A DNA stretch of 64,000 nt from Intestinibacillus massiliensis. Its GTDB lineage: Bacteria; Bacillota; Clostridia; Oscillospirales; Butyricicoccaceae. Position numbers and translations under genes: made by a program. Below, piece by piece: positions 1-64,000 of this stretch (positions are counted from its first letter, which is position 1; every line of letters begins with the position of its first letter). The stretch lies in assembly GCA_029267335.1 (NCBI GenBank), contig JAJUJC010000001.1:434001-498000 (forward strand). Reading direction: 5' to 3'. The notes under the pieces are model-generated. The model did no database searches, had not been told where the DNA came from, and saw only the letters and a program-made list of their open reading frames with translations.

Positions 1-527
1 GCACTCGTGGCAAGCTCCTGCGCGCGTGGGGTTGCGGCTTCGGTCTCCGTGCCACGCGCACGCTTCATTTCCTCGATCGCACGCGCCGCACCCTCGTTAC
101 CGTACAGCGTGATAATCGCGCGGTCTACCGCCTCTGAGGTCGCAATCATGGGCACGACACGGCGGCGGGAGACATGCTTGACCTCTTCGATCGCCATGAA
201 GTTCAGCGGATCGCTCATCGCAAGCCAGACTTCGTCCCGTGACGCGCGTACCGGCACGACTTCGTGCCGCTTTGCCACATTCTTTGGCACAATATTCGCC
301 ATTTCCGGCTCAATATTGGTTTTTGAGAGGTCAATAAAGGAAACACCGAGCTGCATTTCCAACGCTTCGATGAGCTGCTTTTCACTGATGAACTGGTATT
401 CGGTCAGCACGGTTCCCAAGCGTTTATGGGTCTCCTTTTGCAGCGCCAGCGCGCGCTCCAGATCGCTTTCCGTGATCAGACCGATCGAGACCAGCAAATC
501 GCCCAGTCTTTTATATGTATATGCCAT
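1..527 (-). CDS. PilB/GspE-type pilus assembly ATPase, N-terminal part (partial)
   Basis: The reading frame is open to the left edge, so only about 175 N-terminal residues are visible. It starts at ATG 527 with MAYTYKRLGDLLVSIGLI and continues with a region typical of the N-terminal (MshEN/GspE_N) domain of type IV pilus or type II secretion ATPases, including the pattern LGxxLxxxxxISEKQLIEAL near residues 40-60. In this family that domain precedes the Walker ATPase domain, which would lie outside the window. The gene is divergent from four prepilin-like genes starting at 828, which fits a role in their assembly. The family assignment is good; the exact system (competence-like pilus or pseudopilus) cannot be told. 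Confidence 0.82.
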   Translation of the reverse strand, partial: MAYTYKRLGDLLVSIGLITESDLERALALQKETHKRLGTVLTEYQFISEKQLIEALEMQLGVSFIDLSKTNIEPEMANIVPKNVAKRHEVVPVRASRDEVWLAMSDPLNFMAIEEVKHVSRRRVVPMIATSEAVDRAIITLYGNEGAARAIEEMKRARGTETEAATPRAQELATS

Positions 528-565
528 CGGCCAGATCCCCCGTTTCGCTCCTTTGGATTACCGAA

Positions 566-594
566 AGTATAACACTGTTTACAGTTTTTCGCAA
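566..594 (-). promoter_or_regulatory. Promoter of the pilus ATPase gene
   Basis: On the minus strand TTGCGA (594-589) and TATACT (571-566) are 17 bp apart, a good sigma-A match, 39 bp from the ATG. Three copies of the motif GTTACAT or its complement (around 596-601, 638-644 and 678-684) lie upstream in an AT-rich stretch and could be operator sites; that part is inference. Confidence 0.55.
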
Positions 595-765
595 TATGTA
601 ACCCTCTGAAATTTAATTGTTTTTTTCGTATTATAGCGTTACATTTTTTATTTTTTATGCAATATCTTGAATTTTTTATGTAACTCATGTTCTTTTAGCA
701 CTTTTTTCGTTCTGCAACCCTTCAAATACCTGTTTTTTTTATTCTTCTCCAACCCACTCCTTTAT

Positions 766-794
766 TTGCCTTTCGGCACACAAAATGTTATGAT
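766..794 (+). promoter_or_regulatory. Promoter of the prepilin-like operon
   Basis: TTGCCT (766-771) and TATGAT (789-794) are 17 bp apart, with AAAGGGG as ribosome site shortly before the ATG at 828. With the opposing promoter at 566-594 this makes the 300-bp gap 528-827 a divergent control region; no gene is seen in it. Confidence 0.55.
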
Positions 795-827
795 AGAATT
801 AATTTCAAAACAAAGGGGCACTTTTGT

Positions 828-3800
828 ATGAAATGCTTACGAACGCTCTCAAAAAAGCACGGTTTCACGCTTGCGGAAACGCTAGTGACCGTTGCGATCA
901 TCACGATTTTGACCGCCATTGCGATTCCCGGGGTAATGGCGTTTCGTCAGGCGCTCAAGCAGACCGAGCTCGACGCATGTGCGCGTCAAATCTTTCTTGC
1001 CGCACAGGATAGCCTGACCGGTCGAAAAACAGCGGGTCTGCTCCCTTCCACCGCAGACGATACCGCAGTTTATGCCTTGCGCACGGATGGTTCCTCCGAT
1101 GCGGTGCTTGACTGGCTGCTCCCCAGTCGTGCGATCGACCCTGCCGTTGCCGAGCAATCGTACATGCTATCCTACAATGCAAAAACCGGCACGATGCTCG
1201 AGGTCTACTATGCAGAGCATGCGCTGCGGCAAGAGGATGTTCTACCCCTATCCGGCATGGGAAAAGAGGCGGTTTATGCACGAAAAGAAGCAAAAATCGG
1301 CTATTATAACGGCGGTGATATTGCTGCAAACGCGCCTACAACGCTTCCGACGCCGCGGTTACAGGTGCATAACGGCAATGATCTGACTGCTACGGTCTCC
1401 GTGCCGCTTGACACGCTCTCTAAGGGGCAGGTCGTCCTCACGGTGAGTAGTCTCAACCGCACGGATGCGTCTAAGGAATTCCCGCTGACGCTCGACGCGG
1501 GCGGCAATGCGACGCTGACGCTTGATAGCCTGACCACTTCGGAAAATCGTTTCGCGACACTCTTTCGGAGCACCGGCATTCTTCCCGGGGACGGACTGCG
1601 CCTGACGGTGAAATTTGTCCCGAACACCTCTGTCGACAATTATCTGCCGTCCGAAATCGCGCAGGCGGATGTCAACAGTCTGTTTGCGTCCAGCGAGACC
1701 ACAGAAGATGCACAGCATACACATATCGTGAAAATCGGCTGTGCACGCCATTTGCAGAATCTATCCACCGCTTTTTCGGGCTTTGAACCCACCGCGGTCT
1801 TTTCCGCGGAGCAAACAGCAAATATTGACTGGAACGGTCTTACCTTGCAGCCCATTGAGAATGCCAATTTGGCTTCTTATAATGGCAGAAAGCTGCGCAT
1901 CTCCAACCTCAACCTGCACACGCCTGCACAAACCGCCGAGAAAAGCTATGCGCTCGGCTTGTTTGGTGCGCTCGGCAGCGAGAAGCAAGCCGCCTCTCTG
2001 TCCAATATTTACATTGAAAATCCGATTTTGCATGCGGAGCAGCCCGCAACCTCCGGTGTGCTTGCGGCGTCGTTGACCAACGCTTTTGTAACCGATTGCC
2101 GCGTCTATGCGAGCGCAGCGCAAAATCCGGTCTCTCTCCCGTACGGGATAACAGGCAACGGTATCACAGGCGGTCTCATCGGGATCGCGACAAACTGCAC
2201 CGTTAAAAACTCGTTTGTCGGTTTACCGGTCATGTACAACACCGCTGCCGATGCAGTGATCGGCGGGCTGATCGGCTCCGCAGCAGGCGGCGATATCGTC
2301 AACTGCTATGCCGCAATCGACGATCTATCCGCAAGCGGCAGTGCCGCCATGCTGCTCGGTACGGCAAGCAGCGGTACGTCCGCGTCAAACTGCTACGCAG
2401 TCGGCAATATTTTGCAATCTTCCGGTGCAGCCAGCGGCTTTTCCGGAGGCACGCCCCGCGTCGCGAGCAGCTACTGCGCAGTGACCTATCTGAAAGCGGA
2501 CGGCAAGACCGCTTCTGTCACAGCGCCGAACGGCTTCACCGCAGGCGGCATCGTTTCTTCCGATTGTGTCTATTTGCAGGTATCCGGCGCAAAATCGAAC
2601 GGTGCGACCGTGAAAACCTACACCGAGCTTGCCACTGTCTGGAAGGCAGCCGATACGCAGAACTGGGCAAAATTGACCGCTGTGCAGTCGCATCCGTTCG
2701 ACCCCACGCTGCTCACCCCCACACGGCAAGCCTATCCATTCCCCGCCCTGCGCGAAATGGTGGGAGGGAATCCGCTGCCCCATTACGGCAGTTGGCCGCC
2801 CCCGCAGAATGATGTGCTGCCCTCAATCGCCTACTGGGAACGATACAGCGACGGCAGCTACGGTCTGTACGGTGTCAATGCGGAGGGGCAGCGTTTCAGC
2901 ACGCTCAAGGGCAACACATATTCTATCGTAGAGACCGGATACGGTATGCTCGTATCCACCGGTCAGGCATCGCCCGACAGCACCTCGCTGTCGCTGGGCT
3001 GGGATGGAAATCACATTCTTGCCTTTGATGCCAAGAGACCGAATCTGCAAAGCGGTGACACCGCATGGGATCTGTATCCATTCACCGCACAGTCCCTCTC
3101 CGCGATGAAAAATTCGTGGCAGGATGCAAAAATCTTCACACCCTCTGCCGCCTATTTATTACAGCCCCGCTTTGCCGGTGCCGTGCTGCGGGAAAACGAT
3201 GGCACGCTCGGCTCGGCCACCGTGCCGATGCAAATACGCACGCCGAACCAGCTCCGTTCGATCAAAGATTATACCTGGCGGTCAGGCACTTTATTTCTCC
3301 AAACGCACAATATTGATTGTAGCGCAGTCAACTGGTCACCCCTGACTGGACTCGGCGGTCAGACCTTCGACGGCAATGAGCAGACGATAGCCGGTCTGAA
3401 TGCGCCTTTGTTTGAAGAGATCCAGTATAGCGGCGCTCTCGTACGCAATGTACGCATTGTCGAAGCCAACATCACGATCTCCTCTTCAGGCACCTATGGT
3501 ATTTTTGCGAACTCCAATAAGGGTACCATCCAAAATTGCAGTGTGACCAATTCCTCGATCAGTGCCACCTTTTCGCTATTGACTGCTCGGTGCAGCATTG
3601 CAGGTTTTGTCGGAACAAACTATCCATCCTCCGGTATTACGGATTGCACGGTCGTCAACACGTCGATCAGTTCCACGGGTTATACCGAATCTGCGGGCTT
3701 CTTGATTGAAAATTCCGGCACACTGACAAATTGTCATGTGCGCTCGACCACCGCTTACACAAATACCAAAATTATCTCGCAAGGTGGTATTGCCGCTGGT

Positions 3801-4850
3801 TTTGCCATTCAAAACAATTATAGCGTCACCATTTCACGCTGCTCTGCTGCGGCGACTGTTACTGCCAACCGCTACTGGTGGCTCACGAATCTTTTGGATT
3901 GGGAGGTGGATGAGGCTGCCGGATTCATCTATTATAACAAGGGGCAGATTTCCTCTTGCTATGCAAACTGTCAGACCAGCGGATACAATGGTGCCAGCGG
4001 TTTTGCCTATCAGTGTGCCGGTAAAATCATCAATTCGTACGCCATGCTTGCTGCAACGTCCGACAACGGCAGTGTTGCCGGTTTCTTGCGCAACAGCAAT
4101 TATAATGAAACCGTCTCAAACTGCTATGCTGCGCTGTACTTATCCGCGTACAATATCAGCTACGGCTTTGCACCGAAGGGCGTCTATAACAGCAGCATTG
4201 ACAACTGCTATTACTTGCAGATCCCCAGTGTGTCCTATGCCACATCGGATGCCGGACAGGCTACCTCTTACCACAGAATGACCGATGCCAGCTTCATTAC
4301 AAGCGGAAGCGTCAACTGGGAAAAGGGAGGCATCTCCTACCCCTATACGATGAGCGGCGCAAACCCCTTCCCCCAACTTGTCAGCATGCCGCATTACGGA
4401 GACTGGCCTGCACTGACACTGCCCCCCCTGGATCCGGCAAACGCAGATAACTCTATCGGCATCTTCCATTATGAAAAACGATTGGATGGACAGTATGATA
4501 TCATAGGCGCAGGCGTAACTGAAATCAACAACGCGAACCATGTTCAGGCGAACAATCGTATTCTATACGGGTCCGTATCCCTTTCCGCTATAACCCAAAG
4601 CGCCGGATTTGGTCTGTTCGTAGGCGAAGGCTTTGGTAACGGCAATGGTACGCTTGTCTACATGGATGCCCATGGTTACGGAGGGAGTCTGTCTATTTCA
4701 AGCACGGATTCTCTATCGTTTATCCCGTTCTCGTCCGCACTGACCAGTCCGTTTACACTGGCGTATTACCCAGGAAATGGAAATGGCAAGCCAGAATGGG
4801 TTGTCTTTGTCAGCTATGACGCGACTACGCAAACTTTTTCTGTCCAATAA
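828..4850 (+). CDS. Giant prepilin-like surface protein (1340 aa)
   Basis: The N-terminus has a classical type IV prepilin signal: short basic leader, G-FTLAET processing site (G12, F13, E17 counterpart) and a hydrophobic helix to about residue 40. This predicts cleavage by prepilin peptidase and assembly into or export with a pilus. The rest, about 1290 residues, is a Ser/Thr/Ala/Gly-rich extracellular region with many short repeats of the GLUG kind (for example GGLIGIATNCTVKNSF, AGFVGTNY, SGFAYQCAGKIINSY) that usually form a beta-helix. Ordinary pilins are 120-200 residues, so this could be a tip adhesin or minor pilin. ATG 828 is preceded by AAAGGGG. It is first in a four-gene operon. Confidence 0.8.
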   Translation: MKCLRTLSKKHGFTLAETLVTVAIITILTAIAIPGVMAFRQALKQTELDACARQIFLAAQDSLTGRKTAGLLPSTADDTAVYALRTDGSSDAVLDWLLPSRAIDPAVAEQSYMLSYNAKTGTMLEVYYAEHALRQEDVLPLSGMGKEAVYARKEAKIGYYNGGDIAANAPTTLPTPRLQVHNGNDLTATVSVPLDTLSKGQVVLTVSSLNRTDASKEFPLTLDAGGNATLTLDSLTTSENRFATLFRSTGILPGDGLRLTVKFVPNTSVDNYLPSEIAQADVNSLFASSETTEDAQHTHIVKIGCARHLQNLSTAFSGFEPTAVFSAEQTANIDWNGLTLQPIENANLASYNGRKLRISNLNLHTPAQTAEKSYALGLFGALGSEKQAASLSNIYIENPILHAEQPATSGVLAASLTNAFVTDCRVYASAAQNPVSLPYGITGNGITGGLIGIATNCTVKNSFVGLPVMYNTAADAVIGGLIGSAAGGDIVNCYAAIDDLSASGSAAMLLGTASSGTSASNCYAVGNILQSSGAASGFSGGTPRVASSYCAVTYLKADGKTASVTAPNGFTAGGIVSSDCVYLQVSGAKSNGATVKTYTELATVWKAADTQNWAKLTAVQSHPFDPTLLTPTRQAYPFPALREMVGGNPLPHYGSWPPPQNDVLPSIAYWERYSDGSYGLYGVNAEGQRFSTLKGNTYSIVETGYGMLVSTGQASPDSTSLSLGWDGNHILAFDAKRPNLQSGDTAWDLYPFTAQSLSAMKNSWQDAKIFTPSAAYLLQPRFAGAVLRENDGTLGSATVPMQIRTPNQLRSIKDYTWRSGTLFLQTHNIDCSAVNWSPLTGLGGQTFDGNEQTIAGLNAPLFEEIQYSGALVRNVRIVEANITISSSGTYGIFANSNKGTIQNCSVTNSSISATFSLLTARCSIAGFVGTNYPSSGITDCTVVNTSISSTGYTESAGFLIENSGTLTNCHVRSTTAYTNTKIISQGGIAAGFAIQNNYSVTISRCSAAATVTANRYWWLTNLLDWEVDEAAGFIYYNKGQISSCYANCQTSGYNGASGFAYQCAGKIINSYAMLAATSDNGSVAGFLRNSNYNETVSNCYAALYLSAYNISYGFAPKGVYNSSIDNCYYLQIPSVSYATSDAGQATSYHRMTDASFITSGSVNWEKGGISYPYTMSGANPFPQLVSMPHYGDWPALTLPPLDPANADNSIGIFHYEKRLDGQYDIIGAGVTEINNANHVQANNRILYGSVSLSAITQSAGFGLFVGEGFGNGNGTLVYMDAHGYGGSLSISSTDSLSFIPFSSALTSPFTLAYYPGNGNGKPEWVVFVSYDATTQTFSVQ

Positions 4851-4878
4851 GATGCTTCCGCACAGAAAGGCAGCTTTT

Positions 4879-5529
4879 ATGAAACACAAACTGCAATCCC
4901 GCCACGGCGCATCCATGCTGCTCGGTCTGTTGTTCCTGTTTTTTGCAATGTCGATCGGTGCGATCGTTCTGACCGCCGCGACTGCCAATGCGGGTCGTAC
5001 TGCGCGCGCACGTACCGCCGAACAAAGCTATCTTGCCGTGCAATCCGCCGCCATGCTGCTGCGTGACGACCTGCAAAAGCTTCGGTTTACCGGCTCGTAC
5101 ACCGAGACCTACACCTACTCCACAAACGAAGCCGGAGAAACCACGATACACGGTCCAAGTTATGCACTTACCACCGCAGCCGTACGCGATACCACCTTCA
5201 TCTCGCTGTTAGAATCCGATTTTACATCCCTTTATAACTACGAGACGGGTCATTTCGGTGTTTCTTCTCACGTTCCCACTGCACATGCGCTCACCCTCAA
5301 ACTCGATGATACCTTCCCCACCGTATCCGCATCTGTCACGCTCTACAGCAGCTACACATTGATTGTCACACTGCGCGCAGAGAACGGCTCAAATCCCATG
5401 ACACTCCGCTTCACGCCCCAAATCAGCGAATCCCAGAGCACGGAATCCCTGGACGATGCGGATATTACGACCTATACGACGACCGTTACGCTGCTGCCGG
5501 GCGCTATCACCAAGGGAGGTGCGGCATGA
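4879..5529 (+). CDS. Pilus-associated membrane-anchored protein
   Basis: 216 residues. I chose ATG 4879 because AGAAAGG lies just upstream; earlier in-frame starts overlap the preceding gene. The N-terminus is basic (KHKLQSRHGAS) then hydrophobic (MLLGLLFLFFAMSIGAIVLT), followed by a TTATANAG helix and a Ser/Thr-rich exported domain. This resembles PilX/TadG-like minor pseudopilin components without a clear FTLxE site. It sits 28 bp after the giant prepilin-like gene and overlaps the next gene by 4 bp, so it belongs to the same pilus operon. Its function is inferred from position and topology only. Confidence 0.6.
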   Translation: MKHKLQSRHGASMLLGLLFLFFAMSIGAIVLTAATANAGRTARARTAEQSYLAVQSAAMLLRDDLQKLRFTGSYTETYTYSTNEAGETTIHGPSYALTTAAVRDTTFISLLESDFTSLYNYETGHFGVSSHVPTAHALTLKLDDTFPTVSASVTLYSSYTLIVTLRAENGSNPMTLRFTPQISESQSTESLDDADITTYTTTVTLLPGAITKGGAA

Positions 5530-5831
5530 AAATTCCCATTCGTTCGCATGCAGGTGAAACCTTAACGGAAACACTGTGCGCAATGCTCGTCATCGCCCTG
5601 TCCAGCATCCTGCTCGTGACCATGCTGATGGTCGGCATGCGGCTCAACCGCGATGCCGCACAACAGGACGCACGCTTTTACGAGGAGGTCAATGCCCTTG
5701 AACAGCGTACCGCGTCCTCCGCTCCGGCGCGCGTCACCGTCAATGCATCATCCGGTGCGTCCTATACGCTTGATGTCACGGTTTACGGCTCTGAGGACGG
5801 TTTGCGTGCCTATCGAAAGGCGGGATCGTGA
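5526..5831 (+). CDS. Small prepilin-like protein
   Basis: 101 residues. A short leader ends in AGETLTETL, followed by a long hydrophobic helix (CAMLVIALSSILLVTMLMVG). Glu five residues into the putative mature chain matches the conserved Glu5 of type IV pilins, although Phe1 is replaced. The gene overlaps its upstream neighbour by 4 bp (ATGA), indicating translational coupling. It is probably a minor pseudopilin. Confidence 0.65.
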   Translation: MKIPIRSHAGETLTETLCAMLVIALSSILLVTMLMVGMRLNRDAAQQDARFYEEVNALEQRTASSAPARVTVNASSGASYTLDVTVYGSEDGLRAYRKAGS

Positions 5832-6295
5832 TGAAGCGGAAATTACACGACCGCCGCGGCGTCGCACTGACCGAAATGCTGGTGGCAATCGCGGTGCTTG
5901 GACTACTCACCGCCGCTGTCGTCACAGGCATTTACGCTTCCGTACCGGTCTATCAGCAATCCGTCGCGCTATCGGAAGCATCAGTGCTCACCTCTACTTT
6001 GTCACAAGCGATCACCGATGAACTGCATTTTGCGCGCAATATCACGGTTTCCGGTGACAGCGTGTCCTTTACGTCACAAAACTATGGACAGAATGTCTCT
6101 TTCGGCGTAAATGAGAACGGTCATGTGATCCTCGGCGGCATGGAGGTAATCGGGAGCGGCGCATATTCCGACCTGCAAGCCGTGATCGCGACAAGCTATG
6201 CCGATTCGCTCTTTACCGTCACATTAACGATCCAAAAATCCGATTCCACTGTGCGGGAAACGACGTTTTATGTGCGTCCGATCAATGCTGTATAA
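5831..6295 (+). CDS. Prepilin-like protein (minor pseudopilin)
   Basis: 154 residues. The N-terminus reads MKRKLHDRRGVALTEMLVAI, a prepilin-type site (G-VALTE) followed by a hydrophobic helix. The previous stop and this start share one base (TGATG at 5829-5833); AAAGGCGG ahead supports ATG 5831 over the GTG three bases before. It is the last gene of the operon and is followed by a strong terminator. The C-terminal part is a small beta-rich exported domain of unknown role. Confidence 0.68.
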   Translation: MKRKLHDRRGVALTEMLVAIAVLGLLTAAVVTGIYASVPVYQQSVALSEASVLTSTLSQAITDELHFARNITVSGDSVSFTSQNYGQNVSFGVNENGHVILGGMEVIGSGAYSDLQAVIATSYADSLFTVTLTIQKSDSTVRETTFYVRPINAV

Positions 6296-6296
6296 C

Positions 6297-6331
6297 AAAA
6301 AGATCCGTCTGTATGCAGACGGATCTTTTTT
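6297..6331. terminator. Bidirectional terminator
   Basis: A perfect AAGATCCGTCTG / CAGACGGATCTT hairpin with an A tract on one side and a T tract on the other lies between the convergent pilin operon and MFS gene, whose stop lies inside it. Confidence 0.85.
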
Positions 6332-7580
6332 ATGCGGTTTCTTCTGTTAATCGGTCTCGATAGCGCTGCCAACGTGCGGCAGTGACCACGCATGCTGCAC
6401 ATGCTGCCGCCGCAAACACGAGCCAAAATCCGATCGCCGCGCCCCAGCCCGCATGCTGCGCAACCGCACCGATCCCGAACGAAGACGCCGCGCTGCCGCC
6501 ATACGCGCAGCAGTTCAGGAAACCGGTCATCGTGCCCGCGCGTCCCCACACACCGAAGTGCATCGGCACAAGATTGATGAGCAGAATGCTCGCACCGATC
6601 ATCGCCGTGCTCGCAACGGTCAGCAGCAGGAACGACAGCACGCCGCTCACGTTCTGTATCCAGATGAGCATGCTCAGCCCTCCCAGTGAAATGCCAAAGC
6701 ACACCGCCGCGCCGCGCAGTTCGTTTCGAATATGATTCGCGATGAACCATCGTGTCAGAATGACACCTGCAATGTTGCACAGCGGCAAAAGCAGCGATGC
6801 CGCCGTCGAAACCGAGGTTGTCAATCCGAAACTCTCGGTCAAAAAGGTCGGAATCCACGCCTGAATGCCGTCCTTGAGCAGTCCAAGCGTAAACGATGCA
6901 AATGCGATGAACAGCATACCGGAGGGCAGCAGCAGCGTGTATAAACCGGGTGCTTTTGTCGGTGCATGCACCGTCCGCTGTGCCTCATGCTTCCCCATGC
7001 CGTGCTCAAGCGCTGCGCACTGCGGCAGCCAGATGCATGCAGCAATGAGCATGCTCAGCGCAGGAATCCAGAACACGAACCGCCAGCTTGCGTAACGGAT
7101 GGATAGCGCCGCCATGCCGTAAATGAGCATCATCGCGACCGGAATCGTTGCTGCGGCATTGCTGAACGCGCGCTTACGCTGCTCTTCCGGCAGACGTTCC
7201 GCAAAAATACGCGCCACCGGCGCCCACATGCACGCCTGAAATACGCCGTTGAGCATCCACAAAAGGAGCATGACGCGCTGCGTGCTCACGCAGCCCATCA
7301 CCGCATTGACCGCCGCCGAGCCGAACAGCCCAAATGCGATCATACGGCGTGCGCTCACACGGTCTCCGATCCATCCTGTCGCGAGCTGACAAATCCCGTA
7401 TACGACGAACATCGCGGTACCGACCGCGCCCGCCGCTGACTTCGAGTAGCCCTGCGTGCCGATCAGCTCTGCCATCGCCGCCGCATAGTTGAAGCGTCCC
7501 AAACAGGACACCATATAAGTGACCCAACACAGCCAAAACAGTTTTTTTGTCCGTCGTGACGCGCCGATCGTATCCTCCAT
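6330..7580 (-). CDS. Major facilitator superfamily transporter
   Basis: 416 residues with about 12 hydrophobic segments, consistent with a full MFS permease. The N-terminal region LFWLCWVTYMVSCLGRFNYA and the conserved DRVSARRM loop after helix 2 are MFS features. The overall look is of the organophosphate:phosphate antiporter-like group, but the substrate cannot be deduced. ATG 7580 follows GGAGG with 6-nt spacing; an upstream TTG would lie within the ribosome site. It appears monocistronic. Confidence 0.8.
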   Translation of the reverse strand: MEDTIGASRRTKKLFWLCWVTYMVSCLGRFNYAAAMAELIGTQGYSKSAAGAVGTAMFVVYGICQLATGWIGDRVSARRMIAFGLFGSAAVNAVMGCVSTQRVMLLLWMLNGVFQACMWAPVARIFAERLPEEQRKRAFSNAAATIPVAMMLIYGMAALSIRYASWRFVFWIPALSMLIAACIWLPQCAALEHGMGKHEAQRTVHAPTKAPGLYTLLLPSGMLFIAFASFTLGLLKDGIQAWIPTFLTESFGLTTSVSTAASLLLPLCNIAGVILTRWFIANHIRNELRGAAVCFGISLGGLSMLIWIQNVSGVLSFLLLTVASTAMIGASILLINLVPMHFGVWGRAGTMTGFLNCCAYGGSAASSFGIGAVAQHAGWGAAIGFWLVFAAAACAACVVTAARWQRYRDRLTEETA

Positions 7581-7595
7581 ATGCAACCTCCATGA

Positions 7596-7630
7596 AAAAG
7601 GGGCAGATATTCACACATCCGCCCCTTTTG
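7596..7630 (-). terminator. Terminator of the gltX-glnS operon
   Basis: An AAAAGGGGC / GCCCCTTTT stem directly downstream of glnS, followed on the minus strand by a T-rich tract. Confidence 0.7.
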
Positions 7631-7638
7631 TATCGTTT

Positions 7639-9303
7639 TTATGCCTTTTTCTGTGCCTTTGCGAAGCTGTCCTTGAGGGTGACGATGCGATTATAACGCC
7701 CGTCCTCGTGATCCTTGACAAAGTAGCCCATGCGCACAAACTGCATGCGCGTACCGGTCGGCACTTGCGCGACCGACGGCTCGAGCTTGCAGCCGGTCAA
7801 ATGCTTGAGGGACTCCGAATTGAGATAATCAAGATAATTCGTATCCTCCGGCACATCTCCGGTGTTTTCGAGCGTGAACAGATTGTCGTACAGGTAAATA
7901 TCCGCATCGAGCGCGGTCGGCGCCGAGACCCAGTGGATCGTACCCTTGACCTTACGACCGTCTGCCGGCATGCCGTTTCCGGTTTCCAGATCGGCGGTGC
8001 AGCGCACCTCGATCACGTTGCCGTTGTCGTCCGTCACGACCTCGTTGCAGCGTACGATGTATGCGCCCATCAGACGCACCTCGCCCTCAGGCTTAAGGCG
8101 CTGGAACTTCGGAGGCGGCACCTGTGCAAAGTCGCTCTGCTCGATATACAGTTCGCGCGTGAACGGTACCTGACGCATACCCGCCTGCTCGTCGCGCGGA
8201 TTATTCGGGACCTCAAAATACTCGGTCTTGTCCTCGGGATAGTTCGTAACGACCAGCTTAAGCGGCTCGGTGACTGCCATACGGCGCAGCGCGGTGTCGT
8301 TCAGCTCCTCGCGGATGCAATGCTCCAGAAGCTGAATGTCAACAAGCGAGTTCGCCTTTGCAATGCCCGCGCGCTGCACAAAATCCAGAATCGCGCTCGG
8401 CGTATAGCCACGGCGGCGCAGCGCGGACAGTGTGGGCATACGCGGATCGTCCCAACCCTCTACCTTGCCGGTCTCGACGAGCTCACGCAGATAGCGCTTG
8501 GACATGACCGTATGCGTAACGTTCAGGCGCGCAAACTCGCGCTGCTTGGGATGATGCGGCAGCGGGCAGTTGTCCACCACCCACTCATACAGCGGACGAT
8601 GGTTTTCAAATTCAATGGAGCACAGTGAGTGCGTGATACCCTCCAGCGCGTCCTGGATCGGATGCGCGAAGTCATACAGCGGATAAATGCACCACTTGTC
8701 GCCCTGACGGTGATGATGCGCGCGCACAATGCGATAAATTGCGGGGTCACGCAGGTTCATGTTCGGGCTTGCCATGTCGATCTTTGCGCGCAGGGTCTTA
8801 GATCCGTCGGCGTACTTGCCCGCACGCATTTCCTCAAACAGGCGCAAATTTTCCTCGACCGGACGGTCGCGGTATGGGCTGTTGCGTCCTGCTTCGGTCA
8901 GCGTGCCGCGATAAGCGCGCATTTCCTCGTGTGTCAGATCGCAAACGAACGCCTTACCCGCCTTGATGAGCGCGACCGCGCAGTCATAACAGGTCTCAAA
9001 ATAGTCCGAACCGTAATACACGCCGCCGTTCGGCTCCTCGCCGGTCAGCCACTTGATGTCCTCCCAAATGGAGTCGACATATTCGGTGTCTTCCTTGACA
9101 GGGTTGGTGTCGTCATAGCGCAGATTGAACAGACCGCCATATTTTTTGGCGATCGACCAGTTGATGAAGATCGCCTTAGCGGAGCCGATGTGCAGATAGC
9201 CGTTCGGCTCGGGCGGAAAGCGCGTGTGGATGCGTTCGGACAGTCCCGCTGCAATGTCCTCGTCTATGATTTCGGTCAGAAAGTTTGATACTTCTTCCAT
9301 CAT
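7639..9303 (-). CDS. glnS: Glutaminyl-tRNA synthetase
   Basis: 554 residues, the usual length. It charges tRNA-Gln with glutamine. The class I signature HIGS is at residues 38-41 within PPEPNGYLHIGSAKA, which is the GlnRS form, and the KMSKS counterpart is VMSKR near residue 265. The C-terminal anticodon-binding beta-barrels are present (RFERMGYF-like segment near the end). It lies 28 bp behind gltX in the same orientation. Two adjacent ATGs (9303 and 9300) are possible starts; AGAGGG precedes both. Having GlnRS means the cell need not rely on the transamidation route for Gln-tRNA. Confidence 0.95.
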   Translation of the reverse strand: MMEEVSNFLTEIIDEDIAAGLSERIHTRFPPEPNGYLHIGSAKAIFINWSIAKKYGGLFNLRYDDTNPVKEDTEYVDSIWEDIKWLTGEEPNGGVYYGSDYFETCYDCAVALIKAGKAFVCDLTHEEMRAYRGTLTEAGRNSPYRDRPVEENLRLFEEMRAGKYADGSKTLRAKIDMASPNMNLRDPAIYRIVRAHHHRQGDKWCIYPLYDFAHPIQDALEGITHSLCSIEFENHRPLYEWVVDNCPLPHHPKQREFARLNVTHTVMSKRYLRELVETGKVEGWDDPRMPTLSALRRRGYTPSAILDFVQRAGIAKANSLVDIQLLEHCIREELNDTALRRMAVTEPLKLVVTNYPEDKTEYFEVPNNPRDEQAGMRQVPFTRELYIEQSDFAQVPPPKFQRLKPEGEVRLMGAYIVRCNEVVTDDNGNVIEVRCTADLETGNGMPADGRKVKGTIHWVSAPTALDADIYLYDNLFTLENTGDVPEDTNYLDYLNSESLKHLTGCKLEPSVAQVPTGTRMQFVRMGYFVKDHEDGRYNRIVTLKDSFAKAQKKA

Positions 9304-9331
9304 TGTTTCGTTTCCCTCTTTAATTTATGGA

Positions 9332-10984
9332 TTACAGTGCAGCGATGCACTTTTCGATACGCGCAAGCACGCGGTCGCGTCCCATGATGGACATGACGCT
9401 TTGCAGGTCAGGTGCGTTCTGGCGACCCGCCACAGCGACGCGCACGACCATGGAAACGTCACCGACTGCGCCCTTGTACGCCTCCGGATTTGCCTTATAT
9501 GCCTTCGTATCCGCAGCAAAGCCATGCGCCTGCGCGATCGTCTTCATCTTTTCAAAGAAATCTTCAGGTGTATCGTGCTCGTCAAAGCACTGCGCATACG
9601 CGGACAGGATCGACTTGGCATCCTGTGCGAAAACATTGTGCGGCATGGTATAGTCCGGCGCAAACAGCTCGTCGAACATGAAATCCATGTAGGGCTTGAC
9701 ATCCGTCCACAGCGCAAGATCCTTGCGGGGCTTCTTGCCGCCGCGACCGATGGCGAGATACGCCTTGGTCATCGCGGGATCGCGCGTGAGCAGCGCATGA
9801 AACGCCGGATCGAAATCTGCGCTCCAACCGGAAACATGATCGTATACTTCGTCCGCTGTCATGCGAGAAATCACGTTTTTGGACACGTCCTTGAGCTTGT
9901 CGATGTCAAACAGTGCGCCCGAACCGCTCATTTTCTTGGTGGAGAACGGGAAATCGTTCATCGGTGCATCCGGATTGGCACGACGCCAATCCTCATAGTT
10001 GGAGTTGAGCAGTGTCATCAGGTATTCGAGCACCGCAGGAACCGGATAGCCCTCCTTCGCGTAGAAGGTCAACGCAAGTTCAGGGTCTTTGCGCTTGGAC
10101 AGCTTGCGCTTGCCGCCGGTCTCGGCGTCGATCTTCATAAGCTGCGCGGTGTGAGCATACTTGGGTGCCTTCCACCCCATCGCGCGGAACAGCTGCAAAT
10201 GCACCGGCAGCGTCGCGAGCCATTCCTCGCCCCGTACGACAACGGTCGTACCCATCAGGTGATCGTCGACCACATGTGCAAAATGATAGGTCGGGATGCC
10301 GTCGGATTTGAGGATAACGACATCCTGATCGTTCTCGGTGACTTCCATTTTTCCCTTCACGAGATCCTCATGGCGCACCTTATTTTCCAGGCTGCCTTCC
10401 GAACGGAACCGCACGACATACGGCTGTCCCGCGGCGAGCGCCGCCTCGATGTCCTCCATCGGACGGTCGCGCCAGGTTGCGTATTTGCCATAATAACCGA
10501 AGTTTTCCTTCTGTGCAAGCTGGTGCGCATGCATCGTGGCAAGCTCGGTCTCCGTGCAGAAGCACGGATATGCCATACCGCGCTGCACAAGCGATTTTAC
10601 AAAGGTCTGGTAGATCTCCGCACGCTGCGACTGACGGTACGGCCCGTAAACACCGTTGTCACCCTCAAGCGTCGCGCCCTCGTCAAAGGGCAGCCCGAAC
10701 GAGGAAAACGCCTCGATGATGGTCTTGACGCCACCCTCGACTTCGCGCTTTTTATCGGTATCTTCAATACGCAGGTAGAACACGCCGCCCGACTGGTGCG
10801 CCAGACGCTCGTCTACCAAGGCACCGTACAGATTGCCCAGATGCATAAAACCGGTCGGACTGGGTCCCATACGCGTCACTTTCGCGCCCTCCGGAAGCTG
10901 TCGCGCGGGATAACGCGCCTCAATCTGCTCCGGTGTTTGCCGGATATGCGGAAACAAAAGCTCCGCCAAACGGTTATAATCCAT
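9332..10984 (-). CDS. gltX: Glutamyl-tRNA synthetase
   Basis: 550 residues. The HIGH-type motif is HLGN (48-51) in GPSPTGFMHLGNLYG and the KMSKS-type motif is KLSKR near residue 295. It ligates glutamate to tRNA-Glu. It is longer than the roughly 480-residue standard bacterial enzyme and belongs to the longer subclass seen in many Clostridia. The start ATG has GAGAGGT about 10 nt upstream. It is first in an operon with glnS. Confidence 0.93.
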   Translation of the reverse strand: MDYNRLAELLFPHIRQTPEQIEARYPARQLPEGAKVTRMGPSPTGFMHLGNLYGALVDERLAHQSGGVFYLRIEDTDKKREVEGGVKTIIEAFSSFGLPFDEGATLEGDNGVYGPYRQSQRAEIYQTFVKSLVQRGMAYPCFCTETELATMHAHQLAQKENFGYYGKYATWRDRPMEDIEAALAAGQPYVVRFRSEGSLENKVRHEDLVKGKMEVTENDQDVVILKSDGIPTYHFAHVVDDHLMGTTVVVRGEEWLATLPVHLQLFRAMGWKAPKYAHTAQLMKIDAETGGKRKLSKRKDPELALTFYAKEGYPVPAVLEYLMTLLNSNYEDWRRANPDAPMNDFPFSTKKMSGSGALFDIDKLKDVSKNVISRMTADEVYDHVSGWSADFDPAFHALLTRDPAMTKAYLAIGRGGKKPRKDLALWTDVKPYMDFMFDELFAPDYTMPHNVFAQDAKSILSAYAQCFDEHDTPEDFFEKMKTIAQAHGFAADTKAYKANPEAYKGAVGDVSMVVRVAVAGRQNAPDLQSVMSIMGRDRVLARIEKCIAAL

Positions 10985-11196
10985 GCTTTTCCAAACCTCT
11001 CATTACACGGTCTGTCCGCGCTGCGCGCACAACCGCCATTCTTGATTTACCAAATTATTTTATCATATAGTGGCAGCTTGCGCAAGTTTTTCACACCGAA
11101 ACACACGGTCTCCTCCCTAGTATAGACCTCCGACGGCAGTACATTTCATCCCCCACAAACATTTTGCGGTTTTTAAGAAAAAATAACAAATAAGAC

Positions 11197-11225
11197 TTGC
11201 ATCTTTCGGCGGACCATGATAGAAT
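11197..11225 (+). promoter_or_regulatory. Promoter of the DtxR-like regulator
   Basis: TTGCAT (11197-11202), a 17-bp spacer and TAGAAT (11220-11225), 38 bp before the chosen start codon. Confidence 0.55.
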
Positions 11226-11262
11226 AATTAAGCATTCTCTTGCTGACGGAATGGAGTACGAG

Positions 11263-11661
11263 ATGAAGATACAGGAGTCCGGTGAAAATTATTTAGAGAC
11301 GATTTTGAGTCTCGAACGGAAAAATGGTATCGTACGCTCGATCGACATTGCCAATGAGCTCGGTTTTTCCAAGCCCAGTGTCAGCCGCGCGATGAGCATT
11401 CTCAAAAAAGCCGGCTATATCGAGCAGGAAGCCTATGGCAACATCCGTTTGACCGATTCCGGTCGATGTCGCGCACAGGCTGTCTACGATCGCCATGTGC
11501 TGCTTACCCGCTTCTTTGTGGAAACGCTTTCCCTCGATCCGGAGATCGCGGAACAGGATGCGTGCCGTATCGAGCATGTCATCAGCCCGCAAACGATCGA
11601 GTGTATCCGTTTAAAGCTGGAAGCATTTGAGCGTGAGCATCCCCTCCCCCCGCAACCTTAA
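11263..11661 (+). CDS. DtxR/MntR-family metal-dependent regulator
   Basis: 132 residues. An N-terminal winged helix-turn-helix begins with the family pattern ESGENYLETILSLE and continues with VRSIDIANELGFSKPSVSRA, followed by a short dimerisation and metal-binding domain (ExxACRIEHVIS). Such proteins repress metal-uptake genes when loaded with Mn or Fe. It lacks the SH3-like third domain, like MntR. ATG 11263 has GGAG 7 nt upstream; ATG 11251 is an alternative. It stands alone between gltX and the tRNA locus. Confidence 0.85.
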   Translation: MKIQESGENYLETILSLERKNGIVRSIDIANELGFSKPSVSRAMSILKKAGYIEQEAYGNIRLTDSGRCRAQAVYDRHVLLTRFFVETLSLDPEIAEQDACRIEHVISPQTIECIRLKLEAFEREHPLPPQP

Positions 11662-11680
11662 AACTGCATATTGCTTATAC

Positions 11681-11760
11681 GGACAGGTATCGAAGTGGTC
11701 ATAACGGGGCGCACTCGAAATCGTGTAGGTTGAAACGCACCCTATCCCCAAGCGCCCTGT
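11681..11760 (+). pseudogene. Decayed tRNA-Ser-like sequence
   Basis: The segment begins GGACAGG and shares the 23-bp D-arm block at 11686-11708 exactly with the intact tRNA-Ser 197 bp downstream (11883-11905). It keeps the anticodon-loop text CTCGAAA but has lost anticodon-stem pairing and the GGTTCGAATCC T-arm. CCCTGT near the end could be a remnant of the acceptor 3' strand. It looks like the scar of an earlier integration in the tRNA gene or an element-borne half-site; which one is inference. Confidence 0.6.
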
Positions 11761-11877
11761 ATTCATGCGGGTTTGCGGCATTTATCTTTTTTGTGAATCA
11801 GCGTATTTCTACGCTTTTTCTACGCTTTGCAAAAGGTGTGATTTTTTCTACCGAAAGCAGGGCAATAAATTCAATAT

Positions 11878-11966
11878 GGAGCGGTATCGAAGTGGTCATA
11901 ACGGGACTGACTCGAAATCAGTTGAGCCTCACGGCTCCGTGGGTTCGAATCCCACCCGCTCCGCCA
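11878..11966 (+). tRNA. tRNA-Ser (anticodon CGA), CCA encoded
   Basis: Acceptor GGAGCGG pairs with CCGCTCC; anticodon stem ACTGA/TCAGT encloses loop CTCGAAA, giving anticodon CGA (codon UCG). The long variable arm (TGAGCC/GGCTCC) and T-arm GTGGG-TTCGAAT-CCCAC are intact. The discriminator G and CCA end at 11966. The ICE integrase gene begins its 3' end 176 bp downstream and points at the tRNA, the usual layout for tRNA-targeted integration. Confidence 0.93.
11942..11966. other. Probable attL (ICE left end in tRNA-Ser 3' end)
   Basis: Inferred from the integrase position. Tyrosine integrases of this type recombine in the T-arm/3' end of tRNA genes, and the coding capacity changes to ICE genes just downstream. 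TTCTAC-containing repeats that could be integrase arm sites lie on both sides (11806-11830, 11845-11852; 12010-12025). The partner attR is not in the window. Confidence 0.45.
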
Positions 11967-11969
11967 TTT

Positions 11970-12012
11970 GAGCCTGTTTGCAAGGATTTTTGCAAGCAGG
12001 CTCTTTCCTTTT
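11970..12012 (+). terminator. Terminator after tRNA-Ser
   Basis: GAGCCTG (11970-11976) pairs with CAGGCTC (11997-12003), with an inner TTGCAA pairing, followed by TTTCCTTTT. Confidence 0.75.
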
Positions 12013-12141
12013 CTACCGCTTCTACGCCCTGCTTTTTGACCTGTTTTTGCACGTTTGGTAGAACTGCAATCTCCTGCAAAGCCTTGTTGTGACTGGCTTT
12101 GCGGGGTGTCCTCTGCACAAATAGTAGAAATCAGCGCCTCG

Positions 12142-13332
12142 TTACACAAGTTCGGTGGGTTTTGCGCCACTCGACTTCTCAAACATGGCGCTCGCAACCG
12201 TTCCGGTTTCCTGCTGGGCGGAGTAATCGAGGTGCGCGTAAATGTCCGCTGTGGTCGAAAACGTGCTGTGTCCAAGCCAAAGCTGAATTTGCTTCATGGG
12301 TACGCCGTTTGACAGCAGCAGGCTTGCGCAGGTGTGCCGGAGGTCGTGAAATCTCATCTTCTTGAATCCGTACTTGTCAATGAGCCACCGGAAATGCTCC
12401 GTCACATAGTTGGGGCGAAGAAGCTTGCCAGTCTGATCCACACAGATGTACTCAAGGTAGTCGGTGCAGTAGGATTTTTTGAAAAGTTTGCGGTACGTTT
12501 CCTGCTTTTCTTTCTCCGCCAGCAGCAGCTGTTCCACCACGGGAAGCAGCGGCAGGGTACGGAAGCTGGACTTGGTTTTCAGCACATCCTCCCCCACGAG
12601 AACGGATTTTCCGTCCTGCTCCACTTCGATGACCTTGTGGCGAACCGAGATGCTTTTGTCCTTAAAGTTGATGGCATCCCACTGCAGTCCTAACACCTCG
12701 CTTCGGCGCAGGCCGTAGTAGGCGGCAATCTTCACGCAGAGCTCCAGTGGGTCGCCTTGGATGGCTTCAAACAAGGTGAGCATCTCCTCGGCAGAGCAAA
12801 ATGCCGCCCGGTAGGTGTTCTTCTTCGGCCTGTCGATTTTGTCTGCCGGGTTGCGGAGAATGATCTCTTTCTTTACGGCATTTTGCAGCGCCCGCCGCAG
12901 AATTGCGTGGTAGTGGATGACCGTGTTGGTTTTACAGCCGTCATCCAATATCAGCTGGTAGAAGTTCTGAATTTGCTGTGGCGACACATCACCGAGGGAT
13001 ACCTTGAGCGCACGGAAGTGCCGGTCGATGCGGTTGTTGACCATGTTGCTATAGCTCTGGTAGGTGGCGGTGGCGATGGTGGGCTTGATCATTTTCAGCC
13101 ACGCCTGCATATAGTCTACAAAGGCTACATCGGCCTCCGTCCGGTTCGATTCAATGGTTTCCAATTCCTCATATTCATTGATGAGGCGAGCCAGCTCCGC
13201 TTCTGCTTTTCGCTTATTGCCCCGCACCGGTAAACCGGTGGCAATCCATTTGGGTTTTCGTTTTCCGTCAACCTTGAGGTTGAGCATTGCATAGTATTTA
13301 TCGTTTTTAATTTGCAGGCAGCCTGTTATCAT
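12142..13332 (-). CDS. int: ICE tyrosine integrase
   Basis: 396 residues. It has an N-terminal arm-binding part, a SAM-like core-binding region (about 65-165) and a C-terminal catalytic domain with R209 (YGLRRSE), H329 and R332 (HDLRHTCAS), H355 (LGHS) and nucleophile Y365. ATG 13332 follows AGGAGG with 6-nt spacing; a longer reading frame start at 13359 has none. It should integrate and excise the ICE at the nearby tRNA-Ser. The gene's 3' end faces the tRNA. Confidence 0.92.
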   Translation of the reverse strand: MITGCLQIKNDKYYAMLNLKVDGKRKPKWIATGLPVRGNKRKAEAELARLINEYEELETIESNRTEADVAFVDYMQAWLKMIKPTIATATYQSYSNMVNNRIDRHFRALKVSLGDVSPQQIQNFYQLILDDGCKTNTVIHYHAILRRALQNAVKKEIILRNPADKIDRPKKNTYRAAFCSAEEMLTLFEAIQGDPLELCVKIAAYYGLRRSEVLGLQWDAINFKDKSISVRHKVIEVEQDGKSVLVGEDVLKTKSSFRTLPLLPVVEQLLLAEKEKQETYRKLFKKSYCTDYLEYICVDQTGKLLRPNYVTEHFRWLIDKYGFKKMRFHDLRHTCASLLLSNGVPMKQIQLWLGHSTFSTTADIYAHLDYSAQQETGTVASAMFEKSSGAKPTELV

Positions 13333-13473
13333 AATAATCCTCCTTTGAAACAACAGCAAATTTGCCTACCATTGACGACACCACAGTACCACACTTTTTG
13401 AGACATAGCTATGGGTTCCGGCAGAGTTTCTCCACTTTATTTGCACTTTTTCTAAGTCGTGTCGTTCAGGTGG

Positions 13474-13698
13474 CTACTGCTTTAATGAGATGTGGCAGAG
13501 GTTTTCGCCGATTAGATAGTCAATGATGCAGACCTTGGGAATTTTGTAGCTGCGGCCTACCCGCACACTGTGGATTTCATTCTCAGCCAGAAGCCGATAT
13601 GCCAGCTTTTTACTGATGCCCCCAAGCATTTTGCAGAGGAGTTCAACTTCTACAATGTCGGGGTACTCATCAAATACTGCAATAATTTCCTGTTTCAT
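13474..13698 (-). CDS. xis: Excisionase-like small HTH protein
   Basis: 74 residues with a MerR/HTH_17-like fold pattern: LCKMLGGISKKLAYRLL, then VRVGRSYKIPKVCIIDYL, the usual signature of Xis/excisionase family proteins that bend att DNA and steer integrase to excision. It overlaps the upstream gene by 4 bp (ATGA) and lies 141 bp upstream of int in the same direction. Confidence 0.75.
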   Translation of the reverse strand: MKQEIIAVFDEYPDIVEVELLCKMLGGISKKLAYRLLAENEIHSVRVGRSYKIPKVCIIDYLIGENLCHISLKQ

Positions 13699-14051
13699 AA
13701 CAAGCCTCCCTCTACGCCGCTCACGTTGCCCTCCAGCGGCGAATAAAGCGCAACGCCGTACCAGGCGAGGGCGTAAAGGATAGATCGCCTGTTGGCGCGC
13801 TCACGCCCCAATCTGGCGAGGCTGGTGATCAGCAGAATAGAAAAAGCACCGACACTTGCCGCCTCCAGCGCAGCAGAGATGCCGGTGCTTTTCACATTCA
13901 GGTCTTGTCCCAAATCCTGCGAGGAGCCGACCACGACAAAGCCCATCTGCTCGGCGTAGCGTTCCAGCTGCTCGTACTGGCCTTTTAAAGCGCCGTGGAC
14001 GTCCTCCGGCGCATCAATGCGGCAATAAATCCAAGCGTTCTTTTGACTCAT
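13695..14051 (-). CDS. Resolvase-like protein, N-terminal domain only
   Basis: 118 residues that match only the catalytic N-terminal domain of serine recombinases (AWIYCRI at the start, ISAALEAASVGAFSILLITSLARLGR near 70-100). The canonical nucleophile serine after R in the YxRxS motif is replaced (YCRIDAPED), and no DNA-binding domain follows, so it is probably not an active recombinase. Such short proteins are common partners of xis in clostridial ICEs. It is translationally coupled to xis. Confidence 0.6.
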   Translation of the reverse strand: MSQKNAWIYCRIDAPEDVHGALKGQYEQLERYAEQMGFVVVGSSQDLGQDLNVKSTGISAALEAASVGAFSILLITSLARLGRERANRRSILYALAWYGVALYSPLEGNVSGVEGGLL

Positions 14052-14062
14052 AGCAATTCCTC

Positions 14063-14464
14063 CTACATCGTTGGCGAGAGCATCGCCACAGTTTCTGTTT
14101 TTTCCAGCTCGGGTGGGGCCAGCCGCAGGCCAAAGCTGACGGCCAGCGCCTCATCCACCGCCTGCTGCTGCGGCTCGCTGAGGTGGCTTATGTACCCACG
14201 CAGGCGGGAGCAATCCAGCGTGCGCACCTGCTCCAGCATGACGATGGAGCTCTGCCGTAGGCCATACGGCTCTCCGCACAGGTGTACATGGGTGGGCAGC
14301 GGATTCTTCTCGGTGCGGCTGGTGATGGCGGCCACGATAACCGTAGGGCTGTAAAAGTTGCCGATGTCGTTCTGGATAATGAGCACCGGACGGATGCCGC
14401 CTTGCTCGGAGCCGACCACAGGGGTTAAGTCGGCATAATAAATGTCGCCTTTGTAAATCCGCAT
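14063..14464 (-). CDS. MazF/PemK-like toxin-fold protein
   Basis: 133 residues beginning with MRIYKGDIYYADLTPVVGSE, the typical MazF/PemK N-terminus, followed by GGIRPVLIIQND and a VIVAAITS strand and the LEQVRTLD strand. The family consists of sequence-specific endoribonucleases. No antitoxin-like gene is adjacent, so it may be an orphan toxin, a regulator or be controlled by the neighbouring genes. It heads the resolvase-xis-int group, 12 bp from the resolvase-like gene. Confidence 0.8.
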   Translation of the reverse strand: MRIYKGDIYYADLTPVVGSEQGGIRPVLIIQNDIGNFYSPTVIVAAITSRTEKNPLPTHVHLCGEPYGLRQSSIVMLEQVRTLDCSRLRGYISHLSEPQQQAVDEALAVSFGLRLAPPELEKTETVAMLSPTM

Positions 14465-14498
14465 TTCACAAGCCTCCTTTGCACGTTTGTTATGTAAC

Positions 14499-14527
14499 GC
14501 GGGCGGCTATTTTTTGTGGCCGCCCGC
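14499..14527. other. Hairpin upstream of the MazF-like gene
   Basis: GCGGGCGGC and GCCGCCCGC form a 9-bp GC-only stem with a T-rich 11-nt loop, between the hairpin-rich locus and mazF. It could be a terminator or an mRNA 5' structure. Confidence 0.45.
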
Positions 14528-14534
14528 TATCTAT

Positions 14535-14940
14535 ATAAAAATTGCTCTTCGTTTTCGCTTGCTCCTATTCGACACTACTTCCCGGAGCGCAGGACGGGCT
14601 TGTCCCGCATGGGCAGTCAGCTTAAACCAACCATAGTCAATGGCTGTCATGGGATTCTCACCCTCGCCAGGATCTCTGCCGACCGCCCTCATTGTTTGAG
14701 ACTGTGACTGGACGGAAGTATCATTGTAGGCTGTTCAGGTCATGGCGGGGCAATCTACCACAGATTGCTTTTTGGACGAACACTTCTCGCTCTGCACCTT
14801 TGATGCTATCGGATTGATGGATTGCTCTGACCAATCCACAGGTGGTCTTGGCGTGTTCTCCAGTGCCGCTTTCCCCTCATCGGGGCTGAACAACTAACGT
14901 ATTTAAGCTGCTGGGTATAACCGGCAAGGCCGGTGTTTTT
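14535..14940 (+). ncRNA. Candidate structured noncoding RNA
   Basis: No convincing reading frame exists in the 550 bp between mazF and the sigma-like gene. On the plus strand the segment contains a series of perfect hairpins: GCAATCT/AGATTGC (14750-14768), TGGATTG/CAATCCA (14818-14838), CCCC/GGGG (14873-14885) and a final ACCGGC/GCCGGT stem with GTTTTT (14920-14940) that looks like an intrinsic terminator. I do not recognise the RNA class. The 5' end is a guess. Confidence 0.4.
14920..14940 (+). terminator. Terminator-like hairpin closing the noncoding locus
   Basis: A 6-bp ACCGGC/GCCGGT stem with a 3-nt loop followed by GTTTTT. A second, looser pairing AAGGTGCC (14942-14949) with GGCACCTT (14991-14998) follows. 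Confidence 0.5.
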
Positions 14941-15012
14941 CAAGGTGCCAAAGAGAGCGAGAATTTCTTCTCACCCTCCATGACACATCAAGGCACCTTT
15001 TCTACAACCAAA

Positions 15013-15399
15013 TTAGAAAAATTTCTTAATTTTTTTCAAAATGGACTTCTGCCGCTTGCTGATACCCTGCTGCGATAGCCCAAACTGCTCGGCCAGCTCC
15101 CGCTGGGAATATCCCTTTTGGAACTTCAGAAACAGAAAAAGAAGCTCGCCTTTGGATAGAGCACAAAGGGCGGCATAGAGTCGCTGATTCTCAATAAAGA
15201 GCACCCAGTTCTCCGGACTGATGCCGGATAGCTCTCGCTCCAGCAGGGTGTCGAAATCCACCAGCTCGGTCACAAGGAACAATTCCTCACCCACCGGAGT
15301 GATGTACTTGGCAGCATTATCATTCTGCCGGTATTCATTTTTCAGCGAATTGAAGACAACGCGCTTGTAATAGGCGATTGGCTTTTGCTTTTCTAACAT
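15013..15399 (-). CDS. Sigma-70 region 4-like regulator
   Basis: 128 residues. The C-terminus has a helix-turn-helix of sigma-70 region 4 type (GYSQRELAEQFGLSQQGISK) and a lysine-rich tail. The N-terminal half lacks region 2, so it probably acts as a DNA-binding helper rather than a full sigma factor. I chose ATG 15399 because AAGGAGG is 8 nt upstream; ATG 15417 would overlap that ribosome site. Similar small sigma-like proteins are standard regulators in clostridial ICEs. Confidence 0.72.
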   Translation of the reverse strand: MLEKQKPIAYYKRVVFNSLKNEYRQNDNAAKYITPVGEELFLVTELVDFDTLLERELSGISPENWVLFIENQRLYAALCALSKGELLFLFLKFQKGYSQRELAEQFGLSQQGISKRQKSILKKIKKFF

Positions 15400-15484
15400 T
15401 TTCTTGTCCTCCTTCATTTTCGTTACTGGGCGAAAACGAAGGACAAGCGGCGGGGATCGGCAACGGGGCGTGCTTTTTTGCAAA

Positions 15485-15536
15485 ACGACAAGAGCATTCG
15501 AAGGGATGTCATCATCCGCTCGAATGCTCTTGTTGT
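15485..15536. repeat. Long hairpin (13-bp perfect stem)
   Basis: ACAAGAGCATTCG (15488-15500) and CGAATGCTCTTGT (15521-15533) pair perfectly, with an inner GATG/CATC pairing. It lies in the 296-bp gap between the sigma-like gene and the diguanylate cyclase gene, in which I see no gene. It may mark the edge of the inserted regulatory block or be a terminator-like structure. Confidence 0.5.
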
Positions 15537-15695
15537 GAACCGTACAAAAAAGAGGAACCAGGTGTTCGCCTTTTGCTGTACAATCTGCTATGCTATTGTT
15601 TGGGCTTTTTTTGATAGCGGGATGCTACATGGTTGGATAAACAACGCGACTAAGAAGGTGGCTGCCGCCCTCCTCTGGAATACAGCAGAGTCTCT

Positions 15696-16586
15696 TTAAA
15701 CTATGTAGCAGCTTTTACCATGGGCCTTTGCTTGGTAAAGTCGCTGATCTGCCAGTTCGATCAGGTCGTTCATTTGTGGAGCGTCCAGTTCATTAGAAAA
15801 TGCACCGCCGATGCTCAAGGACAGATGAATGTTTTTGGTTTCCGCAAACAAAAACTCACGCGCCCGATCCACAAAAAGCTGCAATCGGTCAATAAAGATA
15901 TGGCGCTCTATGTTGCGAAATAGCACAATAAACTCATCTCCACCAAACCGAACCACAACGTCCCCTCGCCGGGAGCTGATGTTGCTTTGCAGCAAGTTTG
16001 CTACGGCCATAATTGCCTGGTCCCCCATGAGGTGGCCAAATTGGTCGTTGACAGGCTTCAAGTTATCAATATCGATGATTGCCAGTCCCAAATTTGCATC
16101 TTCAGCGATTGCCTGCTTGAGCAGAAACGTCCCCTTCTCATTAAGGTATCTTCGGTTGTATACATGCGTCAACTCATCCGTGTAGATATTTTGGTTGTAT
16201 TTTGTGATGCGCTCCACAAAATCATTGACCCCATAGGCATTTAAAAAAGTGCCATTTTGAATTTTAGTAATGAGTTCTAGTACATAATCCACTCCGTCCA
16301 CATGAATGAATTTGGCCAGTACATGATATATTTCGTGGTCCACAAATTCAAACTTTGTGTAGCGCGTCTTATCCACCAGCGCATCTCGGCACACACAGCT
16401 GATACAATTTTCGTCAGATTGCGAAAGAGTACAGCATTTATGGAGCCCCTCCATTGTCTGTTGAGCGCTCAAAGGCAATGGATATTCCCGCTTGCCAACC
16501 GGATCAATCACCCTGACAAGGTCAAAGGTCCCTCGTAGCACCGCAACCTCCCGAAGCAATTCTTCTCTGCTGTATGCTGTCTTCAT
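15696..16586 (-). CDS. GGDEF diguanylate cyclase with Cys-rich N-terminal domain
   Basis: 296 residues. The C-terminal half is a GGDEF domain with intact GGDEF (215-219) and an inhibitory-site RxxD (206-209) five residues upstream, so it should make c-di-GMP and be product-inhibited. The N-terminal 110 residues contain a cysteine cluster (C51, C52, C61, C64, C66), suggesting a metal or redox sensor. ATG 16586 is preceded by AAGGGA. No promoter is seen directly upstream; a 45-bp dyad and a recombinase gene lie there instead. Such genes are unusual ICE cargo. Confidence 0.88.
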   Translation of the reverse strand: MKTAYSREELLREVAVLRGTFDLVRVIDPVGKREYPLPLSAQQTMEGLHKCCTLSQSDENCISCVCRDALVDKTRYTKFEFVDHEIYHVLAKFIHVDGVDYVLELITKIQNGTFLNAYGVNDFVERITKYNQNIYTDELTHVYNRRYLNEKGTFLLKQAIAEDANLGLAIIDIDNLKPVNDQFGHLMGDQAIMAVANLLQSNISSRRGDVVVRFGGDEFIVLFRNIERHIFIDRLQLFVDRAREFLFAETKNIHLSLSIGGAFSNELDAPQMNDLIELADQRLYQAKAHGKSCYIV

Positions 16587-16650
16587 AAAATCCCTTCTTT
16601 CCAATCCGTACGCAGTATATTTCTGACTTTTGAGCACATCCTAATAACAT

Positions 16651-16695
16651 AGACAGGACATTCGTAAAGGTTTCACCTTTGCGAATGTCCTGTCT
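16651..16695. repeat. Dyad and left inverted repeat of a candidate invertible segment
   Basis: A 45-bp near-perfect dyad (AGACAGGACATTCG arms at 16651-16664 and 16682-16695). Its core at 16661-16680, TTCGTAAAGGTTTCACCTTT, recurs exactly in reverse complement at 18097-18116. The core itself has the shape of a tyrosine-recombinase site: arms TTCGTAAAGGT and ACCTTTGCGAA around a short asymmetric spacer. Confidence 0.75.
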
Positions 16696-16737
16696 AAATC
16701 GCTTGTAGCACAAGGCTTCAATCCCAGTTGCTGACCA

Positions 16738-17907
16738 TTAGTTTGACGGGCAATCCAAGCAAAGCATTTCCAGTTTTTTAATTTGCTCCCGTTTGTGTTG
16801 AGGGAGCGAGTGTACATATTTTTTTAGTGTAACGGAGACATCTGCATGTCCTAAAATTTCACTTAACGTTTTCACATCCATTCCGACCTCTACAGCCCTT
16901 GTTGCAAAGGTGTGCCGCAATGTATGAAAGCTTACTTTGGGCAGATTTAAGCGGAGTCGCAAATGCGCCAGATAATTTTGAATGCTGCGGGGGTCGACAT
17001 ATTGATTTTCACGCCCCGGGATGACATAAGGAAAATCCCTTGCGCTCAACTTGTATTCTGACAAGTAAGCGACCAGTTTCCCTGGAAGGGGAATGTCCCG
17101 CACGGAGTACTTGCTTTTGGGTGTGCCGATAGACACCTTCGTCTTGCTGTTCCCGTTGGGCATGGGTAACTTAATGCGCTGCAAATTTTCGGTAACATGA
17201 AGAATTTCATTTATTAAATCCACATTCTCCCACCGCAACGCACAAACTTCGCCAAGCCGCATTCCCGTATACAGTGCAATCACGATAGCAATCGATAATC
17301 GTTCTTCCGCAAAAAGAACATGCCGCTCCAATACAGACTGCTCTCTCCGCGACAAAACTTGCACCCGAAGAGGGCCGCTCTGTTTGTCCACAAGCTTGAT
17401 GTTTGCACATGGGTTATGCGCCAGAATCCCATTGCTGACCGCCTGTGCGAATGCCGCAGATAAAATGGTGCGTAGATCCTTCACGGTCTTGACTGCGAGC
17501 CCACCTTTCCCGTCCAGCCGCCCCGATTCTCTTTTTTCATTAAAGTAAAGCTGAAGTTCATAGGTGCTTAACTGTCCAAGCTTACGATCTCCTAACTGTG
17601 AGAGCACATGGGTTTGAATACGATAATAATAATTTGCATAGGTAGAGTCCTTCACGGAAAAACGCACATATTGGCTCAGCCATAATGTGAGCCACTCCTG
17701 TACGGTATATCCATTGGGAGCCCATCGGGGCGGCGGAATCAGCGCAAGCTCCCGCCTGGCTTGCGTCAGCTTTTGTTTGACCTCTGTATAGGTCTTTGCG
17801 TAAACGGAACAATATTTTCTCTTTTGCTCCGGCTGGCTCCAAACTGCATATCGTCCCTCCCAGCGCCCATCCGAACGTTTGTAAATATTTTCGCCTCGTT
17901 TCGGCAT
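16738..17907 (-). CDS. Second tyrosine recombinase/integrase
   Basis: 389 residues with AP2-like arm-binding N-terminus, core-binding domain (about 70-165) and catalytic residues R217 (GMRLGE), H328 and R331 (HTLRHTFAT), H354 (LGHA) and Y364. ATG 17907 has AGGAGG just upstream. It is only distantly similar to the ICE integrase at 12.1 kb. It lies wholly between two inverted repeats (16661-16680, 18097-18116), so it may be an inversion recombinase that flips its own gene, or the integrase of a smaller nested element. The flanking genes are a diguanylate cyclase and a Crp/Fnr regulator. Confidence 0.9.
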   Translation of the reverse strand: MPKRGENIYKRSDGRWEGRYAVWSQPEQKRKYCSVYAKTYTEVKQKLTQARRELALIPPPRWAPNGYTVQEWLTLWLSQYVRFSVKDSTYANYYYRIQTHVLSQLGDRKLGQLSTYELQLYFNEKRESGRLDGKGGLAVKTVKDLRTILSAAFAQAVSNGILAHNPCANIKLVDKQSGPLRVQVLSRREQSVLERHVLFAEERLSIAIVIALYTGMRLGEVCALRWENVDLINEILHVTENLQRIKLPMPNGNSKTKVSIGTPKSKYSVRDIPLPGKLVAYLSEYKLSARDFPYVIPGRENQYVDPRSIQNYLAHLRLRLNLPKVSFHTLRHTFATRAVEVGMDVKTLSEILGHADVSVTLKKYVHSLPQHKREQIKKLEMLCLDCPSN

Positions 17908-18015
17908 TCTTTTTCCTCCTTGCGATGACCAGATTTTAGACCAGTGATAGCCGAACTGGGACTACCGATTTATAGCAAAACAGCAAAGATGCCAATGGAT
18001 TACACTGCCAAAGCG

Positions 18016-18044
18016 TTGACTTCCCGACATAACAATGATAAACT
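18016..18044 (+). promoter_or_regulatory. Strong promoter inside the candidate invertible segment
   Basis: TTGACT (18016-18021), a 17-bp spacer and TAAACT (18039-18044). It points right, out through the right repeat toward the Crp/Fnr gene. If the segment inverted, it would point left at the diguanylate cyclase gene. The 312-bp gap 17908-18219 holds this promoter, the repeat and a terminator but no gene. Confidence 0.6.
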
Positions 18045-18091
18045 GAAAAAAGATGGCGACCTTAAATGACTAAAAATGTATTGTTTTTCGG

Positions 18092-18116
18092 TTCATAAAG
18101 GTGAAACCTTTACGAA
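18092..18116. repeat. Right inverted repeat of the candidate invertible segment
   Basis: AAAGGTGAAACCTTTACGAA at 18097-18116 is the exact reverse complement of 16661-16680 (20/20). Over the full 25-bp dyad the inverted alignment matches 23/25 including the spacer, whereas the direct alignment matches 20/25 and loses the spacer. Confidence 0.75.
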
Positions 18117-18132
18117 AATAATGGATTAACTT

Positions 18133-18164
18133 GGCCAAGGCAGGAATGCCTTGGCCCTTTTTTT
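18133..18164 (+). terminator. Terminator between the internal promoter and the Crp/Fnr gene
   Basis: GGCCAAGGCA and TGCCTTGGCC form a perfect 10-bp stem with loop GGAA, followed by a T tract. It could end a roughly 110-nt leader RNA or act as an attenuator for the regulator gene. Confidence 0.8.
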
Positions 18165-18219
18165 ATGTTCAATTTAACATAGACTGGAAAGGAGGTACGT
18201 TGCGCGGGCAACGCTACAT

Positions 18220-18903
18220 ATGCGAGAACTATCTGAAATCCTTTTGCAAACACCACTTTTTTATGGGATTACACCGCAAGAACTAGATTGTCTTTTGCAA
18301 TGCTTAAATGCCAAGCATCAAACCTACGAAAAGGGGCAGATGCTTCTTTGGGAGGGTGATACTGTTCAAGAGCTCGGTATCATTTTGGAGGGAACAGGTC
18401 GAGCATTTAAAACCGATGTTCACGGCAGAGTGTTGACTGTCACTTTATTGGAAACCGGTAGCGTAATTTCTATTCTATTAGCAGCCGGTAGAAATTTGAA
18501 AAGTCCTGTGTCCATTCAAGCAACAGATTCGTTGCGGGTGTTATTTATGTCTTTTGATAAAATCATAGGGCAATGCAGCGAACAATGCTTAAAGCACAAT
18601 TTGCTGCTTCGCAATTATTTAAGTTTAATGGCAGAGCGTGCGCTGGATTTATATGATCGAACTGCCTGCCTAACAAAGCCGTCAGTACGCGAAAAAATCT
18701 TAGCGTACCTAAGTCGTATGGCACAAATACAGGAAAGTAAAACCTTTAATATTCCAATGGATCGCGTAGGTATGGCCGAATATCTGAACGTGGAACGCAG
18801 TGCGCTTTCACGTGAATTATCTGCTATGAAAAAAGAAGGTCTGTTGGATTACTATAAAAACAGCTTTAGCTTGCATTACTTTGGAAAAGAAAACAAGAAC
18901 TGA
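18220..18903 (+). CDS. Crp/Fnr-family transcription regulator
   Basis: 227 residues: N-terminal cyclic-nucleotide-binding-like beta-roll (about 1-130, with FYGITPQELDCLL), dimer helix and C-terminal winged HTH (MDRVGMAEYLNVERSALSRE). No CxxC cluster for Fnr-type iron-sulfur binding is seen. The ribosome site GGAAAGGAGG (18187-18195) is unusually far from the ATG, but a GTTGC/GCAAC hairpin lies between and would shorten the effective distance to about 10 nt. It is followed by an XRE regulator. Confidence 0.88.
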   Translation: MRELSEILLQTPLFYGITPQELDCLLQCLNAKHQTYEKGQMLLWEGDTVQELGIILEGTGRAFKTDVHGRVLTVTLLETGSVISILLAAGRNLKSPVSIQATDSLRVLFMSFDKIIGQCSEQCLKHNLLLRNYLSLMAERALDLYDRTACLTKPSVREKILAYLSRMAQIQESKTFNIPMDRVGMAEYLNVERSALSRELSAMKKEGLLDYYKNSFSLHYFGKENKN

Positions 18904-18985
18904 TAGTGAGTGTTTTTGTGAATATTTAGTTCGTTCAAATTGATTTGCACGGACAGTACAATTGACTTAAGGAGGTGAACTGCTA

Positions 18986-19309
18986 GTGGAGGTCATTGTG
19001 ACACATTTGGGAAAGACCATTAAACGGGCCCGTCAATCCGCAAGACTGACACAGGACGAACTTTCAGAGCGTGTCGGTGTTTCTACACGCTATATCATGG
19101 GGTTAGAAAATGAAAAGAAGCTGCCCAGTTTTAAAGTGTTCTGTAAACTGGTACAGGCATTGGACATTTCGGTGGAAAGTATTTTCTACCCAGCTCGTAC
19201 CTGCACAGAGAATGAAGCGGCAGAGCTGCATCGCCTCTTATTGCAGTGTGACAGTCGGGATATCGCAGTTCTCACCGATACTGCCAGAAGCTTGCTAAAA
19301 AACAAATAG
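18986..19309 (+). CDS. XRE-family HTH regulator
   Basis: 107 residues. The N-terminal XRE helix-turn-helix (LGKTIKRARQSARLTQDELS, then YIMGLENEKKLPSF) is complete; the short C-terminal tail is helical. I use GTG 18986 with AAGGAGG ahead; GTG 18998 is an alternative with its own GGAGG. It forms a plus-strand unit with the Crp/Fnr gene, opposite to the ICE backbone. Confidence 0.82.
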   Translation: MEVIVTHLGKTIKRARQSARLTQDELSERVGVSTRYIMGLENEKKLPSFKVFCKLVQALDISVESIFYPARTCTENEAAELHRLLLQCDSRDIAVLTDTARSLLKNK

Positions 19310-19351
19310 GGCTTCGTTTCCCGTGTAAGGAGACGAAGTCCTATTTGTTTC
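19303..19351. terminator. Terminator of the Crp/Fnr-XRE unit
   Basis: A long stem (AACAAATAGG with CCTATTTGTT, then GCTTCGT with ACGAAGT) that includes the stop codon of the XRE gene and ends in a T-rich tract. Confidence 0.75.
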
Positions 19352-19404
19352 TCTGTGTTATAAGAATACTTCGAGTGACAGGTTTACTGCATAGGCCATG
19401 ATGA

Positions 19405-19466
19405 CGCATACCTTATGCCACCAAGAGAACGCACGGCTCCCTTGGCGGCAGGGTATGTGTTTTTTC
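19405..19466 (+). terminator. Second terminator-like hairpin
   Basis: GCATACC...CCAAG (19406-19425) pairs imperfectly with CTTGGCGGCAGGGTATG (19441-19457), followed by six T. It separates the plus-strand regulators from the minus-strand conjugation operon. Confidence 0.6.
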
Positions 19467-19719
19467 ATTTCACCGTAAACAGCAGGCTGCTCCTGCCGCC
19501 GTTTTCTCGCCAGCGCTGTTCCTTGACCAGACGACCGGTCTTTTCAAGGTCGGCGATGGCTCGCTGCACCGTGCGGCGGGATAGGTTGAGGTCTTTGGCG
19601 ATGGTTCCGATGGAGGGGTAACAGGTACCTTCCTGATTTGCCCGGTCTTTTAGATAGCGGTAGACTGTCACAGCACGATGTGGAACATCCTGCGCATACA
19701 GGCTGGTGATATAACTCAA
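19465..19719 (-). CDS. Winged helix-turn-helix protein (TTG start)
   Basis: 84 residues. TTG 19719 is chosen because GGAGG lies 9 nt upstream and the protein then begins SYITSLYAQD; the reading frame upstream is unlike a protein. The HTH (YPSIGTIAKDLNLSRRTVQRA) is of the replication-initiator/GntR-like winged type, followed by a basic wing. Its 5' end overlaps the end of virD4 closely, so it is likely co-transcribed and regulates transfer or replication functions. Confidence 0.7.
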   Translation of the reverse strand: MSYITSLYAQDVPHRAVTVYRYLKDRANQEGTCYPSIGTIAKDLNLSRRTVQRAIADLEKTGRLVKEQRWRENGGRSSLLFTVK

Positions 19720-19732
19720 GCACAAACACCTC

Positions 19733-21535
19733 CTAATCTGTACGCAGAGGCATGGCGGGAGACTCTGGCTCATGCTCCTGCACCGGCATGTGCAGCAGGC
19801 CGCCGCTGCGGTCGGTGTCTGGTGGATACGGCGATTCGGCGTATTCGTCCTCGTCATAAGCACAGCGGCGGTTCATGATCTCCTGCTCCAGCTCGAAGCG
19901 GTCAGCGTAGGCAACCCTGCGAGCCGCACGTTCCTCCACCACATAGGGCTGCTCGAAACGGATGCCCCATTTGAGAAACAGAGGCAGCTTGGTACGCATA
20001 GGGCAGCAGCCGGTTTTGGCGAGGATGAAGCTGCCCTTGGGCAGTGTTTTCAGCTCTTCTGGTGTCATAAGTGGCCTTTGGATCATTTGCAGGCTCTGGC
20101 TGGGATCGTTTTTTCCTCTGCTGATAGAGCCGGACATGACAGTTTTGTTGCCCAGCGCCCTTGAGAGGATGTCGGCGCTCTCGGAATTGGGCGCAAAGCC
20201 GCCGAACAGAATGTCTTGGCAGTTGTCAATGATGATGGCACTGCCCTCCTTGCCATAGTTTTTCTCCAACTGGGCGAAGGACTGAATAATCGGCACCATG
20301 CTGATTCGGCGGGAACGGCCTGCGGAGAACATCATCTCCATCGACTGGATTTTGGGTATGGTACCGATCTCATCGGCGAAAATCATCACCCGGTTCGGGA
20401 GCTTGCCGCCGTACTCATCGGCCACGGTGAGCATCTCCCGGTAGAGCTGCTGTAGGAACAGCGACACCATGAAATATTTTGTGTTATCTTCCTCCGGGAG
20501 TACGATAAAGATGGCGCATTTCTCCTTGCAGAAAGTTTCGGTATCCAGTGAACTGTCAAAGCACAAAATCTGCTCCATCTCGGAATCCAGAAACGCATTG
20601 AGCCTTGACATGGCAGTGGACAGCACCGAGGCCATCGCTTGGTCAGCGGTGTTGAGAGCTGCCCCGGCAAACCACTTCGCCTTGTGCTCGGAGGGCAGCT
20701 TGTCCATGAGCAGCTGAAACTGGCTCTTGTTTTTCACCGGCGAGGGAGCCAGTAAGTCCTGTATCATCTTGAACACCGATATGATGTGCCGCTTCTCCGG
20801 TGGACAGTATTCGGCAATCAGCAAAATCACAGAGGTGAGCAAGCCCTCGGCGGCATCGTAGAAAAATGCATTCTGTCCATAGCTGCTGGAATCCTCACCG
20901 CTGCTGGTAATGATGGTCTTGGCGGTGATTTTGGCATACTTCTCGGCTTTGGCTTTCAGAGCAAGGTTATCGGGGTTTTCCATATAGGCATCCATGTAGC
21001 GGTTGACCAGCTGCAGGATGTTATCGCCGTCCGACCGGGTGGGGTTACGCAGATCCAGCACGGAGATTTTGTAACCGTAGTGGTCTTTGGCGATGCCTGC
21101 GTAGTTGCGGAACAGGTCGCCCTTTGTGTCGGTGCAGAGCCAGCTCATGCCGCTGCCGCAGGCGTATTCGATGTTGGGGTACAGGAAGTTGGCGGTCTTG
21201 CCCACACCGGCAGCGCCGATCATGAGGCAGTGGATGTCGCCATCATCCACCAGCGCCGTGGTTGAGCCAGCTTTTTGCTTGCAGCCTACCACCAGCCCCT
21301 GCATGGTGGGCAGATTCTTGCCCTGCCTCCACTTCTCCGGTTCATAGGGTACATGGGTGTAGGTGCGCTTGATTTCGCTCTCTGTGGCGAAGCGGGCGGT
21401 ACCGTGCTGACCGTCACCTACGGTCTTGGCCTTGATGCCGCCCAACGTGTAATAGTGTGCCAAAAGTGAAAGACCGCCGATGACGGAAAACATCACGGCG
21501 ACCACAGCGATTAGAATAAAAATAGGATTGTTCAT
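19733..21535 (-). CDS. virD4: Type IV coupling protein VirD4/TraG
   Basis: 600 residues. Two N-terminal membrane segments (about 4-30) precede the ATPase with Walker A GAAGVGKT (107-114) and Walker B-like VMIFADEIGT near 390. It should link the relaxase-DNA complex to the secretion channel at the membrane. Length and motifs match coupling proteins of Gram-positive ICEs. It is the last large gene of the transfer operon. Confidence 0.93.
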   Translation of the reverse strand: MNNPIFILIAVVAVMFSVIGGLSLLAHYYTLGGIKAKTVGDGQHGTARFATESEIKRTYTHVPYEPEKWRQGKNLPTMQGLVVGCKQKAGSTTALVDDGDIHCLMIGAAGVGKTANFLYPNIEYACGSGMSWLCTDTKGDLFRNYAGIAKDHYGYKISVLDLRNPTRSDGDNILQLVNRYMDAYMENPDNLALKAKAEKYAKITAKTIITSSGEDSSSYGQNAFFYDAAEGLLTSVILLIAEYCPPEKRHIISVFKMIQDLLAPSPVKNKSQFQLLMDKLPSEHKAKWFAGAALNTADQAMASVLSTAMSRLNAFLDSEMEQILCFDSSLDTETFCKEKCAIFIVLPEEDNTKYFMVSLFLQQLYREMLTVADEYGGKLPNRVMIFADEIGTIPKIQSMEMMFSAGRSRRISMVPIIQSFAQLEKNYGKEGSAIIIDNCQDILFGGFAPNSESADILSRALGNKTVMSGSISRGKNDPSQSLQMIQRPLMTPEELKTLPKGSFILAKTGCCPMRTKLPLFLKWGIRFEQPYVVEERAARRVAYADRFELEQEIMNRRCAYDEDEYAESPYPPDTDRSGGLLHMPVQEHEPESPAMPLRTD

Positions 21536-21632
21536 CTTAAAGTCCTTTCTTTTCGTAATACTTTATTTTATGATAAGATTATAAAAAAGTTGCAACACAC
21601 ATAGAACAAAGCAAAATTGGAGGCAGATCAGC

Positions 21633-22223
21633 ATGAGCTATCTTATGGAAATTCAGCAAGGGGAAACGAGAAATATTGTCGGCATATTTTCCACAATGGA
21701 AAATGCCGACACCTTTCTCCGCAGCATTCCCTTTATCACAAAGCGCAAAGAGAGTTACGGCATCAGCTACACCATTCCTTTTGTCGATTTGCCAGAGCTG
21801 TATGTGGCTTCTTATCATAATTGGCGGTATGTGTTCAGCCGCTGCTCCTACGAACCTGAGCGTGACGGCGATGAGATTGAGGTTGTCTTGACCGAGGTAA
21901 GCGAGATGGATACTGCCATACCAGAGATCGCTTTTCCGAAAGGTGATACTCGCTTGGATGCCTACACCTTTCCAAATGATGAAGTACAGTGCGAGGTGAA
22001 GAAACGTATTGCACTGTTTGAGGAAGCAAAGGCATACTACGGGCGACAGGGACGCACAGTGGAACGTGGAGGCCTTGGCAGTCAGGACGGAGAATATGTC
22101 ACTGTATCGGATGAACATGATCCAACACAAATGTGTATAACCTTTCTACTCGAGCCGCAGAGCACACAGGCAAGAGAAAAAGCGAGTAGCTTTGAGGACT
22201 TTTTGCGAATAATACAGGAATAG
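21633..22223 (+). CDS. Unknown protein on the opposite strand
   Basis: 196 residues, acidic, soluble, no recognised domain. ATG 21633 has GGAGG 8 nt upstream. Aromatic-rich motifs (VASYHNWRYVFSRC) and a possible C-terminal helix (SFEDFLRIIQE) are visible. It is transcribed against the surrounding transfer genes between virD4 and the TOPRIM gene, which suggests a separately controlled accessory gene. I do not recognise it. Confidence 0.65.
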   Translation: MSYLMEIQQGETRNIVGIFSTMENADTFLRSIPFITKRKESYGISYTIPFVDLPELYVASYHNWRYVFSRCSYEPERDGDEIEVVLTEVSEMDTAIPEIAFPKGDTRLDAYTFPNDEVQCEVKKRIALFEEAKAYYGRQGRTVERGGLGSQDGEYVTVSDEHDPTQMCITFLLEPQSTQAREKASSFEDFLRIIQE

Positions 22224-22267
22224 TCAAAACAGAAAAGTCGACGCTACATCTGACGGCCTTGCTTTTG

Positions 22268-23191
22268 CTATGCCATCTGCATCGCCAACGCAGTATGTTC
22301 CTGCGTGGACATTAAATCCTCATTCCAGTCCTTATGCGCCGAAATATTATACTCCACATTTTCAAAGCCCCGCTGTCGGAGCGTGTTGTGGATGCGGCTG
22401 GCGGCATTTAGCCCTGCCTCGTCATTGTCAAGGCACAGCACCACATGGTCAAGCTGGGGATAGAGCCCCAACAGCTTGAGCACCGGCTTTTCCGACACAC
22501 CGTTCAGCGCCACATAGCTGCTGTTCTGCCAGTTGTTCGGGTACAGGCTGATGTAGGACAGCAGATCAATGGGAGCCTCAAACACGAACAGCTGGTGGGG
22601 ACTTGGGTTCTTCGAGAGGTAGTGAAAGCTGTAGGCCGGATCGCTGCCCTCCACATTGATACGAAAGCTGCTGCCGGTGGCGGTGCTTTTCTTGTGCGCA
22701 TGGCGAGCCACACCGTTTTCATCCATGCCGACAAACACAGCGTTGTGATGCTCGCTGTCCTCAAACACCAGCTTTTCTCTGGCAAACTCGGACAGCACCT
22801 CCCGGCTGATGCACCGCTGCTTGATCAGATATGCAAACACCCGGCGCATATCAGTGTGCGCCAGTGGCAGCACAAAGGGCTTGCGCTGCTCTGGTTCGCT
22901 TTTGCTGTGTTGGTGGTAGGGCTGCCCCTGTTCGCCACCCAACAGCAAGGTGACAGCATCGGGGAACGACAGGTTGTAGAGCCGCTTCACCAGATCAATG
23001 GCATAGCTGCCCTGCTCGGCGGCATGGTCGTACCAGCGGTTGCCACGCACAGTGATGCTGTGGTCGCTGGCCAGCCGCTTTTCTCTGCCGGAGGGGAGCA
23101 GCTTCTCACCCTGCCGCTGGAGGAAGTCCACCAAATCCACCGAGTTGGCTCGCTCCTTTTGCTCGTCTGTAAAATGCTGATAGCTTGACAT
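22268..23191 (-). CDS. DUF3991/TOPRIM-domain protein (primase-like)
   Basis: 307 residues. The N-terminal part resembles the DUF3991 zinc-less primase-associated region (VDLVDFLQRQGEKLLPSGRE, then NRWYDHAAEQGSYAIDLVKR) and the C-terminal part is TOPRIM-like with LFVFEAPIDLLSY and VVLCLDNDEAG, the two metal-binding motifs. Such proteins accompany relaxases and may prime the transferred strand. ATG 23191 follows GGGAGG. It lies 14 bp behind the relaxase gene. Confidence 0.82.
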   Translation of the reverse strand: MSSYQHFTDEQKERANSVDLVDFLQRQGEKLLPSGREKRLASDHSITVRGNRWYDHAAEQGSYAIDLVKRLYNLSFPDAVTLLLGGEQGQPYHQHSKSEPEQRKPFVLPLAHTDMRRVFAYLIKQRCISREVLSEFAREKLVFEDSEHHNAVFVGMDENGVARHAHKKSTATGSSFRINVEGSDPAYSFHYLSKNPSPHQLFVFEAPIDLLSYISLYPNNWQNSSYVALNGVSEKPVLKLLGLYPQLDHVVLCLDNDEAGLNAASRIHNTLRQRGFENVEYNISAHKDWNEDLMSTQEHTALAMQMA

Positions 23192-23205
23192 GATAAAACC
23201 TCCCA

Positions 23206-25992
23206 TCATAAATGTAGTTGCGGCGCATGGTCATCACGAGCGTGACCTTGCGCCTGTTTCTTTTCCTGCAGCTTGCGCCTGCGCTTGCGGTCGATGTGGT
23301 CTGCACCGGCGCTTCTGAGGTAGTCCTCTCGGAACAGATTCTCCAAATGTCGAAACAACCGGGTGGTTGCCAGAAGCACCGAGGGGGTGTGGGGATTGTT
23401 GATATTCTCAATGAGAAACTGCGCATACACATTACCCTGCGCTGCCGCAAGCCCCAACCAGTAAAGACTCTTTTCTTTCTCACGAGGAACATCACCGTCA
23501 TAAAAATACAGCTTGCCGAGGGCATACTGCGCAAACTGGTTGCCCTGCTCCGCAGAAGTGGTCAGCCAGCGGATGGCAGCCTCGGTATCCTTTGGCACAT
23601 CTTCGCCCTTGAGATAGAGCTTGCCAAGCTGGTAAGCCGCAAACTCATTTTTCTGCTCTGCTGATAAGGTGAACAGTTGAATGGCGGCAGTGACATCTTT
23701 GGGCGTATCCTCTCTGGCGAGATACAGCTTACCAAGAGCGTACTGCGCATAGGAGTTGCCAAGGTCGGCGGACATCGTCAGCCATTTGATTGCTTCCGAC
23801 ACATTGCGGGTGATGTCATCCCCTGCGAGATAGAGCCTGCCGAGTTGATAGGCTGCGTACTCGTTTTTCTGCTCGGCGGCGGCAGTGAACAGAACCACCG
23901 CCTTTTGAATGTCCTTTTCCACATGGCTGCCGTCACGGTACAGCTTGCCGAGAGAATACTGCGCCGTAGCGTTTCCGGCCTCTGCCGCCTTTGTCATCCA
24001 TGCCACTGCCTGTGCAGGATCACCGGAGCCGGTTTCCAAACACACCTTGCCAAGCAGATACTGTGCATTGATGTTGCCCAGCTTTGCCGACTTCTCCAAA
24101 TAGACAATGGCGGCTGACACATCCTTTCCCGTGCCGGTTCCGGTGTAGAGCATCTGGCCAAGGCGGTATTGCAGCTTATCATCGTGGCTGTCCAGCTCCA
24201 GCTGATAAAAACCGGAGAACGCAGCAGCAAAATGCCGGGTGGAAAGCTCCGGACGAACAGCTGTGCCGACACCATCCCGATACATTTTTGCCAGCTCGTA
24301 ATCGGCATAAGGATTGCCCTGCGTAGCAGACAAATCATAGAGCCGCAGCGCCTCGGCATAGTTCTGCTGCACACCGTTGCCCCGGTAGTAGAGGCTGCCA
24401 AGGGAATATTGGGCGTACTTGTGATTTGCCTCCACTGCCGCACCAAACCAAGCGGCGGCCTGCGCATAGTCTTGCTCTGTGCCAAGGCCAGCGGCGTACA
24501 TCTTTCCGATGCGGTATTCGATGTAGGCGGCAGGCTTTTCTTCCTCTGCCGATAAAAAGCCGGTGAGGGCTTTGACGTACCAAGTGTAGGAGATTTCGGT
24601 GTCGATCTCACAACCGAGGCCATCGGCGAACATCCTGCCGAGGTCGTGCATGGCGAGAGCGTTGCCCAGTTCCGCTTCCAGTAAAAACAACCGATGAGCT
24701 TCTGAAAAATCGGGTGGCGCATCTTCGCTGCCAAAGAGATATTTTCTCGCCAGCTTATATTGCTTGCTCCACTCGGCATGAAACACCACATCCTCCGGTT
24801 CCATGCTTTCCTCCGTTGGTGGCGCATCGTCCGACAGCTCCGGTTCGGGAGCAGCTTCGTCCTCAAATGAGAAATGGTGACCACCCAAGCGTAATGCTTC
24901 AGTGATCACCATATTTTTAATGCTCTTAAATTGTTTTTGCTGGGATAGTGGTGGAAGGGGTGGTAGCTTGGCGGTGTAGGTTTTGAGTATTTCATTCTGC
25001 CAATCGCCCCATGCTCGGTACAGCTTGCCGATGCGCTCGTCCTTACTAAGTTCATCCACAATGCGGTCAATGATGGCTTTCACATCTGCCTTGAGATACC
25101 CATACACTTTTTTACCGCCTGTGTTTTGCAGCCGCTTGGATAACAACAGCAGATCCGCTTCGATGGCTTGGTTCACACAGATACCCTGTGGAAGCTGGGA
25201 GAGCAGCTCGGCCAGCACATCGGCTGCGCCTTGCTTGAGGTCTGCTCTGGTGGTATTTTGCTGCTCATAAATATGCGCAAAATCTTGACGGAAGATATCG
25301 TGTGCAAGCTCCGAGCGCATGGCTTTGATGGCAGGCTCGGTGAGAAAACCGTCATTGTCCTTTGCGGAGTAGACCATCAGATGCACATGGGGATGGTGCG
25401 ACTCGTTGTGAAAGGCGGCGTACCAGCGGAGGTTCTCGCTGTCGATTTTCATGTGCTTGCAGAGCATGGCTTTTTTGCTGCGGAGTAAATCCTGCCACTG
25501 CTTGCCGCTGTCGTACCCCAGCCGTGCGGCATCCTCCCGGCGCAAGCTGACCACATGAGTCCAGACAGCGCCCTTGTGCTGGCACACATCCTCCTGCACC
25601 TGTGCCAGCACCACCGGAACGCCTGCATCGGTGAACAGCCCATGCTCACCGATACGCTCCACACGGGGGCGGCCTGCGATGTAGTCGACATAGTTTTCCC
25701 GCTTGCCGATGAGGTTGAGGTTTTGCTCCAAGGCAAGGGATATAAACTCGGTGGCGTTGCCGATTGTGGGGCGCTGGTGATAGTCTGCGTATTCCAGCAT
25801 GGTTTTGGCGGCGGGGATGTCACGGATCAGTTGGGCGATGAGCTGCTGCTGTTTTACCGTGGCTGGGAGCGACAGCTTGCTTTCGTCTATCTTGTCCACG
25901 CCGTCACGGGTACCGATGTACTTCACATAGTTTTCGAGCTGAGCTGGCGGGGCATCCCGCATATACTGCGAGGTGAATATAATTTTCGGCAT
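23206..25992 (-). CDS. MobP-type relaxase fused to Sel1 repeats
   Basis: 928 residues. The N-terminal 400 are a MOBP-like relaxase with the histidine triad HHPHVHLMVY (199-208); a conserved Tyr for nicking is expected near the N-terminus (NYVKYI at 21-26). Residues about 430-890 are roughly a dozen Sel1-like (TPR-related) repeats, each with A.Y.LG.LY..G, for example YAQYALGKLYLAREDTPKD. The repeats probably bind partner proteins. ATG 25992 follows AGGAGG. The relaxase nicks oriT and pilots the strand to VirD4. Confidence 0.9.
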   Translation of the reverse strand: MPKIIFTSQYMRDAPPAQLENYVKYIGTRDGVDKIDESKLSLPATVKQQQLIAQLIRDIPAAKTMLEYADYHQRPTIGNATEFISLALEQNLNLIGKRENYVDYIAGRPRVERIGEHGLFTDAGVPVVLAQVQEDVCQHKGAVWTHVVSLRREDAARLGYDSGKQWQDLLRSKKAMLCKHMKIDSENLRWYAAFHNESHHPHVHLMVYSAKDNDGFLTEPAIKAMRSELAHDIFRQDFAHIYEQQNTTRADLKQGAADVLAELLSQLPQGICVNQAIEADLLLLSKRLQNTGGKKVYGYLKADVKAIIDRIVDELSKDERIGKLYRAWGDWQNEILKTYTAKLPPLPPLSQQKQFKSIKNMVITEALRLGGHHFSFEDEAAPEPELSDDAPPTEESMEPEDVVFHAEWSKQYKLARKYLFGSEDAPPDFSEAHRLFLLEAELGNALAMHDLGRMFADGLGCEIDTEISYTWYVKALTGFLSAEEEKPAAYIEYRIGKMYAAGLGTEQDYAQAAAWFGAAVEANHKYAQYSLGSLYYRGNGVQQNYAEALRLYDLSATQGNPYADYELAKMYRDGVGTAVRPELSTRHFAAAFSGFYQLELDSHDDKLQYRLGQMLYTGTGTGKDVSAAIVYLEKSAKLGNINAQYLLGKVCLETGSGDPAQAVAWMTKAAEAGNATAQYSLGKLYRDGSHVEKDIQKAVVLFTAAAEQKNEYAAYQLGRLYLAGDDITRNVSEAIKWLTMSADLGNSYAQYALGKLYLAREDTPKDVTAAIQLFTLSAEQKNEFAAYQLGKLYLKGEDVPKDTEAAIRWLTTSAEQGNQFAQYALGKLYFYDGDVPREKEKSLYWLGLAAAQGNVYAQFLIENINNPHTPSVLLATTRLFRHLENLFREDYLRSAGADHIDRKRRRKLQEKKQAQGHARDDHAPQLHL

Positions 25993-26027
25993 GGCAGCCT
26001 CCTTTCTGTGTTTTGGGTAAAAGAAAA

Positions 26028-26051
26028 GAGCGACCACGGTTGTGATCGCTC
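26028..26051 (-). terminator. Terminator of the HEPN-Mrr unit
   Basis: GAGCGATCAC / GTGGTCGCTC stem (one wobble) followed on the minus strand by TTTTCTTTT, between the HEPN-like gene and the relaxase gene. Confidence 0.75.
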
Positions 26052-26069
26052 GGAGCCAGCAATATTTGC

Positions 26070-26894
26070 TTACATAAATGTCATAGGTGATGGGTCGACG
26101 GCAATATTTAACATTTCTATTAACTTGGCAATATAGGGAAACAGAACATTATCATCAAAACCAATTAGTTCCGTTATTGCGGTTTCCAACTCTATTATCT
26201 TCTGGACATCCCTAATATCAGAAGGATAATCTCTTTTATCAATTGAAATGCTCATCACTTTTCCACCACGCAGGCTTTCTATTTCACTGTACAATGGCTT
26301 GCCTTTGTGCTTAATAAAATTATATAAACCCCTAATTTCACTGTTTGAAAAGCGACTCCAAAAATCTACAATTAAATCAACAGCAGGTGAAAAGTCGGGC
26401 AACATCATTTTTAAATAATGAAATGGATTTCCTTCCGCATGAGGGGTAGCAACACCATTTTCAGTTTTCCTTAAAAGGTCATAGGCATCTTCGATTGGAT
26501 GCATCCCATAAACATCTTTTGCATTTGTAATGTTCCCGTCTTTGTCAAAGCTATAAAGAACGTATTCAGCCGAAACATAAGTAATTGTCCATGACAAATC
26601 TACTAAGATATTATAGTTGATCAGTGCGGTTTCATACAGCTCTGCTTTAAAAATAAGTTCCATAGCCCTCTGAACATCGGGTTTTTCCATCGGATTGAAC
26701 CAATAATCCCAATTGGACTCTTGTGTTTTTCTTAAAAAAATTCTTGCGGAGCAATATCGATTAAATAACTCGTTCCATTTGGAAACAAAGTACATATCTT
26801 GATTGGTGGGCAGAGCAGTGCCTACTAAGCTAAACTTTGCTCCGTGTGGCGGCTGGATAGTGCTGAAAATATCATTTGCAAATAAATCGGCCAT
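26070..26894 (-). CDS. Putative HEPN-like protein of a defence pair
   Basis: About 274 residues, AT-rich compared with the ICE backbone. Near residue 188 it has RGLYNFIKHKG, an R...N..KH arrangement like HEPN-family RNase or nucleotidyl-transfer-linked proteins; the rest is helical with no other motif. Of two adjacent ATGs, 26894 has the better spacing from AGGAGG. It follows the Mrr-like gene after 12 bp and shares its promoter and terminator. The HEPN call is an inference from one motif. Confidence 0.5.
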   Translation of the reverse strand: MADLFANDIFSTIQPPHGAKFSLVGTALPTNQDMYFVSKWNELFNRYCSARIFLRKTQESNWDYWFNPMEKPDVQRAMELIFKAELYETALINYNILVDLSWTITYVSAEYVLYSFDKDGNITNAKDVYGMHPIEDAYDLLRKTENGVATPHAEGNPFHYLKMMLPDFSPAVDLIVDFWSRFSNSEIRGLYNFIKHKGKPLYSEIESLRGGKVMSISIDKRDYPSDIRDVQKIIELETAITELIGFDDNVLFPYIAKLIEMLNIAVDPSPMTFM

Positions 26895-26906
26895 CATTTT
26901 CCTCCT

Positions 26907-27659
26907 TTATGTCGTTTTCATCATCCGAATTAAATCGTTATAATCAATTAATCCAATTAAAGTATTTTGTCGTTCTGCCAATTCCCGTGCATCTCGTGTA
27001 AATGTTGAAGATGTAACTATAACAGCTTTGTTCACTTTTTGGTCAGTTTGTACACCCAATAAGCTTCGCACAAGTTGCACTCCTACTTTGTTTTTCAGAC
27101 CATATTTTTTGCATTCAATTAATATCATGTAGGATAATTGCCCCACCTTATGAGTTGCGATAATATCACACCCACCATCTCGTGTTGCTGGGGTTAAAAC
27201 CACATTGTATCCTTGTTTGCTGAAAATTTCCGCCACCAATTCTTCGAACTCTCTCGGAGTTAAATCGTACATGACGGCATTATTAGCTAAAACTCTCTCT
27301 ATGTTAACCTGTGCTTTACAGACTTCTGAATAAATATAATCTTCATCATATTCACTATAGTAAAACTCGCAATAGCGAACATCTATTTCAGGTGATTGAA
27401 CAAACTGCCCACCTCGACACTCGCAATCATCATAATTAAGGCTGCCCGCTGGATATTCAAAAGCTCTAATGGAATATGCTAAACAATTTCCGCAATTATC
27501 ACAGTCGCTTTCTCCCTCAAAGTCATATTCAATTTCCGACCCCATTTGCCGTTCATAGGCATGTGTCTGAACTTCTAAAGAGTCTTTGTCAATAATGCTT
27601 ATCTTTCCACATGAGTTACACTGAATAACCAAATCATTCATTAATTCCATTTCCAACAT
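26907..27659 (-). CDS. Mrr-like restriction endonuclease with zinc-ribbon N-terminus
   Basis: About 250 residues. The C-terminal third is a PD-(D/E)xK nuclease of the Mrr type: LTPREFEELVAEIFSKQGY, then DGGCDII and LIECKKYG (D, then ExK), and AVIVTSSTFTRDARELA. The N-terminal half has CNSCG and CDNCGNC pairs, likely a zinc ribbon that reads a target. Mrr proteins cut modified or foreign DNA. ATG 27659 has a G-rich ribosome site. Base composition differs from the backbone, consistent with cargo. Confidence 0.82.
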   Translation of the reverse strand: MLEMELMNDLVIQCNSCGKISIIDKDSLEVQTHAYERQMGSEIEYDFEGESDCDNCGNCLAYSIRAFEYPAGSLNYDDCECRGGQFVQSPEIDVRYCEFYYSEYDEDYIYSEVCKAQVNIERVLANNAVMYDLTPREFEELVAEIFSKQGYNVVLTPATRDGGCDIIATHKVGQLSYMILIECKKYGLKNKVGVQLVRSLLGVQTDQKVNKAVIVTSSTFTRDARELAERQNTLIGLIDYNDLIRMMKTT

Positions 27660-27720
27660 GTTACCCCCCCTATGCATACAGCCATATATAATCTGGAATC
27701 CATTTTATCTGTTTTAGCTA

Positions 27721-27726
27721 ATTATA
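27721..27726 (-). promoter_or_regulatory. -10 box of the Mrr-HEPN unit
   Basis: TATAAT on the minus strand 62 bp from the start codon, without a good -35 match. It follows a terminator, so the pair is probably transcribed on its own. Confidence 0.4.
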
Positions 27727-27762
27727 CCACCCCTTTCAACAAAACGCATCACCAATATGTAA

Positions 27763-27790
27763 AACAGCCTCCGCTTTCGCAGAGGCCGTC
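27763..27790 (-). terminator. Terminator ahead of the defence unit
   Basis: GCCTCTGCG / CGGAGGC stem-loop followed on the minus strand by TGTTTTAC, just downstream of the small gene at 27803-28090. Confidence 0.65.
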
Positions 27791-27802
27791 CATCATATTC
27801 TC

Positions 27803-28090
27803 TTACAGCACACCCAGCTTTTGCAACAGCTCCACGCAGTCCCTTGCGCCCTGCACATAGAGGTGCTGGCAGTCGTGATCGGCGATGAGATTGGTTTTCA
27901 CAAAGTAATCTGTGAGCACCTGCTGCTGATCCTCCGGCAGCGAGCGCACAATTGCCTGCGCCTGTGCGCTGAGCGCTTTCACCTCGGCGTAGAGCTGCTG
28001 CTCGCTCTCGTCCATGTTCTCCTTGCACTGGCTGACCGCCACCTCCGTCAGCTCTCGAATGGCGTTTTCAAAGATTTCACTTTTCTCCAT
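27803..28090 (-). CDS. Small helical ICE protein, unknown
   Basis: 95 residues, acidic and helical, with heptad-like stretches (LYAEVKALSAQAQAIVRSL). ATG 28090 is used because AAAGGA lies 10 nt upstream; ATG 28099 overlaps that site. No domain recognised. It follows the ribbon-helix-helix gene, which suggests a role at the relaxosome or simply ICE maintenance. Confidence 0.65.
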   Translation of the reverse strand: MEKSEIFENAIRELTEVAVSQCKENMDESEQQLYAEVKALSAQAQAIVRSLPEDQQQVLTDYFVKTNLIADHDCQHLYVQGARDCVELLQKLGVL

Positions 28091-28192
28091 TGTTGTCATA
28101 TCCTTTCTCGGCAAAAAGGTTGCCGCAACACATACATAAACAATTTTGCGCTTGCAGTCCATACCAAGACTGAACAAAAACCATCTTACTTT

Positions 28193-28606
28193 TTAGGTTC
28201 GCCGCTTTTGATATTTATATGCATCCTCGAAATCAACCGCACCGTTGATCAGCTTGACCTCGTCCACGCACTTTAAGTGTAGGCTCTGGAGTGCATGCTC
28301 GTCAACAGAATGGGTGTGCGCCACCACATGAGAGAGCTTACTTAGCTCTGTGGCAATTTTGAAGTCCATGCGTGCCAGCCGATTCTCCGTATCCCGGATG
28401 GTGCTGATGAGCACCGAGGACAGACTTTGCAGCAGATAGTTTTCGCTCTGCTGCGAGGTAAGGTAGCCGCAGTAAAACCGCAGCGCCTCGGTGACAAATT
28501 CGTTTCTTGATTTTACATTGGCTACGGTGAGCAGTTCATCGCAACGCTCCAGCACCTCTTTTTCAATATAAAAGCCGGTGCGCACTTTTTCGGCATCGCT
28601 TGTCAT
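28193..28606 (-). CDS. Ribbon-helix-helix relaxosome-type protein
   Basis: 137 residues. The N-terminal 50 residues form a ribbon-helix-helix pattern (VRTGFYIEKEVLERCDELL, then KSRNEFVTEALRFY) and the rest is a helical oligomerisation region. In ICEs and plasmids such proteins (MobC/TraY-like) bind oriT and help the relaxase. AAGGAGG precedes ATG 28606. It lies directly beside the candidate oriT. Confidence 0.75.
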   Translation of the reverse strand: MTSDAEKVRTGFYIEKEVLERCDELLTVANVKSRNEFVTEALRFYCGYLTSQQSENYLLQSLSSVLISTIRDTENRLARMDFKIATELSKLSHVVAHTHSVDEHALQSLHLKCVDEVKLINGAVDFEDAYKYQKRRT

Positions 28607-28977
28607 AGAAGGCCTCCTTTCTCTGTGTTGATTGCCCCGGTATGCAGAAGAAATGCCGCAAATGCCGGGTATTCCTTGGCTCTGCGTAAGTCCAGCATAA
28701 CAAATTGGGGGTGAGGCTGAAAAGTTATGTCATCGTCCGTTCACTCAACGGCTTTGCCGGTGGGTGTTTCTTGGGTTTAGGCTGCCAAAGCAGCATAAAC
28801 CCTTTAACCTGCACCACTTTCGACCCAACCGGAACGCCCTTTTTCGGAGGCTTTCTGGCTGGTTTTCGAATGCTCGCACAAGGGGGCGACAGGGGGCTTT
28901 TACTGGAGCAGGGCTACACGGATGCTACCCTACCCCATAAAAGCCGACACAGGGGCAACAGCGCCCCGGACACGCCC
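28607..28977. other. Candidate origin of transfer (oriT)
   Basis: A 371-bp stretch with no credible gene, upstream of a relaxosome-type DNA-binding protein. It contains a strong inverted repeat at 28773-28802 (GGGTTTA, GCTGC / GCAGC, TAAACCC) followed by CTTTAACCTGC and a G-run block AAGGGGGCGACAGGGGG near 28880. Inverted repeats just 5' of the nick are standard in MOBP oriTs. The nick position is not determined. Confidence 0.5.
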
Positions 28978-29229
28978 TCACGCCTGCGGCTCGTCTACCC
29001 GGTGAGGAGCAGGACGCATCGGGCGCTTAGGTTTTTCCTTTACCGAGGCATCTCGTTTGAGCTTATCCTCAATGTATTCACGAGTGGCCTGCGGGACGTG
29101 CTTTTCGTAGAGCTTCTGCATGGTGTCATTCAGCTCTGCCTGCAAATCGGCCTCTTTTTTGCCCATGTGGTAGGTCAGGGCATCCAGCTTCTCGCTCTCG
29201 AAGCTGACGGTCAGTGTTGCGTTTTTCAT
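28978..29229 (-). CDS. Small conserved ICE protein
   Basis: 83 residues. It starts MKNATLTVSFESEKL at ATG 29229 with GGAGG 8 nt upstream (the in-frame ATG 15 bp earlier overlaps it). Predicted helical middle (DLQAELNDTMQKLYEKHVP) and a basic, Pro-rich tail. Proteins like this occur in clostridial ICEs next to the transfer genes; no function is known to me. Confidence 0.7.
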   Translation of the reverse strand: MKNATLTVSFESEKLDALTYHMGKKEADLQAELNDTMQKLYEKHVPQATREYIEDKLKRDASVKEKPKRPMRPAPHRVDEPQA

Positions 29230-29245
29230 AGCGTTTTCCTCCATT

Positions 29246-29875
29246 TCATAGCTTCATTTCGGGTGACTGGCTGGGCGCATCAGCATCCTCGGTCACCCAT
29301 TTTTCGTAATCGGACACCGAGCAGTACCCGGCGAGCATGGCTGAAAATTTCTCCAAGCGGCGGGGCTTTACCTTGTCCAGCTCCAACTGCAAGCCGTAGT
29401 AGCCGTTATAGATTTTGACTACCTCGGCGTTCAAAATATCAGCCCATGCCTCTTTACCGGCATCGGTGAGGGTATGTTCATCCAGCTCCACAATGGTGGC
29501 AGGCTCCACCTCCACGTCCTTGTGCATTAGATGAATATCCTCCCAATGGGTGCGGAGCAAATCTTTCAACTGCATTGCTTGGGGAGCCGCCATGCCAGAA
29601 ATCTCCGGCACATAGGCGGCGTACCGGCAGTAGGCAGACCCCTCCGCTTCGACCAAGATACCATCATTCCTGCCCTCGCCGGTGAGTAGCAGGCAGTGAA
29701 ACACATTTTGCTCATCGCAGTACATGAGGTCGGTGTACTCTTTGATAAAGTCATAATCTCTCAACGGAGCCACCAGCAGAGACTGAAACTGCGCAGCCGG
29801 GATCTGGATCGTTTTGGCGATCTCAAACTCGTGAGGCATAAAATCCGAGGGTTTTCTTTCAAAGATAGCTTGCAT
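29246..29875 (-). CDS. ICE protein of unknown function
   Basis: 209 residues, acidic, soluble. It has an alpha/beta look in the first half (FHCLLLTGEGRNDGILVEAEG) and a helical second half. It sits between the M23 hydrolase gene and the small gene at 28978 with 15-bp gaps, so it is part of the transfer operon. No recognised domain. Confidence 0.65.
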   Translation of the reverse strand: MQAIFERKPSDFMPHEFEIAKTIQIPAAQFQSLLVAPLRDYDFIKEYTDLMYCDEQNVFHCLLLTGEGRNDGILVEAEGSAYCRYAAYVPEISGMAAPQAMQLKDLLRTHWEDIHLMHKDVEVEPATIVELDEHTLTDAGKEAWADILNAEVVKIYNGYYGLQLELDKVKPRRLEKFSAMLAGYCSVSDYEKWVTEDADAPSQSPEMKL

Positions 29876-29890
29876 ATCGTGCCGCCTCCT

Positions 29891-30973
29891 TTACGGCATA
29901 AACTGTCGGGGATTTACTTTCTTGCCACCGATGCGCACTTCAAGATGGAGGTGGTTGCCGGTGCTTCGTCCGGTGCTGCCCACGGCGGCGATGACATCAC
30001 CCTGCTGCACAGCCTGCCCGGAACGGACATAGACCTTGGAGCAGTGACCATACAGGGTGACCATTCCATCGCCGTGGTCGATGGCCAGATGATAGCCGTA
30101 GCCGCTGCTGCCGGAGTTCTTCACATAGCTGACGATGCCGCCTCTGGCTGCCTGTATAGGTGTGCCCTTGGGCGCTCCCATGTCGAGGCCGGAGTGACCC
30201 TCGCCGCCACCGCCGCCAAAGGGGTTGGCTCGCCAACCGAATTCAGAGGTGATCATACTGCGCCAGCCTGCTCCGAGGGGGCTGGCAAAATCGCCGCCGC
30301 CCCTGTAGATTTCGCCGTCAAACACACCGCCCAGCCATTCGTCCTCGCTGATGCCGAAGTCATCCGGCGAAGCGAAGCCGTAAAGCACACGGCTGTAAAT
30401 TTGGGCGGCGTTCACCCTGTTTTCCTCGGTGATTGCCCTGCCCAGCGCCGCCTCCAGCTGCGCATAGATGGTGGCAAGGTCTTGAATGGGAACAGCTACG
30501 ATGTAGGTTTCCTCGGTTTCGTTGCCATCTGCATCGGTGACGGTGCGGGTGCGTTCCTCATAGGTGACGAAGCAATCCGCAAAGGCTTTATAGTCGATGC
30601 GGAGGTTTTCAGCGCCAAAAAACAGAGAGTAAAAAATGGCTTTCATGCGGGTAGTATCAATACTGCCACTTTCCACCATTGGGGTGATTTCGGACACAGC
30701 CGAGTCCAGCTCGCCGAAGCTGCCCCGCATATCCTCGATGTACTGACGGTACTCCGCTGGCACCTGTGCCGAGAGTGCGCCGCCGTGAAAGGTCAAATCC
30801 ACAGCGGTATTGTTGTGGTCAGCAGTGCCGGACATGAGGGAACAAATCAGCACAATAAGCAAAATCACCGGGGAGAGAATGGCGGCGATCACCCAGCCCA
30901 CGGCCTTGCGGGTTTTCTCGTTGGTTAACACGGCAGCCGCAGCTTTGGCGATTGCCGCTATTGGTACAGCCAT
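29891..30973 (-). CDS. Membrane-anchored M23 peptidoglycan hydrolase
   Basis: 360 residues. A transmembrane segment (about 29-46, AAILSPVILLIVLICSL) is followed by an unclassified spacer region and a C-terminal M23/LytM endopeptidase with GHSGLDMG and HLHLEV, the metal-binding histidines. It should open the cell wall for the mating channel, the role VirB1-like enzymes play. Start ATG 30973 follows GGTGGTGAG. It overlaps no neighbour but is 5 bp from the cyclotransferase gene. Confidence 0.88.
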   Translation of the reverse strand: MAVPIAAIAKAAAAVLTNEKTRKAVGWVIAAILSPVILLIVLICSLMSGTADHNNTAVDLTFHGGALSAQVPAEYRQYIEDMRGSFGELDSAVSEITPMVESGSIDTTRMKAIFYSLFFGAENLRIDYKAFADCFVTYEERTRTVTDADGNETEETYIVAVPIQDLATIYAQLEAALGRAITEENRVNAAQIYSRVLYGFASPDDFGISEDEWLGGVFDGEIYRGGGDFASPLGAGWRSMITSEFGWRANPFGGGGGEGHSGLDMGAPKGTPIQAARGGIVSYVKNSGSSGYGYHLAIDHGDGMVTLYGHCSKVYVRSGQAVQQGDVIAAVGSTGRSTGNHLHLEVRIGGKKVNPRQFMP

Positions 30974-30977
30974 ATGC

Positions 30978-31481
30978 TCACCACCATTTCTGCTCCCAGA
31001 GGTTGTACTGCACATCATCTGCCGCCTGCTGTTCCTGCGCCAGCTGGATGGATTTCTCCACGGCATCGTCTAGAAACTCTGTGTTAAAGCCTGCGCTGTC
31101 GTAGCCATCGGCGATGGTATTCAGGTAGAAGTCGGAGGGAGCGCCGAAACTGTGGCCATCGTTCATCACATAGACCATTGCCGTAACCGGTTTGCCGCAC
31201 AGCTCCACCTCCATTGTTTCTTTACGATAAAAGCTGGGATAGCCCTCATAGCGGTCGAGTGCGGCCTCGTCCTGCGGCTTTATTTTCCACAGCAGCACCG
31301 GCACCGAACTGCCCTCCAGCGGTTCAATGGTGGCAACAGCCCCTCGCCGACCACCACGAAACAGCAGCTCGTAGCCCTTGACTTCGCTGCTGCCAACCAC
31401 CTTGGCGGTTGGGCAACGGTGCACCATCTGCGGCAGATTGAGGTTGCTGCCGTAGGCGATGTAAAGTCTGCTTTTCTGCAT
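30978..31481 (-). CDS. Gamma-glutamylcyclotransferase-like (AIG2/GGCT) protein
   Basis: 167 residues. The family motif YGSNLN is at 9-14 and the catalytic-Glu region DRYEGYPSFY is near 80. The family removes gamma-glutamyl groups as 5-oxoproline. In many bacteria such genes pair with an amidoligase gene, which is the next backbone gene at 33137-34177; here an IS110 element separates them. ATG 31481 follows GGAGG at 6 nt. Confidence 0.82.
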   Translation of the reverse strand: MQKSRLYIAYGSNLNLPQMVHRCPTAKVVGSSEVKGYELLFRGGRRGAVATIEPLEGSSVPVLLWKIKPQDEAALDRYEGYPSFYRKETMEVELCGKPVTAMVYVMNDGHSFGAPSDFYLNTIADGYDSAGFNTEFLDDAVEKSIQLAQEQQAADDVQYNLWEQKWW

Positions 31482-31499
31482 CATCTTCCTCCTGTTACT

Positions 31500-31763
31500 A
31501 TATATTAGGTTGATGACATGGCCACCAGCCATGTCGTTTTCCATCTTGTTGCCTAAGCTGTTAGAATAAGAGGACAATAGGCCTGACGAAGCCCTCCAAG
31601 GACTGTGCGTCCGCATGTTAGTCAGTCAGCCAGCCTCTTATTCGCAGCGTTCGATTTGTGCAGGTTGAACCGCCACCGAGCGCGTTCGTGTCATCAAACA
31701 GATAGAATCGGCAGTGAGAAAAGGATGGTCGCCAATTGTATATCTGAGATAGGAGCGAGGATT
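31500..31763 (+). ncRNA. Probable bridge-RNA region of the IS110 element
   Basis: No gene fits here. In IS110 elements the noncoding end upstream of the transposase encodes a guide (bridge) RNA. The stretch contains a strong inverted pair GAATAAGAGG (31563-31572) / CCTCTTATTC (31634-31643) and smaller hairpins such as CATGGC/GCCATG (31517-31533). RNA ends are not determined. Confidence 0.4.
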
Positions 31764-33002
31764 ATGAACGCAGTCGGAATTGATGTTTCCAAAGGAAAAA
31801 GCATGGTATCCGTGATCCGTCCCTTTGGAGAACTGGTGACAAAGCCCTACGAGGTGCGCCACACCGCCAGTGAACTGAGGGTGTTGGCAAGCTCTCTAAA
31901 AAGTCTGGAAGGTGAAACGCGCGTTGTTTTGGAGCACACAGGCCGATATTACGAGCCGGTTGCCCAAATGCTCCACGATGCCGGAGTATTTGTCAGCGCG
32001 GTCAATCCGTTGCTCATCAAGGAATACGGCAACAATTCCTTGCGCAAGGTTAAGACAGACAAGGCCGATTCCTTGAAGATCGCCCGATACGGGCTTGACA
32101 ACTGGAGTGAGCTGCGGCAACATAGTCCTATGGATACGATTCGTTATCAACTCAAAACCATGAACCGGCAATATGGTCTGTACGCCAAGAATAAAACCGC
32201 TTTTAAAAACAATCTGATTGCTCTACTTGACCAGACCTATCCTGGTGTGAACGCCCTCTTTGAAAGCCCCGTCCGTGCGGATGGGAGTCAGAAGTGGGTG
32301 GATTTTGCCGCGTCCTTTTGGCATGTGGACTGTGTGCGCAGCATGAGTCAGGCTTCCTTCACTGAGCGTTACCGCAAGTGGTGTAAGCGCCACGGCTACC
32401 AGTTCTGCGCCACAAAAGCCGCTGAAATTCACACCGAATCGAAAGAACTGATTGCCATGCAGTTGAAGAACCCACTGGCCAAAGTCATGGTGCAGGAAGC
32501 GATTGCGCAACTGAACACGGTTTCCAAGGCAGTAGAAATGTTCCGCACGGAAATGAATCGCCTTGCCAAGGAGCTTCCTGAGTACGATGTTGTCATGAGC
32601 CTGTATGGCACTGGTAAGTCTCTTGGCCCGCAGCTCATGGCAGAGATCGGAGATGTCCGCCGCTTCGCTCACAAGGGTTCTTTGACGGCTTTTGCTGGCG
32701 TGGATCCCGGTGCTAACCAGTCCGGAACCTATGAGGCAAAAAGCACTCATTCTTCCAAGAGGGGCTCCCCTGAACTGCGTAAAACGCTCTTCGTTGTGAT
32801 GACGGTGCTGCTCCAAAATGCGCCGCCAGATGACCCTGTGTTTCAGTTTTTGGATAAGAAGCGCGCCGAGGGCAAGCCCTACTACGTCTACATGACCGCT
32901 GGCTGCAACAAGTTCCTGCGCATTTACTACGGCAGGGTGAAAGAGTTCATGAATACGCTGGATACGCCCGTAGATTTAGATTCAACTGGCCTTTCCCGAT
33001 AA
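31764..33002 (+). CDS. tnp: IS110-family transposase
   Basis: 412 residues. The N-terminal RuvC-like DEDD domain begins NAVGIDVSKGKS (Asp at 7) with LEHTGRYYE, and VKTDKADSLKIARYG carries the third and fourth acidic residues. The C-terminal Tnp_20 region has YGTGKSLGPQLMAEIGDVRR and FAGVDPGANQSGTYE and the serine-containing KRGSPELRK motif. It looks intact. ATG 31764 follows AGGAGCGAGG. Confidence 0.92.
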   Translation: MNAVGIDVSKGKSMVSVIRPFGELVTKPYEVRHTASELRVLASSLKSLEGETRVVLEHTGRYYEPVAQMLHDAGVFVSAVNPLLIKEYGNNSLRKVKTDKADSLKIARYGLDNWSELRQHSPMDTIRYQLKTMNRQYGLYAKNKTAFKNNLIALLDQTYPGVNALFESPVRADGSQKWVDFAASFWHVDCVRSMSQASFTERYRKWCKRHGYQFCATKAAEIHTESKELIAMQLKNPLAKVMVQEAIAQLNTVSKAVEMFRTEMNRLAKELPEYDVVMSLYGTGKSLGPQLMAEIGDVRRFAHKGSLTAFAGVDPGANQSGTYEAKSTHSSKRGSPELRKTLFVVMTVLLQNAPPDDPVFQFLDKKRAEGKPYYVYMTAGCNKFLRIYYGRVKEFMNTLDTPVDLDSTGLSR

Positions 33003-33023
33003 ATCCTGAGACCGCTCACGTTA

Positions 33024-33052
33024 GGCCAGCGCTTCGGCGGTGGCCTTTTTGT
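33024..33052 (+). terminator. Terminator-like hairpin at the IS 3' end
   Basis: GGCCAGCGC and GCGGTGGCC form a stem with loop TTCG and a trailing T tract, just after the transposase stop codon. Confidence 0.6.
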
Positions 33053-33136
33053 GTTGCTCCTTTTCCACTACCGCTTTTTTAATTTTAGCCTTGACTTTTT
33101 ATTTGCAGGCTAACATTCACAATAGCCAATGCGTAT

Positions 33137-34177
33137 TTACATACGCATGACAAAAGCCGGGGCTTCTGCCTCGGCTTCTTCCGGTTCGGGAGCAGGAACT
33201 TCGGGTGCAGTGGTTTCTTGCCGTGCCTGCTCCAGCTCTTTTTCTTTTTTCTGTCGCATCCGTTCCTTTTGCTGCTCGGCCTGCGCTGGATCACGCCACG
33301 CAATGCAGCCGGGGAGCGGTTTTAACAGATGCTCACGGGCGGTCTTGAATTCATCGCCAATCAGCCCCAACCGCAGCAGCCAAGTGCGGAAAGTGTACTT
33401 CTCGTTGGTGGTCTGGGTTTTGGTGCGGCTGGCGCTGCGCTGGTTGAGCGCCTGCGCCCCAATCGCCAAAGAAAGCTGGATATACGCCTTGATTTTCCCG
33501 GCGTGAAGCGTGCCGTTGAACAGCCGGAACTCCACCGTGCCTTTTTGAAACACAGAGTGAAGGTTGAGGCAGTGATACCGGCTGTCATCGTAGTGGGAGT
33601 GGCTGCGGTCGCCGCCGTTATACCAGATGCGCTTCACCTGTTCCAGCGAGTTTGGCTTCTGGCGGTTGAGATCATCCAGAAAACGCTGCTCCACCGGACG
33701 GCACCAACGGTGCTGGCGAGCAACCGACACCTCCAGCGCCTTATAGATCAAGTCCTCTTTGGCGGCCATGATATTGGTGATGTTTCGCAGGCTGTTGGCA
33801 TCAAAGGGTGAGGCATCAATATGCACATGGATGCCACAGGACTTGTTGGAGATGGCTCCAGCAGTCTTGAGCTTGCGCACCAGTTCCTGCACCTTTTCGA
33901 TGTCCTCCCAAGTGCAGATAGGACTGACCATCTCGGTTTTATAGTCATCCGAGGCTGGCTCGGTGCACCTACCGTTTTTTCTCTGTGGACTAATACTGGC
34001 ATCGCTGACAAATTTCCACTGCCGCCCCTGATCGTCCAGCGCCGCATAGGTGTCGTATCCAGCGCCCACATAGCGGCTGCTGGTTCCAAAATATTCAGCG
34101 GCAACCTCGGCGGCTCGCTCGCGGGTGATGCCTGTCATCTCGACTTCAATGCCAAAGCGCTGGGCTTTCATGTCCAT
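33137..34177 (-). CDS. Putative amidoligase (Amidoligase_2 family)
   Basis: 346 residues. It starts AQRFGIEVEMTG, the family's FGxExE motif, and continues with VSDASI, GIHVHIDAS and TVEFRLFNGT, all core motifs of COOH-NH2 ligases related to glutamine synthetase folds. The C-terminal 50 residues are charged and Pro/Glu-rich. The substrate is unknown; in ICEs and phages the family is thought to modify peptides or proteins with the cyclotransferase as its counterpart. ATG 34177 has GGAGG 9 nt upstream. Confidence 0.85.
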   Translation of the reverse strand: MDMKAQRFGIEVEMTGITRERAAEVAAEYFGTSSRYVGAGYDTYAALDDQGRQWKFVSDASISPQRKNGRCTEPASDDYKTEMVSPICTWEDIEKVQELVRKLKTAGAISNKSCGIHVHIDASPFDANSLRNITNIMAAKEDLIYKALEVSVARQHRWCRPVEQRFLDDLNRQKPNSLEQVKRIWYNGGDRSHSHYDDSRYHCLNLHSVFQKGTVEFRLFNGTLHAGKIKAYIQLSLAIGAQALNQRSASRTKTQTTNEKYTFRTWLLRLGLIGDEFKTAREHLLKPLPGCIAWRDPAQAEQQKERMRQKKEKELEQARQETTAPEVPAPEPEEAEAEAPAFVMRM

Positions 34178-34211
34178 ACATTTTCACCTCCATTTCATGT
34201 TTTGTACAGCA

Positions 34212-34240
34212 AAAAGCCGCCTGCAAATTGCAGACGGCCT
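34212..34240 (-). terminator. Terminator upstream of the amidoligase gene
   Basis: GCCGTCTGCAATTTGCAGGCGGC stem region (34216-34237; near palindromic) with a T run on the minus strand. Confidence 0.6.
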
Positions 34241-34255
34241 TAAAAATTGGGTTGA

Positions 34256-34390
34256 TCAAACATCATTGTTTTTGATTGATTGCTTCTTGGCATTTTTATT
34301 CTTGTTCTGGTTTTCACGAGTAATCGGGGTCTGGCCATTTGCTTTTTCAGCTCTGGCTTTTTTGTTATCCGGCTGACTATCCTTTGGCAT
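34256..34390 (-). CDS. Micro-protein A (44 aa, Lys/Asn-rich)
   Basis: ATG 34390 is preceded by AAGGAGG at 6 nt. The 44-residue product begins MPKDSQPDNKKARAEKANGQ and ends in ENQNKNKNAKKQ followed by a short tail. It is basic and low-complexity, probably disordered. Its neighbour at 34402 has a similar plan. Position before VirB4-distal genes suggests co-transcription with the secretion operon. Confidence 0.6.
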   Translation of the reverse strand: MPKDSQPDNKKARAEKANGQTPITRENQNKNKNAKKQSIKNNDV

Positions 34391-34401
34391 ACGAGACCTC
34401 C

Positions 34402-34548
34402 TTATCTTTTGGTATTCGGGCCAAGAGCTACTTTCTTGGCGTTGTGATTTTGATTGGGATTCTGATTTTTAAGTTCTTCCTGCCCCTGTGCTTTTTGCGC
34501 CATTTCTGCACTTTCCTTTGGGACGGGTTCTTGCTGATTTTTCTGCAT
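34402..34548 (-). CDS. Micro-protein B (48 aa, Gln/Asn/Lys-rich)
   Basis: ATG 34548 follows GGAGG at 7 nt; the 48-residue product begins MQKNQQEPVPKESAEMAQKA and contains LKNQNPNQNHNAKK. The shared NQNxNxNxxKK motif suggests that it and micro-protein A are paralogues. The stop codon is 11 bp before the next start. Function unknown. Confidence 0.6.
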   Translation of the reverse strand: MQKNQQEPVPKESAEMAQKAQGQEELKNQNPNQNHNAKKVALGPNTKR

Positions 34549-34559
34549 AGCGGTTCCTC

Positions 34560-34799
34560 CTACATGATATGGTTTTCAAAGCGGGTGTCAATAATGCCGT
34601 AGCCCAGCTTTTCAATGCGCTTTTGCAGCTGCTCCTGCTGCACACCGGTCGTATCAAAATCCACTGCAATGGATTCGGTTTTATCGTTCACACTGACAGA
34701 AATAACGCCCGGAAAGGTATCCAATTCCCGCTTAAGTTCTTTTACATCATGCTTTCCATTGACGTTATCTACGGTAAAATAAATGCTTGCTTTTGACAC
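34560..34799 (-). CDS. HMA-like small protein without CxxC
   Basis: 79 residues from GTG 34799 (GAGGTG 6 nt upstream). The pattern IYFTVDNVNGKHDVKELKRE ... GVISVSVND ... LQKRIEKLGYGI follows a heavy-metal-associated (ferredoxin-like) domain, but the metal-binding CxxC loop is replaced by NVNGKHD. It therefore probably does not carry metal and may serve as a small binding module. It lies between micro-protein B and virB4. Confidence 0.65.
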   Translation of the reverse strand: MSKASIYFTVDNVNGKHDVKELKRELDTFPGVISVSVNDKTESIAVDFDTTGVQQEQLQKRIEKLGYGIIDTRFENHIM

Positions 34800-34854
34800 A
34801 AAAATCACCTCTGTGTTAGTATGCGTCGTGTGTCCGCAAAAATACCGTTGTGAT

Positions 34855-36687
34855 TCATCGTCCACCCGCCTTTCCGAACAGCCTTGCCTTATGCTCCGGG
34901 GCATTGACCATCAGGTTATAGCGTTCATTGCCGCATTTATAGAGGCACACACCCCGCTGGGGGTAGCGGATGAGGTTGTACTCGCTCTGCTCCAGCTGAA
35001 GAGTGTCGATGTAGAACTTGGCATCAATGTTACCGGCGTTGAACAGGAACTGATGAGTCGGAATGCTGAACAGAGGCTTGGTGTATTCCCGGATGCCCTC
35101 AATATTGAAGTCCTCCAGATTCTGCGAGGCAATGATAACCGCCGAGTCCTTTTTGCGCACACGCTTGGAGAAGTTGCGGACATATTCCACGGCGGTGAGG
35201 TTGGTGAGGAACAGGTAAAACTCATCAATGCTGGCGGCGGTGTTGCCGCTCGTCAGCAGTTCGTTGCTCATGTAGGACAGGATGTTGAACAACAGGGCGT
35301 TTTTGAGGCTCTTGCTGGCCTGTAACAGCCCTTTCACACCAAAGGTGACAAAGCTGGAGTCGGTGATATTGGTATGTCCGTCAAAGAACTTTGCCTCGGC
35401 ACCCTTGCAGATGGAGTGCAGCCCCAGCAGGATATTTTGCAGCAGCTCGGCGGTGTAGAGCTGGCGGCTGCTCTCGTCATAGGCCTTGTACTCGTCCTCA
35501 ATCAGAGCGTACAGGTCAGACAGGATGGGGTAATCGGTGACAGACAACCTGTCAAAGCTGCTGCCATCGCTGATACCAAACTTGGCATACAGCTTCTGGA
35601 GCATGATTTCGATGGTGTCAATCTCCCGGTCGGAGAAGTCCTTGTAGGTGCGAAAAAAGTCCTTGAGAAACGAGATATGCTGACTGAGTTTGCTTCCGAT
35701 GCGGAAGGTCTGCGGCGCATCGGCATCGCCAGGGCTACCGTTCACATCCCAAGTCTTGGGTTCCAGCACATTGATGATGAATGCTCCAGACATCAGGTCG
35801 ATGAAGCAGCCACCGAGGTTGTTGGTCAAATCCTCGTACTCCATTTCCGGGTCTAACGCACAGATATTCATGCCGGACTCTCGCAAATTGGTGAGAATCA
35901 GCTTTAACAGGTAGCTCTTGCCCTGACCGCTGTTACCGAGGATGAGGATGTTGGCGTTGGTCTTATCGTCAGCTCGCTTGTTGAAGTCCACCAGCACGTT
36001 GCTGCCGAACTTATCCCGCCCCACATAGAAGCCATTGCCATCGGTCTTGCCCGAATAATTGAAGGGATACAAATTTGCCACCGAGCTGGCCGGGAGCACG
36101 CGCTCGAACTGGTCACGAAACACATTCCAGCCGCTGGGCATCACGCACTGGAAGCCCTGCTGCTGACGGAGCATCAGCCTGTCCACGTTGAGCTTGGAGC
36201 GGATCAGCTCGGTCATCACCTCGGTCTGCAGCAGCTTGAGCTGGTCGTAATCATGGGCGGACAGCTCAATATACACAGCGCAGTGAAGGAAGGGTTCCCG
36301 GTTTCGGTGCGCCTGCGCCACAATGGTGGCCACATCCTGCAAGTTGCTCTCGGCCATGACGGTCTGCTGGAGGTCGTTGGTGTTCTGGCTGCTCATGCGG
36401 TTTTTGTTTGCCGCATTGCTGATGATTTTCTTTTCCTCCACCGGGGTGACATGGCGGGTGTAGATGCGCAGGGTGACGCCGTCCTTTTCGCCCAAATGCC
36501 GCAGGATGGCCTGCTCGTCTGTGGCGGTGGGGTATTCCCGCAGCGCCCAAACGCACCGATAGGTATTGCCGCAGATGAAGTGATCGGTGTTGAATTTCAC
36601 CACCGAGGGCGCTATCATGTCGAGGAAGTCTTGGATGCGCACATCCTCCGGCTCCTGTGCCGCTGGTCTTTTTCTGTTTTTACTCAT
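34855..36687 (-). CDS. virB4: VirB4/TraE-type conjugation ATPase
   Basis: 610 residues with Walker A GNSGQGKS near 251-258 and Walker B IDEFYLFL near 490, followed by an ASQNLEDF motif. It is the ATPase that powers the type IV secretion channel. The N-terminal CagE-like portion is short; part of it may be supplied by the 196-residue protein encoded just upstream. ATG 36687 overlaps the previous gene's end by 8 bp. Confidence 0.92.
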   Translation of the reverse strand: MSKNRKRPAAQEPEDVRIQDFLDMIAPSVVKFNTDHFICGNTYRCVWALREYPTATDEQAILRHLGEKDGVTLRIYTRHVTPVEEKKIISNAANKNRMSSQNTNDLQQTVMAESNLQDVATIVAQAHRNREPFLHCAVYIELSAHDYDQLKLLQTEVMTELIRSKLNVDRLMLRQQQGFQCVMPSGWNVFRDQFERVLPASSVANLYPFNYSGKTDGNGFYVGRDKFGSNVLVDFNKRADDKTNANILILGNSGQGKSYLLKLILTNLRESGMNICALDPEMEYEDLTNNLGGCFIDLMSGAFIINVLEPKTWDVNGSPGDADAPQTFRIGSKLSQHISFLKDFFRTYKDFSDREIDTIEIMLQKLYAKFGISDGSSFDRLSVTDYPILSDLYALIEDEYKAYDESSRQLYTAELLQNILLGLHSICKGAEAKFFDGHTNITDSSFVTFGVKGLLQASKSLKNALLFNILSYMSNELLTSGNTAASIDEFYLFLTNLTAVEYVRNFSKRVRKKDSAVIIASQNLEDFNIEGIREYTKPLFSIPTHQFLFNAGNIDAKFYIDTLQLEQSEYNLIRYPQRGVCLYKCGNERYNLMVNAPEHKARLFGKAGGR

Positions 36688-37270
36688 CAAAAATCACCCA
36701 CCTTTCTCCGTCAAAGTCCTCAAACTTTTCAGTCGTTACATTCTGTTCGAAGTAGACCGCCAGCAGGCGCTTGATGTCCTCCTTGTCGGCTCGCTTCACC
36801 GAGAAGCCCTGCTCTTTCAGGGACTTTTCAATTCTGGAGAGATACGGAAACACCTCTTTTTCTTTTTCATCCCGCAACCGAATGATGATGAGAAATTCAC
36901 GGGCGGTGGCCATCTGCACCTGTATCCGGTCAAGAAACCCAAGGTCTTTTTCCAGCAGCTTTCGCACCACGGGGTTTTGCTCGGCCTCCATACGGCTGCG
37001 GAGGAAACTCTTGTTATCCTCGAAGTTCTCACGGCTGTTGAGGCACAGCATCTCAATCTCAGCGATGCCCTTGAGGACGGTCATCAGCGCATAGATGCGG
37101 GTTCCGATGCTGGCCTCGGACAGCACAGAGATGTTGCTGGGCTTGATGATGAAATACACCAGCTCGCCGTGACCGTAGGTCTGCAGGCTGTAATCGGTGA
37201 CGGCCTTTGTGCCGATGAGCTGGCGGGTGGAGGCTTTTTGCTTTGCCTCTCGCTTGGCTTGTTTACTCAC
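36680..37270 (-). CDS. VirB4-associated protein (possible split N-terminal domain)
   Basis: 196 residues, GTG start at 37270, overlapping the upstream gene by 8 bp and virB4 by 8 bp, so tightly coupled. After a basic leader, the sequence (GHGELVYFIIKPSNISVLSE, then REFLIIIRL) resembles the N-terminal domain of CagE/TrbE/VirB ATPases. I infer that it works as a separate N-domain of VirB4; no ATPase motif is present. Confidence 0.65.
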   Translation of the reverse strand: MSKQAKREAKQKASTRQLIGTKAVTDYSLQTYGHGELVYFIIKPSNISVLSEASIGTRIYALMTVLKGIAEIEMLCLNSRENFEDNKSFLRSRMEAEQNPVVRKLLEKDLGFLDRIQVQMATAREFLIIIRLRDEKEKEVFPYLSRIEKSLKEQGFSVKRADKEDIKRLLAVYFEQNVTTEKFEDFDGERWVIFDE

Positions 37271-37532
37271 TTGGCGTGTACCTCCATTCGTAAAATTGCT
37301 GTTTGGTCATAAAAAAAGCACAAGCGTACTTGATAAAATCAAGAATGCTCGTGTCATCAAAGCGGATGGTGAGAAAGGCATAGACGGCGGTCAGCACGAT
37401 GGGCGGGGCAAACCGGAGCTGAGTGAGCGTAAGCACAGAGACAAGCGCCATCACGCCGATGATGCCCACATCCCGCAGCTGCCATAGCCACAGTGTCGCT
37501 TTGGCTCTCAGATGGTCGGGATAGATATACAT
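37263..37532 (-). CDS. VirB3/PrgI-like membrane protein
   Basis: 89 residues with two hydrophobic segments (GIIGVMALVSVLTLT and PPIVLTAVYAFLTIRF) after an N-terminal LRAKATLWLWQLRD helix. Its size, topology and place immediately before VirB4 match the VirB3/PrgI inner-membrane component. ATG 37532 follows AGGAGG. Confidence 0.78.
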   Translation of the reverse strand: MYIYPDHLRAKATLWLWQLRDVGIIGVMALVSVLTLTQLRFAPPIVLTAVYAFLTIRFDDTSILDFIKYACAFFMTKQQFYEWRYTPSE

Positions 37533-37548
37533 GGGGTTCCTCCTTTTC

Positions 37549-38451
37549 CTATTTTGCAACCGCCTGCACAACCGTTTTGGTCATGTTCACCGCCGATTGC
37601 GCCGTATAGACGGCACCCATCAGATTTGCTTTGGTGCTGGTATCCAGCCCGAACTGCCCCGCGATGCGGGGCAGTTCACCCGCCGCCAGCATCAGGCCGA
37701 GACCGAGCAGGGCGTTGTCTTTCACCACCATAAGTCCTGCGATCAGCACTGTTGCCTGTAAAAAGGCTGTGAGGCACAGGCCGATGACCTGTTTGCACCA
37801 GCTGACGAAGCCGTCAATGTAGCCACGGGGAACAGAAAACATATACAGGCTCCCCACGGAGATTTGGATGAGTAGGATACCGCCCCGCTTGAGGTTTGCG
37901 AAGAACACCTTGATCACGGCGTAGCCCAGGAGGATGATGATAAAGAGCATCATGATGGGGCTGGTGATTGCGCCAAGGCCGCCGAACACGTTGGTGGTCA
38001 GCGATTGCTCCAGCCCTCCGGCCCCCTGCAGGGTGGTGATGATCTCACTGGCTACCGTGCCGATATCCGTTCCGAAGCCGGTGATGCCTGCGGTAAATTC
38101 CCCCTGCAGGGAAACCGAAAGCTTATAAAGCTCTACCGGCACCGTGGTGAACAGCCCCACAGCCATGAAGCCCTTGATGGCGTTGAGGGCGGTATCCTTG
38201 ATGCTGCCCCGCCCGGATTGATACTCAATCCCGCACTCGAAGCAGGCAACTACCAACCCCACACCGTAGAGCGCCCATGCAAGATAGCTGAAAAACAGGA
38301 CGATGGACTGCACCCAGCTCATGGTGAACAGGTCGGCTCCCATGTTGCCCATCTGCATAAAAAAGTCGCCGAGAAAGCCGATGATCTGGCCGTACATCCA
38401 GTCGATGATCTGACCGAGGACGGTGTCGGCGACAAAATCCCATATAAACAT
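37549..38451 (-). CDS. VirB6/TrbL-like channel protein
   Basis: 300 residues, at least six hydrophobic segments, Gly-rich loop TLQGAGGLEQSL and a conserved-looking amphipathic C-terminus. This is the polytopic inner-membrane component of a Gram-positive mating channel. AGGAGG lies 11 nt before ATG 38451. In the ancestral order it should have followed the pilin-like gene now at 44.7 kb; the cargo array separates them. Confidence 0.82.
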   Translation of the reverse strand: MFIWDFVADTVLGQIIDWMYGQIIGFLGDFFMQMGNMGADLFTMSWVQSIVLFFSYLAWALYGVGLVVACFECGIEYQSGRGSIKDTALNAIKGFMAVGLFTTVPVELYKLSVSLQGEFTAGITGFGTDIGTVASEIITTLQGAGGLEQSLTTNVFGGLGAITSPIMMLFIIILLGYAVIKVFFANLKRGGILLIQISVGSLYMFSVPRGYIDGFVSWCKQVIGLCLTAFLQATVLIAGLMVVKDNALLGLGLMLAAGELPRIAGQFGLDTSTKANLMGAVYTAQSAVNMTKTVVQAVAK

Positions 38452-38646
38452 TAATTGTTATGCCTCCTTTCCAAGAGGTGTGAATTCACATCTGCAGGCT
38501 GGTTTTGCCTATGCGGATGTGGTAAACTAAATGAAATCAAAATCTATGAGGTTATGATATGAAAGAGATTCGAAAAAAAAGAGCGGTTGCTACTGCATTC
38601 AAAATCTATGCTGGAGGTGATTTTTAAATAATTTAGGAGGCTCTCT

Positions 38647-39303
38647 ATGAACCAGATACCAGACCCGAATGTGGTCTTTCCAAATGAATACAAGACATCT
38701 GTCTTTTTGAAAAATGTCATTACCGCCCCCAATATTTTTGTGGGCGACTACACCTACTACGATGACCCGGTTAACCCCACCGCCTTTGAGCAAAACAATG
38801 TGCTGTTCAACTGGCCGGAGTTTGGTGACCGGTTGGTGATTGGTAAGTTCTGCGCCATTGCCAGCGGCACCAAGTTTATCATGGGGCCAGCCAACCACCG
38901 CACAAGCAGCATCAGCACCTATCCCTTCGCCGTATTCGGCGGCGCATGGGGAGAGAATGTTCCTCCGCATCTGGAGCAGCTTCCCCACAAGGGCGATATC
39001 ATCGTTGGCAACGATGTGTGGATTGGGCGCGAGAGCGTCATTATGCCGGGGGTAACCATTGGCGATGGGGCCATTGTCGCCGCCTATTCTGTGGTGGTAA
39101 AGAACGTTGCACCCTACACAGTGGTTGGCGGCAACCCTGCAAAGCCCCTGAAAAAGCGGTTCGATGACGAGCTGATCCGGCTGCTGCTCCAGCTGAAATG
39201 GTGGGATTTTGCGCCCCAAAAACTGGCGGAGTTCGTGCCGGTGCTGTGCGACAGCGATTTGACATCGGTGCAAAAAACCATAGAAGCAATGTTGAAAGAA
39301 TAG
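38647..39303 (+). CDS. Vat-like xenobiotic O-acetyltransferase
   Basis: 218 residues of the left-handed beta-helix XAT class. The order ILVGxYxYY-like FVGDYTYYDD, VIGKFCAIASGTKFIMG, catalytic His in ANHRTSS (H84), GNDVWIGRESVIMPGV and VGGNPAKPLKKRF agrees with Vat streptogramin A acetyltransferases more than with CatB. Acetyl-CoA is the donor. Resistance is likely but unproven. TTAGGAGG precedes ATG 38647. Confidence 0.85.
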   Translation: MNQIPDPNVVFPNEYKTSVFLKNVITAPNIFVGDYTYYDDPVNPTAFEQNNVLFNWPEFGDRLVIGKFCAIASGTKFIMGPANHRTSSISTYPFAVFGGAWGENVPPHLEQLPHKGDIIVGNDVWIGRESVIMPGVTIGDGAIVAAYSVVVKNVAPYTVVGGNPAKPLKKRFDDELIRLLLQLKWWDFAPQKLAEFVPVLCDSDLTSVQKTIEAMLKE

Positions 39304-39313
39304 CTTTTACAGA

Positions 39314-39360
39314 AACAACCAAGCCGGGCAGTTCCCACGAAACTGCCCGGCTTGGTTGTT
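39314..39360. terminator. Bidirectional terminator after the vat-like gene
   Basis: A perfect 20-bp stem (39314-39333 with 39341-39360) and 7-nt loop. Confidence 0.88.
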
Positions 39361-39448
39361 ATTCATAACGCAATGGTTTCCATGTGCTCAAAATCGAGCA
39401 CCGCATCTACACTCCCAAAAGTGATTGCAAATAATCCACCGGCTCCTC

Positions 39449-39889
39449 TTATTTCAGCGCAATATAGAGGTCGATGTTGCAGTTTTCAAAGTCGGCGTTT
39501 CGATATTCCTCAAAGTCCCCGGTGAAGCTGCGGGGCAGCTCCATCTGCCAAATCTCGCCCCACGCCTCGGCCACCGCGCGCTCCATGTGTCCGTGAACGG
39601 AGAATTTGGCGTACTTTCCTGCGGGGATGATTTTCACCGTCAGCTCCGGGTTTTCCGCTTTGGAGACCTCGTTGCCCGCTGTGACGCAGTAGCTGTCTGC
39701 GGCATAGTCGGAGTAAAGGCCGATGGCGTATTCATTCACCTTGTTTTTGATGGCCGCATTCACGCCGCCCTGATACAGCTTCTCCCACAGGCCACCGATG
39801 ATTTTCGCCATATTGGGGTCGCTGTTCCCTGTGGTCGCGCTGACACCCACCACGATTTTTTCTGCCAGAGTCACGATTTCATAGTTCAT
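39449..39889 (-). CDS. GyrI-like effector-binding domain protein
   Basis: 146 residues matching the stand-alone GyrI/AraC effector-binding fold: VVGVSATTGNSDP, IGLYSDY, VTAGNEVS, IPAGKYAKFSVHG and the closing IDLYIALK. Such proteins bind small hydrophobic molecules. It is encoded just downstream of the YafY-type regulator, a frequent pairing. AAGGAGG precedes ATG 39889. It is convergent with vat. Confidence 0.82.
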   Translation of the reverse strand: MNYEIVTLAEKIVVGVSATTGNSDPNMAKIIGGLWEKLYQGGVNAAIKNKVNEYAIGLYSDYAADSYCVTAGNEVSKAENPELTVKIIPAGKYAKFSVHGHMERAVAEAWGEIWQMELPRSFTGDFEEYRNADFENCNIDLYIALK

Positions 39890-39955
39890 AGGATGAACCT
39901 CCTTGTTTTTGATAGGTTCATTCTATCTGTTTGCAGATGACAACAGCGTGTCATA

Positions 39956-40849
39956 TTAAAGATACTGGTCTAAAGTTTTTTGGAGCTTCTCCTTGATTTG
40001 CAGACGGACATCCTCCGGTGACAAAACCTCACAGTGCTCGCCGAAGGTGGCAAGGTAGTGGTACACCCAATCGCCCCGGGGCATGGTCATCTGCACCACA
40101 AAGCTGCCGTCCGGCTGCACCTCATGCTGCGGGAACTCGTCGTACACCCGGTAGGCCATCTCTTTTGCAATCTTCAGCGTGATGGTGACAAAATCGTCCC
40201 CAAACAGCTTGTCGCTTTCAAAAAGCTTTGCGGTGGCAGAGCGCTGGAAGCTTTCGTCCAGAACTTCAAGCTCCTTGATGCGCCGCAGCTTGAAAAAGCG
40301 GTAGTCACTGCGCAGGTTGCAGTAGGCGTATAAATACCAGCTCTGACCCTTGAAGCAGAGCTTCAGCGGCTCAACGGTGCGGCGCACACTGCCCTCGCTG
40401 CCGTGATAAAGAAATGCCACCTTTTTCTTTTTGAGAATGGCGGTTTTCAGTGTGGCAAAGACAGCGGCTTCCTCTTCGCCATTCGCCCAATTGGAAAAGT
40501 CCACCTCCAGCCAGTCGCCGCCCGCGCCGCCAAACATGGAGGACAGCTTGCCGATGGCAGTGTTGGTCTGCTCCAGACTGACAGTATCCACCGCGTGCAG
40601 AGCCGAAAGAATATCCGCCTTTTCGTTGTCGGTCAGCACGGTCTTGTTCAGCACAAAATCCGGCAGCAGGGCAATGCCGCCGCCCTTTCCCTTGGTCATA
40701 TAGATGGGAATGCCCGCTGCCGACAAAAGCTCCACATCGCGGTAAATGGTGCGCTGAGACACTTCAAAGTGCTCTGCAAATGCCTTTGCGGTCATGTTTT
40801 CTTTGTTCAGCAGGATGTATATCATTTCAAACAGCCGGTTAATCTGCAT
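39956..40849 (-). CDS. YafY-type WYL-domain transcription regulator
   Basis: 297 residues: N-terminal HTH_11 (MTAKAFAEHFEVSQRTIYRD), then a WYL domain with the signature region LKLCFKGQSWYLYAYCNLR and a C-terminal WCX-like part. WYL domains sense ligands or nucleic acids. It probably regulates itself and the GyrI-like gene. The dyad TAATAT/ATATTA around its -35 box is a candidate operator. Confidence 0.87.
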   Translation of the reverse strand: MQINRLFEMIYILLNKENMTAKAFAEHFEVSQRTIYRDVELLSAAGIPIYMTKGKGGGIALLPDFVLNKTVLTDNEKADILSALHAVDTVSLEQTNTAIGKLSSMFGGAGGDWLEVDFSNWANGEEEAAVFATLKTAILKKKKVAFLYHGSEGSVRRTVEPLKLCFKGQSWYLYAYCNLRSDYRFFKLRRIKELEVLDESFQRSATAKLFESDKLFGDDFVTITLKIAKEMAYRVYDEFPQHEVQPDGSFVVQMTMPRGDWVYHYLATFGEHCEVLSPEDVRLQIKEKLQKTLDQYL

Positions 40850-40868
40850 GGTCGCTCACCTCATATCC

Positions 40869-40897
40869 ATTATACCGATGTAATATGACATGAGCAA
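40869..40897 (-). promoter_or_regulatory. Promoter of the YafY-GyrI unit
   Basis: TTGCTC (40897-40892), 17-bp spacer, TATAAT (40874-40869), with TAATAT/ATATTA half-sites overlapping the -35 region. Confidence 0.6.
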
Positions 40898-40941
40898 GGC
40901 ATATTAAAGGCCGCAAGCTATGAAAACGCTTGATAGGGCAA

Positions 40942-40991
40942 CTACATTCCAAGCACCTGCCAATCAATACTCGCATAAAGACGGTGAGCGG
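40942..40991 (-). repeat. Cassette boundary repeat R1 (pilin-gene 3' end copy)
   Basis: Read on the minus strand it encodes AHRLYASIDWQVLGM and a stop, matching the terminal codons of the pilin-like gene (LYVWTILGI). It is the most diverged of the four copies. Confidence 0.7.
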
Positions 40992-41086
40992 ATTCTTGTT
41001 TTTATAATGTCATCTTCCTTCCCTTCAATAAAAAAGCGTTGCTCCGATCGCACTGTGCGTAGCAATGGTCTTGATTTTCTTTCCCA

Positions 41087-41117
41087 TTGATTTTTTGCTA
41101 AAAGTATATGGTATAAT
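41087..41117 (+). promoter_or_regulatory. Promoter of the ArsR-nitroreductase module
   Basis: A consensus TATAAT (41112-41117) with TTGATT 19 bp upstream, 33 bp before the ATG. The gap 40850-41149 otherwise holds only R1 and the YafY promoter. Confidence 0.5.
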
Positions 41118-41149
41118 GGTTCAAACAGTTCGACCAAAGGAGGTGCGTT

Positions 41150-41545
41150 ATGATTGACCGGAGCGAAATTTTGACCTTGTTAACTGAGTTTCAGGGTTGC
41201 CAAAAGATGTTGTCTGCGATCGGCGATGAAGCCAGACAGCATATTATCATTCAGATGCTTGCATCAAATCACAGCGGAGAAGCACGGTGCGGCGGTATGC
41301 GAGTGGGTGAAATTGCCGCACTGTCCAGCCTGTCGCGTCCTGCCATTTCCCATCACCTGCAAATCCTGAAGGATGCAGGCTTACTAAAAATGCGCCGGGA
41401 AGGCACGCGCAATTATTACTATTTTGATGCAGATATGGTTGACCTGGAAAACCTCATCCAAATGCTCCAGCACATTAAAAGTATTATGCTGCTTTTGCCG
41501 GATCGAAGTGGTGAAAATGATAGCCTAAATAACAATGACGTATAG
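41150..41545 (+). CDS. ArsR-family regulator
   Basis: 131 residues with the ArsR winged helix (LSAIGDEARQHIIIQML, RVGEIAALSSLSRPAISHHL, KMRREGTRNYYYF). No CVC metal site in the recognition region, so the inducer is unclear. AAAGGAGG precedes ATG 41150. It is 11 bp from the nitroreductase gene that it probably controls. Confidence 0.87.
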   Translation: MIDRSEILTLLTEFQGCQKMLSAIGDEARQHIIIQMLASNHSGEARCGGMRVGEIAALSSLSRPAISHHLQILKDAGLLKMRREGTRNYYYFDADMVDLENLIQMLQHIKSIMLLLPDRSGENDSLNNNDV

Positions 41546-41556
41546 GAGGACTCACA

Positions 41557-42228
41557 ATGGAAATTTTAGAAGCAATGAAAGCACGGCACTCGGTACGCAG
41601 CTATATGAATAAGCCTATCCCCAATGAAGTCGTAGCACAGCTGCAAGCAGAAATCGATACTTGCAATGAAGAGAGCGGACTTCACATTCAGCTGGTAACG
41701 GGCGAGCCCAAAGCCTTTGACGGCATGATGGCGCATTACGGTAAATTTTCCGGGGTACAAAACTACATTGCCCTCATCGGTAAAAAGAGCGATGACCTTG
41801 AGGAAAAGCTGGGCTATTACGGTGAGCGTATCGCTCTCAAGGCGCAGATGCTGGGGCTGAATACCTGCTGGGCCGCCATGACCTTTTCCAAAGGGATGAC
41901 CAAGAAAAACTGTGAGATACGTCAAGGTGAGAAGTTGGTTTGTGTACTATCCTTGGGATACGGTGCGACGCAGGGCGTGGCGCACCGTTCCAAGCCGATG
42001 GAATCACTCTGCCAAACAGAGGTCAACATGCCGGATTGGTTTAAAGCTGGGATGGAGGCCGCGCTGCTAGCCCCCACCGCCACCAACCAACAGAAATTTA
42101 TGCTGACGCAGCAGGGAAACACTGTTTCCCTCAAATCTACCGGAGGATTCTACTCCAAGGTAGATATGGGCATTGTGAAGTATCATTTTGAGGTGGGCGC
42201 AGGTGCAGAATGCTTCCATTGGGCATGA
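41557..42228 (+). CDS. Nitroreductase-family flavoenzyme
   Basis: 223 residues. It begins with the nitroreductase signature MKARHSVRSYMNKPI and has GVQNYIALIGKK, LGLNTCWAAMTF and APTATNQQKF. It should bind FMN and reduce nitro or quinone compounds; the fold looks like a two-domain fused variant of the TM1586 type. It is in an operon with ArsR and ends at a terminator. Confidence 0.85.
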   Translation: MEILEAMKARHSVRSYMNKPIPNEVVAQLQAEIDTCNEESGLHIQLVTGEPKAFDGMMAHYGKFSGVQNYIALIGKKSDDLEEKLGYYGERIALKAQMLGLNTCWAAMTFSKGMTKKNCEIRQGEKLVCVLSLGYGATQGVAHRSKPMESLCQTEVNMPDWFKAGMEAALLAPTATNQQKFMLTQQGNTVSLKSTGGFYSKVDMGIVKYHFEVGAGAECFHWA

Positions 42229-42266
42229 AACATCGTTGAAAAAGGTGTCTTTATCATCACAAAATT

Positions 42267-42304
42267 GAGCTGTTGTATCTGGGCTTTGATGCAACAGCTC
42301 TTTC
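42267..42304 (+). terminator. Terminator of the nitroreductase module
   Basis: GAGCTGTTG / CAACAGCTC stem and TTTCTT; it ends about 6 bp before repeat R2. Confidence 0.8.
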
Positions 42305-42309
42305 TTCGC

Positions 42310-42359
42310 TTACGTGCCAAGAATTGTCCAGTCCATCCTCGTATAAAGATGGTGAACGG
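42310..42359 (-). repeat. Cassette boundary repeat R2
   Basis: Encodes VHHLYTRMDWTILGT and stop on the minus strand. The 352-bp gap 42229-42580 holds the terminator, R2 and a TATGGTAAACT extended -10 near 42430 for the next module. Confidence 0.75.
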
Positions 42360-42581
42360 TTTTTTATTTTCATAGCAATTGTCCGTTCCACTGTTCATAG
42401 TTGTTTGATTGAAAATCCTTCTTTGCTATGGTAAACTTATCCTATATACCTACCGAGAAAACTTTTTTGAAACGGCAGTGTGTGAAATTTTGCCCTGCGG
42501 GTTGTATTGTATTAACTTGGTTCGCCTTTGGCGGATAAGACAGGCTATTTCAAATCATTGATAAATGTGAGGTGTCATATT

Positions 42582-43001
42582 GTGGGACTTGATCTTGTGG
42601 GATGGAATGTTGTTTTAGATTCCAATGATGCAGACAAGTTGTCTGTATTTTATGAAAAACTGCTCGGCTGGACAAGGTTTCCGGGTGAAGAATTTACCGT
42701 CTTGGCAAATGTTGAACAACAGGGGTTTCCAACTTGGATTACCTTTCAGCAGGTGGATGACTATGTGCCGCCTGTTTGGCCTGCAGCGCCGGACAAGCAA
42801 CAGCAGATGGCTCATTTGGATTTCCATGTGAAAAATGTTGACGAAGCGGTAAAGTATGCCCTGTCCTGCGGGGCAACGATGTCTGAAATTCAATTTGAAG
42901 ATGGTTGGCGCGTGATAATCGACCCTGCGGGGCATCCTTTCTGCCTATTGCCGCCACCGCCTTGGATCAACAGCGAGGCATTCAGCAGAGAAGGTTTTTA
43001 A
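42582..43001 (+). CDS. VOC/glyoxalase-fold protein
   Basis: 139 residues from GTG 42582 (GAGGTG 7 nt upstream). Two beta-alpha-beta-beta-beta units: VLDSNDADKLSVFYEKLLGW and LDFHVKNVDEAVKYALSCGA with closing DPAGHPFCLLPP. VOC proteins include fosfomycin and bleomycin resistance enzymes and dioxygenases; the ligand here is unknown. It is followed 15 bp later by the DUF5131 gene. Confidence 0.82.
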   Translation: MGLDLVGWNVVLDSNDADKLSVFYEKLLGWTRFPGEEFTVLANVEQQGFPTWITFQQVDDYVPPVWPAAPDKQQQMAHLDFHVKNVDEAVKYALSCGATMSEIQFEDGWRVIIDPAGHPFCLLPPPPWINSEAFSREGF

Positions 43002-43016
43002 CAAAGGAGGGCATCT

Positions 43017-43739
43017 ATGAATTGGGAGCCGTGGACGGGTTGCTACAAAATAAGCGATGGCTGTACAAATTGCTATTTTTATGGGCCACATGCGAAGCGC
43101 TATGGCCAAAACACCATACAAAAAACAGATAAATTTGATTGGCCTGCAAGGAAAAACGCAAAGGGCGAATACAACATTAAAGGCAATAAAATTCTTGCGA
43201 CCTGTTTTGCAACGGACTTTTTTCTGCCGGAAGCGGATGAATGGCGCAAAGAGATTTGGGCGATCATCAAGGAACGAACAGATATTGATTTTTTGATTTT
43301 AACAAAGCGAATTGACCGTTTCCCCCAATCGCTTCCATCTGATTGGGGGGCGGGTTATGACAATGTGAATATTGGTTGTACTGTCGAAAATCAAGCACTC
43401 GCCGATTACAGACTTCCTCTCTTTTTGTCTTATCCCATTAAGCGGCGTTTTATTGCTTGCGCCCCGCTTTTAGAAGCGATCGATTTAACACCGTATCTTC
43501 ATGGGGTAGACCATGTTACAGTCGGCGGCGAAACAGGGCGAGAAGCCCGTGTGTGTAATTATGATTGGGTGCTTCATATCCGTGAACAATGCGTAAAAGC
43601 AGATGTAACATTTTGGTTCAAAAATACAGGCTCACTTTTTAATCGTGACGGAGTCGTGGAAAAAATAAATCCATTTAAGCAAACCAGTGTGGCAAAAGAG
43701 CTTGGTATCGATATCTTAGATGGGAAAAGGCTGTTTTGA
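43017..43739 (+). CDS. DUF5131 (phage Gp37/Gp68-like) radical-SAM-related protein
   Basis: 240 residues. N-terminal WEPWTGCYKISDGCTNCYF has a Cx6Cx2C cluster, then HAKRYG and a TIM-barrel-like body with LILTKRIDRF and VTVGGETGREARVC, as in Gp37/Gp68 proteins. It probably binds an iron-sulfur cluster. No substrate is known. AAAGGAGG precedes ATG 43017. Confidence 0.8.
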   Translation: MNWEPWTGCYKISDGCTNCYFYGPHAKRYGQNTIQKTDKFDWPARKNAKGEYNIKGNKILATCFATDFFLPEADEWRKEIWAIIKERTDIDFLILTKRIDRFPQSLPSDWGAGYDNVNIGCTVENQALADYRLPLFLSYPIKRRFIACAPLLEAIDLTPYLHGVDHVTVGGETGREARVCNYDWVLHIREQCVKADVTFWFKNTGSLFNRDGVVEKINPFKQTSVAKELGIDILDGKRLF

Positions 43740-43836
43740 CAGAGTCCAATCGTATCAAATAGGATTGCTTATTTCGCTTCATAGCTATTTCGAACAAACC
43801 AAATCAACGCTAAAGCTAATCTGAATTACTACAAGA

Positions 43837-43880
43837 GTGTGGGCAACCTGGCCATCATTGGCTTGGTTGCCCACTTTCTA
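43837..43880 (+). terminator. Terminator of the VOC-DUF5131 module
   Basis: GTGGGCAAC / GTTGCCCAC stem with TTTCTATTT; it ends about 9 bp before repeat R3. Confidence 0.78.
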
Positions 43881-43888
43881 TTTCAACA

Positions 43889-43940
43889 TTATAATCCCAG
43901 AATCGTCCAGTCAATGCTTGCATAAGGACGGTCAATGATA
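43889..43940 (-). repeat. Cassette boundary repeat R3
   Basis: Encodes IDRPYASIDWTILGL and stop on the minus strand. The gap 43740-44020 otherwise holds the terminator and an extended -10 (TGTGGTAAAAT, 43974-43984) for cat. Confidence 0.75.
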
Positions 43941-44020
43941 AGTTGACTTTTACAACGTAGATTTCTGTACATTTGTGTGGTAAAATAAAACAATAAAAAT
44001 AACTTGAAAGGGAATCTACA

Positions 44021-44653
44021 ATGTTTCAAAAAATTGACCGCTCCACATGGAAGCGTGAAGAATATTTTAATCATTACCTATCCGATGTACCTTGTACTTA
44101 TAGCATGACAATGCGGATTGATATAACCGTTTTGCGGAAGAAAAATTTAAGTCTGTATCCGACTATGCTCTATCTAATTGCAACTGTGGTAAACCAGCAC
44201 GAGGAGTTTCGAACGGCGTTTAACGATCATGGTGAGTTGGGTATTTACGACTGGCTTATGCCCTGTTACACAGTGTTTCATAAGAGTAGCGAAACATTCT
44301 CGAATCTTTGGACGGAGTATTCATCAGATTACAAAATCTTTAGGGCCGCATATGAGCGGGATATTGAAGAATACGGTTCGGTGGAGCGCATGGATGCAAA
44401 GCCAGACACACCCGATAATACATTCCCGATATCCATGATTCCTTGGCTGTCATTCGAGGGGTTTAATTTAAACTTACAAAAAGGCTATGACTATCTGCTC
44501 CCGATTTTTACAATGGGCAAATTTCAGTTTGTGGATGGTTGCTGCCTGCTGCCGCTTTCTGTGCAAGTACATCACGCTGTTTGCGATGGATTTCATCTTT
44601 CGCGTTTTGTCGATGAACTGCAAGAAATGATTGAACAACTCTCTACAAATTAA
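44021..44653 (+). CDS. cat: Type A chloramphenicol acetyltransferase
   Basis: 210 residues. The catalytic motif HHAVCDGFH is at 184-192 (His185), with the N-terminal WKREEYFNHY and the conserved Asp of the DG pair. It transfers acetyl from acetyl-CoA to chloramphenicol. Length and motifs are those of functional classical CATs. GAAAGGGAA precedes ATG 44021. Confidence 0.93.
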   Translation: MFQKIDRSTWKREEYFNHYLSDVPCTYSMTMRIDITVLRKKNLSLYPTMLYLIATVVNQHEEFRTAFNDHGELGIYDWLMPCYTVFHKSSETFSNLWTEYSSDYKIFRAAYERDIEEYGSVERMDAKPDTPDNTFPISMIPWLSFEGFNLNLQKGYDYLLPIFTMGKFQFVDGCCLLPLSVQVHHAVCDGFHLSRFVDELQEMIEQLSTN

Positions 44654-44658
44654 TCTGT

Positions 44659-44702
44659 AAAGGAGCCGCTACACTTCGTATTTGTGTAGCGGTTCCTTTT
44701 AT
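44659..44702 (+). terminator. Terminator of cat
   Basis: GGAGCCGCTACAC / GTGTAGCGGTTCC stem with TTTTATT, ending about 4 bp before the stop codon of the pilin-like gene. Confidence 0.82.
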
Positions 44703-44705
44703 TCA

Positions 44706-44750
44706 CTATATGCCAAGTATTGTCCACACATAGAGCGGAGCCGTCAGGGT
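44706..44750 (-). repeat. Cassette boundary repeat R4 (actual 3' end of the pilin-like gene)
   Basis: Codes for LTAPLYVWTILGI and stop. The best-conserved core across R2-R4 is TGGAC(A/G)AT(T/A)CT(T/G)GG. Confidence 0.75.
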
Positions 44751-45044
44751 GAAGACGAGGCAGGCGAACAGAATAGCCGGAGCAGCCCATTCAAACTGGC
44801 CGTGCTTCCGATAGTCAAAATACGCCGTCCCTAATTTGGCGAAGAAAAACACCGCCAGAATGAGGTCAATAGCCGGGAACACCACCTTGTTTACCACCGT
44901 CTTGATTTGCTGGGAAGCCGTTGTCCACGTTCCCTCAATGGCTCCGGCCACATCGCCGGTTCCGGCTGCAAAGGCGGTGGTGCTGAACAAGAGGCACAGG
45001 AGCAGCGTCACGCAAAGAACGGCTGCGATTCGTTTTGTTTTCAT
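44706..45044 (-). CDS. VirB2-like small pilin/membrane protein (DUF3852/Maff2-like)
   Basis: 112 residues from ATG 45044 (AAAGGTGG upstream). Signal peptide (KRIAAVLCVTLLLCLLF, AFA cleavage), short mature N-terminus, two hydrophobic helices (FPAIDLILAVFFFAKLG and WAAPAILFACLVFTLT) and the short tail that is copied in R1-R3. The plan is that of VirB2 pilins. It comes before the VirB6-like gene in the backbone order. Confidence 0.72.
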   Translation of the reverse strand: MKTKRIAAVLCVTLLLCLLFSTTAFAAGTGDVAGAIEGTWTTASQQIKTVVNKVVFPAIDLILAVFFFAKLGTAYFDYRKHGQFEWAAPAILFACLVFTLTAPLYVWTILGI

Positions 45045-45126
45045 TGGTTTTCCACCTTTCATTGTGAAATGGGAGAAAAGGAAGGCCTGCGGTTTTCGTG
45101 CCGCAGTCCTTCCTTTTTCTCTGTAG

Positions 45127-46896
45127 TTAGTTCGGATTTTGGGGCGCAATGTGCCAGTCTGTCCAAAGGTTGCCCCGGATGGTGACGGTGTCGGTGAGGT
45201 TCATGGAGAGCATCCCGGTGGGTGTCCAGCTGTCGATGAGCCATGTGTGGGGCGTGTAGCTACCGTCCGGATACCAGATGGGTGTGAAGTGTGTCCTGCG
45301 GCTGTAGGTGCTGTACTGATTTTTCTTGAATTCGAAGCGAGAGCTGTAACCACCACTCATACGCTCCAGCAGACGCCAGTAGGTCTGGTACTGGAATTCG
45401 GGGAAATAGGTCACCGCATTCTGCGCCCCGGTGACCGCCGAGGACTGATTGGTGCTGACATTGGCAGTCACGGCCTGATTGATGCCGTAGCCTGATTTGA
45501 GGGTTTTGCCGCTGGCGGTAGGGTTTTTCTCATCCGGCTGGATACTCATGGCGGCAGACAGACTGGCGCTGTATTGGTCGCTGTCAAACTCCCACCAGCC
45601 CTCGTCTACCCATTCGCCATTATCTACCCACTCACCGTGACCGCCGGGGCAGTCATCGTCACAGGAGCTGTCGCAGCCCTCGGACTCCCAATCCCAATCG
45701 CTGTGCCACACCCAATATTCCTGCCACCAAGGTCGCCAGATGCTCCAGCTTGAAGATGTTTTCTGTGGCTTGTTGGTCACGGAGGGCTTTGAAAAGCCAT
45801 CGTTGCGGTCATCGGCCACGGGATTGGGCGGCGGGTTTTTATCAAGATCAACGATTTTCACATGGATGGTTGCCTTGCTTGCGCTGCAGCCACCGGACAC
45901 CGATACGGTAATGGTCATGGTCTGCGGGGTGCTGGGCGTTGTCCAGCGTATCCACGCCAGCTGGCTGTCGCCCTCCGGGTAGTAGATATTGCTGACCCGG
46001 TGGCTACGGCCATTCACATAAAAGGTGGCGGACACCGGATTGTCTGGATCACTCTGACCGCCGCTGACGATGATGGAGGTAATGACCTCGGTGTTCACCC
46101 GGTACTCGTAGTCGTAAACCGACACATCGGGCGGATCGGTGGGCATATCCTTGAAGCGCACCACGCCAAGCCCAAGGGCGGCTTTGATATCGGCGTTGGA
46201 GGCCGTCTTGTTTTTACTGCCCGACCATGCTGGATAGCCGAGGTCTGCCACCTCCAAGAACATGGCCAGCGGCAGATTCTTATGAGACAGCGAGGTCATG
46301 CGCTTGCGGAGCAGGCCGCCGACCTGTTCATCATAGAGGGCCGCTTCGGTGGCGGTGGTGGCGATCATCACACCCTCGAATTTGTAATAGGCGATGGGTT
46401 CGAGGAGTAGCTTGTAGTTGCCGCCAATTAACACATCGTAGTTCATTCCCGCCACTTCTGCGATGCGCTTCACTACATATTCAGAGCAAAAATATCGTTT
46501 AATAGCTTCGATGTTATTGCTTCCGTTGGTACTAATAATTCGGGGCATAGTCTGCGCTGGCTTAATAGCAACGTAGCCGCCTTTTACCGGAGATAGCCCC
46601 CTGCCGCCACTATACTGTAGCTTGCTCGCCTTACCGAAGTTGTATATGGACGAAGCGGGAGCCTTATTGGTAAAGTCAAAGGGTGTTGCCACTACTGCAT
46701 GATCAGTTGCCCGAACAACCGTGATGCGCACACCCTCATTGCCCGGATTCCATGAGTTGGTACTTGTACCATCGCCCATACCACCGCCACCGCCGTCCAC
46801 GTTACCACTGCCACCCGTATCGGCATGGGCTGTCAGTGGTGCAACCATACATAGCGCCAATGAAAGCGACAGCAGGATTGTGAGAAATCGTTTCAT
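45127..46896 (-). CDS. Large secreted ICE protein of unknown function
   Basis: 589 residues, signal peptide (FLTILLSLSLALCMVAPLTAHA) and then a Gly-rich linker. The body contains an Ig-like/beta-sandwich stretch (VSATFYVNGRSH, TMTITVSVSGG) and a Trp-rich, Cys-containing central segment (SIWRPWWQEYWVWHSDWDWE, CDSSCDDDCPGG). It is probably exposed on the surface or part of the mating apparatus. ATG 46896 has AAAGGA upstream. It lies between the Pro-rich protein and the pilin-like gene. Confidence 0.7.
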   Translation of the reverse strand: MKRFLTILLSLSLALCMVAPLTAHADTGGSGNVDGGGGGMGDGTSTNSWNPGNEGVRITVVRATDHAVVATPFDFTNKAPASSIYNFGKASKLQYSGGRGLSPVKGGYVAIKPAQTMPRIISTNGSNNIEAIKRYFCSEYVVKRIAEVAGMNYDVLIGGNYKLLLEPIAYYKFEGVMIATTATEAALYDEQVGGLLRKRMTSLSHKNLPLAMFLEVADLGYPAWSGSKNKTASNADIKAALGLGVVRFKDMPTDPPDVSVYDYEYRVNTEVITSIIVSGGQSDPDNPVSATFYVNGRSHRVSNIYYPEGDSQLAWIRWTTPSTPQTMTITVSVSGGCSASKATIHVKIVDLDKNPPPNPVADDRNDGFSKPSVTNKPQKTSSSWSIWRPWWQEYWVWHSDWDWESEGCDSSCDDDCPGGHGEWVDNGEWVDEGWWEFDSDQYSASLSAAMSIQPDEKNPTASGKTLKSGYGINQAVTANVSTNQSSAVTGAQNAVTYFPEFQYQTYWRLLERMSGGYSSRFEFKKNQYSTYSRRTHFTPIWYPDGSYTPHTWLIDSWTPTGMLSMNLTDTVTIRGNLWTDWHIAPQNPN

Positions 46897-46914
46897 ATAG
46901 GTTCCTTTCCGCAA

Positions 46915-46945
46915 CAAAAAAGGTACGGTCTTAACCGTACCTTTT
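46915..46945 (-). terminator. Internal terminator/attenuator in the transfer operon
   Basis: AAGGTACGGT / ACCGTACCTT perfect stem with loop CTTA (or its complement) and T run on the minus strand, between two operon genes. Confidence 0.75.
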
Positions 46946-46960
46946 TGCAGCTATATTCTT

Positions 46961-47476
46961 TTAATCCATAATACCGACCTGCTTGTTGATGTCGCCATCG
47001 CCATCAACTTCGATTACTTGGTTAGCGCCGCCATCCGGCACATTGTCAAAGCCAGGGAGTCCGCCGCCACTGCCCTGCGGAGTGCTGGGGGCGGGAGGAG
47101 CAGGCTTCTTTTCCGTATCCACCGGCTTGTATTCGGGCGGCTTTTCCGGGTTCTTCGTATCCGCATCTTCGGGAAGCACAGGCGGCTCAGATGGAGCTTC
47201 CGGCTTCACTGGATCGGGCTGGAGCTTCTGCTCCGGCAGATCGGTCTGCGGCGGCAGGGACTCAGTAGGCTGGGATTCAGGTACACTGGGCGGGGTGACC
47301 ACCAGATCGGGCGGCTGTACCTCTGGGTTCACCGCTTCAGAGCTTTGCGGCTGCTGGGGCAGGGGGTCCGGCTCGCCGGGAGCTTTGGTAAACTGCATTC
47401 CGATGGCCACCACCAGCGCCAAGCCGATAGCGGAAGCACCAGCAATTGCAAGTCTTTTCTTTGTTTTCTCTGTCAT
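46961..47476 (-). CDS. Membrane-anchored Pro-rich protein
   Basis: 171 residues. One N-terminal membrane helix (LAIAGASAIGLALVVAIGM), then an extended Pro/Glu/Ser region spanning the wall, ending in an acidic GDGDINKQVGIMD tail. Similar proteins occur at this position in clostridial ICEs and may act as wall-spanning spacers. ATG 47476 has GGAGG 8 nt upstream. Confidence 0.68.
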   Translation of the reverse strand: MTEKTKKRLAIAGASAIGLALVVAIGMQFTKAPGEPDPLPQQPQSSEAVNPEVQPPDLVVTPPSVPESQPTESLPPQTDLPEQKLQPDPVKPEAPSEPPVLPEDADTKNPEKPPEYKPVDTEKKPAPPAPSTPQGSGGGLPGFDNVPDGGANQVIEVDGDGDINKQVGIMD

Positions 47477-47567
47477 ATTCATAACCTCCTAAGCTGGTGG
47501 GATTAACCTTTGTTAGCCACACCATACTATCATTTTTTGAGAAAGTCTAGACAAATCCCAAAACGGC

Positions 47568-48113
47568 TTAGAACACCTCGGTATAACCTGCCTGCACTTT
47601 CAGCTTGATGCGCATGGTGGTAATCTGTTTGCCGCCGAACTGCACCGGCGCTTCCAGCCAGATGGTTGCATCGGCCTCGAAGCGCTGAGCATTTTTGGGG
47701 TAAGACGGAGCCAGCGGCGCATTGCGAACCGTAACGTCCAGCCGGTCAAGGCTGTATTCCGTCACGCCGCCTACGGTTTTGATGTGCCTGCCAACCATTT
47801 TTTTCGTGCCAAGGGTGCTGTCCATGTAACTGTAAATGTCGCCGGTGTTCACGCTGTAGGAAAAGGACTCGCCGTCCGGCTGATAGCCGCCGCTGTAGCC
47901 CTCCCGCACTCCGTGATACACATCGGCATAGTTGTCGTTGACGGTGACGATGATGGCATCCTGCAAGGCTTCTTTTACGCCGGAGGCGATGATGTTCAGT
48001 CGGAAATACTCGGTCACGCCACACAGAATAATGAGCAGTGCCAGCGTGATGGCCACGGTCAGCGGAAAAGACCCCCCTTTGTTATCTCGCAGGATTCGTT
48101 TTAGCTTGGTCAT
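47568..48113 (-). CDS. TadE/TadG-like pseudopilin
   Basis: 181 residues. The start RDNKGGSFPLTVAITLALLI has the Gly followed by an aliphatic helix typical of TadE-like minor pseudopilins; the rest is an exported beta-rich domain. It overlaps the preceding gene by 4 bp (ATGA). It probably forms part of the Tad-type pilus encoded upstream. Confidence 0.68.
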   Translation of the reverse strand: MTKLKRILRDNKGGSFPLTVAITLALLIILCGVTEYFRLNIIASGVKEALQDAIIVTVNDNYADVYHGVREGYSGGYQPDGESFSYSVNTGDIYSYMDSTLGTKKMVGRHIKTVGGVTEYSLDRLDVTVRNAPLAPSYPKNAQRFEADATIWLEAPVQFGGKQITTMRIKLKVQAGYTEVF

Positions 48114-48505
48114 TTGTGGTACACCTCGCTTTTGCCGGAAGCCTGCGAGCGCAGGGTGATTGGAAACGAGCCGAAGCCGCCGAATAGTCCGAGGTTTCGT
48201 TCCAAGGTCAGGGTGACGGTGATTTCCTCGTTGAGCTGGATGCTTCCGGTTTTCGACCACGATATCCGTGGAGACAGTCCGGTCTGCTCGGTAAGTACCG
48301 CCGCACGGCGACTGGTTTCGCTGCCAACCCTGCCAGAGATTTCGGCCTCCCGGCACAGCTCGGTGGCGTAGGTGTCCAGCTGCTGCTTGGCAATGAATAC
48401 CGGCAGCACCTTGACCGCCAGCGCAATCACCAGAATGGCGCAGAGGACGAGGATGCAGACATCAATATACCCCTCGCCCCGCCTGCATTTGAGTATCTTC
48501 TTCAT
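48110..48505 (-). CDS. TadE-like minor pseudopilin (DUF4320-like)
   Basis: 131 residues. The N-terminus CRRGEGYIDVCILVLCAIL has the G/E processing-site context of TadE-like proteins and one membrane helix, followed by a small exported domain. It follows tadC after 12 bp. Confidence 0.7.
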   Translation of the reverse strand: MKKILKCRRGEGYIDVCILVLCAILVIALAVKVLPVFIAKQQLDTYATELCREAEISGRVGSETSRRAAVLTEQTGLSPRISWSKTGSIQLNEEITVTLTLERNLGLFGGFGSFPITLRSQASGKSEVYHK

Positions 48506-48517
48506 GTCGCCACCCCC

Positions 48518-49387
48518 TTAGAACATCCCGCCGAGAGATTTGATGATCTCGTAGGCGATGATGGCGAGGTAGGTGAACAAAAAGCACATGAGCATGAGGA
48601 AAGAAAACACACGGATTTTGGGCGGTATCTTCTGCGCCTCGGCTTTGAGCCGTTGTAACTCCAGCTGCTTGAAGTCGTGTGCCAGCATCTGAAAATACAC
48701 AGCGCTGTCATCTCCACGCAGCACTCCGATAAGTCCACGCACAACGTCCGAGAGCATGGGCGAATTGAGCCTTGCCTCAAATCGGGTAAGGGCGGCCTCG
48801 TAGCTGGACGAGCGCATATCGGCGGCCAGAATATCCAGCTCGCCGCCAAAGGCTTCCCCGGCGTTCTTCTTGAAATTCTCCACGATGGCCAGCACATCTC
48901 GGCTGGCTTTCAGTTCCTGCTCAATGTTGGCCACAAAGCGGGGCAGCTCGCTTTCCACGGCACTGCGCTTGACCTTGAGCTTTTCATCGGCCTTTTTGGT
49001 TTCCTTAAAATACACGAGCACAGCGAGGAATACAACCACCGGCACCGCCAGCGGGAACACCAGCCCTGCCGGGATCGCCACCAGCAATACCGCCCCGGTC
49101 TTAACCAGTGCATACGCCTGATAAACCTCCGGCGCTATGTTCATGCCGGTGGCCTTGAGCACATTTTTCAGCCGATGCTTGCGGTACTCATCCATACGGA
49201 TATACTTGGAGAGTTTCACCGCCCATGTCATGAGGTAGGTTTCAATGCTCTTTGCCGCCTTTTTTTCGGCTCTAGTGGTGTTGAGCATAGCTTTTGCCGT
49301 GCTGAGATACGGCAGGCGCAGCAGATCCAACAGTATAAAGAACAGCCCCGCCGCCAAGGTGACGCCAAATAAAAATAAAAATCCCAT
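48518..49387 (-). CDS. tadC: TadC-like pilus platform protein
   Basis: 289 residues with a GspF/T2SSF domain: cytoplasmic helical segment (VESELPRFVANIEQELKASR) and flanking transmembrane helices including the C-terminal LMLMCFLFTYLAIIAYEII. It is the partner of TadB as inner-membrane platform. ATG 49387 has GGAGG 8 nt upstream; GTG 49396 overlaps that site. Confidence 0.82.
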   Translation of the reverse strand: MGFLFLFGVTLAAGLFFILLDLLRLPYLSTAKAMLNTTRAEKKAAKSIETYLMTWAVKLSKYIRMDEYRKHRLKNVLKATGMNIAPEVYQAYALVKTGAVLLVAIPAGLVFPLAVPVVVFLAVLVYFKETKKADEKLKVKRSAVESELPRFVANIEQELKASRDVLAIVENFKKNAGEAFGGELDILAADMRSSSYEAALTRFEARLNSPMLSDVVRGLIGVLRGDDSAVYFQMLAHDFKQLELQRLKAEAQKIPPKIRVFSFLMLMCFLFTYLAIIAYEIIKSLGGMF

Positions 49388-49392
49388 ATCCG

Positions 49393-50322
49393 TCACCTCC
49401 TGTACTCAATGGGCTTTGTGAGCCGAAGCACACAGGCCGTTGAAATGAAAATAAGGGCGGCGCTGATAGCGAGAATAATCTGCCCCAGCGGGGTGTGCAT
49501 CAGCGTGTCGTACCAGCTTTTATTGAGCAGATACATCAGCGGAATGTTGCCAATCACGAAGATGGCCATGATAATAAACTCCTTGCGGGGTTCAAACACC
49601 AAGTATTCCAGCTCGGCGTTGACGATGCGCATATCACTGAGCTTACTGACAATGGGTGTCAGCGTGGTTTTGAGGCTGCGGTCGTGCTGGCAGTCGCACA
49701 GGGCATCGCACCATTCCCGGAACACCTCATTGTCGATTTTTCCTCGCAGGGCTTTCATCGCCTCCAGCACATCGGGACTCACCAGCTTTACCTGCATGAC
49801 AAAATCCCGGAACACCTGCTGCACAGGCGGGTTCAAATAGTGGAGGTTTTCCTCCACGGCGGTAAGAATATTCTCGCTTCTGAGATAGGCCGTGGTGATG
49901 ATGGACAGCGCTGTTTCCAGCTCGGAGGAGATGTCCTTTTTGTAATGGCTGGCAGTCATCTGCACATACCAGAACGGCAGCAGCATGAAACCCACCGCCA
50001 TCACTGGGGCGAGGAAGAAATTTCCCAGAACAATGGCGATGGATGCTCCCACGCCGAACAGCAGCAGTGAGCAGGCGCAAATCAGAGAAAAGCGGCTGCT
50101 TCTGCCGGTCATGGCCAGCACCTCCTGCGCCATGAGGATTTCACGCTTCAGGAAACCGGGCTTTTGCCTACGTTGTGCCGCCTTGATTTCGTCCTTGATG
50201 CTGTTCTCCTCTCTGGTAAGAAAGGAGAACAGACCATCGGTAAACTCCATCGGTTTTAAGCGAAGTAAAAGGAAAAAGCCTGTAATCATGCCAATACAGG
50301 CCAGTAATTGAATAGCGGTCAT
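49393..50322 (-). CDS. tadB: TadB-like pilus platform protein
   Basis: 309 residues, T2SSF domain with four hydrophobic segments and the helical motif ISSELETALSIITTAYLRSE. It overlaps tadA by 4 bp and lies 5 bp from tadC. TadB and TadC together form the platform on which TadA acts. Confidence 0.82.
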   Translation of the reverse strand: MTAIQLLACIGMITGFFLLLRLKPMEFTDGLFSFLTREENSIKDEIKAAQRRQKPGFLKREILMAQEVLAMTGRSSRFSLICACSLLLFGVGASIAIVLGNFFLAPVMAVGFMLLPFWYVQMTASHYKKDISSELETALSIITTAYLRSENILTAVEENLHYLNPPVQQVFRDFVMQVKLVSPDVLEAMKALRGKIDNEVFREWCDALCDCQHDRSLKTTLTPIVSKLSDMRIVNAELEYLVFEPRKEFIIMAIFVIGNIPLMYLLNKSWYDTLMHTPLGQIILAISAALIFISTACVLRLTKPIEYRR

Positions 50323-51668
50323 GCGGTTTTCAGACCTCCTTTCAGGCGATTGATGCGCTCCTGCGGCATCCCGTTTTCCAGCAGCCGTTTGCACAGACTG
50401 TCCGAGATGGGATTGATCACAGCGTGTTCGCCGGTGATAAAGAACTCATTGTTTTCAAAGCGATTTTCGCTGATCTCATACCGGAATAGGGTGCGGAAGC
50501 TGCGGCTTTGGTCGGGCAGGATTTCACACTCCATAATCTCCATGAGCCTGCGCTTTTTGTTCTCCAGCTGCTTGCAGAACACGATGATGGGATACGCCTC
50601 GGTGACATAGCCCATCAGGGTTTCGTCCGACATATCTACCGCCCTTTTACAGAGCGATACCATGCGGCGGTAGGTGGATTCACAGCTGTTAGAGTGGATG
50701 GTGGTCACCACCGCCACGCCTGCACGAGCGATTTCCTGCGCCGCATTAGCCTCCGCCCCTCGCATCTCGCCCACCACCACGATGTCCGGGTTAAAGCGCA
50801 GGGAGATGTCTACAAGGTCGATCTGGTCGATGCGGTACAGCTCATTTTCACTGTTGCGGGTGAGGGTATGCACCACGGAATTGGTCACCACGCCGTCCTG
50901 CTCCCGGACGAGAGACAGCTCCCTGCTGCCGTTTTCGATGGTGAACACCCGCTTGCTGTCCGGGATGGTGGAAAGGAGCCAGCCTGCCGCCGTGGTCTTA
51001 CCACTGCTGGTTGCTCCGGCAAAGCACATGGAAATGCCGTAGCGAACACACTCTGAGAGCAAATCCAGCATCTCCGCTGTGGCGCTGCCGCCGTCCAGCA
51101 AATCCTGCCGCCCAATGTTGTGGGGATTGACGATTCGGATGGAGGCTGCCGCCCCTACACGGGCATCCACGATGGGATGCTTCATCACGGCGATGCGGAC
51201 ATTTTCCGCAAGGGTGGCCACCACCAGCGGAGACTGGTCATCCAGAATGGTACCGGAGGCTTGGAGCATTCGGCGCAGCACATTCACACAATGTTCGGGG
51301 CTGTCGAAGTGCTCCGGAAGCTTGGCGCAGCGGCCACCGGAATACTGAATTTCAATATCCCGCCAGCTGTTGATGTCGATTTCCTCGATGCCCTCGCCGA
51401 AGATGTACTTGGTTAAAAAGGAGTATTCGGCCATCTCGGTGTAGAGGGTATCCACCAGCTCCTGCTGGCTCATGCCCTTGACCGACACCCGGCTGTCCTG
51501 CACAAACTTTACAATGTACCGCTTGATGTGCTCCTTGGCATCGGCGGCATTTCCGTCCGAGAGCAGGCCGCTGTGCTGAGCGGAGATGTACTCCTGCACC
51601 TTAGCCAGTACGGTGCGGAAATCCTCAGCTTCCTGCTCCGGGGTGAAAAACAAATTATGCCTGCTCAT
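50319..51668 (-). CDS. tadA: TadA/CpaF-type pilus motor ATPase
   Basis: 449 residues. Walker A GATSSGKTT (218-226), Asp box-like NPDIVVVGEMRGAEA and His box TTIHSNSCEST are present. It powers assembly of Flp pili. ATGA overlap with the TadZ-like gene shows coupling. The presence of a full motor argues for an active pilus. Confidence 0.92.
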   Translation of the reverse strand: MSRHNLFFTPEQEAEDFRTVLAKVQEYISAQHSGLLSDGNAADAKEHIKRYIVKFVQDSRVSVKGMSQQELVDTLYTEMAEYSFLTKYIFGEGIEEIDINSWRDIEIQYSGGRCAKLPEHFDSPEHCVNVLRRMLQASGTILDDQSPLVVATLAENVRIAVMKHPIVDARVGAAASIRIVNPHNIGRQDLLDGGSATAEMLDLLSECVRYGISMCFAGATSSGKTTAAGWLLSTIPDSKRVFTIENGSRELSLVREQDGVVTNSVVHTLTRNSENELYRIDQIDLVDISLRFNPDIVVVGEMRGAEANAAQEIARAGVAVVTTIHSNSCESTYRRMVSLCKRAVDMSDETLMGYVTEAYPIIVFCKQLENKKRRLMEIMECEILPDQSRSFRTLFRYEISENRFENNEFFITGEHAVINPISDSLCKRLLENGMPQERINRLKGGLKTA

Positions 51669-52477
51669 ACGCTGAACACCTCCTTTGCGATTTTCTCGAT
51701 TTCCTTGCGAAACCCACGGCTGTCCTTGAGGCCGAGGTCGGCCAGCAGATTTCCGGCCAGCACCTGTGCCTCCAGTTCCGAGGAGTGGGGAACGGTGAAC
51801 ACCGCTTTGCCCAGCACCTGTTCCATGTGTTCGCTGGCCTCGTTGGATTTCACGTTGCACACCGCCTTGTAGAGCTTGTCAAAATCGAAGCCCGCCATTT
51901 TTAGGTACTCCTGCTGACTGGACAGATAGCTCACGGATTTGAGGTCGCAATTCATCAGCCGCAGCACGGCATCGGACTCTAAAATGGACAGTGTCGACAG
52001 CTCATCAAAGAACAGGTGGCTGCTGCAATCAACCACGATATGGTCGGCCATATCCCGCAGCACCTCTAAAAATTGCTTCACCAGCGCAGGGGTGACCTCC
52101 GGGAAGCTATTCTCGTTTTCACCCTTACACAGCCCAATGACGGCAAGATGCCCCATGCGCTTGTGGGTGTTGCAGTTGTGCTTGACCAGCGTTTCTGTGA
52201 TGCTGGTACCGGCCAGAATGCTGCGGAGAGAACGGCTGTCCTCCAGCTCCGAGCTGGGGCAGATGCAGGGCAGCATGGGGGTGGTGGTATCGCAGAGCAG
52301 CAGGATCACGTCCTTTTTCTTCTCTGCCAGATGCTTTGCCAGTTTCACCGCCGTGGTGGTTTTGCCGCAGCCGGGGCTGCCCCACACCGCCAGCATTTGA
52401 GCGCCGCTGTCCGGTTCATCCGGTGGGTTGGCATCGCTGTTACGGCTGAACAGGCCGCCTTTTTTGAAGTTCAGCAT
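51665..52477 (-). CDS. TadZ/CpaE-like P-loop ATPase
   Basis: 270 residues of the ParA/MinD class: GSPGCGKTTT (33-42), DHIVVDCSS switch region and QVLGKAVFTVPHSSE. TadZ/CpaE proteins localise the Tad machine. Its ATG directly follows the stop of the CpaB-like gene. Confidence 0.82.
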   Translation of the reverse strand: MLNFKKGGLFSRNSDANPPDEPDSGAQMLAVWGSPGCGKTTTAVKLAKHLAEKKKDVILLLCDTTTPMLPCICPSSELEDSRSLRSILAGTSITETLVKHNCNTHKRMGHLAVIGLCKGENENSFPEVTPALVKQFLEVLRDMADHIVVDCSSHLFFDELSTLSILESDAVLRLMNCDLKSVSYLSSQQEYLKMAGFDFDKLYKAVCNVKSNEASEHMEQVLGKAVFTVPHSSELEAQVLAGNLLADLGLKDSRGFRKEIEKIAKEVFSV

Positions 52478-53302
52478 TTATTCAGCCTCACTTTCCGCAG
52501 GCGGTTCGGCAGGGGATTCCGGCTGACTTTCGACCTCACTTTCCGCAGTGTCAGGTGTTTCCTCCGCTTCGGGCGGGTACAGCTCGGTCAGCACCAATGC
52601 CTGCGCCTCGGTGAATTTGGCGGCGTTTTCTTTATCCCCACGGTAGACCAGCGACACATGGAGCGCCCCATCCGCTTCCAGCATGGCGAGGATTTTGCTC
52701 TGCTCCGGCGTAACCAGCAGGGTGACGGTAGAGGGCAGTTCCTTTTCCTCGGCATCAGCAGCCTGCTCACCTGTGTTGGCATCGTAGCCGCTGCCAGCGG
52801 TGACGGCGATGACCTCCACATATTGCAGTTCGGGCGGGATGATTGTCACGCCCTGCTTTTTGTAGTCCGGGGCGATGATGGACACAATGTCGCCCGAGAC
52901 GAGCTTGCCGGACAGCCCGGTGGCAAAGGTTTTCACCGATACCGACATGGCCTGCATCTCCCCGGTGAGGTTGTAGAGATAGGCGTTCTCAGCGGCGGGG
53001 GCATCGGCCACCTTGGAGCCGATGATGTAATCACCGGGCACAAGGTCAGCCGAGGCAAATTTACCGAGGACGGTGTCGAGGTTTTTCACCACACCCTCCG
53101 GCAGATTGTAGCCGCCCACCTCCACGGTATTCACCATGTCACCGGTGATTTCCTCCCCGATTTTGATGGGCTTCGTAACCCGGACGATTTCTTCTTTTTG
53201 GCTGAGTCCTTGGTTAAACAGTGGCGTGATGGCAAAGCAGATGAGCAGCGACAGTACGATGCAGATGACACCGATGACCGTCCTGTTTTTCAAGAAATTC
53301 AT
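52478..53302 (-). CDS. cpaB: CpaB/RcpC-like SAF-domain protein
   Basis: 274 residues. N-terminal membrane helix (TVIGVICIVLSLLICFAI), SAF domain (KPIKIGEEITGDMV, LVPGDYIIGSKV) and a long acidic C-terminal tail. CpaB-like proteins are wall-side components of Tad pili. GGGAGG precedes ATG 53302. Confidence 0.82.
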   Translation of the reverse strand: MNFLKNRTVIGVICIVLSLLICFAITPLFNQGLSQKEEIVRVTKPIKIGEEITGDMVNTVEVGGYNLPEGVVKNLDTVLGKFASADLVPGDYIIGSKVADAPAAENAYLYNLTGEMQAMSVSVKTFATGLSGKLVSGDIVSIIAPDYKKQGVTIIPPELQYVEVIAVTAGSGYDANTGEQAADAEEKELPSTVTLLVTPEQSKILAMLEADGALHVSLVYRGDKENAAKFTEAQALVLTELYPPEAEETPDTAESEVESQPESPAEPPAESEAE

Positions 53303-53317
53303 GCTGGTTTTCCTCCC

Positions 53318-53737
53318 TTAGATGAAATAGGCAAGCAAACAGCCCGCCGATAAAAAGGGCGCAAGGGGGAAGGTGTTTTTCGCCTCCCGCCCCCGCACCT
53401 TGCAGATGATACGGTGTGCCACCGCATAGAGAAGCAGCAGCGTCAGCCCCACCACGGTGGCCAGCAGTCCTTTTGTCAGCCCCAGCATTAAACCGCAGGC
53501 CGCCATGAGCTTGATGTCGCCGCCGCCCATACCACCGCAAAACACAGCAGCCAGCAGAAACGGCAAGGCGACTGATATTCCCCAGAGATTGCTCCAAGAG
53601 AAACACAGCAGTGCGGTTGCGACAATGGCGAGATTTATGGTGTCTGGAATGATGCGCCGCCTCAGATCAAACACCGAGGCGGCGCACAGCAAGGCAATAA
53701 AAAAGACCGCCTGCACAGTGGCCAGCTTATCCGGCAT
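53318..53737 (-). CDS. Prepilin peptidase (CpaA/TadV-like)
   Basis: 139 residues, several membrane helices, the two catalytic aspartates of A24 peptidases in DLRRRIIPD (D24) and GGGDIK (D74). It should process the Flp pilin encoded just upstream (11-bp overlap). Confidence 0.88.
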   Translation of the reverse strand: MPDKLATVQAVFFIALLCAASVFDLRRRIIPDTINLAIVATALLCFSWSNLWGISVALPFLLAAVFCGGMGGGDIKLMAACGLMLGLTKGLLATVVGLTLLLLYAVAHRIICKVRGREAKNTFPLAPFLSAGCLLAYFI

Positions 53738-53957
53738 AGTTGAACATTTCCTGCACCCTCTTGGTCAGGGTGGGCAGCACGGTTTTGTCGAAGAGCAGAT
53801 ACAACCCCGCCAGCACCAGAGCACCGATGACAACCGCCATCAAAATCTTGATCGCTGTGTCCACGAAGCCCTCGCCACGGGGATTCTGGAGCGCCATTTT
53901 TGCCTTGATCACCATCAGGTTTGCCTTGTTAGTCAGCTTGTTCATCATCTTTTTCAT
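53727..53957 (-). CDS. Flp-type pilin
   Basis: 76 residues. Basic leader ending NPRGEGFVDTAIK, with G/E at the processing site, then a hydrophobic helix (ILMAVVIGALVLAGLYLLF). This is the major pilin candidate of the Tad cluster. AGGAGG precedes ATG 53957. Confidence 0.75.
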   Translation of the reverse strand: MKKMMNKLTNKANLMVIKAKMALQNPRGEGFVDTAIKILMAVVIGALVLAGLYLLFDKTVLPTLTKRVQEMFNYAG

Positions 53958-53999
53958 GTTGTTTTTCCTCCAATATTTTAAATGTGAGATTGTTTACAT

Positions 54000-54242
54000 A
54001 CCGCCCATCTGCATGGGCGAAGGGGCTTAAGGCGCATGCATTTTCTGTGAAAAATGCAGGTTCGCTTTGCTCACGGTGCGCCTTGCGGGTGGGAACCAGT
54101 TCCCCCCGCAGTCCCCCCCATGCTCTCCGAGGGGATTTGGACGGTGGGGGCACACGGGGGAGGGTCGCTGACCCTCAGCCCGTGAGGTGCGCCGTGACAC
54201 GCTTTGCGTGTCACATGGCATTTTGGTCTGGCGCCAAAATGC
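54000..54242. ncRNA. Hairpin-rich intergenic region (candidate structured RNA or control site)
   Basis: No credible gene up to the micro-ORF at 54211. At least five hairpins occur in 240 bp: CGCCCAT/ATGGGCG (54003-54020), TGCATTTT/AAAATGCA (around 54037-54060), GAGGGTC-GCT-GACCCTC (around 54160), GTGACACGC-TTT-GCGTGTCAC (54194-54214) and GCATTTTGG/CCAAAATGC (54218-54242). It directly precedes the Flp pilin gene, so it may be a long leader or a structured RNA. Confidence 0.4.
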
Positions 54243-54294
54243 TGCGCGCCTTGTGCGGGTACATGGAGTTGATTTTCACTTCTAAATCGGGCAT
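54211..54294 (-). CDS. Possible 27-aa micro-protein
   Basis: ATG 54294 follows AAAAGGAG at 9 nt and codes for MPDLEVKINSMYPHKARSIL plus seven residues. The stop codon lies inside the GTGACACGC hairpin. It could be a leader peptide for the hairpin region or a remnant of a longer gene; unrecognised. Confidence 0.4.
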   Translation of the reverse strand: MPDLEVKINSMYPHKARSILAPDQNAM

Positions 54295-54344
54295 TTTGAT
54301 GTTCTCCTTTTCGTGTTTTTAGCAATAAAAAACAGCCCTGCGTA

Positions 54345-54899
54345 TTAGAGCTGCATTGCCTGTGTTTGTGCCGGTGGCTGGAATTGGATTTTCACAAAGC
54401 CGAACCGGTCGCAGTAGTGGAAGGTGCTGCCGTTTTCATCGTAAAGCTCCAGCACATCAGACATGGACAGCGAGTGTCCAGCGTAACCGGTCGGGTGCGC
54501 CACGTTGAATTTGGTATAGAGTGCCTCCAGATCGTTGGTTTCCACCTCGCCATCATAGACGGTTTGGTAATCGGCCATCTGCGGCAGGCCATAGCCCTTG
54601 GCGAATTCGTCAAGGCTGATGAAGCGCATCCGTACATCGGACTCTGGCTTCAGCTGCCACACCCGGCACTTTTTCAGCAGCGGCGCTTCCAGGTGATCCC
54701 GTTGACCGTTCACCAGCCGGTCGTACACACCATCTGTCCATTTGACCTCGGCGATGTCCTTTTGTCGATTGAGAAAGGCAGACAATTCTTCCGTCTGAAA
54801 CAGCGGATCAACCACCGCCTTGCCATCCCGGATGTACCCGGCAGGGTTGTTGTAGTACAAAACCACATCTTTTTCAATTTTTGCACCATTCTTTTGCAT
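54345..54899 (-). CDS. YodL-domain protein
   Basis: 184 residues. The C-terminal part DLEALYTKFNVAHPTGYAGH-SLSMSDVLEL...YCDRFGFVKI matches the YodL-like module found in many ICE and phage proteins; the N-terminal part is unclassified. AGGAGG precedes ATG 54899. Function unknown; it is often found with antirestriction-type genes. Confidence 0.78.
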   Translation of the reverse strand: MQKNGAKIEKDVVLYYNNPAGYIRDGKAVVDPLFQTEELSAFLNRQKDIAEVKWTDGVYDRLVNGQRDHLEAPLLKKCRVWQLKPESDVRMRFISLDEFAKGYGLPQMADYQTVYDGEVETNDLEALYTKFNVAHPTGYAGHSLSMSDVLELYDENGSTFHYCDRFGFVKIQFQPPAQTQAMQL

Positions 54900-54908
54900 G
54901 GATACCTC

Positions 54909-55481
54909 CTATGTCATGGTCATGCCTCCTTGCTGCTCCTGCTGCCGGAATGCCTCCATCGCTTCCTCGCTGGGGTACAACAGCTTGCCTTCCTGCAGCT
55001 CCAGCACAGCGAAATCATCTCGGTCGCAAATCATAATGCGGTGCTGATAGGGCTGCTGGATTTCAATGTAGTCCATCACCTCTTTTTCGCTGCAAAGCCA
55101 CACACCAGAAGCGTAGCGGCCATCCGGCAGAAAGCTGTAGCCGCTGTATTTCGGTTCGTTGCGCTCCACCGGCAGGGCGTTGGGCGGCCTAATTTGGGAG
55201 AGCTGGAGCTTGGCACTCTCCGGCAAAAGTTCAGGTTTGAGCACACCCACCACATCGCTGCGGAAAAAGCGGTGCTGCTCGCCGTCCGAGAGGGAGGTGA
55301 GGAATACAGACCGCCCGATGGGGTTGGGATTTGCGCCGTTGCCACCGGAGCAGAAAAATAGCTGATTGCGGTAGTCCTCCGGCAGCGCCTGACGGCTGAG
55401 GACGATAACCTTGTTATGCAGAGCACAGCCATAGCCGGTTTCGACACAGTCGGCGGCGGTGTAGAGATTTTTCGGTTCCAT
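54909..55481 (-). CDS. Unknown ICE accessory protein
   Basis: 190 residues, soluble, no recognised domain. Features: NPNPIGRSVFLTSLSDGE and KYSGYSFLPDGRYASGVWLC. It sits between the AbrB-like pair and the YodL gene in one operon (4-bp and 9-bp gaps). GGAGGG precedes ATG 55481. Confidence 0.65.
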   Translation of the reverse strand: MEPKNLYTAADCVETGYGCALHNKVIVLSRQALPEDYRNQLFFCSGGNGANPNPIGRSVFLTSLSDGEQHRFFRSDVVGVLKPELLPESAKLQLSQIRPPNALPVERNEPKYSGYSFLPDGRYASGVWLCSEKEVMDYIEIQQPYQHRIMICDRDDFAVLELQEGKLLYPSEEAMEAFRQQEQQGGMTMT

Positions 55482-55485
55482 AGGG

Positions 55486-55767
55486 CTATCCCTCCTTGCT
55501 TTGAAGCAGGCCGGTCAGCTCGACGATTAGCTGGATCTTTAGATCATCGGGCATGGTCTTGAAGGCTGCCCGAACATAGCACTCCACCGCCTCTGGGGAC
55601 TGGTCGCCCACCTCGATAATGTCCACCTTTTGCACACAGACATTGCCACCGGAAAAGCCGAGGCGCACAATGTCGCCGTAATCCATACCGGTGGCGGTGC
55701 GCAGCTCCTTGGGAATGAGCACACGGCCTTTGCCGTCAATCAGCTTATAGGTCGGTTTCTTATTCAT
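55486..55767 (-). CDS. AbrB/SpoVT-like DNA-binding protein (93 aa)
   Basis: An N-terminal swapped-hairpin AbrB pattern (KLIDGKGRVLIPKELRTATG, MDYGDIVRLGFS) is followed by a helical tail. ATG 55767 has GGAGG 8 nt upstream and overlaps the preceding gene by 8 bp. It is probably a transition-state-type regulator of ICE genes. Confidence 0.8.
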   Translation of the reverse strand: MNKKPTYKLIDGKGRVLIPKELRTATGMDYGDIVRLGFSGGNVCVQKVDIIEVGDQSPEAVECYVRAAFKTMPDDLKIQLIVELTGLLQSKEG

Positions 55768-56188
55768 CCTCGCCGCCTCCCTCCAACACAGAGCGCACAA
55801 CCTCCGGACTGATGCCCAAATCGCCGAACAGCTTTCTCAGCTCAGACGGCACCCGCTGCAGCGGATCGTCGCTGCCGATTACGATGTAGCCATCGCCGAT
55901 GGTGATGTCGAGGTCACCGTCCAGCGGAATGCCTGCGGCCTCCAGCAGAGCGTGAGGCACCGACAACTGTGCGGTATCCGGCGCTTCCACCGGCTCGCCG
56001 ATGGAGTCGATGCCCTTCTTGGTGATGAAAAACTCTCCATAGCTGTTCAGCTGCTTCACCGGGTGGTGAGACAGATAGGCCAGATGCACCATGTCGCCGA
56101 TGCCCACGCCCATACTATCCAACACACCGGGCGGCAGAATGATACTGTCATCCTCGGCAATGCGGCCCTTGATTTCTACGATTTTCAT
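55760..56188 (-). CDS. Double AbrB-like protein (142 aa)
   Basis: Two AbrB-like hairpins, IKGRIAEDDSIILPPGVLDSMG and a second with APDTAQLSVPHALLEAAGI; the helical tail resembles its neighbour's. It is coupled by overlap to the 93-residue AbrB-like gene, which suggests that they form a heteromeric regulator. AAAGGAGG precedes ATG 56188. Confidence 0.72.
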   Translation of the reverse strand: MKIVEIKGRIAEDDSIILPPGVLDSMGVGIGDMVHLAYLSHHPVKQLNSYGEFFITKKGIDSIGEPVEAPDTAQLSVPHALLEAAGIPLDGDLDITIGDGYIVIGSDDPLQRVPSELRKLFGDLGISPEVVRSVLEGGGEDE

Positions 56189-56215
56189 TGATATTTCCTC
56201 CTTTTTTCTCTGTGT

Positions 56216-57190
56216 TTAAGTGGTCTGTCCGATTTCATAGGAAACTCCATCTTCATCTTCGTCCTCCAATCCAAAGCCAAGATCAAACAGATTCATCTGA
56301 AACGAAGCCTTTTCTCGTTCCTTGGGATCGTAATTGGTGATGATGACCTCCGGGAACTCGCAGCCGCCCTCGTACCGCTGTGCCAGATTATTGATTCTGG
56401 TGACGGCGGTGATGTGGTAGCCCTCGTACAGCTGCCGAATGAATTCACAGTCGTTGTAGGACACCATCCACTTGCCACGGCTGCCTGCCAGCGTATCCCG
56501 CAGGCGCTGGTGGTCGGTTTTGCGAAATTCCACAGCGTAGTGGCCCTCGGTTTCGAAGTACGGCGGATCGCAATAAAAAAAGGCATCGTCCCGGTCGTAA
56601 TGCCGGATCAATGCCTCAAAGTCTTTATTTTCCACCGTGGTGTCAGCCAAGCGGCGGGATGCCTGCCAGATGACATGAAATGTTTTGCGAATATCGAAGG
56701 ACTGGCAGCCGTAAGAGGTGCAGCCGCTGCCATAGCTGTAACGGATGAGCTTGAAGAAGGCGGCGGCTCGCCACACATCGCTTGGCTCGGCTCGCTGTAG
56801 CAGAATGGCCTCAATCTCCGCAAACTCCGGGGGCGAGAGGTTGTGCTGCGCCAACTCCAGTTCTTCTTTTAAATATGCGGTGTCAAATTCGCCCTGCTCA
56901 AAATAGCGGCGCAGCACACTGAATTCATCTCTTGAGTTGAGGGGCAAAAAGCCCAGCTCCTTGAGAAAAGCCAAGGTACGCATCTTTACACAGTAGAACA
57001 GATTGGCGAGGTTGCCGTTGTAGTCGTTGTAGACCTCCTTGCCACCCTTACATTCGGGCGGCTTGCCAAACAGCACCCATCCGCCGCCCCCAAAGACTTC
57101 GATATATCTGCCGTAGCTCTTGGGGAATAGCCGGTAGATAATGCTGCGGAGGGCTTTTTTACCGCCCACCCAGCTGATAAAGCTATTGAT
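56216..57190 (-). CDS. D12-class adenine DNA methylase, apparent ATC start
   Basis: About 325 residues. Motif I WVGGKKALR...EVFGGGGWVLF, motif IV DPPY and a target-recognition part are present; it transfers methyl to adenine N6. The first standard start (GTG 57169) would cut off the conserved FISWVGG motif. In frame upstream the coding text continues to ATC 57190, placed 9 nt after GGAGG, with stop codons just before. I infer initiation at AUC or a mutated ATG. It may protect ICE DNA on entry. Confidence 0.82.
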   Translation of the reverse strand: MNSFISWVGGKKALRSIIYRLFPKSYGRYIEVFGGGGWVLFGKPPECKGGKEVYNDYNGNLANLFYCVKMRTLAFLKELGFLPLNSRDEFSVLRRYFEQGEFDTAYLKEELELAQHNLSPPEFAEIEAILLQRAEPSDVWRAAAFFKLIRYSYGSGCTSYGCQSFDIRKTFHVIWQASRRLADTTVENKDFEALIRHYDRDDAFFYCDPPYFETEGHYAVEFRKTDHQRLRDTLAGSRGKWMVSYNDCEFIRQLYEGYHITAVTRINNLAQRYEGGCEFPEVIITNYDPKEREKASFQMNLFDLGFGLEDEDEDGVSYEIGQTT

Positions 57191-57227
57191 ATTTCATCAC
57201 CTCCCTGAAACGCAAAAACGCCGATTG

Positions 57228-57818
57228 TTACTGCATTTGCAGCAACCTCGGCGTTTCCGGATCGTGATATTCGTATTGGCCTGTGGTTTCGTTGTAGAGA
57301 TAGCCCTCATCGGTGAGGTCAACGCTGTGGATTTCAGCCGCCAGCTCCATCGCTTCTTTCGAGTCACCATCGGGAATATTGCTGAATGATTCCTCGCCGT
57401 CCGTATATTCTTTTTCGCCCACATTGTATCCCAAGTCCTCATCTGCCCATTTGTGCGAAAAGCTGAGATCGGGGTACTTGGCCGCCAGAGCAGCGATAAC
57501 CGGCTGGGGATTGCTCCAAGCAGTGTCAAAGGTGAGGGTAGTGCCGTCAAAGTCTTTTTCGGTGCAGGTTTGGTAGCCGTAACTGTTCCATTTGGTTCCC
57601 CAATTGGCAATCGACCAGTCATACCAGTTGGCGCTGCCATACTGCTCACGCTCGGCTTGGCCGAGGTTGCCACGGAAGATGTGCTCCGGCATGGGAATGA
57701 CCTTGTTGAAGTCGATGCTGCCGAGACCGAATTGATCCGTTTTGATGACTTCGAACATGGCCTGCATTTTGTCAGCGTCCCCGCTGACGGTCAAAATGTT
57801 GGTAACGTGATTTGGCAT
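57228..57818 (-). CDS. YubB/DUF1281-like protein
   Basis: 196 residues beginning MPNHVTNILTVSGDADKMQ, a ferredoxin-like N-terminus typical of YubB/Api92-like proteins, then the conserved SANWYDWSIANWGTKWNSY block. Such proteins are common in conjugative elements and phages; their function is unknown. AGGAGG precedes ATG 57818. Confidence 0.8.
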   Translation of the reverse strand: MPNHVTNILTVSGDADKMQAMFEVIKTDQFGLGSIDFNKVIPMPEHIFRGNLGQAEREQYGSANWYDWSIANWGTKWNSYGYQTCTEKDFDGTTLTFDTAWSNPQPVIAALAAKYPDLSFSHKWADEDLGYNVGEKEYTDGEESFSNIPDGDSKEAMELAAEIHSVDLTDEGYLYNETTGQYEYHDPETPRLLQMQ

Positions 57819-57830
57819 TGTGTTGACCTC

Positions 57831-58337
57831 CTACATTGAAATATGAAAACCGAAGGACGGGCTATCCAGCTCATCCTCCGGTTTTATGAAAAATTGGTCG
57901 CTACTATCCCAGAAGCTGATACAAAGCTCACCATCCGGGATGCGGATGGACCTTTGCTCGAATCCCTCACCCCACCCATCGGCAAACTGCCTCTCCAGCC
58001 AGTCGGTGAGCTGCTCCAGTTTCTCCGGGGTCAGGGGCTGGCGCAACTGCACCTCGGTGACACCTCAGAGCATACCATCCTGCTCCTCTACGCTCGGTAT
58101 GACGCTAATGATTTTTTGTTGTAGCGCCGCATCATGCAGGTACTCGGCTAGCCCTCGTGGGTTATCTCTGAGTGATCGGTCGCTGGCAATGGCAACTTTG
58201 ATTTGCTCTTGGTAGGGTAAAAGCTCCTGTGGGGATAGATCTTTGGGCTAGTTCTCCAGGTCATCGTATTCGTTCTTTCTGTAGAGATGGGGGAAGAGCG
58301 GACTGAAAAGGTGCAGAGGGTGTAATTCTATATCCAT
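57831..58337 (-). pseudogene. ICE gene with two in-frame nonsense codons
   Basis: From ATG 58337 (AAAGGA 7 nt upstream) one frame runs 168 codons to 57831, interrupted by TAG at 58250-58248 (codon 30) and TGA at 58067-58065 (codon 91). Protein-like text continues without shift across both: EYDDLEN*PKDLSPQELL and EEQDGML*GVTEVQLRQ. The C-terminal 73 residues could still be translated from GTG 58052. The family is not recognised; most likely a decayed gene at the right part of the backbone. Confidence 0.7.
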
Positions 58338-58453
58338 TATTTTATCCTTTCAGTATATTCATATAGCAAAATCGCACTAAACGCTGTATAATAATTTTAT
58401 ATGTCACAATTTATCATATTATAGTTAAGTTTGTGCTGGGAGGTGCTTAGTGC

Positions 58454-60400
58454 ATGTCTAATTTACTTGGAATCATTGCTCCGCTCAAGAAATTCCTATC
58501 GAATACTAATGAAACAATTAGTGTACCCCTTAGCTTTTCAATGGCGGTCAATCGGGTATATTTTATTCCAGATTTTCAAAGAGAGATTCGGTGGGGTAAC
58601 GATAATATTGCTTTGTTAATCGATGATATCGAATCGGGACCAAAGTATTTGGGGAATGTTATTTTAACGCAACAGGATGATAGCTTGTACTCGGTAATTG
58701 ACGGACAACAACGCCTTACAATTTTAACGATGGTGTTATCATGCCTTAAAAAGCTCTATAGTGACGATATAGATATTATTGAACCATGCAACCTTCAGAT
58801 TCAAAGTTTTTCGTCTTTTAATGATATGCTAAAGGATTCTTTCCCTTTTGAAAAACTGAGTGATCCCACTATTGTTGCCTCGGATAAGTTGCACCAAGCA
58901 GAAAAATACTGTAGTTTATGGAAATATATTAGTAATCACACATCAATAGTTGATAAAAGCAAGGCACGTAAGATAATTGAAAATCTCGAGAAGTGTAGTG
59001 TCAATATTATTTTAAACAAATCTGATGACATTAGCGATGGTATACGATATTTTATTGATGTGAATCTCAAGGGAAAGCAACTGGATATCGAAGATATTTT
59101 CAAAAGTTATTTGTTTAAAAATGATCAAAGCGAACCGATAAGGACTGCATGGTATAAATTGAAGACTCTGGTAAGCCAATCGGATGATAGCAAGCTAAAT
59201 TATCCATTGCTTAAATATTTGGAACATTACTTTTATTGCAGTTTATACACAGATGCAAAATATAGAGGTATGGAATTTGGTAGTGACTTTACTTTAAAAA
59301 AAGAGTTCCGGATGCGTGACTCTACACAACAGCCTTTTCGAGAAGGACTTCATCTCATAGAATTAATTGACAGCAAGCAATATATGCTTACCTCAATTAA
59401 TAATTTAAATGCTGCTATTGGTATTATGCTCGAAATTGTTAGTAGCGCCTCACCAACAACATCATTTGAAAATTTATTTACATGTATAAAATCAGATGGC
59501 ACTATTTTCAAGATGGATTCGATCGAACTGAAAGTCATCCACAATATTATGGCAAAAATTTTAAAAGATGAAAAAAACATTCCTAAGGCGCTTATTATGA
59601 AATATATACTTACAGTTCTTTTAGATGGGAAGCCAAAAGAAAAAACAGAGTATCAAAAAATATACGGCGTATACATGCTGTCAGTATTATTTGTAATTTT
59701 TGAAAACAAAAAAGGTAAGGAGTTGTTACTTTCTGTCTTAAAGGCGGACACTGTAGGCTGGTACCAAGAGGCTACCGACCAGATTAATACATATTTCGAA
59801 ACAGATCAAATCACAGATACTAGGTTATTAGCACAGTACAAGCTGGCCGCAAATGAAGATGCTGAAGATTACAGGTTTCGTTGCAAGTCTCTGGCAACAA
59901 TATACAATTTCTTTTTAATTTCAGACGGTTTTGTTAAAATCCGCAAGGGACAACTGCCTGATCTAGAAGATTTTGTCTCATCCAGCAACAACTACTCTAT
60001 AGAGCATTTTATAATTAACCAATCAACTACTCACAAAACAAGCATCCATATAGATGATGTTGAAATTGAATATGAATATGATGAAAAATTTTACAATCGA
60101 CATGTAAACAACTTGTTTAACTTTATATTTATTCCTAAAGCCCTTAATTCAAGTTTAGGGAACTGTTGGCTGCCTAAGAAAATAAGCTTAATCGAAACAT
60201 CCATGGTAAATTGTGCATATTCCAAAATGGTTATAAAACATCTGGATAAATTGAGTTACGAGATTAATGATGCCGTTAAAAGCGAATTGACATTAAAAGA
60301 TAACCTAGACCTTTTCTTCTCCCGAGATTACAAAGAGTTATATGTTGAGTTTGCTCGAAATGTTTTGAAAGAAGTGCTTGAAAAAATAAAAAAACCATAA
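58454..60400 (+). CDS. DUF262/GmrSD-like protein
   Basis: 648 residues. The N-terminal DUF262 (ParB-like) domain has IPDFQREIRWG and VIDGQQRLTIL, the nucleotide-hydrolysis motif of GmrS-like proteins. The C-terminal part has a weak DUF1524/HNH trace (YSIEHFIINQS, then NFIFIPKALNSSLGN and PKK). GmrSD-type enzymes cut modified phage DNA. AT-rich. GGGAGG lies 10 nt before ATG 58454. It is convergent with the SMC-helicase operon. Confidence 0.82.
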   Translation: MSNLLGIIAPLKKFLSNTNETISVPLSFSMAVNRVYFIPDFQREIRWGNDNIALLIDDIESGPKYLGNVILTQQDDSLYSVIDGQQRLTILTMVLSCLKKLYSDDIDIIEPCNLQIQSFSSFNDMLKDSFPFEKLSDPTIVASDKLHQAEKYCSLWKYISNHTSIVDKSKARKIIENLEKCSVNIILNKSDDISDGIRYFIDVNLKGKQLDIEDIFKSYLFKNDQSEPIRTAWYKLKTLVSQSDDSKLNYPLLKYLEHYFYCSLYTDAKYRGMEFGSDFTLKKEFRMRDSTQQPFREGLHLIELIDSKQYMLTSINNLNAAIGIMLEIVSSASPTTSFENLFTCIKSDGTIFKMDSIELKVIHNIMAKILKDEKNIPKALIMKYILTVLLDGKPKEKTEYQKIYGVYMLSVLFVIFENKKGKELLLSVLKADTVGWYQEATDQINTYFETDQITDTRLLAQYKLAANEDAEDYRFRCKSLATIYNFFLISDGFVKIRKGQLPDLEDFVSSSNNYSIEHFIINQSTTHKTSIHIDDVEIEYEYDEKFYNRHVNNLFNFIFIPKALNSSLGNCWLPKKISLIETSMVNCAYSKMVIKHLDKLSYEINDAVKSELTLKDNLDLFFSRDYKELYVEFARNVLKEVLEKIKKP

Positions 60401-60402
60401 AC

Positions 60403-60443
60403 TTAGCTAGCGGAGGTAATTGTAATATACCTCCGCTAGCTAA
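60403..60443. terminator. Bidirectional terminator in the defence island
   Basis: A TTAGCTAGCGGAGGTA / TACCTCCGCTAGCTAA stem (16 bp) between the convergent DUF262 gene and the four-gene minus-strand operon. Confidence 0.88.
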
Positions 60444-60463
60444 ATTTTATTAGCATATAACTA

Positions 60464-60850
60464 TTAGTCTATAAATTGATCCATCCGTAATACGCCATTA
60501 TTTTCAAACTCTACCCGCAGCAAATTAATTCCCGCATCTGCATACTCGTGCATTCTCTTAAGCAATGCTCCGCCATCCGTTATATCGGGGTTCAATTTTG
60601 CAACAAGGCCTTTTGCAATTGCGAGGTTGTCCGGGTTCACATTGCCAACGAGACAGATATCCTCCGATTTTGTGGTGACATCTCTTTCAGCATCTTTAAG
60701 TATGGCTACTAAAATTGCATATGTATAAAGCTGATGTTTGGCAGAAAAAAGTCCGAGATCATCTACAATTTTATTGTAAAACTCTTTATTCGCAGATGAA
60801 GTTCTGACATGATCTGACTCTTTAAGGTCGAAATATCCTTGAATTCCCAC
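60464..60850 (-). CDS. 128-aa protein of the DndD-like operon
   Basis: GTG start at 60850 sharing one base with the stop of the ATPase gene (TAGTG), AAGGTG upstream. Central helix-rich part SAKHQLYTYAILVAILKDAE resembles small dnd-associated proteins only in general pattern. I do not assign a family. Its coupling to the ATPase suggests that both act in one complex. Confidence 0.6.
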   Translation of the reverse strand: MGIQGYFDLKESDHVRTSSANKEFYNKIVDDLGLFSAKHQLYTYAILVAILKDAERDVTTKSEDICLVGNVNPDNLAIAKGLVAKLNPDITDGGALLKRMHEYADAGINLLRVEFENNGVLRMDQFID

Positions 60851-62814
60851 TAGTACACCTTCTTTTCAGCAATGGTAGTCTTGGGCCAAGTTTGATCGCC
60901 CCGATTCTCCAAAATATATTCGGTTTTCACATAAGGCTTTATTACATCATGATATTTTTCACTGAGGTCTCCAGAAGAAACCATGAAAATAATCTGTTTG
61001 CCAAAGTGCGGCAAATATTTTGTAATTGCTGCTCGGTGCTCGTCCGAAAACAAGCCAAGGGGGTTGTCAATGACAACCGGTGCCGCATAATTGGTTGAAC
61101 GGTTTAACCCCGCAATATATGCAAGGCTAATCACTTTTGACTGGCCCGTAGAAGGATTTAAAGTGCGTCCTGGTTCAATTTGATATTTTTCTCCATCGGT
61201 CAGTTCTAACATAAGTGAATAGTTTTTTGCAATGCAAATACCCTTATATTTTTTGGGGTTATTGGTAATTTGCATAAATACTTCCGTCGCCTTTTGCTCC
61301 ACCAATTGACGTTTTTCTTCCAGCATTTGATTCAAATACTCTTGGAAAACTTCAAGCAGCCTAGTGGTGTAAGCAAACTTCCTTTGTAAATGAGCGCTCT
61401 CCTCATTGGCCTGACTAAATTCCGCCAGCTTGGTTTCAAATTCCTGCAACTTTTCTTTCGACTGATTCAATAGCACATTTGTTTCTGTTCGGCGCTCCTT
61501 GGCTTCGTCTCGCTTCTCCTCAGCTCGAGCGATATCGGCGATTATTTTTTCTCCGGCTTCTTCATCAAATGAGCCAATATCCTTCTTGAGTGCAATCAAT
61601 GTTTGCTTGTTAGCCGCGATTTCTGATTGAAGTCCAAAAACATCCTCATTTAGTTGCAAATAGGCATACTGGCTCTTGCTTCCGTGGTCTCGATATTTTT
61701 CAAGAGTTGCAAACATTGCTTCGCGCTCTTTTTCGATTAGCAACGCATCATCAGTTAAAAAATTATCATCAATATATTTTTGCGTATTTTCAATACGCTG
61801 TGCTGTCATTTTTTCTCCACACGAGCATTTTTCCTGGTTCATTAAATGTAGTAAGTGCTCTTTAACAGCCGAGGAAATATGATATGTTAGAGGTTCTTCC
61901 GGCAGTTGTTTAGCAATTCGTCCATACGCAATCATTCCTAAAATGACACTGGAATTTTTCTTAAAACAGTCATCACGCTGATGCTCTACTTCTTTTAATG
62001 CAAGTTCCTGCTTCTGGATATTATCTGCCAATTCCTGCTTTTTCTCTACTTGTTCCTTTATGTCGTCAAACTTTTTAAGCTCGTCTTCATGCCGTTGAAT
62101 AAGCTCTATAGCCGCCTGAATTTCCAAATCATATTTGTGCAAAGTTTCCTTATGTAAAGAAACTTCTTGCTCACTTTTGGTTTTGCTTTGCAAAATGTCT
62201 TCGTACTTATCTAGTTTTTTTAACGCCTCATCTCGCTCTTTCTCATAGTCCTTTTGAACTTGCATAAGATCAGCTATTGTATTTTCAATTTCTTTGATTC
62301 CTAAAATACGTGCTATTGCGTCCTTATACTTCTCACTATTTGCAACACTATAATCATTTATTTTTTCGCCGTCAAAAAAGAAATATTGCGCCGCATCTTC
62401 GTGTACTAGGGAATTAATAAAGTCCGCTTTCTCTTCAGTATCAGCAGTGATTGGTTTGCCGTTACTGATAATAGTAAGAACGCTTTCAAAGTCTTTGGAA
62501 GCCGGAATCCCCTGAAATTTACCCCGTGGTTGAATGATTCTGGTAATTTCAATATCTTCGCCATTATGTTCTACAAACATTGTAACCGCTGCCTGATATT
62601 GTCCCTCATTAAAGGCGTTAACATTGATTAAATCCTTTAGGTCTTCTTTCGGTCCGTACATACAGAAAAGCACGCCCATGAAGAAGCAACTTTTGCCGAC
62701 ATCGTTGTTTGCAAATAGTATGCTAATGTTTTTCTCCCCATCAACAGGGAAGTCAAAATTTATTTCACCATAGTACGCACGATAGTTTTCAAAACGAATG
62801 GACTTAATAATCAT
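60850..62814 (-). CDS. DndD-like SMC/Rad50-type ATPase
   Basis: 654 residues. N-terminal ATPase half with RFENYRAYYGEINF and a P-loop ANNDVGKS (35-42), long coiled coil (about 170-540) broken by a CSCGEK hinge near 331, and a C-terminal half with the signature STGQSKVISLAY and Walker B VVIDNPLGLFSDEH. This layout is that of DndD, the ATPase of DNA phosphorothioation, and of related defence SMCs. The usual dndC partner is not in the window. Confidence 0.8.
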   Translation of the reverse strand: MIIKSIRFENYRAYYGEINFDFPVDGEKNISILFANNDVGKSCFFMGVLFCMYGPKEDLKDLINVNAFNEGQYQAAVTMFVEHNGEDIEITRIIQPRGKFQGIPASKDFESVLTIISNGKPITADTEEKADFINSLVHEDAAQYFFFDGEKINDYSVANSEKYKDAIARILGIKEIENTIADLMQVQKDYEKERDEALKKLDKYEDILQSKTKSEQEVSLHKETLHKYDLEIQAAIELIQRHEDELKKFDDIKEQVEKKQELADNIQKQELALKEVEHQRDDCFKKNSSVILGMIAYGRIAKQLPEEPLTYHISSAVKEHLLHLMNQEKCSCGEKMTAQRIENTQKYIDDNFLTDDALLIEKEREAMFATLEKYRDHGSKSQYAYLQLNEDVFGLQSEIAANKQTLIALKKDIGSFDEEAGEKIIADIARAEEKRDEAKERRTETNVLLNQSKEKLQEFETKLAEFSQANEESAHLQRKFAYTTRLLEVFQEYLNQMLEEKRQLVEQKATEVFMQITNNPKKYKGICIAKNYSLMLELTDGEKYQIEPGRTLNPSTGQSKVISLAYIAGLNRSTNYAAPVVIDNPLGLFSDEHRAAITKYLPHFGKQIIFMVSSGDLSEKYHDVIKPYVKTEYILENRGDQTWPKTTIAEKKVY

Positions 62815-62981
62815 TGTTTCTTCACCTCCGCTTCTACTTCATCTGCAATAATGGTATTAAAGTCACCGCGAAAATGACGTTTTTTCTTATAAACTAATCG
62901 GCGCTCAATCTTTAGAATTTCCTCCACCACCATTGGCTCAATATCTTTTTCTGTGGCGATTTTTTCTAACAACTTCTCCAT
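62811..62981 (-). CDS. 56-aa protein linked to the DndD-like ATPase
   Basis: ATG 62981 follows GAGGTG at 5 nt; the product starts MEKLLEKIATEKDIEPMVVE and carries KIERRLVYKKKRHFRGDF. It overlaps the ATPase start by 4 bp (ATGA). Small proteins like this accompany DNA modification clusters of the Dnd type. Too short for most gene callers. Confidence 0.65.
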   Translation of the reverse strand: MEKLLEKIATEKDIEPMVVEEILKIERRLVYKKKRHFRGDFNTIIADEVEAEVKKQ

Positions 62982-62990
62982 ATTCACACC

Positions 62991-64000
62991 TCAATACTCA
63001 TAAGGATTTAGCTTATGGGCAGACAGAAACGCATCTAGTTTAGAGCGCTCCTGCATTCCATTTATTGCATCATCTGCAATTATGTTAATTCTTTTATATT
63101 GACTTTCTACCATTAATTTAGCTATTTTCAGTTCTTCGATAGAAGCAGTGCTTGAAAGCTGTGGATAGACTAAATAATCAAAAACCCATGCCTGTTTTTT
63201 ATCGGGAGCAGTACGAAGCACACGACCACGCCGTTGAATAAATTGCCTCTCTGAGGTAGAGGAACTTACAAAAATCGCGGCATCACAAGCGGGAATATCG
63301 ATTCCTTCGTCTAGACATCCAACAGCCAACAAAATCCTTCTAATTCCCATCCGAAATTCTTTGAGCATTACCGGACGCATTTTTGAAGCATCTTTATCAC
63401 CTGTGTACTCGAAGTACTGTTTATTGAGCAAATCCAATTTTTGTTTAAAGGTTCCTAGTTGATCTAGGTCGTCTCCATATATCAGCACCCTAGCCGTAGA
63501 TGGAAGAATATAAAATATTTCGTCAAAGTAATTAACTTTGTTCCCACATTTTTTTATAATTCCAGAGCGTTCTCGATACAATGATTCGAGTTGGTCTGCA
63601 TATTTCTTTTTTTGCGCTGCTTCCGTTTTGCCACTTTTAAGTGCCTGCTTTAATTTAGTGATTTTTTTACATTTCTCTAAATAAAGCTCCCATTGGTCAT
63701 CCGTTAAAGGACAGGGGATTATCTTGTAATCATATTCAACAAGGTACTTCGAACGCTGGGCATCACGAATAGAAAATTCGTATTTATTGCGATGGTAAAA
63801 GTCAAGAATTCTTTCAGATCCTTCTTCATCAAAGTTTCTTTCTGGAGTTGCGCTAAGGCCTATTCTATATCGAGGAGAAAGTTCCATAAGCCGCTGCGCA
63901 GTGGGGGATCCCATATTATGTACTTCATCACATATCATGGCAAAGCACTCTGGTTTTATACTTTGCCACTTATCCATTGCAAATGGCTTAATGGCAGAAT
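62991..64000 (-). CDS. Superfamily II DNA/RNA helicase (5' part outside the window)
   Basis: 336 residues visible, open to the right edge. Motif II CDEVHN, motif III GLSATPERN, motif V VGCLDEGIDIPACDAAIF and motif VI QRRGRVLRT are present; the P-loop lies outside. It is 9 bp upstream of the 56-residue gene, so it is first among the visible operon genes. Helicases of this kind are found in phosphorothioation-linked restriction and other defence systems. Confidence 0.85.
   Translation of the reverse strand, partial: SAIKPFAMDKWQSIKPECFAMICDEVHNMGSPTAQRLMELSPRYRIGLSATPERNFDEEGSERILDFYHRNKYEFSIRDAQRSKYLVEYDYKIIPCPLTDDQWELYLEKCKKITKLKQALKSGKTEAAQKKKYADQLESLYRERSGIIKKCGNKVNYFDEIFYILPSTARVLIYGDDLDQLGTFKQKLDLLNKQYFEYTGDKDASKMRPVMLKEFRMGIRRILLAVGCLDEGIDIPACDAAIFVSSSTSERQFIQRRGRVLRTAPDKKQAWVFDYLVYPQLSSTASIEELKIAKLMVESQYKRINIIADDAINGMQERSKLDAFLSAHKLNPYEY

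Follow-up and report, generated by a model that had tools for sequence, protein, structure and literature searches.

Background

Inverted repeats that flank switchable promoters are a recurrent finding among gut bacteria. In the excerpted text of PMC11892184, inverton group 139, paired with invertase group 35, is found mainly in Clostridia, and some groups contain promoters. The fimbrial switch of Providencia stuartii is, in the passages taken from PMC5903667, a putative segment of 844 bp with a recombinase ORF inside it, and invertible promoters control resistance genes on Bacteroidales ICEs according to the excerpts of PMC8748976. Both c-di-GMP enzymes subject to phase variation and recombinases encoded within the segment that inverts are already known. 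Within open-access main texts, we found no description of a family of self-inverting int cassettes, and the portion of PMC10939037 consulted contains nothing on the recombinase discussed here.

Results and discussion

The 64,000 nt of DNA analysed here (the window) contain a segment of 1,456 bp (16661-18116, core sites included; ~1.45 kb), located on an ICE between a diguanylate cyclase gene and a Crp/Fnr-family regulator gene (Table 1). We interpret this segment as a self-contained invertible promoter cassette, in which the GGDEF gene is OFF in the present orientation and would be ON after inversion, and assign this reading a probability of roughly 0.83.

Table 1. Features of the cassette and its surroundings (window positions)
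Feature	Position	Strand	Description
ICE's own integrase	12142..13359	-	adjoins tRNA-Ser (11878-11966)
GGDEF diguanylate cyclase, likely target	15696..16586	-	296 aa; RxxD and GGDEF motifs intact
47-bp palindrome across left site	16650..16696	-	hairpin -32.7 kcal/mol, without run of T
Left core recombination site	16661..16685	+	arm TTCGTAAAG, 7-bp spacer GTTTCAC, arm CTTTGCGAA
3' arm-type repeat pair (probable)	16732..16749	-	CCGTCAAACTAATGGTCA; overlaps int stop codon; score 11.8
Tyrosine recombinase (int), likely invertase, inside segment	16738..17907	-	389 aa; Phage_integrase and Phage_int_SAM_3
5' arm-type repeat pair (probable)	17926..17943	-	TGGTCTAAAATCTGGTCA; just upstream of int start; score 10.9
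Outward promoter (by promoter score)	18016..18044	+	TTGACT-17-TAAACT, TG before -10 (extended -10)
Right core recombination site	18092..18116	-	inverted copy (23/25), 7-bp spacer identical on opposite strand
Intrinsic terminator	18133..18164	+	10-bp stem then seven T; stem-loop 18133-18156, -20.3 kcal/mol
Crp/Fnr-family regulator, downstream of terminator	18220..18903	+	227 aa; domain match

Core sites

The earlier note had reported a 20-bp perfect inverted repeat (16661-16680 and 18097-18116) around a tyrosine recombinase gene and a promoter, which was confirmed, with the repeat extending to 25 bp at 23/25 identical positions (20/25 when the 25-mers 16661-16685 and 18092-18116 are read directly). 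Its further proposal, that both copies have recombinase-core symmetry and a common asymmetric spacer in inverted orientation only, also held: each site is a near-palindromic, odd-centred dyad of 9-bp arms around GTTTCAC, and the spacers match at 7/7 positions inverted and 4/7 direct. The site pattern is expected 0 times by chance (100 shuffles of the window); allowing up to 5 mismatches, the window has exactly two core sites, and the 2.2-Mb genome has no others when up to 3 mismatches are allowed. With 2 mismatches, AAAGGTNNNACCTTT gave other hits as well, 6 in the window where 2.6 would be expected, and these were uninformative.

Crp/Fnr proteins bind palindromes, and both palindromes are upstream of outward-pointing genes, as would befit Crp/Fnr operators in front of crp and the GGDEF gene without any inversion. 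Crp/Fnr sites are not known as odd-centred dyads, however, the genome contains just the two copies, and the same type of site flanks the recombinase in related loci where no Crp gene was seen alongside, so that this reading was rejected as highly improbable.

A 47-bp palindrome across the left site, which the earlier note did not contain, is present in the current orientation only. Its predicted hairpin of -32.7 kcal/mol would weaken after inversion to -8.8 kcal/mol over a fixed 65-nt stretch, or to -13.6 kcal/mol in the best 60-nt window. Across the related cassettes the median was -19.9 kcal/mol now and -16.8 kcal/mol flipped, and an orientation-dependent hairpin does not stand out as a trait of the family.

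Recombinase and arm-type repeats

Residues R217, H328, R331, H354 and Y364 of the recombinase, which we take to be the catalytic residues, are invariant in 15 aligned sequences. Its SAM-like domain starts at residue 68, the N-terminal region is conserved (GENIYKRKDGRWEGRY), and the nearest solved structures are 6en0, 6emy and 6emz (annotated 'Int protein'), presumably the Int of Tn1549. The likeness to RecV suggested earlier was not borne out, as the enzyme is an integrase with an extra N-terminal region. RecV/FimB-type invertases are short recombinases without an N-terminal arm-binding domain, and this class was ruled out by the length of 389 aa, the position of the SAM-like domain and the conserved N-terminal region; a Hin/Gin-type serine invertase was ruled out by the presence of a Phage_integrase domain and not a resolvase catalytic domain.

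Paired CCGTCA-type repeats are found inside both ends of the cassette, and these probably represent arm sites, judged by sequence. The 5' pair of the window reads TGGTCT/TGGTCA and was missed by a stricter CCGTCA-type pattern. Using half-site weights set by eye from these same loci, and applied equally to the controls, a score of at least 10 was reached at the 3' place in 15/24 family loci and 3/81 controls, and at the 5' place in 20/24 and 0/81, respectively. The earlier note did not mention these repeat pairs.

Promoter, terminator and target gene

The outward promoter is the sole + strand site scoring >10 within 16587-18219 (using a hand-written promoter matrix, with the same weights applied to controls), although its -10 (TAAACT) is off-consensus; after inversion it would be at 16733-16761 on the - strand. 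That it now faces a terminator and crp, as originally described, was confirmed for both the site and the terminator, the latter being outside the segment, 16 bp beyond the right site, before crp and on the strand that the promoter now reads. We likewise saw no promoter scoring >5 on the - strand between the GGDEF gene and the left repeat (16587-16660), in agreement with the earlier observation that this gene has no visible promoter; a - strand site scoring 5.2 overlaps the left core site, and another scoring 10.6 is inside the GGDEF gene. Residues Cys51, Cys61 and Cys64 of the GGDEF protein are invariant in 8 aligned sequences.

The proposed choice between the GGDEF gene and crp therefore stands for one end only: the segment is built to face the GGDEF gene once inverted, but the crp end is doubtful because an intrinsic terminator stands before crp on the promoter strand. 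The segment is therefore more likely to turn the diguanylate cyclase alone ON and OFF, with OFF as its present state. A two-way version, in which one orientation lets the promoter drive crp past a terminator that leaks or is regulated and the other lets it drive the GGDEF gene, is a variant of the cassette switch with which its odds overlap. The two genes both point away from the cassette, several relatives (L067, L069, L070) have outward genes on both sides, and the only promoter candidates before crp are weak (7.9 and 6.4). Nevertheless, we consider it unlikely, given the predicted stability of the terminator, the lack of any visible upstream + strand gene needing that terminator other than the promoter at 18016-18044, and the absence of a recognised RNA family in the stretch from the promoter to crp, where Rfam gave 3 matches with E<=5 and 0 that reached the gathering score (best SdsR_RyeB, 26.3 of 38).

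A family of related cassettes

Int rows with enough flank numbered 119 and were taken from the best matches of a longer list, so the family comprises at least the loci counted. Nine were dropped before the profile-based counts, either as near-identical (L077, L081, L090, L095, L118, L163) or because they score low and come from the genome to which the window belongs (L002, L003 and the integrase of the ICE itself). In a first, unselected comparison, an exact inverted match of at least 19 was present around int in 12/26 int loci, window included, and all of these except L022 have a family-type site. A profile was then made from 15 of the rows that have repeats. Of the int rows scoring >350 against it (window included), 23/27 have inverted repeats no more than 450 bp away, as do 2/83 rows below, among which some near-identical rows remain (L109/L111); as all 15 profile-building rows are among the 27, leaving them out gives 8/12. 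The family rows are related, and such counts are not independent. The high-scoring ints without repeats (4/27) are L089, L091, L012 and one int of L085. The earlier note had called such a switch inside an ICE, with the recombinase within the invertible segment, unusual, which does not fit an arrangement common to most high-scoring rows, both within and outside the profile.

Spacers were identical at 7/7 positions inverted within the locus in 24/24 loci and at 0-4 of 7 direct, an identity that is partly built in by picking pairs on the best inverted match, and they differ between loci. For the 16 of 24 loci with TTC-type sites, spacer mismatches numbered 0/112 and arm mismatches 20/288, with 16 distinct spacers; the others (L086, L080, L082, L078, L084, L075, L174, L175) were left out of this count for a site not of the TTC type or a doubtful register. 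The two sites were on opposite strands in 19/19 loci scanned. An outward promoter scoring at least 12 was present in 19/23 family loci and in 1/44 controls (no-repeat ints with an aligned N-terminus), and an inward one in 1/23 and 3/44; the outward promoter did not exceed 95% of shuffles in 4/24 loci (L076, L086, L082, L174). A tree of 79 rows shows those with repeats to be clustered, although not as one clade (8 changes versus a mean of 20.9 in shuffles, 0/500 as low). Relatives found later, and not counted in the 27, include L207 with a 26-bp inverted repeat and L205 with only 13 bp, while L201, L203 and L204 showed no inverted repeat within flanks that are short on one side. The cassettes adjoin many different contexts, with surface, polysaccharide and other genes, and in other bacteria. 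With an int of this type, 25-bp sites in inverted order on either side of it and 7-bp spacers that are identical when inverted, the window segment belongs to a widespread family of promoter cassettes that probably invert themselves.

The variety of contexts, the arm-type repeats inside both ends and the structural neighbours of int would also suit a small transposon of Tn916/Tn1549-like origin, stripped down to int and its two ends and inserted between the GGDEF gene and crp, which has the repeats as its ends and moves instead of flipping; the opposite orientations of L070 and L089 (see below) could then be separate insertions. Excision requires direct spacer identity, however, and all 24 loci show the inverted form. 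Tn916-like ends would abut target DNA, and here the two ends have outer arms that resemble each other. Furthermore, the next best match to int in the 2.2-Mb genome is just 26% identical, and a transposon has no need of the strong outward promoter seen in most family loci. We regard such an element as quite improbable, and the Tn916/Tn1549-like class, which calls for direct ends, was rejected on sequence grounds.

Orientation in relatives

Among related ICEs, the cassette occurs in opposite orientations against one conserved flank, with L070/L077 and L103 one way and L089 (= L090) the other, and homology between the two sets ends inside the core site. L089 and L090 are one element in two contigs; because it has kept a single core copy, it is evidence of a past event or of an insertion that took place independently, and not of an active switch. 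The near-identical copies L070, L077 and L206 are in one orientation, as are E. raffinosus L079-L081 together with the more diverged L078. No clean empty site was found in E. raffinosus Er676, which keeps 5.3 kb of left flank and has no int and no match beyond. The comparison with relatives makes inversion likely, and we infer the same for the window locus, where inverted repeats flank the segment and a putative outward promoter is inside.

The single core copy of L089/L090, an int cut short in L072 and the uniform orientation of near-identical copies would each agree with a once-active switch that is now locked, which overlaps with the cassette switch as to origin. In the window, however, nothing has been lost of the int frame, the catalytic residues, the two sites, the two arm pairs or the promoter, and we consider a locked state improbable here.

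Host ICE and distribution

MobL, T4SS-DNA_transf, P-loop_TraG and TrbL_5 genes were found together with an integrase, identifying the surrounding element as an ICE; an exact search of the window with the final 14-40 bases of the tRNA found no attR. A scan of the genome contigs with the window int gave 5 loci at 25-27% identity, and no relative was found in the viral contigs scanned. The site pattern itself occurs in three viral contigs. Neither the window locus nor L103 matched plasmids (blastn for the window locus); one Phocaeicola plasmid match (H21) was noted. The collections searched contained no close relative of the window locus, with the best int match at ~42% among the matches listed.

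Proposed mechanism

The sites, the recombinase, the promoter-like and terminator-like sequences and their family-wide conservation can be read from the DNA itself. In the model proposed for the cassette, the catalytic domain would bind the two 25-bp core sites and the N-terminal region the inner arm repeats, with strand exchange in the identical 7-bp spacers turning around the whole 1,456-bp segment, recombinase gene included. The single cassette promoter would face outward through the cassette end nearest the 5' end of int. At present it would read into the terminator before crp, with the long hairpin between int and the GGDEF gene, leaving that gene OFF; in the inverted state it would read left, the long hairpin would be broken, and the diguanylate cyclase would be transcribed. 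The likely outcome would be a population with two heritable states that differ in c-di-GMP.

A broader reading, which we hold tentatively and at slightly less than even odds, is that phase-variation cassettes of this kind are autonomous and form a widespread class, recruited repeatedly in Bacillota and here allowing an ICE to set host c-di-GMP bistably. Each cassette would consist of int with its arm sites, a promoter facing outward and a 7-bp spacer of its own serving as an address against cross-talk, and would be recruited to surface, polysaccharide, resistance-linked and regulatory genes. The diguanylate cyclase would have been captured in the ICE, perhaps favouring attachment and ICE transfer. 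Private spacers suggest inversion systems that work independently of one another. An int of this family, inverted 25-bp sites whose spacers are private, arm repeats and an outward promoter together give a sequence signature that might allow self-inverting switches to be called from an assembly alone, without reads. If true, phase variation, mobile elements and c-di-GMP would be linked in one locus, and it becomes testable how a Tn1549-like Int inverts rather than excises.

Comparison with known systems

The Int proteins of the Tn1549/Tn916 type (6en0, 6emy, 6emz) resemble the window int in their catalytic and core-binding domains by sequence, and in the arm-type repeats that we infer here. Ends of the Tn1549/Tn916 type recombine in direct orientation, giving excision, whereas the window sites are inverted. 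The pneumococcal SpnIII hsdS locus shuffles specificity genes and not a promoter. As in the window cassette, it encodes a site-specific recombinase within the inverting locus (excerpts of PMC11868660). The Salmonella Hin segment also has its invertase inside (excerpts of PMC5903667), but Hin is a serine recombinase (excerpts of PMC11868660) and the window enzyme a tyrosine recombinase with probable arm-type repeats. Compared by description, the P. stuartii switch likewise places the recombinase ORF inside the segment, and differs in its 14-bp imperfect repeats and fimbrial locus (excerpts of PMC5903667).

Inverton group 139 shares with the cassettes described here the inverted repeats, recognised by a tyrosine recombinase encoded nearby, and nearby surface genes, but its example with known coordinates, at 257 bp, is too short for an enzyme gene, while int is inside the segment here (excerpts of PMC11892184). 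The pdcB switch of C. difficile also places an invertible promoter over c-di-GMP turnover, yet measures 174 bp, targets a phosphodiesterase, has no recombinase identified in the excerpted text and is apparently not on an ICE (PMC9286219). The Bacteroidales ICE switches, finally, combine an invertible promoter and an invertase on an ICE, as in the window, but have Bacteroidales promoters and other targets, and their invertase adjoins the segment instead of being carried inside it (excerpts of PMC8748976).

Core sites and recombinase of the window locus

On re-reading of the window, both repeats and the recombinase lie at the positions given in an earlier note, as do the terminator and the promoter-like site. 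The repeats are near-palindromic core sites whose pattern was absent from 100 shuffled windows, and with ≤3 mismatches allowed, the 2.2-Mb genome contains the site at these two places only. In the recombinase (int), a Phage_integrase domain is accompanied by a SAM-like domain starting at residue 68, and R217, H328, R331, H354 and Y364 are invariant in 15 aligned sequences. The cassette is hosted by an ICE, with an integrase adjoining tRNA-Ser, a MobL relaxase, a coupling protein, a TraG-type ATPase and TrbL. A 14-bp direct repeat (13/14 identical) lies outside both cassette ends, and may be due to chance.

Features of the cassette and its surroundings
Feature	Position (strand)	Sequence
GGDEF diguanylate cyclase gene	15696-16586 (-)	
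14-bp direct repeat	16645-16658 / 18175-18188	TAACATAGACAGGA/TAACATAGACTGGA
Left core site, 25-bp near-palindrome	16661-16685	TTCGTAAAG-GTTTCAC-CTTTGCGAA
3′ hexamer pair	16732-16749	
Promoter after in silico inversion	16733-16761	
int	16738-17907 (-)	
5′ hexamer pair	17926-17943	
Promoter	18016-18044 (+)	
Right core site, 25-bp near-palindrome	18092-18116	inverse of TTCGTAAAG-GTTTCAC-CTTTATGAA
crp (Crp/Fnr-family regulator)	18220-18903 (+)	

Inversion by tyrosine recombinases requires spacers that are identical in inverted orientation, whereas excision requires direct identity. Both sites of 24 family loci (relatives of the window int with flanking inverted sites) fit a 9-bp arm, 7-bp spacer and 9-bp arm, with the spacer identical inverted in 24/24 and matching at 0–4 of 7 positions in direct orientation; since site pairs were picked by best inverted match, this identity alone is partly circular. 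The stronger point is the contrast within the 16 TTC-type loci, which have 16 different spacers, with mismatches at 0/112 spacer positions versus 20/288 arm positions. Exactly two sites, on opposite strands, were present within the available stretch in each of the 19 loci scanned (≤5 mismatches).

Distribution of the cassette family

Searches turned up no close copy of the window locus, the best int matches being 41–42% identical. An initial comparison, made without selection, covered 26 int loci (window included); in 12, perfect inverted matches of at least 19 bp enclosed int, and all of these except L022 (11/12) have the window's kind of site, differing in sequence. A profile made from 15 repeat-bearing members was applied to the 119 int rows whose flanks were long enough, a set then reduced to 110. 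Inverted repeats (score ≥17 within 450 bp) were present in 23/27 rows with a profile score >350 versus 2/83 below, the latter being L072, where int is cut short, and L022, with a long repeat; direct repeats of score ≥17 occurred in 3/27 and 1/83 rows, respectively. Without the 15 profile-building rows, 8/12 rows >350 had an inverted repeat; as these 12 independent rows still differ sharply from the 83 low-scoring rows, inversion stays the likely reading despite the profile's own-row bias. Four rows >350 were without such a repeat: L089, L091, L012 and one of the L085 ints. Of the relatives identified later, L207 carries an inverted repeat of 26 bp and L205 one of just 13 bp, while L206 is a copy of L070; no inverted repeat was seen in the short flanks of L201, L203 and L204.

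On a tree of 79 rows the repeat trait was clustered (8 changes versus 20.9 in shuffles, 0/500 as low), and repeat-bearing rows did not form one clade. They come from 15 genomes, among them that of the window, and also occur on plasmids of Enterococcus raffinosus, E. gilvus, E. faecalis, Vescimonas fastidiosa and Ruminococcus albus. L072 (9753-10953, genome G044) has perfect 26-bp repeats, an int shortened to 291 aa and adjoining polysaccharide-type genes, and is perhaps a decaying or locked switch. The low-scoring int of L022 (genome G028) is flanked by a long inverted repeat of score 84, unlike family sites. In L017, L021, L024 and L113 two int genes stand in tandem, an arrangement shared with recombinase-in-trio elements.

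Outward promoter and putative arm-type sites

Between the int 5′ end and the adjacent repeat sits an outward σA-like promoter, which scored ≥12 in 19/23 family loci versus 1/44 control ints lacking repeats (inward promoter in the same test: 1/23 and 3/44), and beat at least 95% of shuffles in 20/24 loci (exceptions L076, L086, L082 and L174). Inside both cassette ends are paired CCGTCA-like hexamers, 12–13 bp apart on the int-sense strand, both pairs being present in the window. The 5′ pair was found in 20/24 family loci versus 0/81 controls and the 3′ pair in 15/24 versus 3/81 (stricter pattern: 18/24 and 12/24 versus 0/81 and 3/81), with 0/24 on the opposite strand at either end. The 3′ pair lies 41–51 bp from the core in those 15 loci, and we infer that the pairs are putative arm-type sites for the int N-terminal region. 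In the int 5′ interval just 1/23 family loci shows a strong inward promoter, and the 5′ pair ends 15–72 bp ahead of the int start (20 loci), so that int may repress itself or be transcribed from outside. At the int 3′ end, 12/24 loci have a hairpin with a folding energy of -20 kcal/mol or below.

Predicted control of the diguanylate cyclase gene

As assembled, the window promoter would read rightward and meet a terminator with seven T and a folding energy of -20.3 kcal/mol, which lies 16 bp past the right site, ahead of crp. In silico inversion turns it toward the GGDEF gene, and no promoter scoring >5 was found between the left site and this gene, in agreement with the earlier note, which saw none for it. 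Given this terminator, the inverted promoter facing GGDEF and the lack of another promoter above that score before it, the locus is best read as a candidate switch that would turn the diguanylate cyclase gene ON or OFF and is OFF in this assembly. The choice between the GGDEF and Crp/Fnr genes proposed earlier is likely on the GGDEF side and doubtful on the crp side, where the terminator stands; possibly the promoter would also control crp, if the terminator leaks. Inversion also weakens, in silico, the hairpin of a 47-bp palindrome, built from DNA either side of the left site and lying between int and GGDEF, from -32.7 to -8.8 kcal/mol (-13.6 by a second measure); family-wide the change is slight (medians -19.9 now and -16.8 kcal/mol flipped).

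The GGDEF protein has an intact RxxD-x5-GGDEF, and an N-terminal domain with three cysteines that all 8 aligned sequences share. A second GGDEF gene (L059, G000:C1:419812-420678), ~13 kb ahead of the window start, shares this cysteine-bearing domain and is 32% identical.

Orientation and neighbouring genes among relatives

An XRE-gene flank common to L070 and L089 (80–82% identity; L089 is identical to L090) adjoins the int 5′ end in L070 and the int 3′ end in L089, with the homology ending within the core site. This difference reflects inversion or, less likely, independent insertion between related elements. L089 retains one core copy only, and L103 agrees with L070 in orientation. Counting against inversion as the source of the difference, near-identical copies share one orientation (L070, L077 and L206), as do the E. 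raffinosus plasmids L078-L081.

Genes next to family cassettes included exopolysaccharide-type genes (Bac_transf; L069, L072), an S-layer-homology protein (L075), signal peptidase (L071), accessory Sec genes (L078), WxL proteins (L086) and a dockerin protein (L083); the L070 cassette stands between an XRE-like gene and erm(B). Off this surface theme, L067 has XRE-like genes on both sides and L074 an HNH-repeat protein. In two genomes (L070, 9274-11871, and L077) the cassette is ~450 bp from erm(B), and L206, a faecal record labelled Bacteriophage sp., has the L070 cassette with just the start of erm(B).

Comparison with known systems

Invertible promoters in general are well known. PMC5903667 describes a putative invertible segment enclosing a recombinase ORF in Providencia stuartii, names Hin and reports RecV-dependent switches. 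An invertible promoter governs a c-di-GMP phosphodiesterase in C. difficile (PMC9286219), Bacteroidales ICEs have invertible promoters with the invertase beside them (PMC8748976), and diguanylate cyclases are mentioned in papers on SXT/R391 ICEs. As no description of the present cassette family was found in open papers and related switches are known, the family is, within that literature, an undescribed form of the known class of invertible promoters. In Clostridia, an inverton group is linked to a tyrosine recombinase group (PMC11892184), and the single example given there with coordinates is 257 bp.
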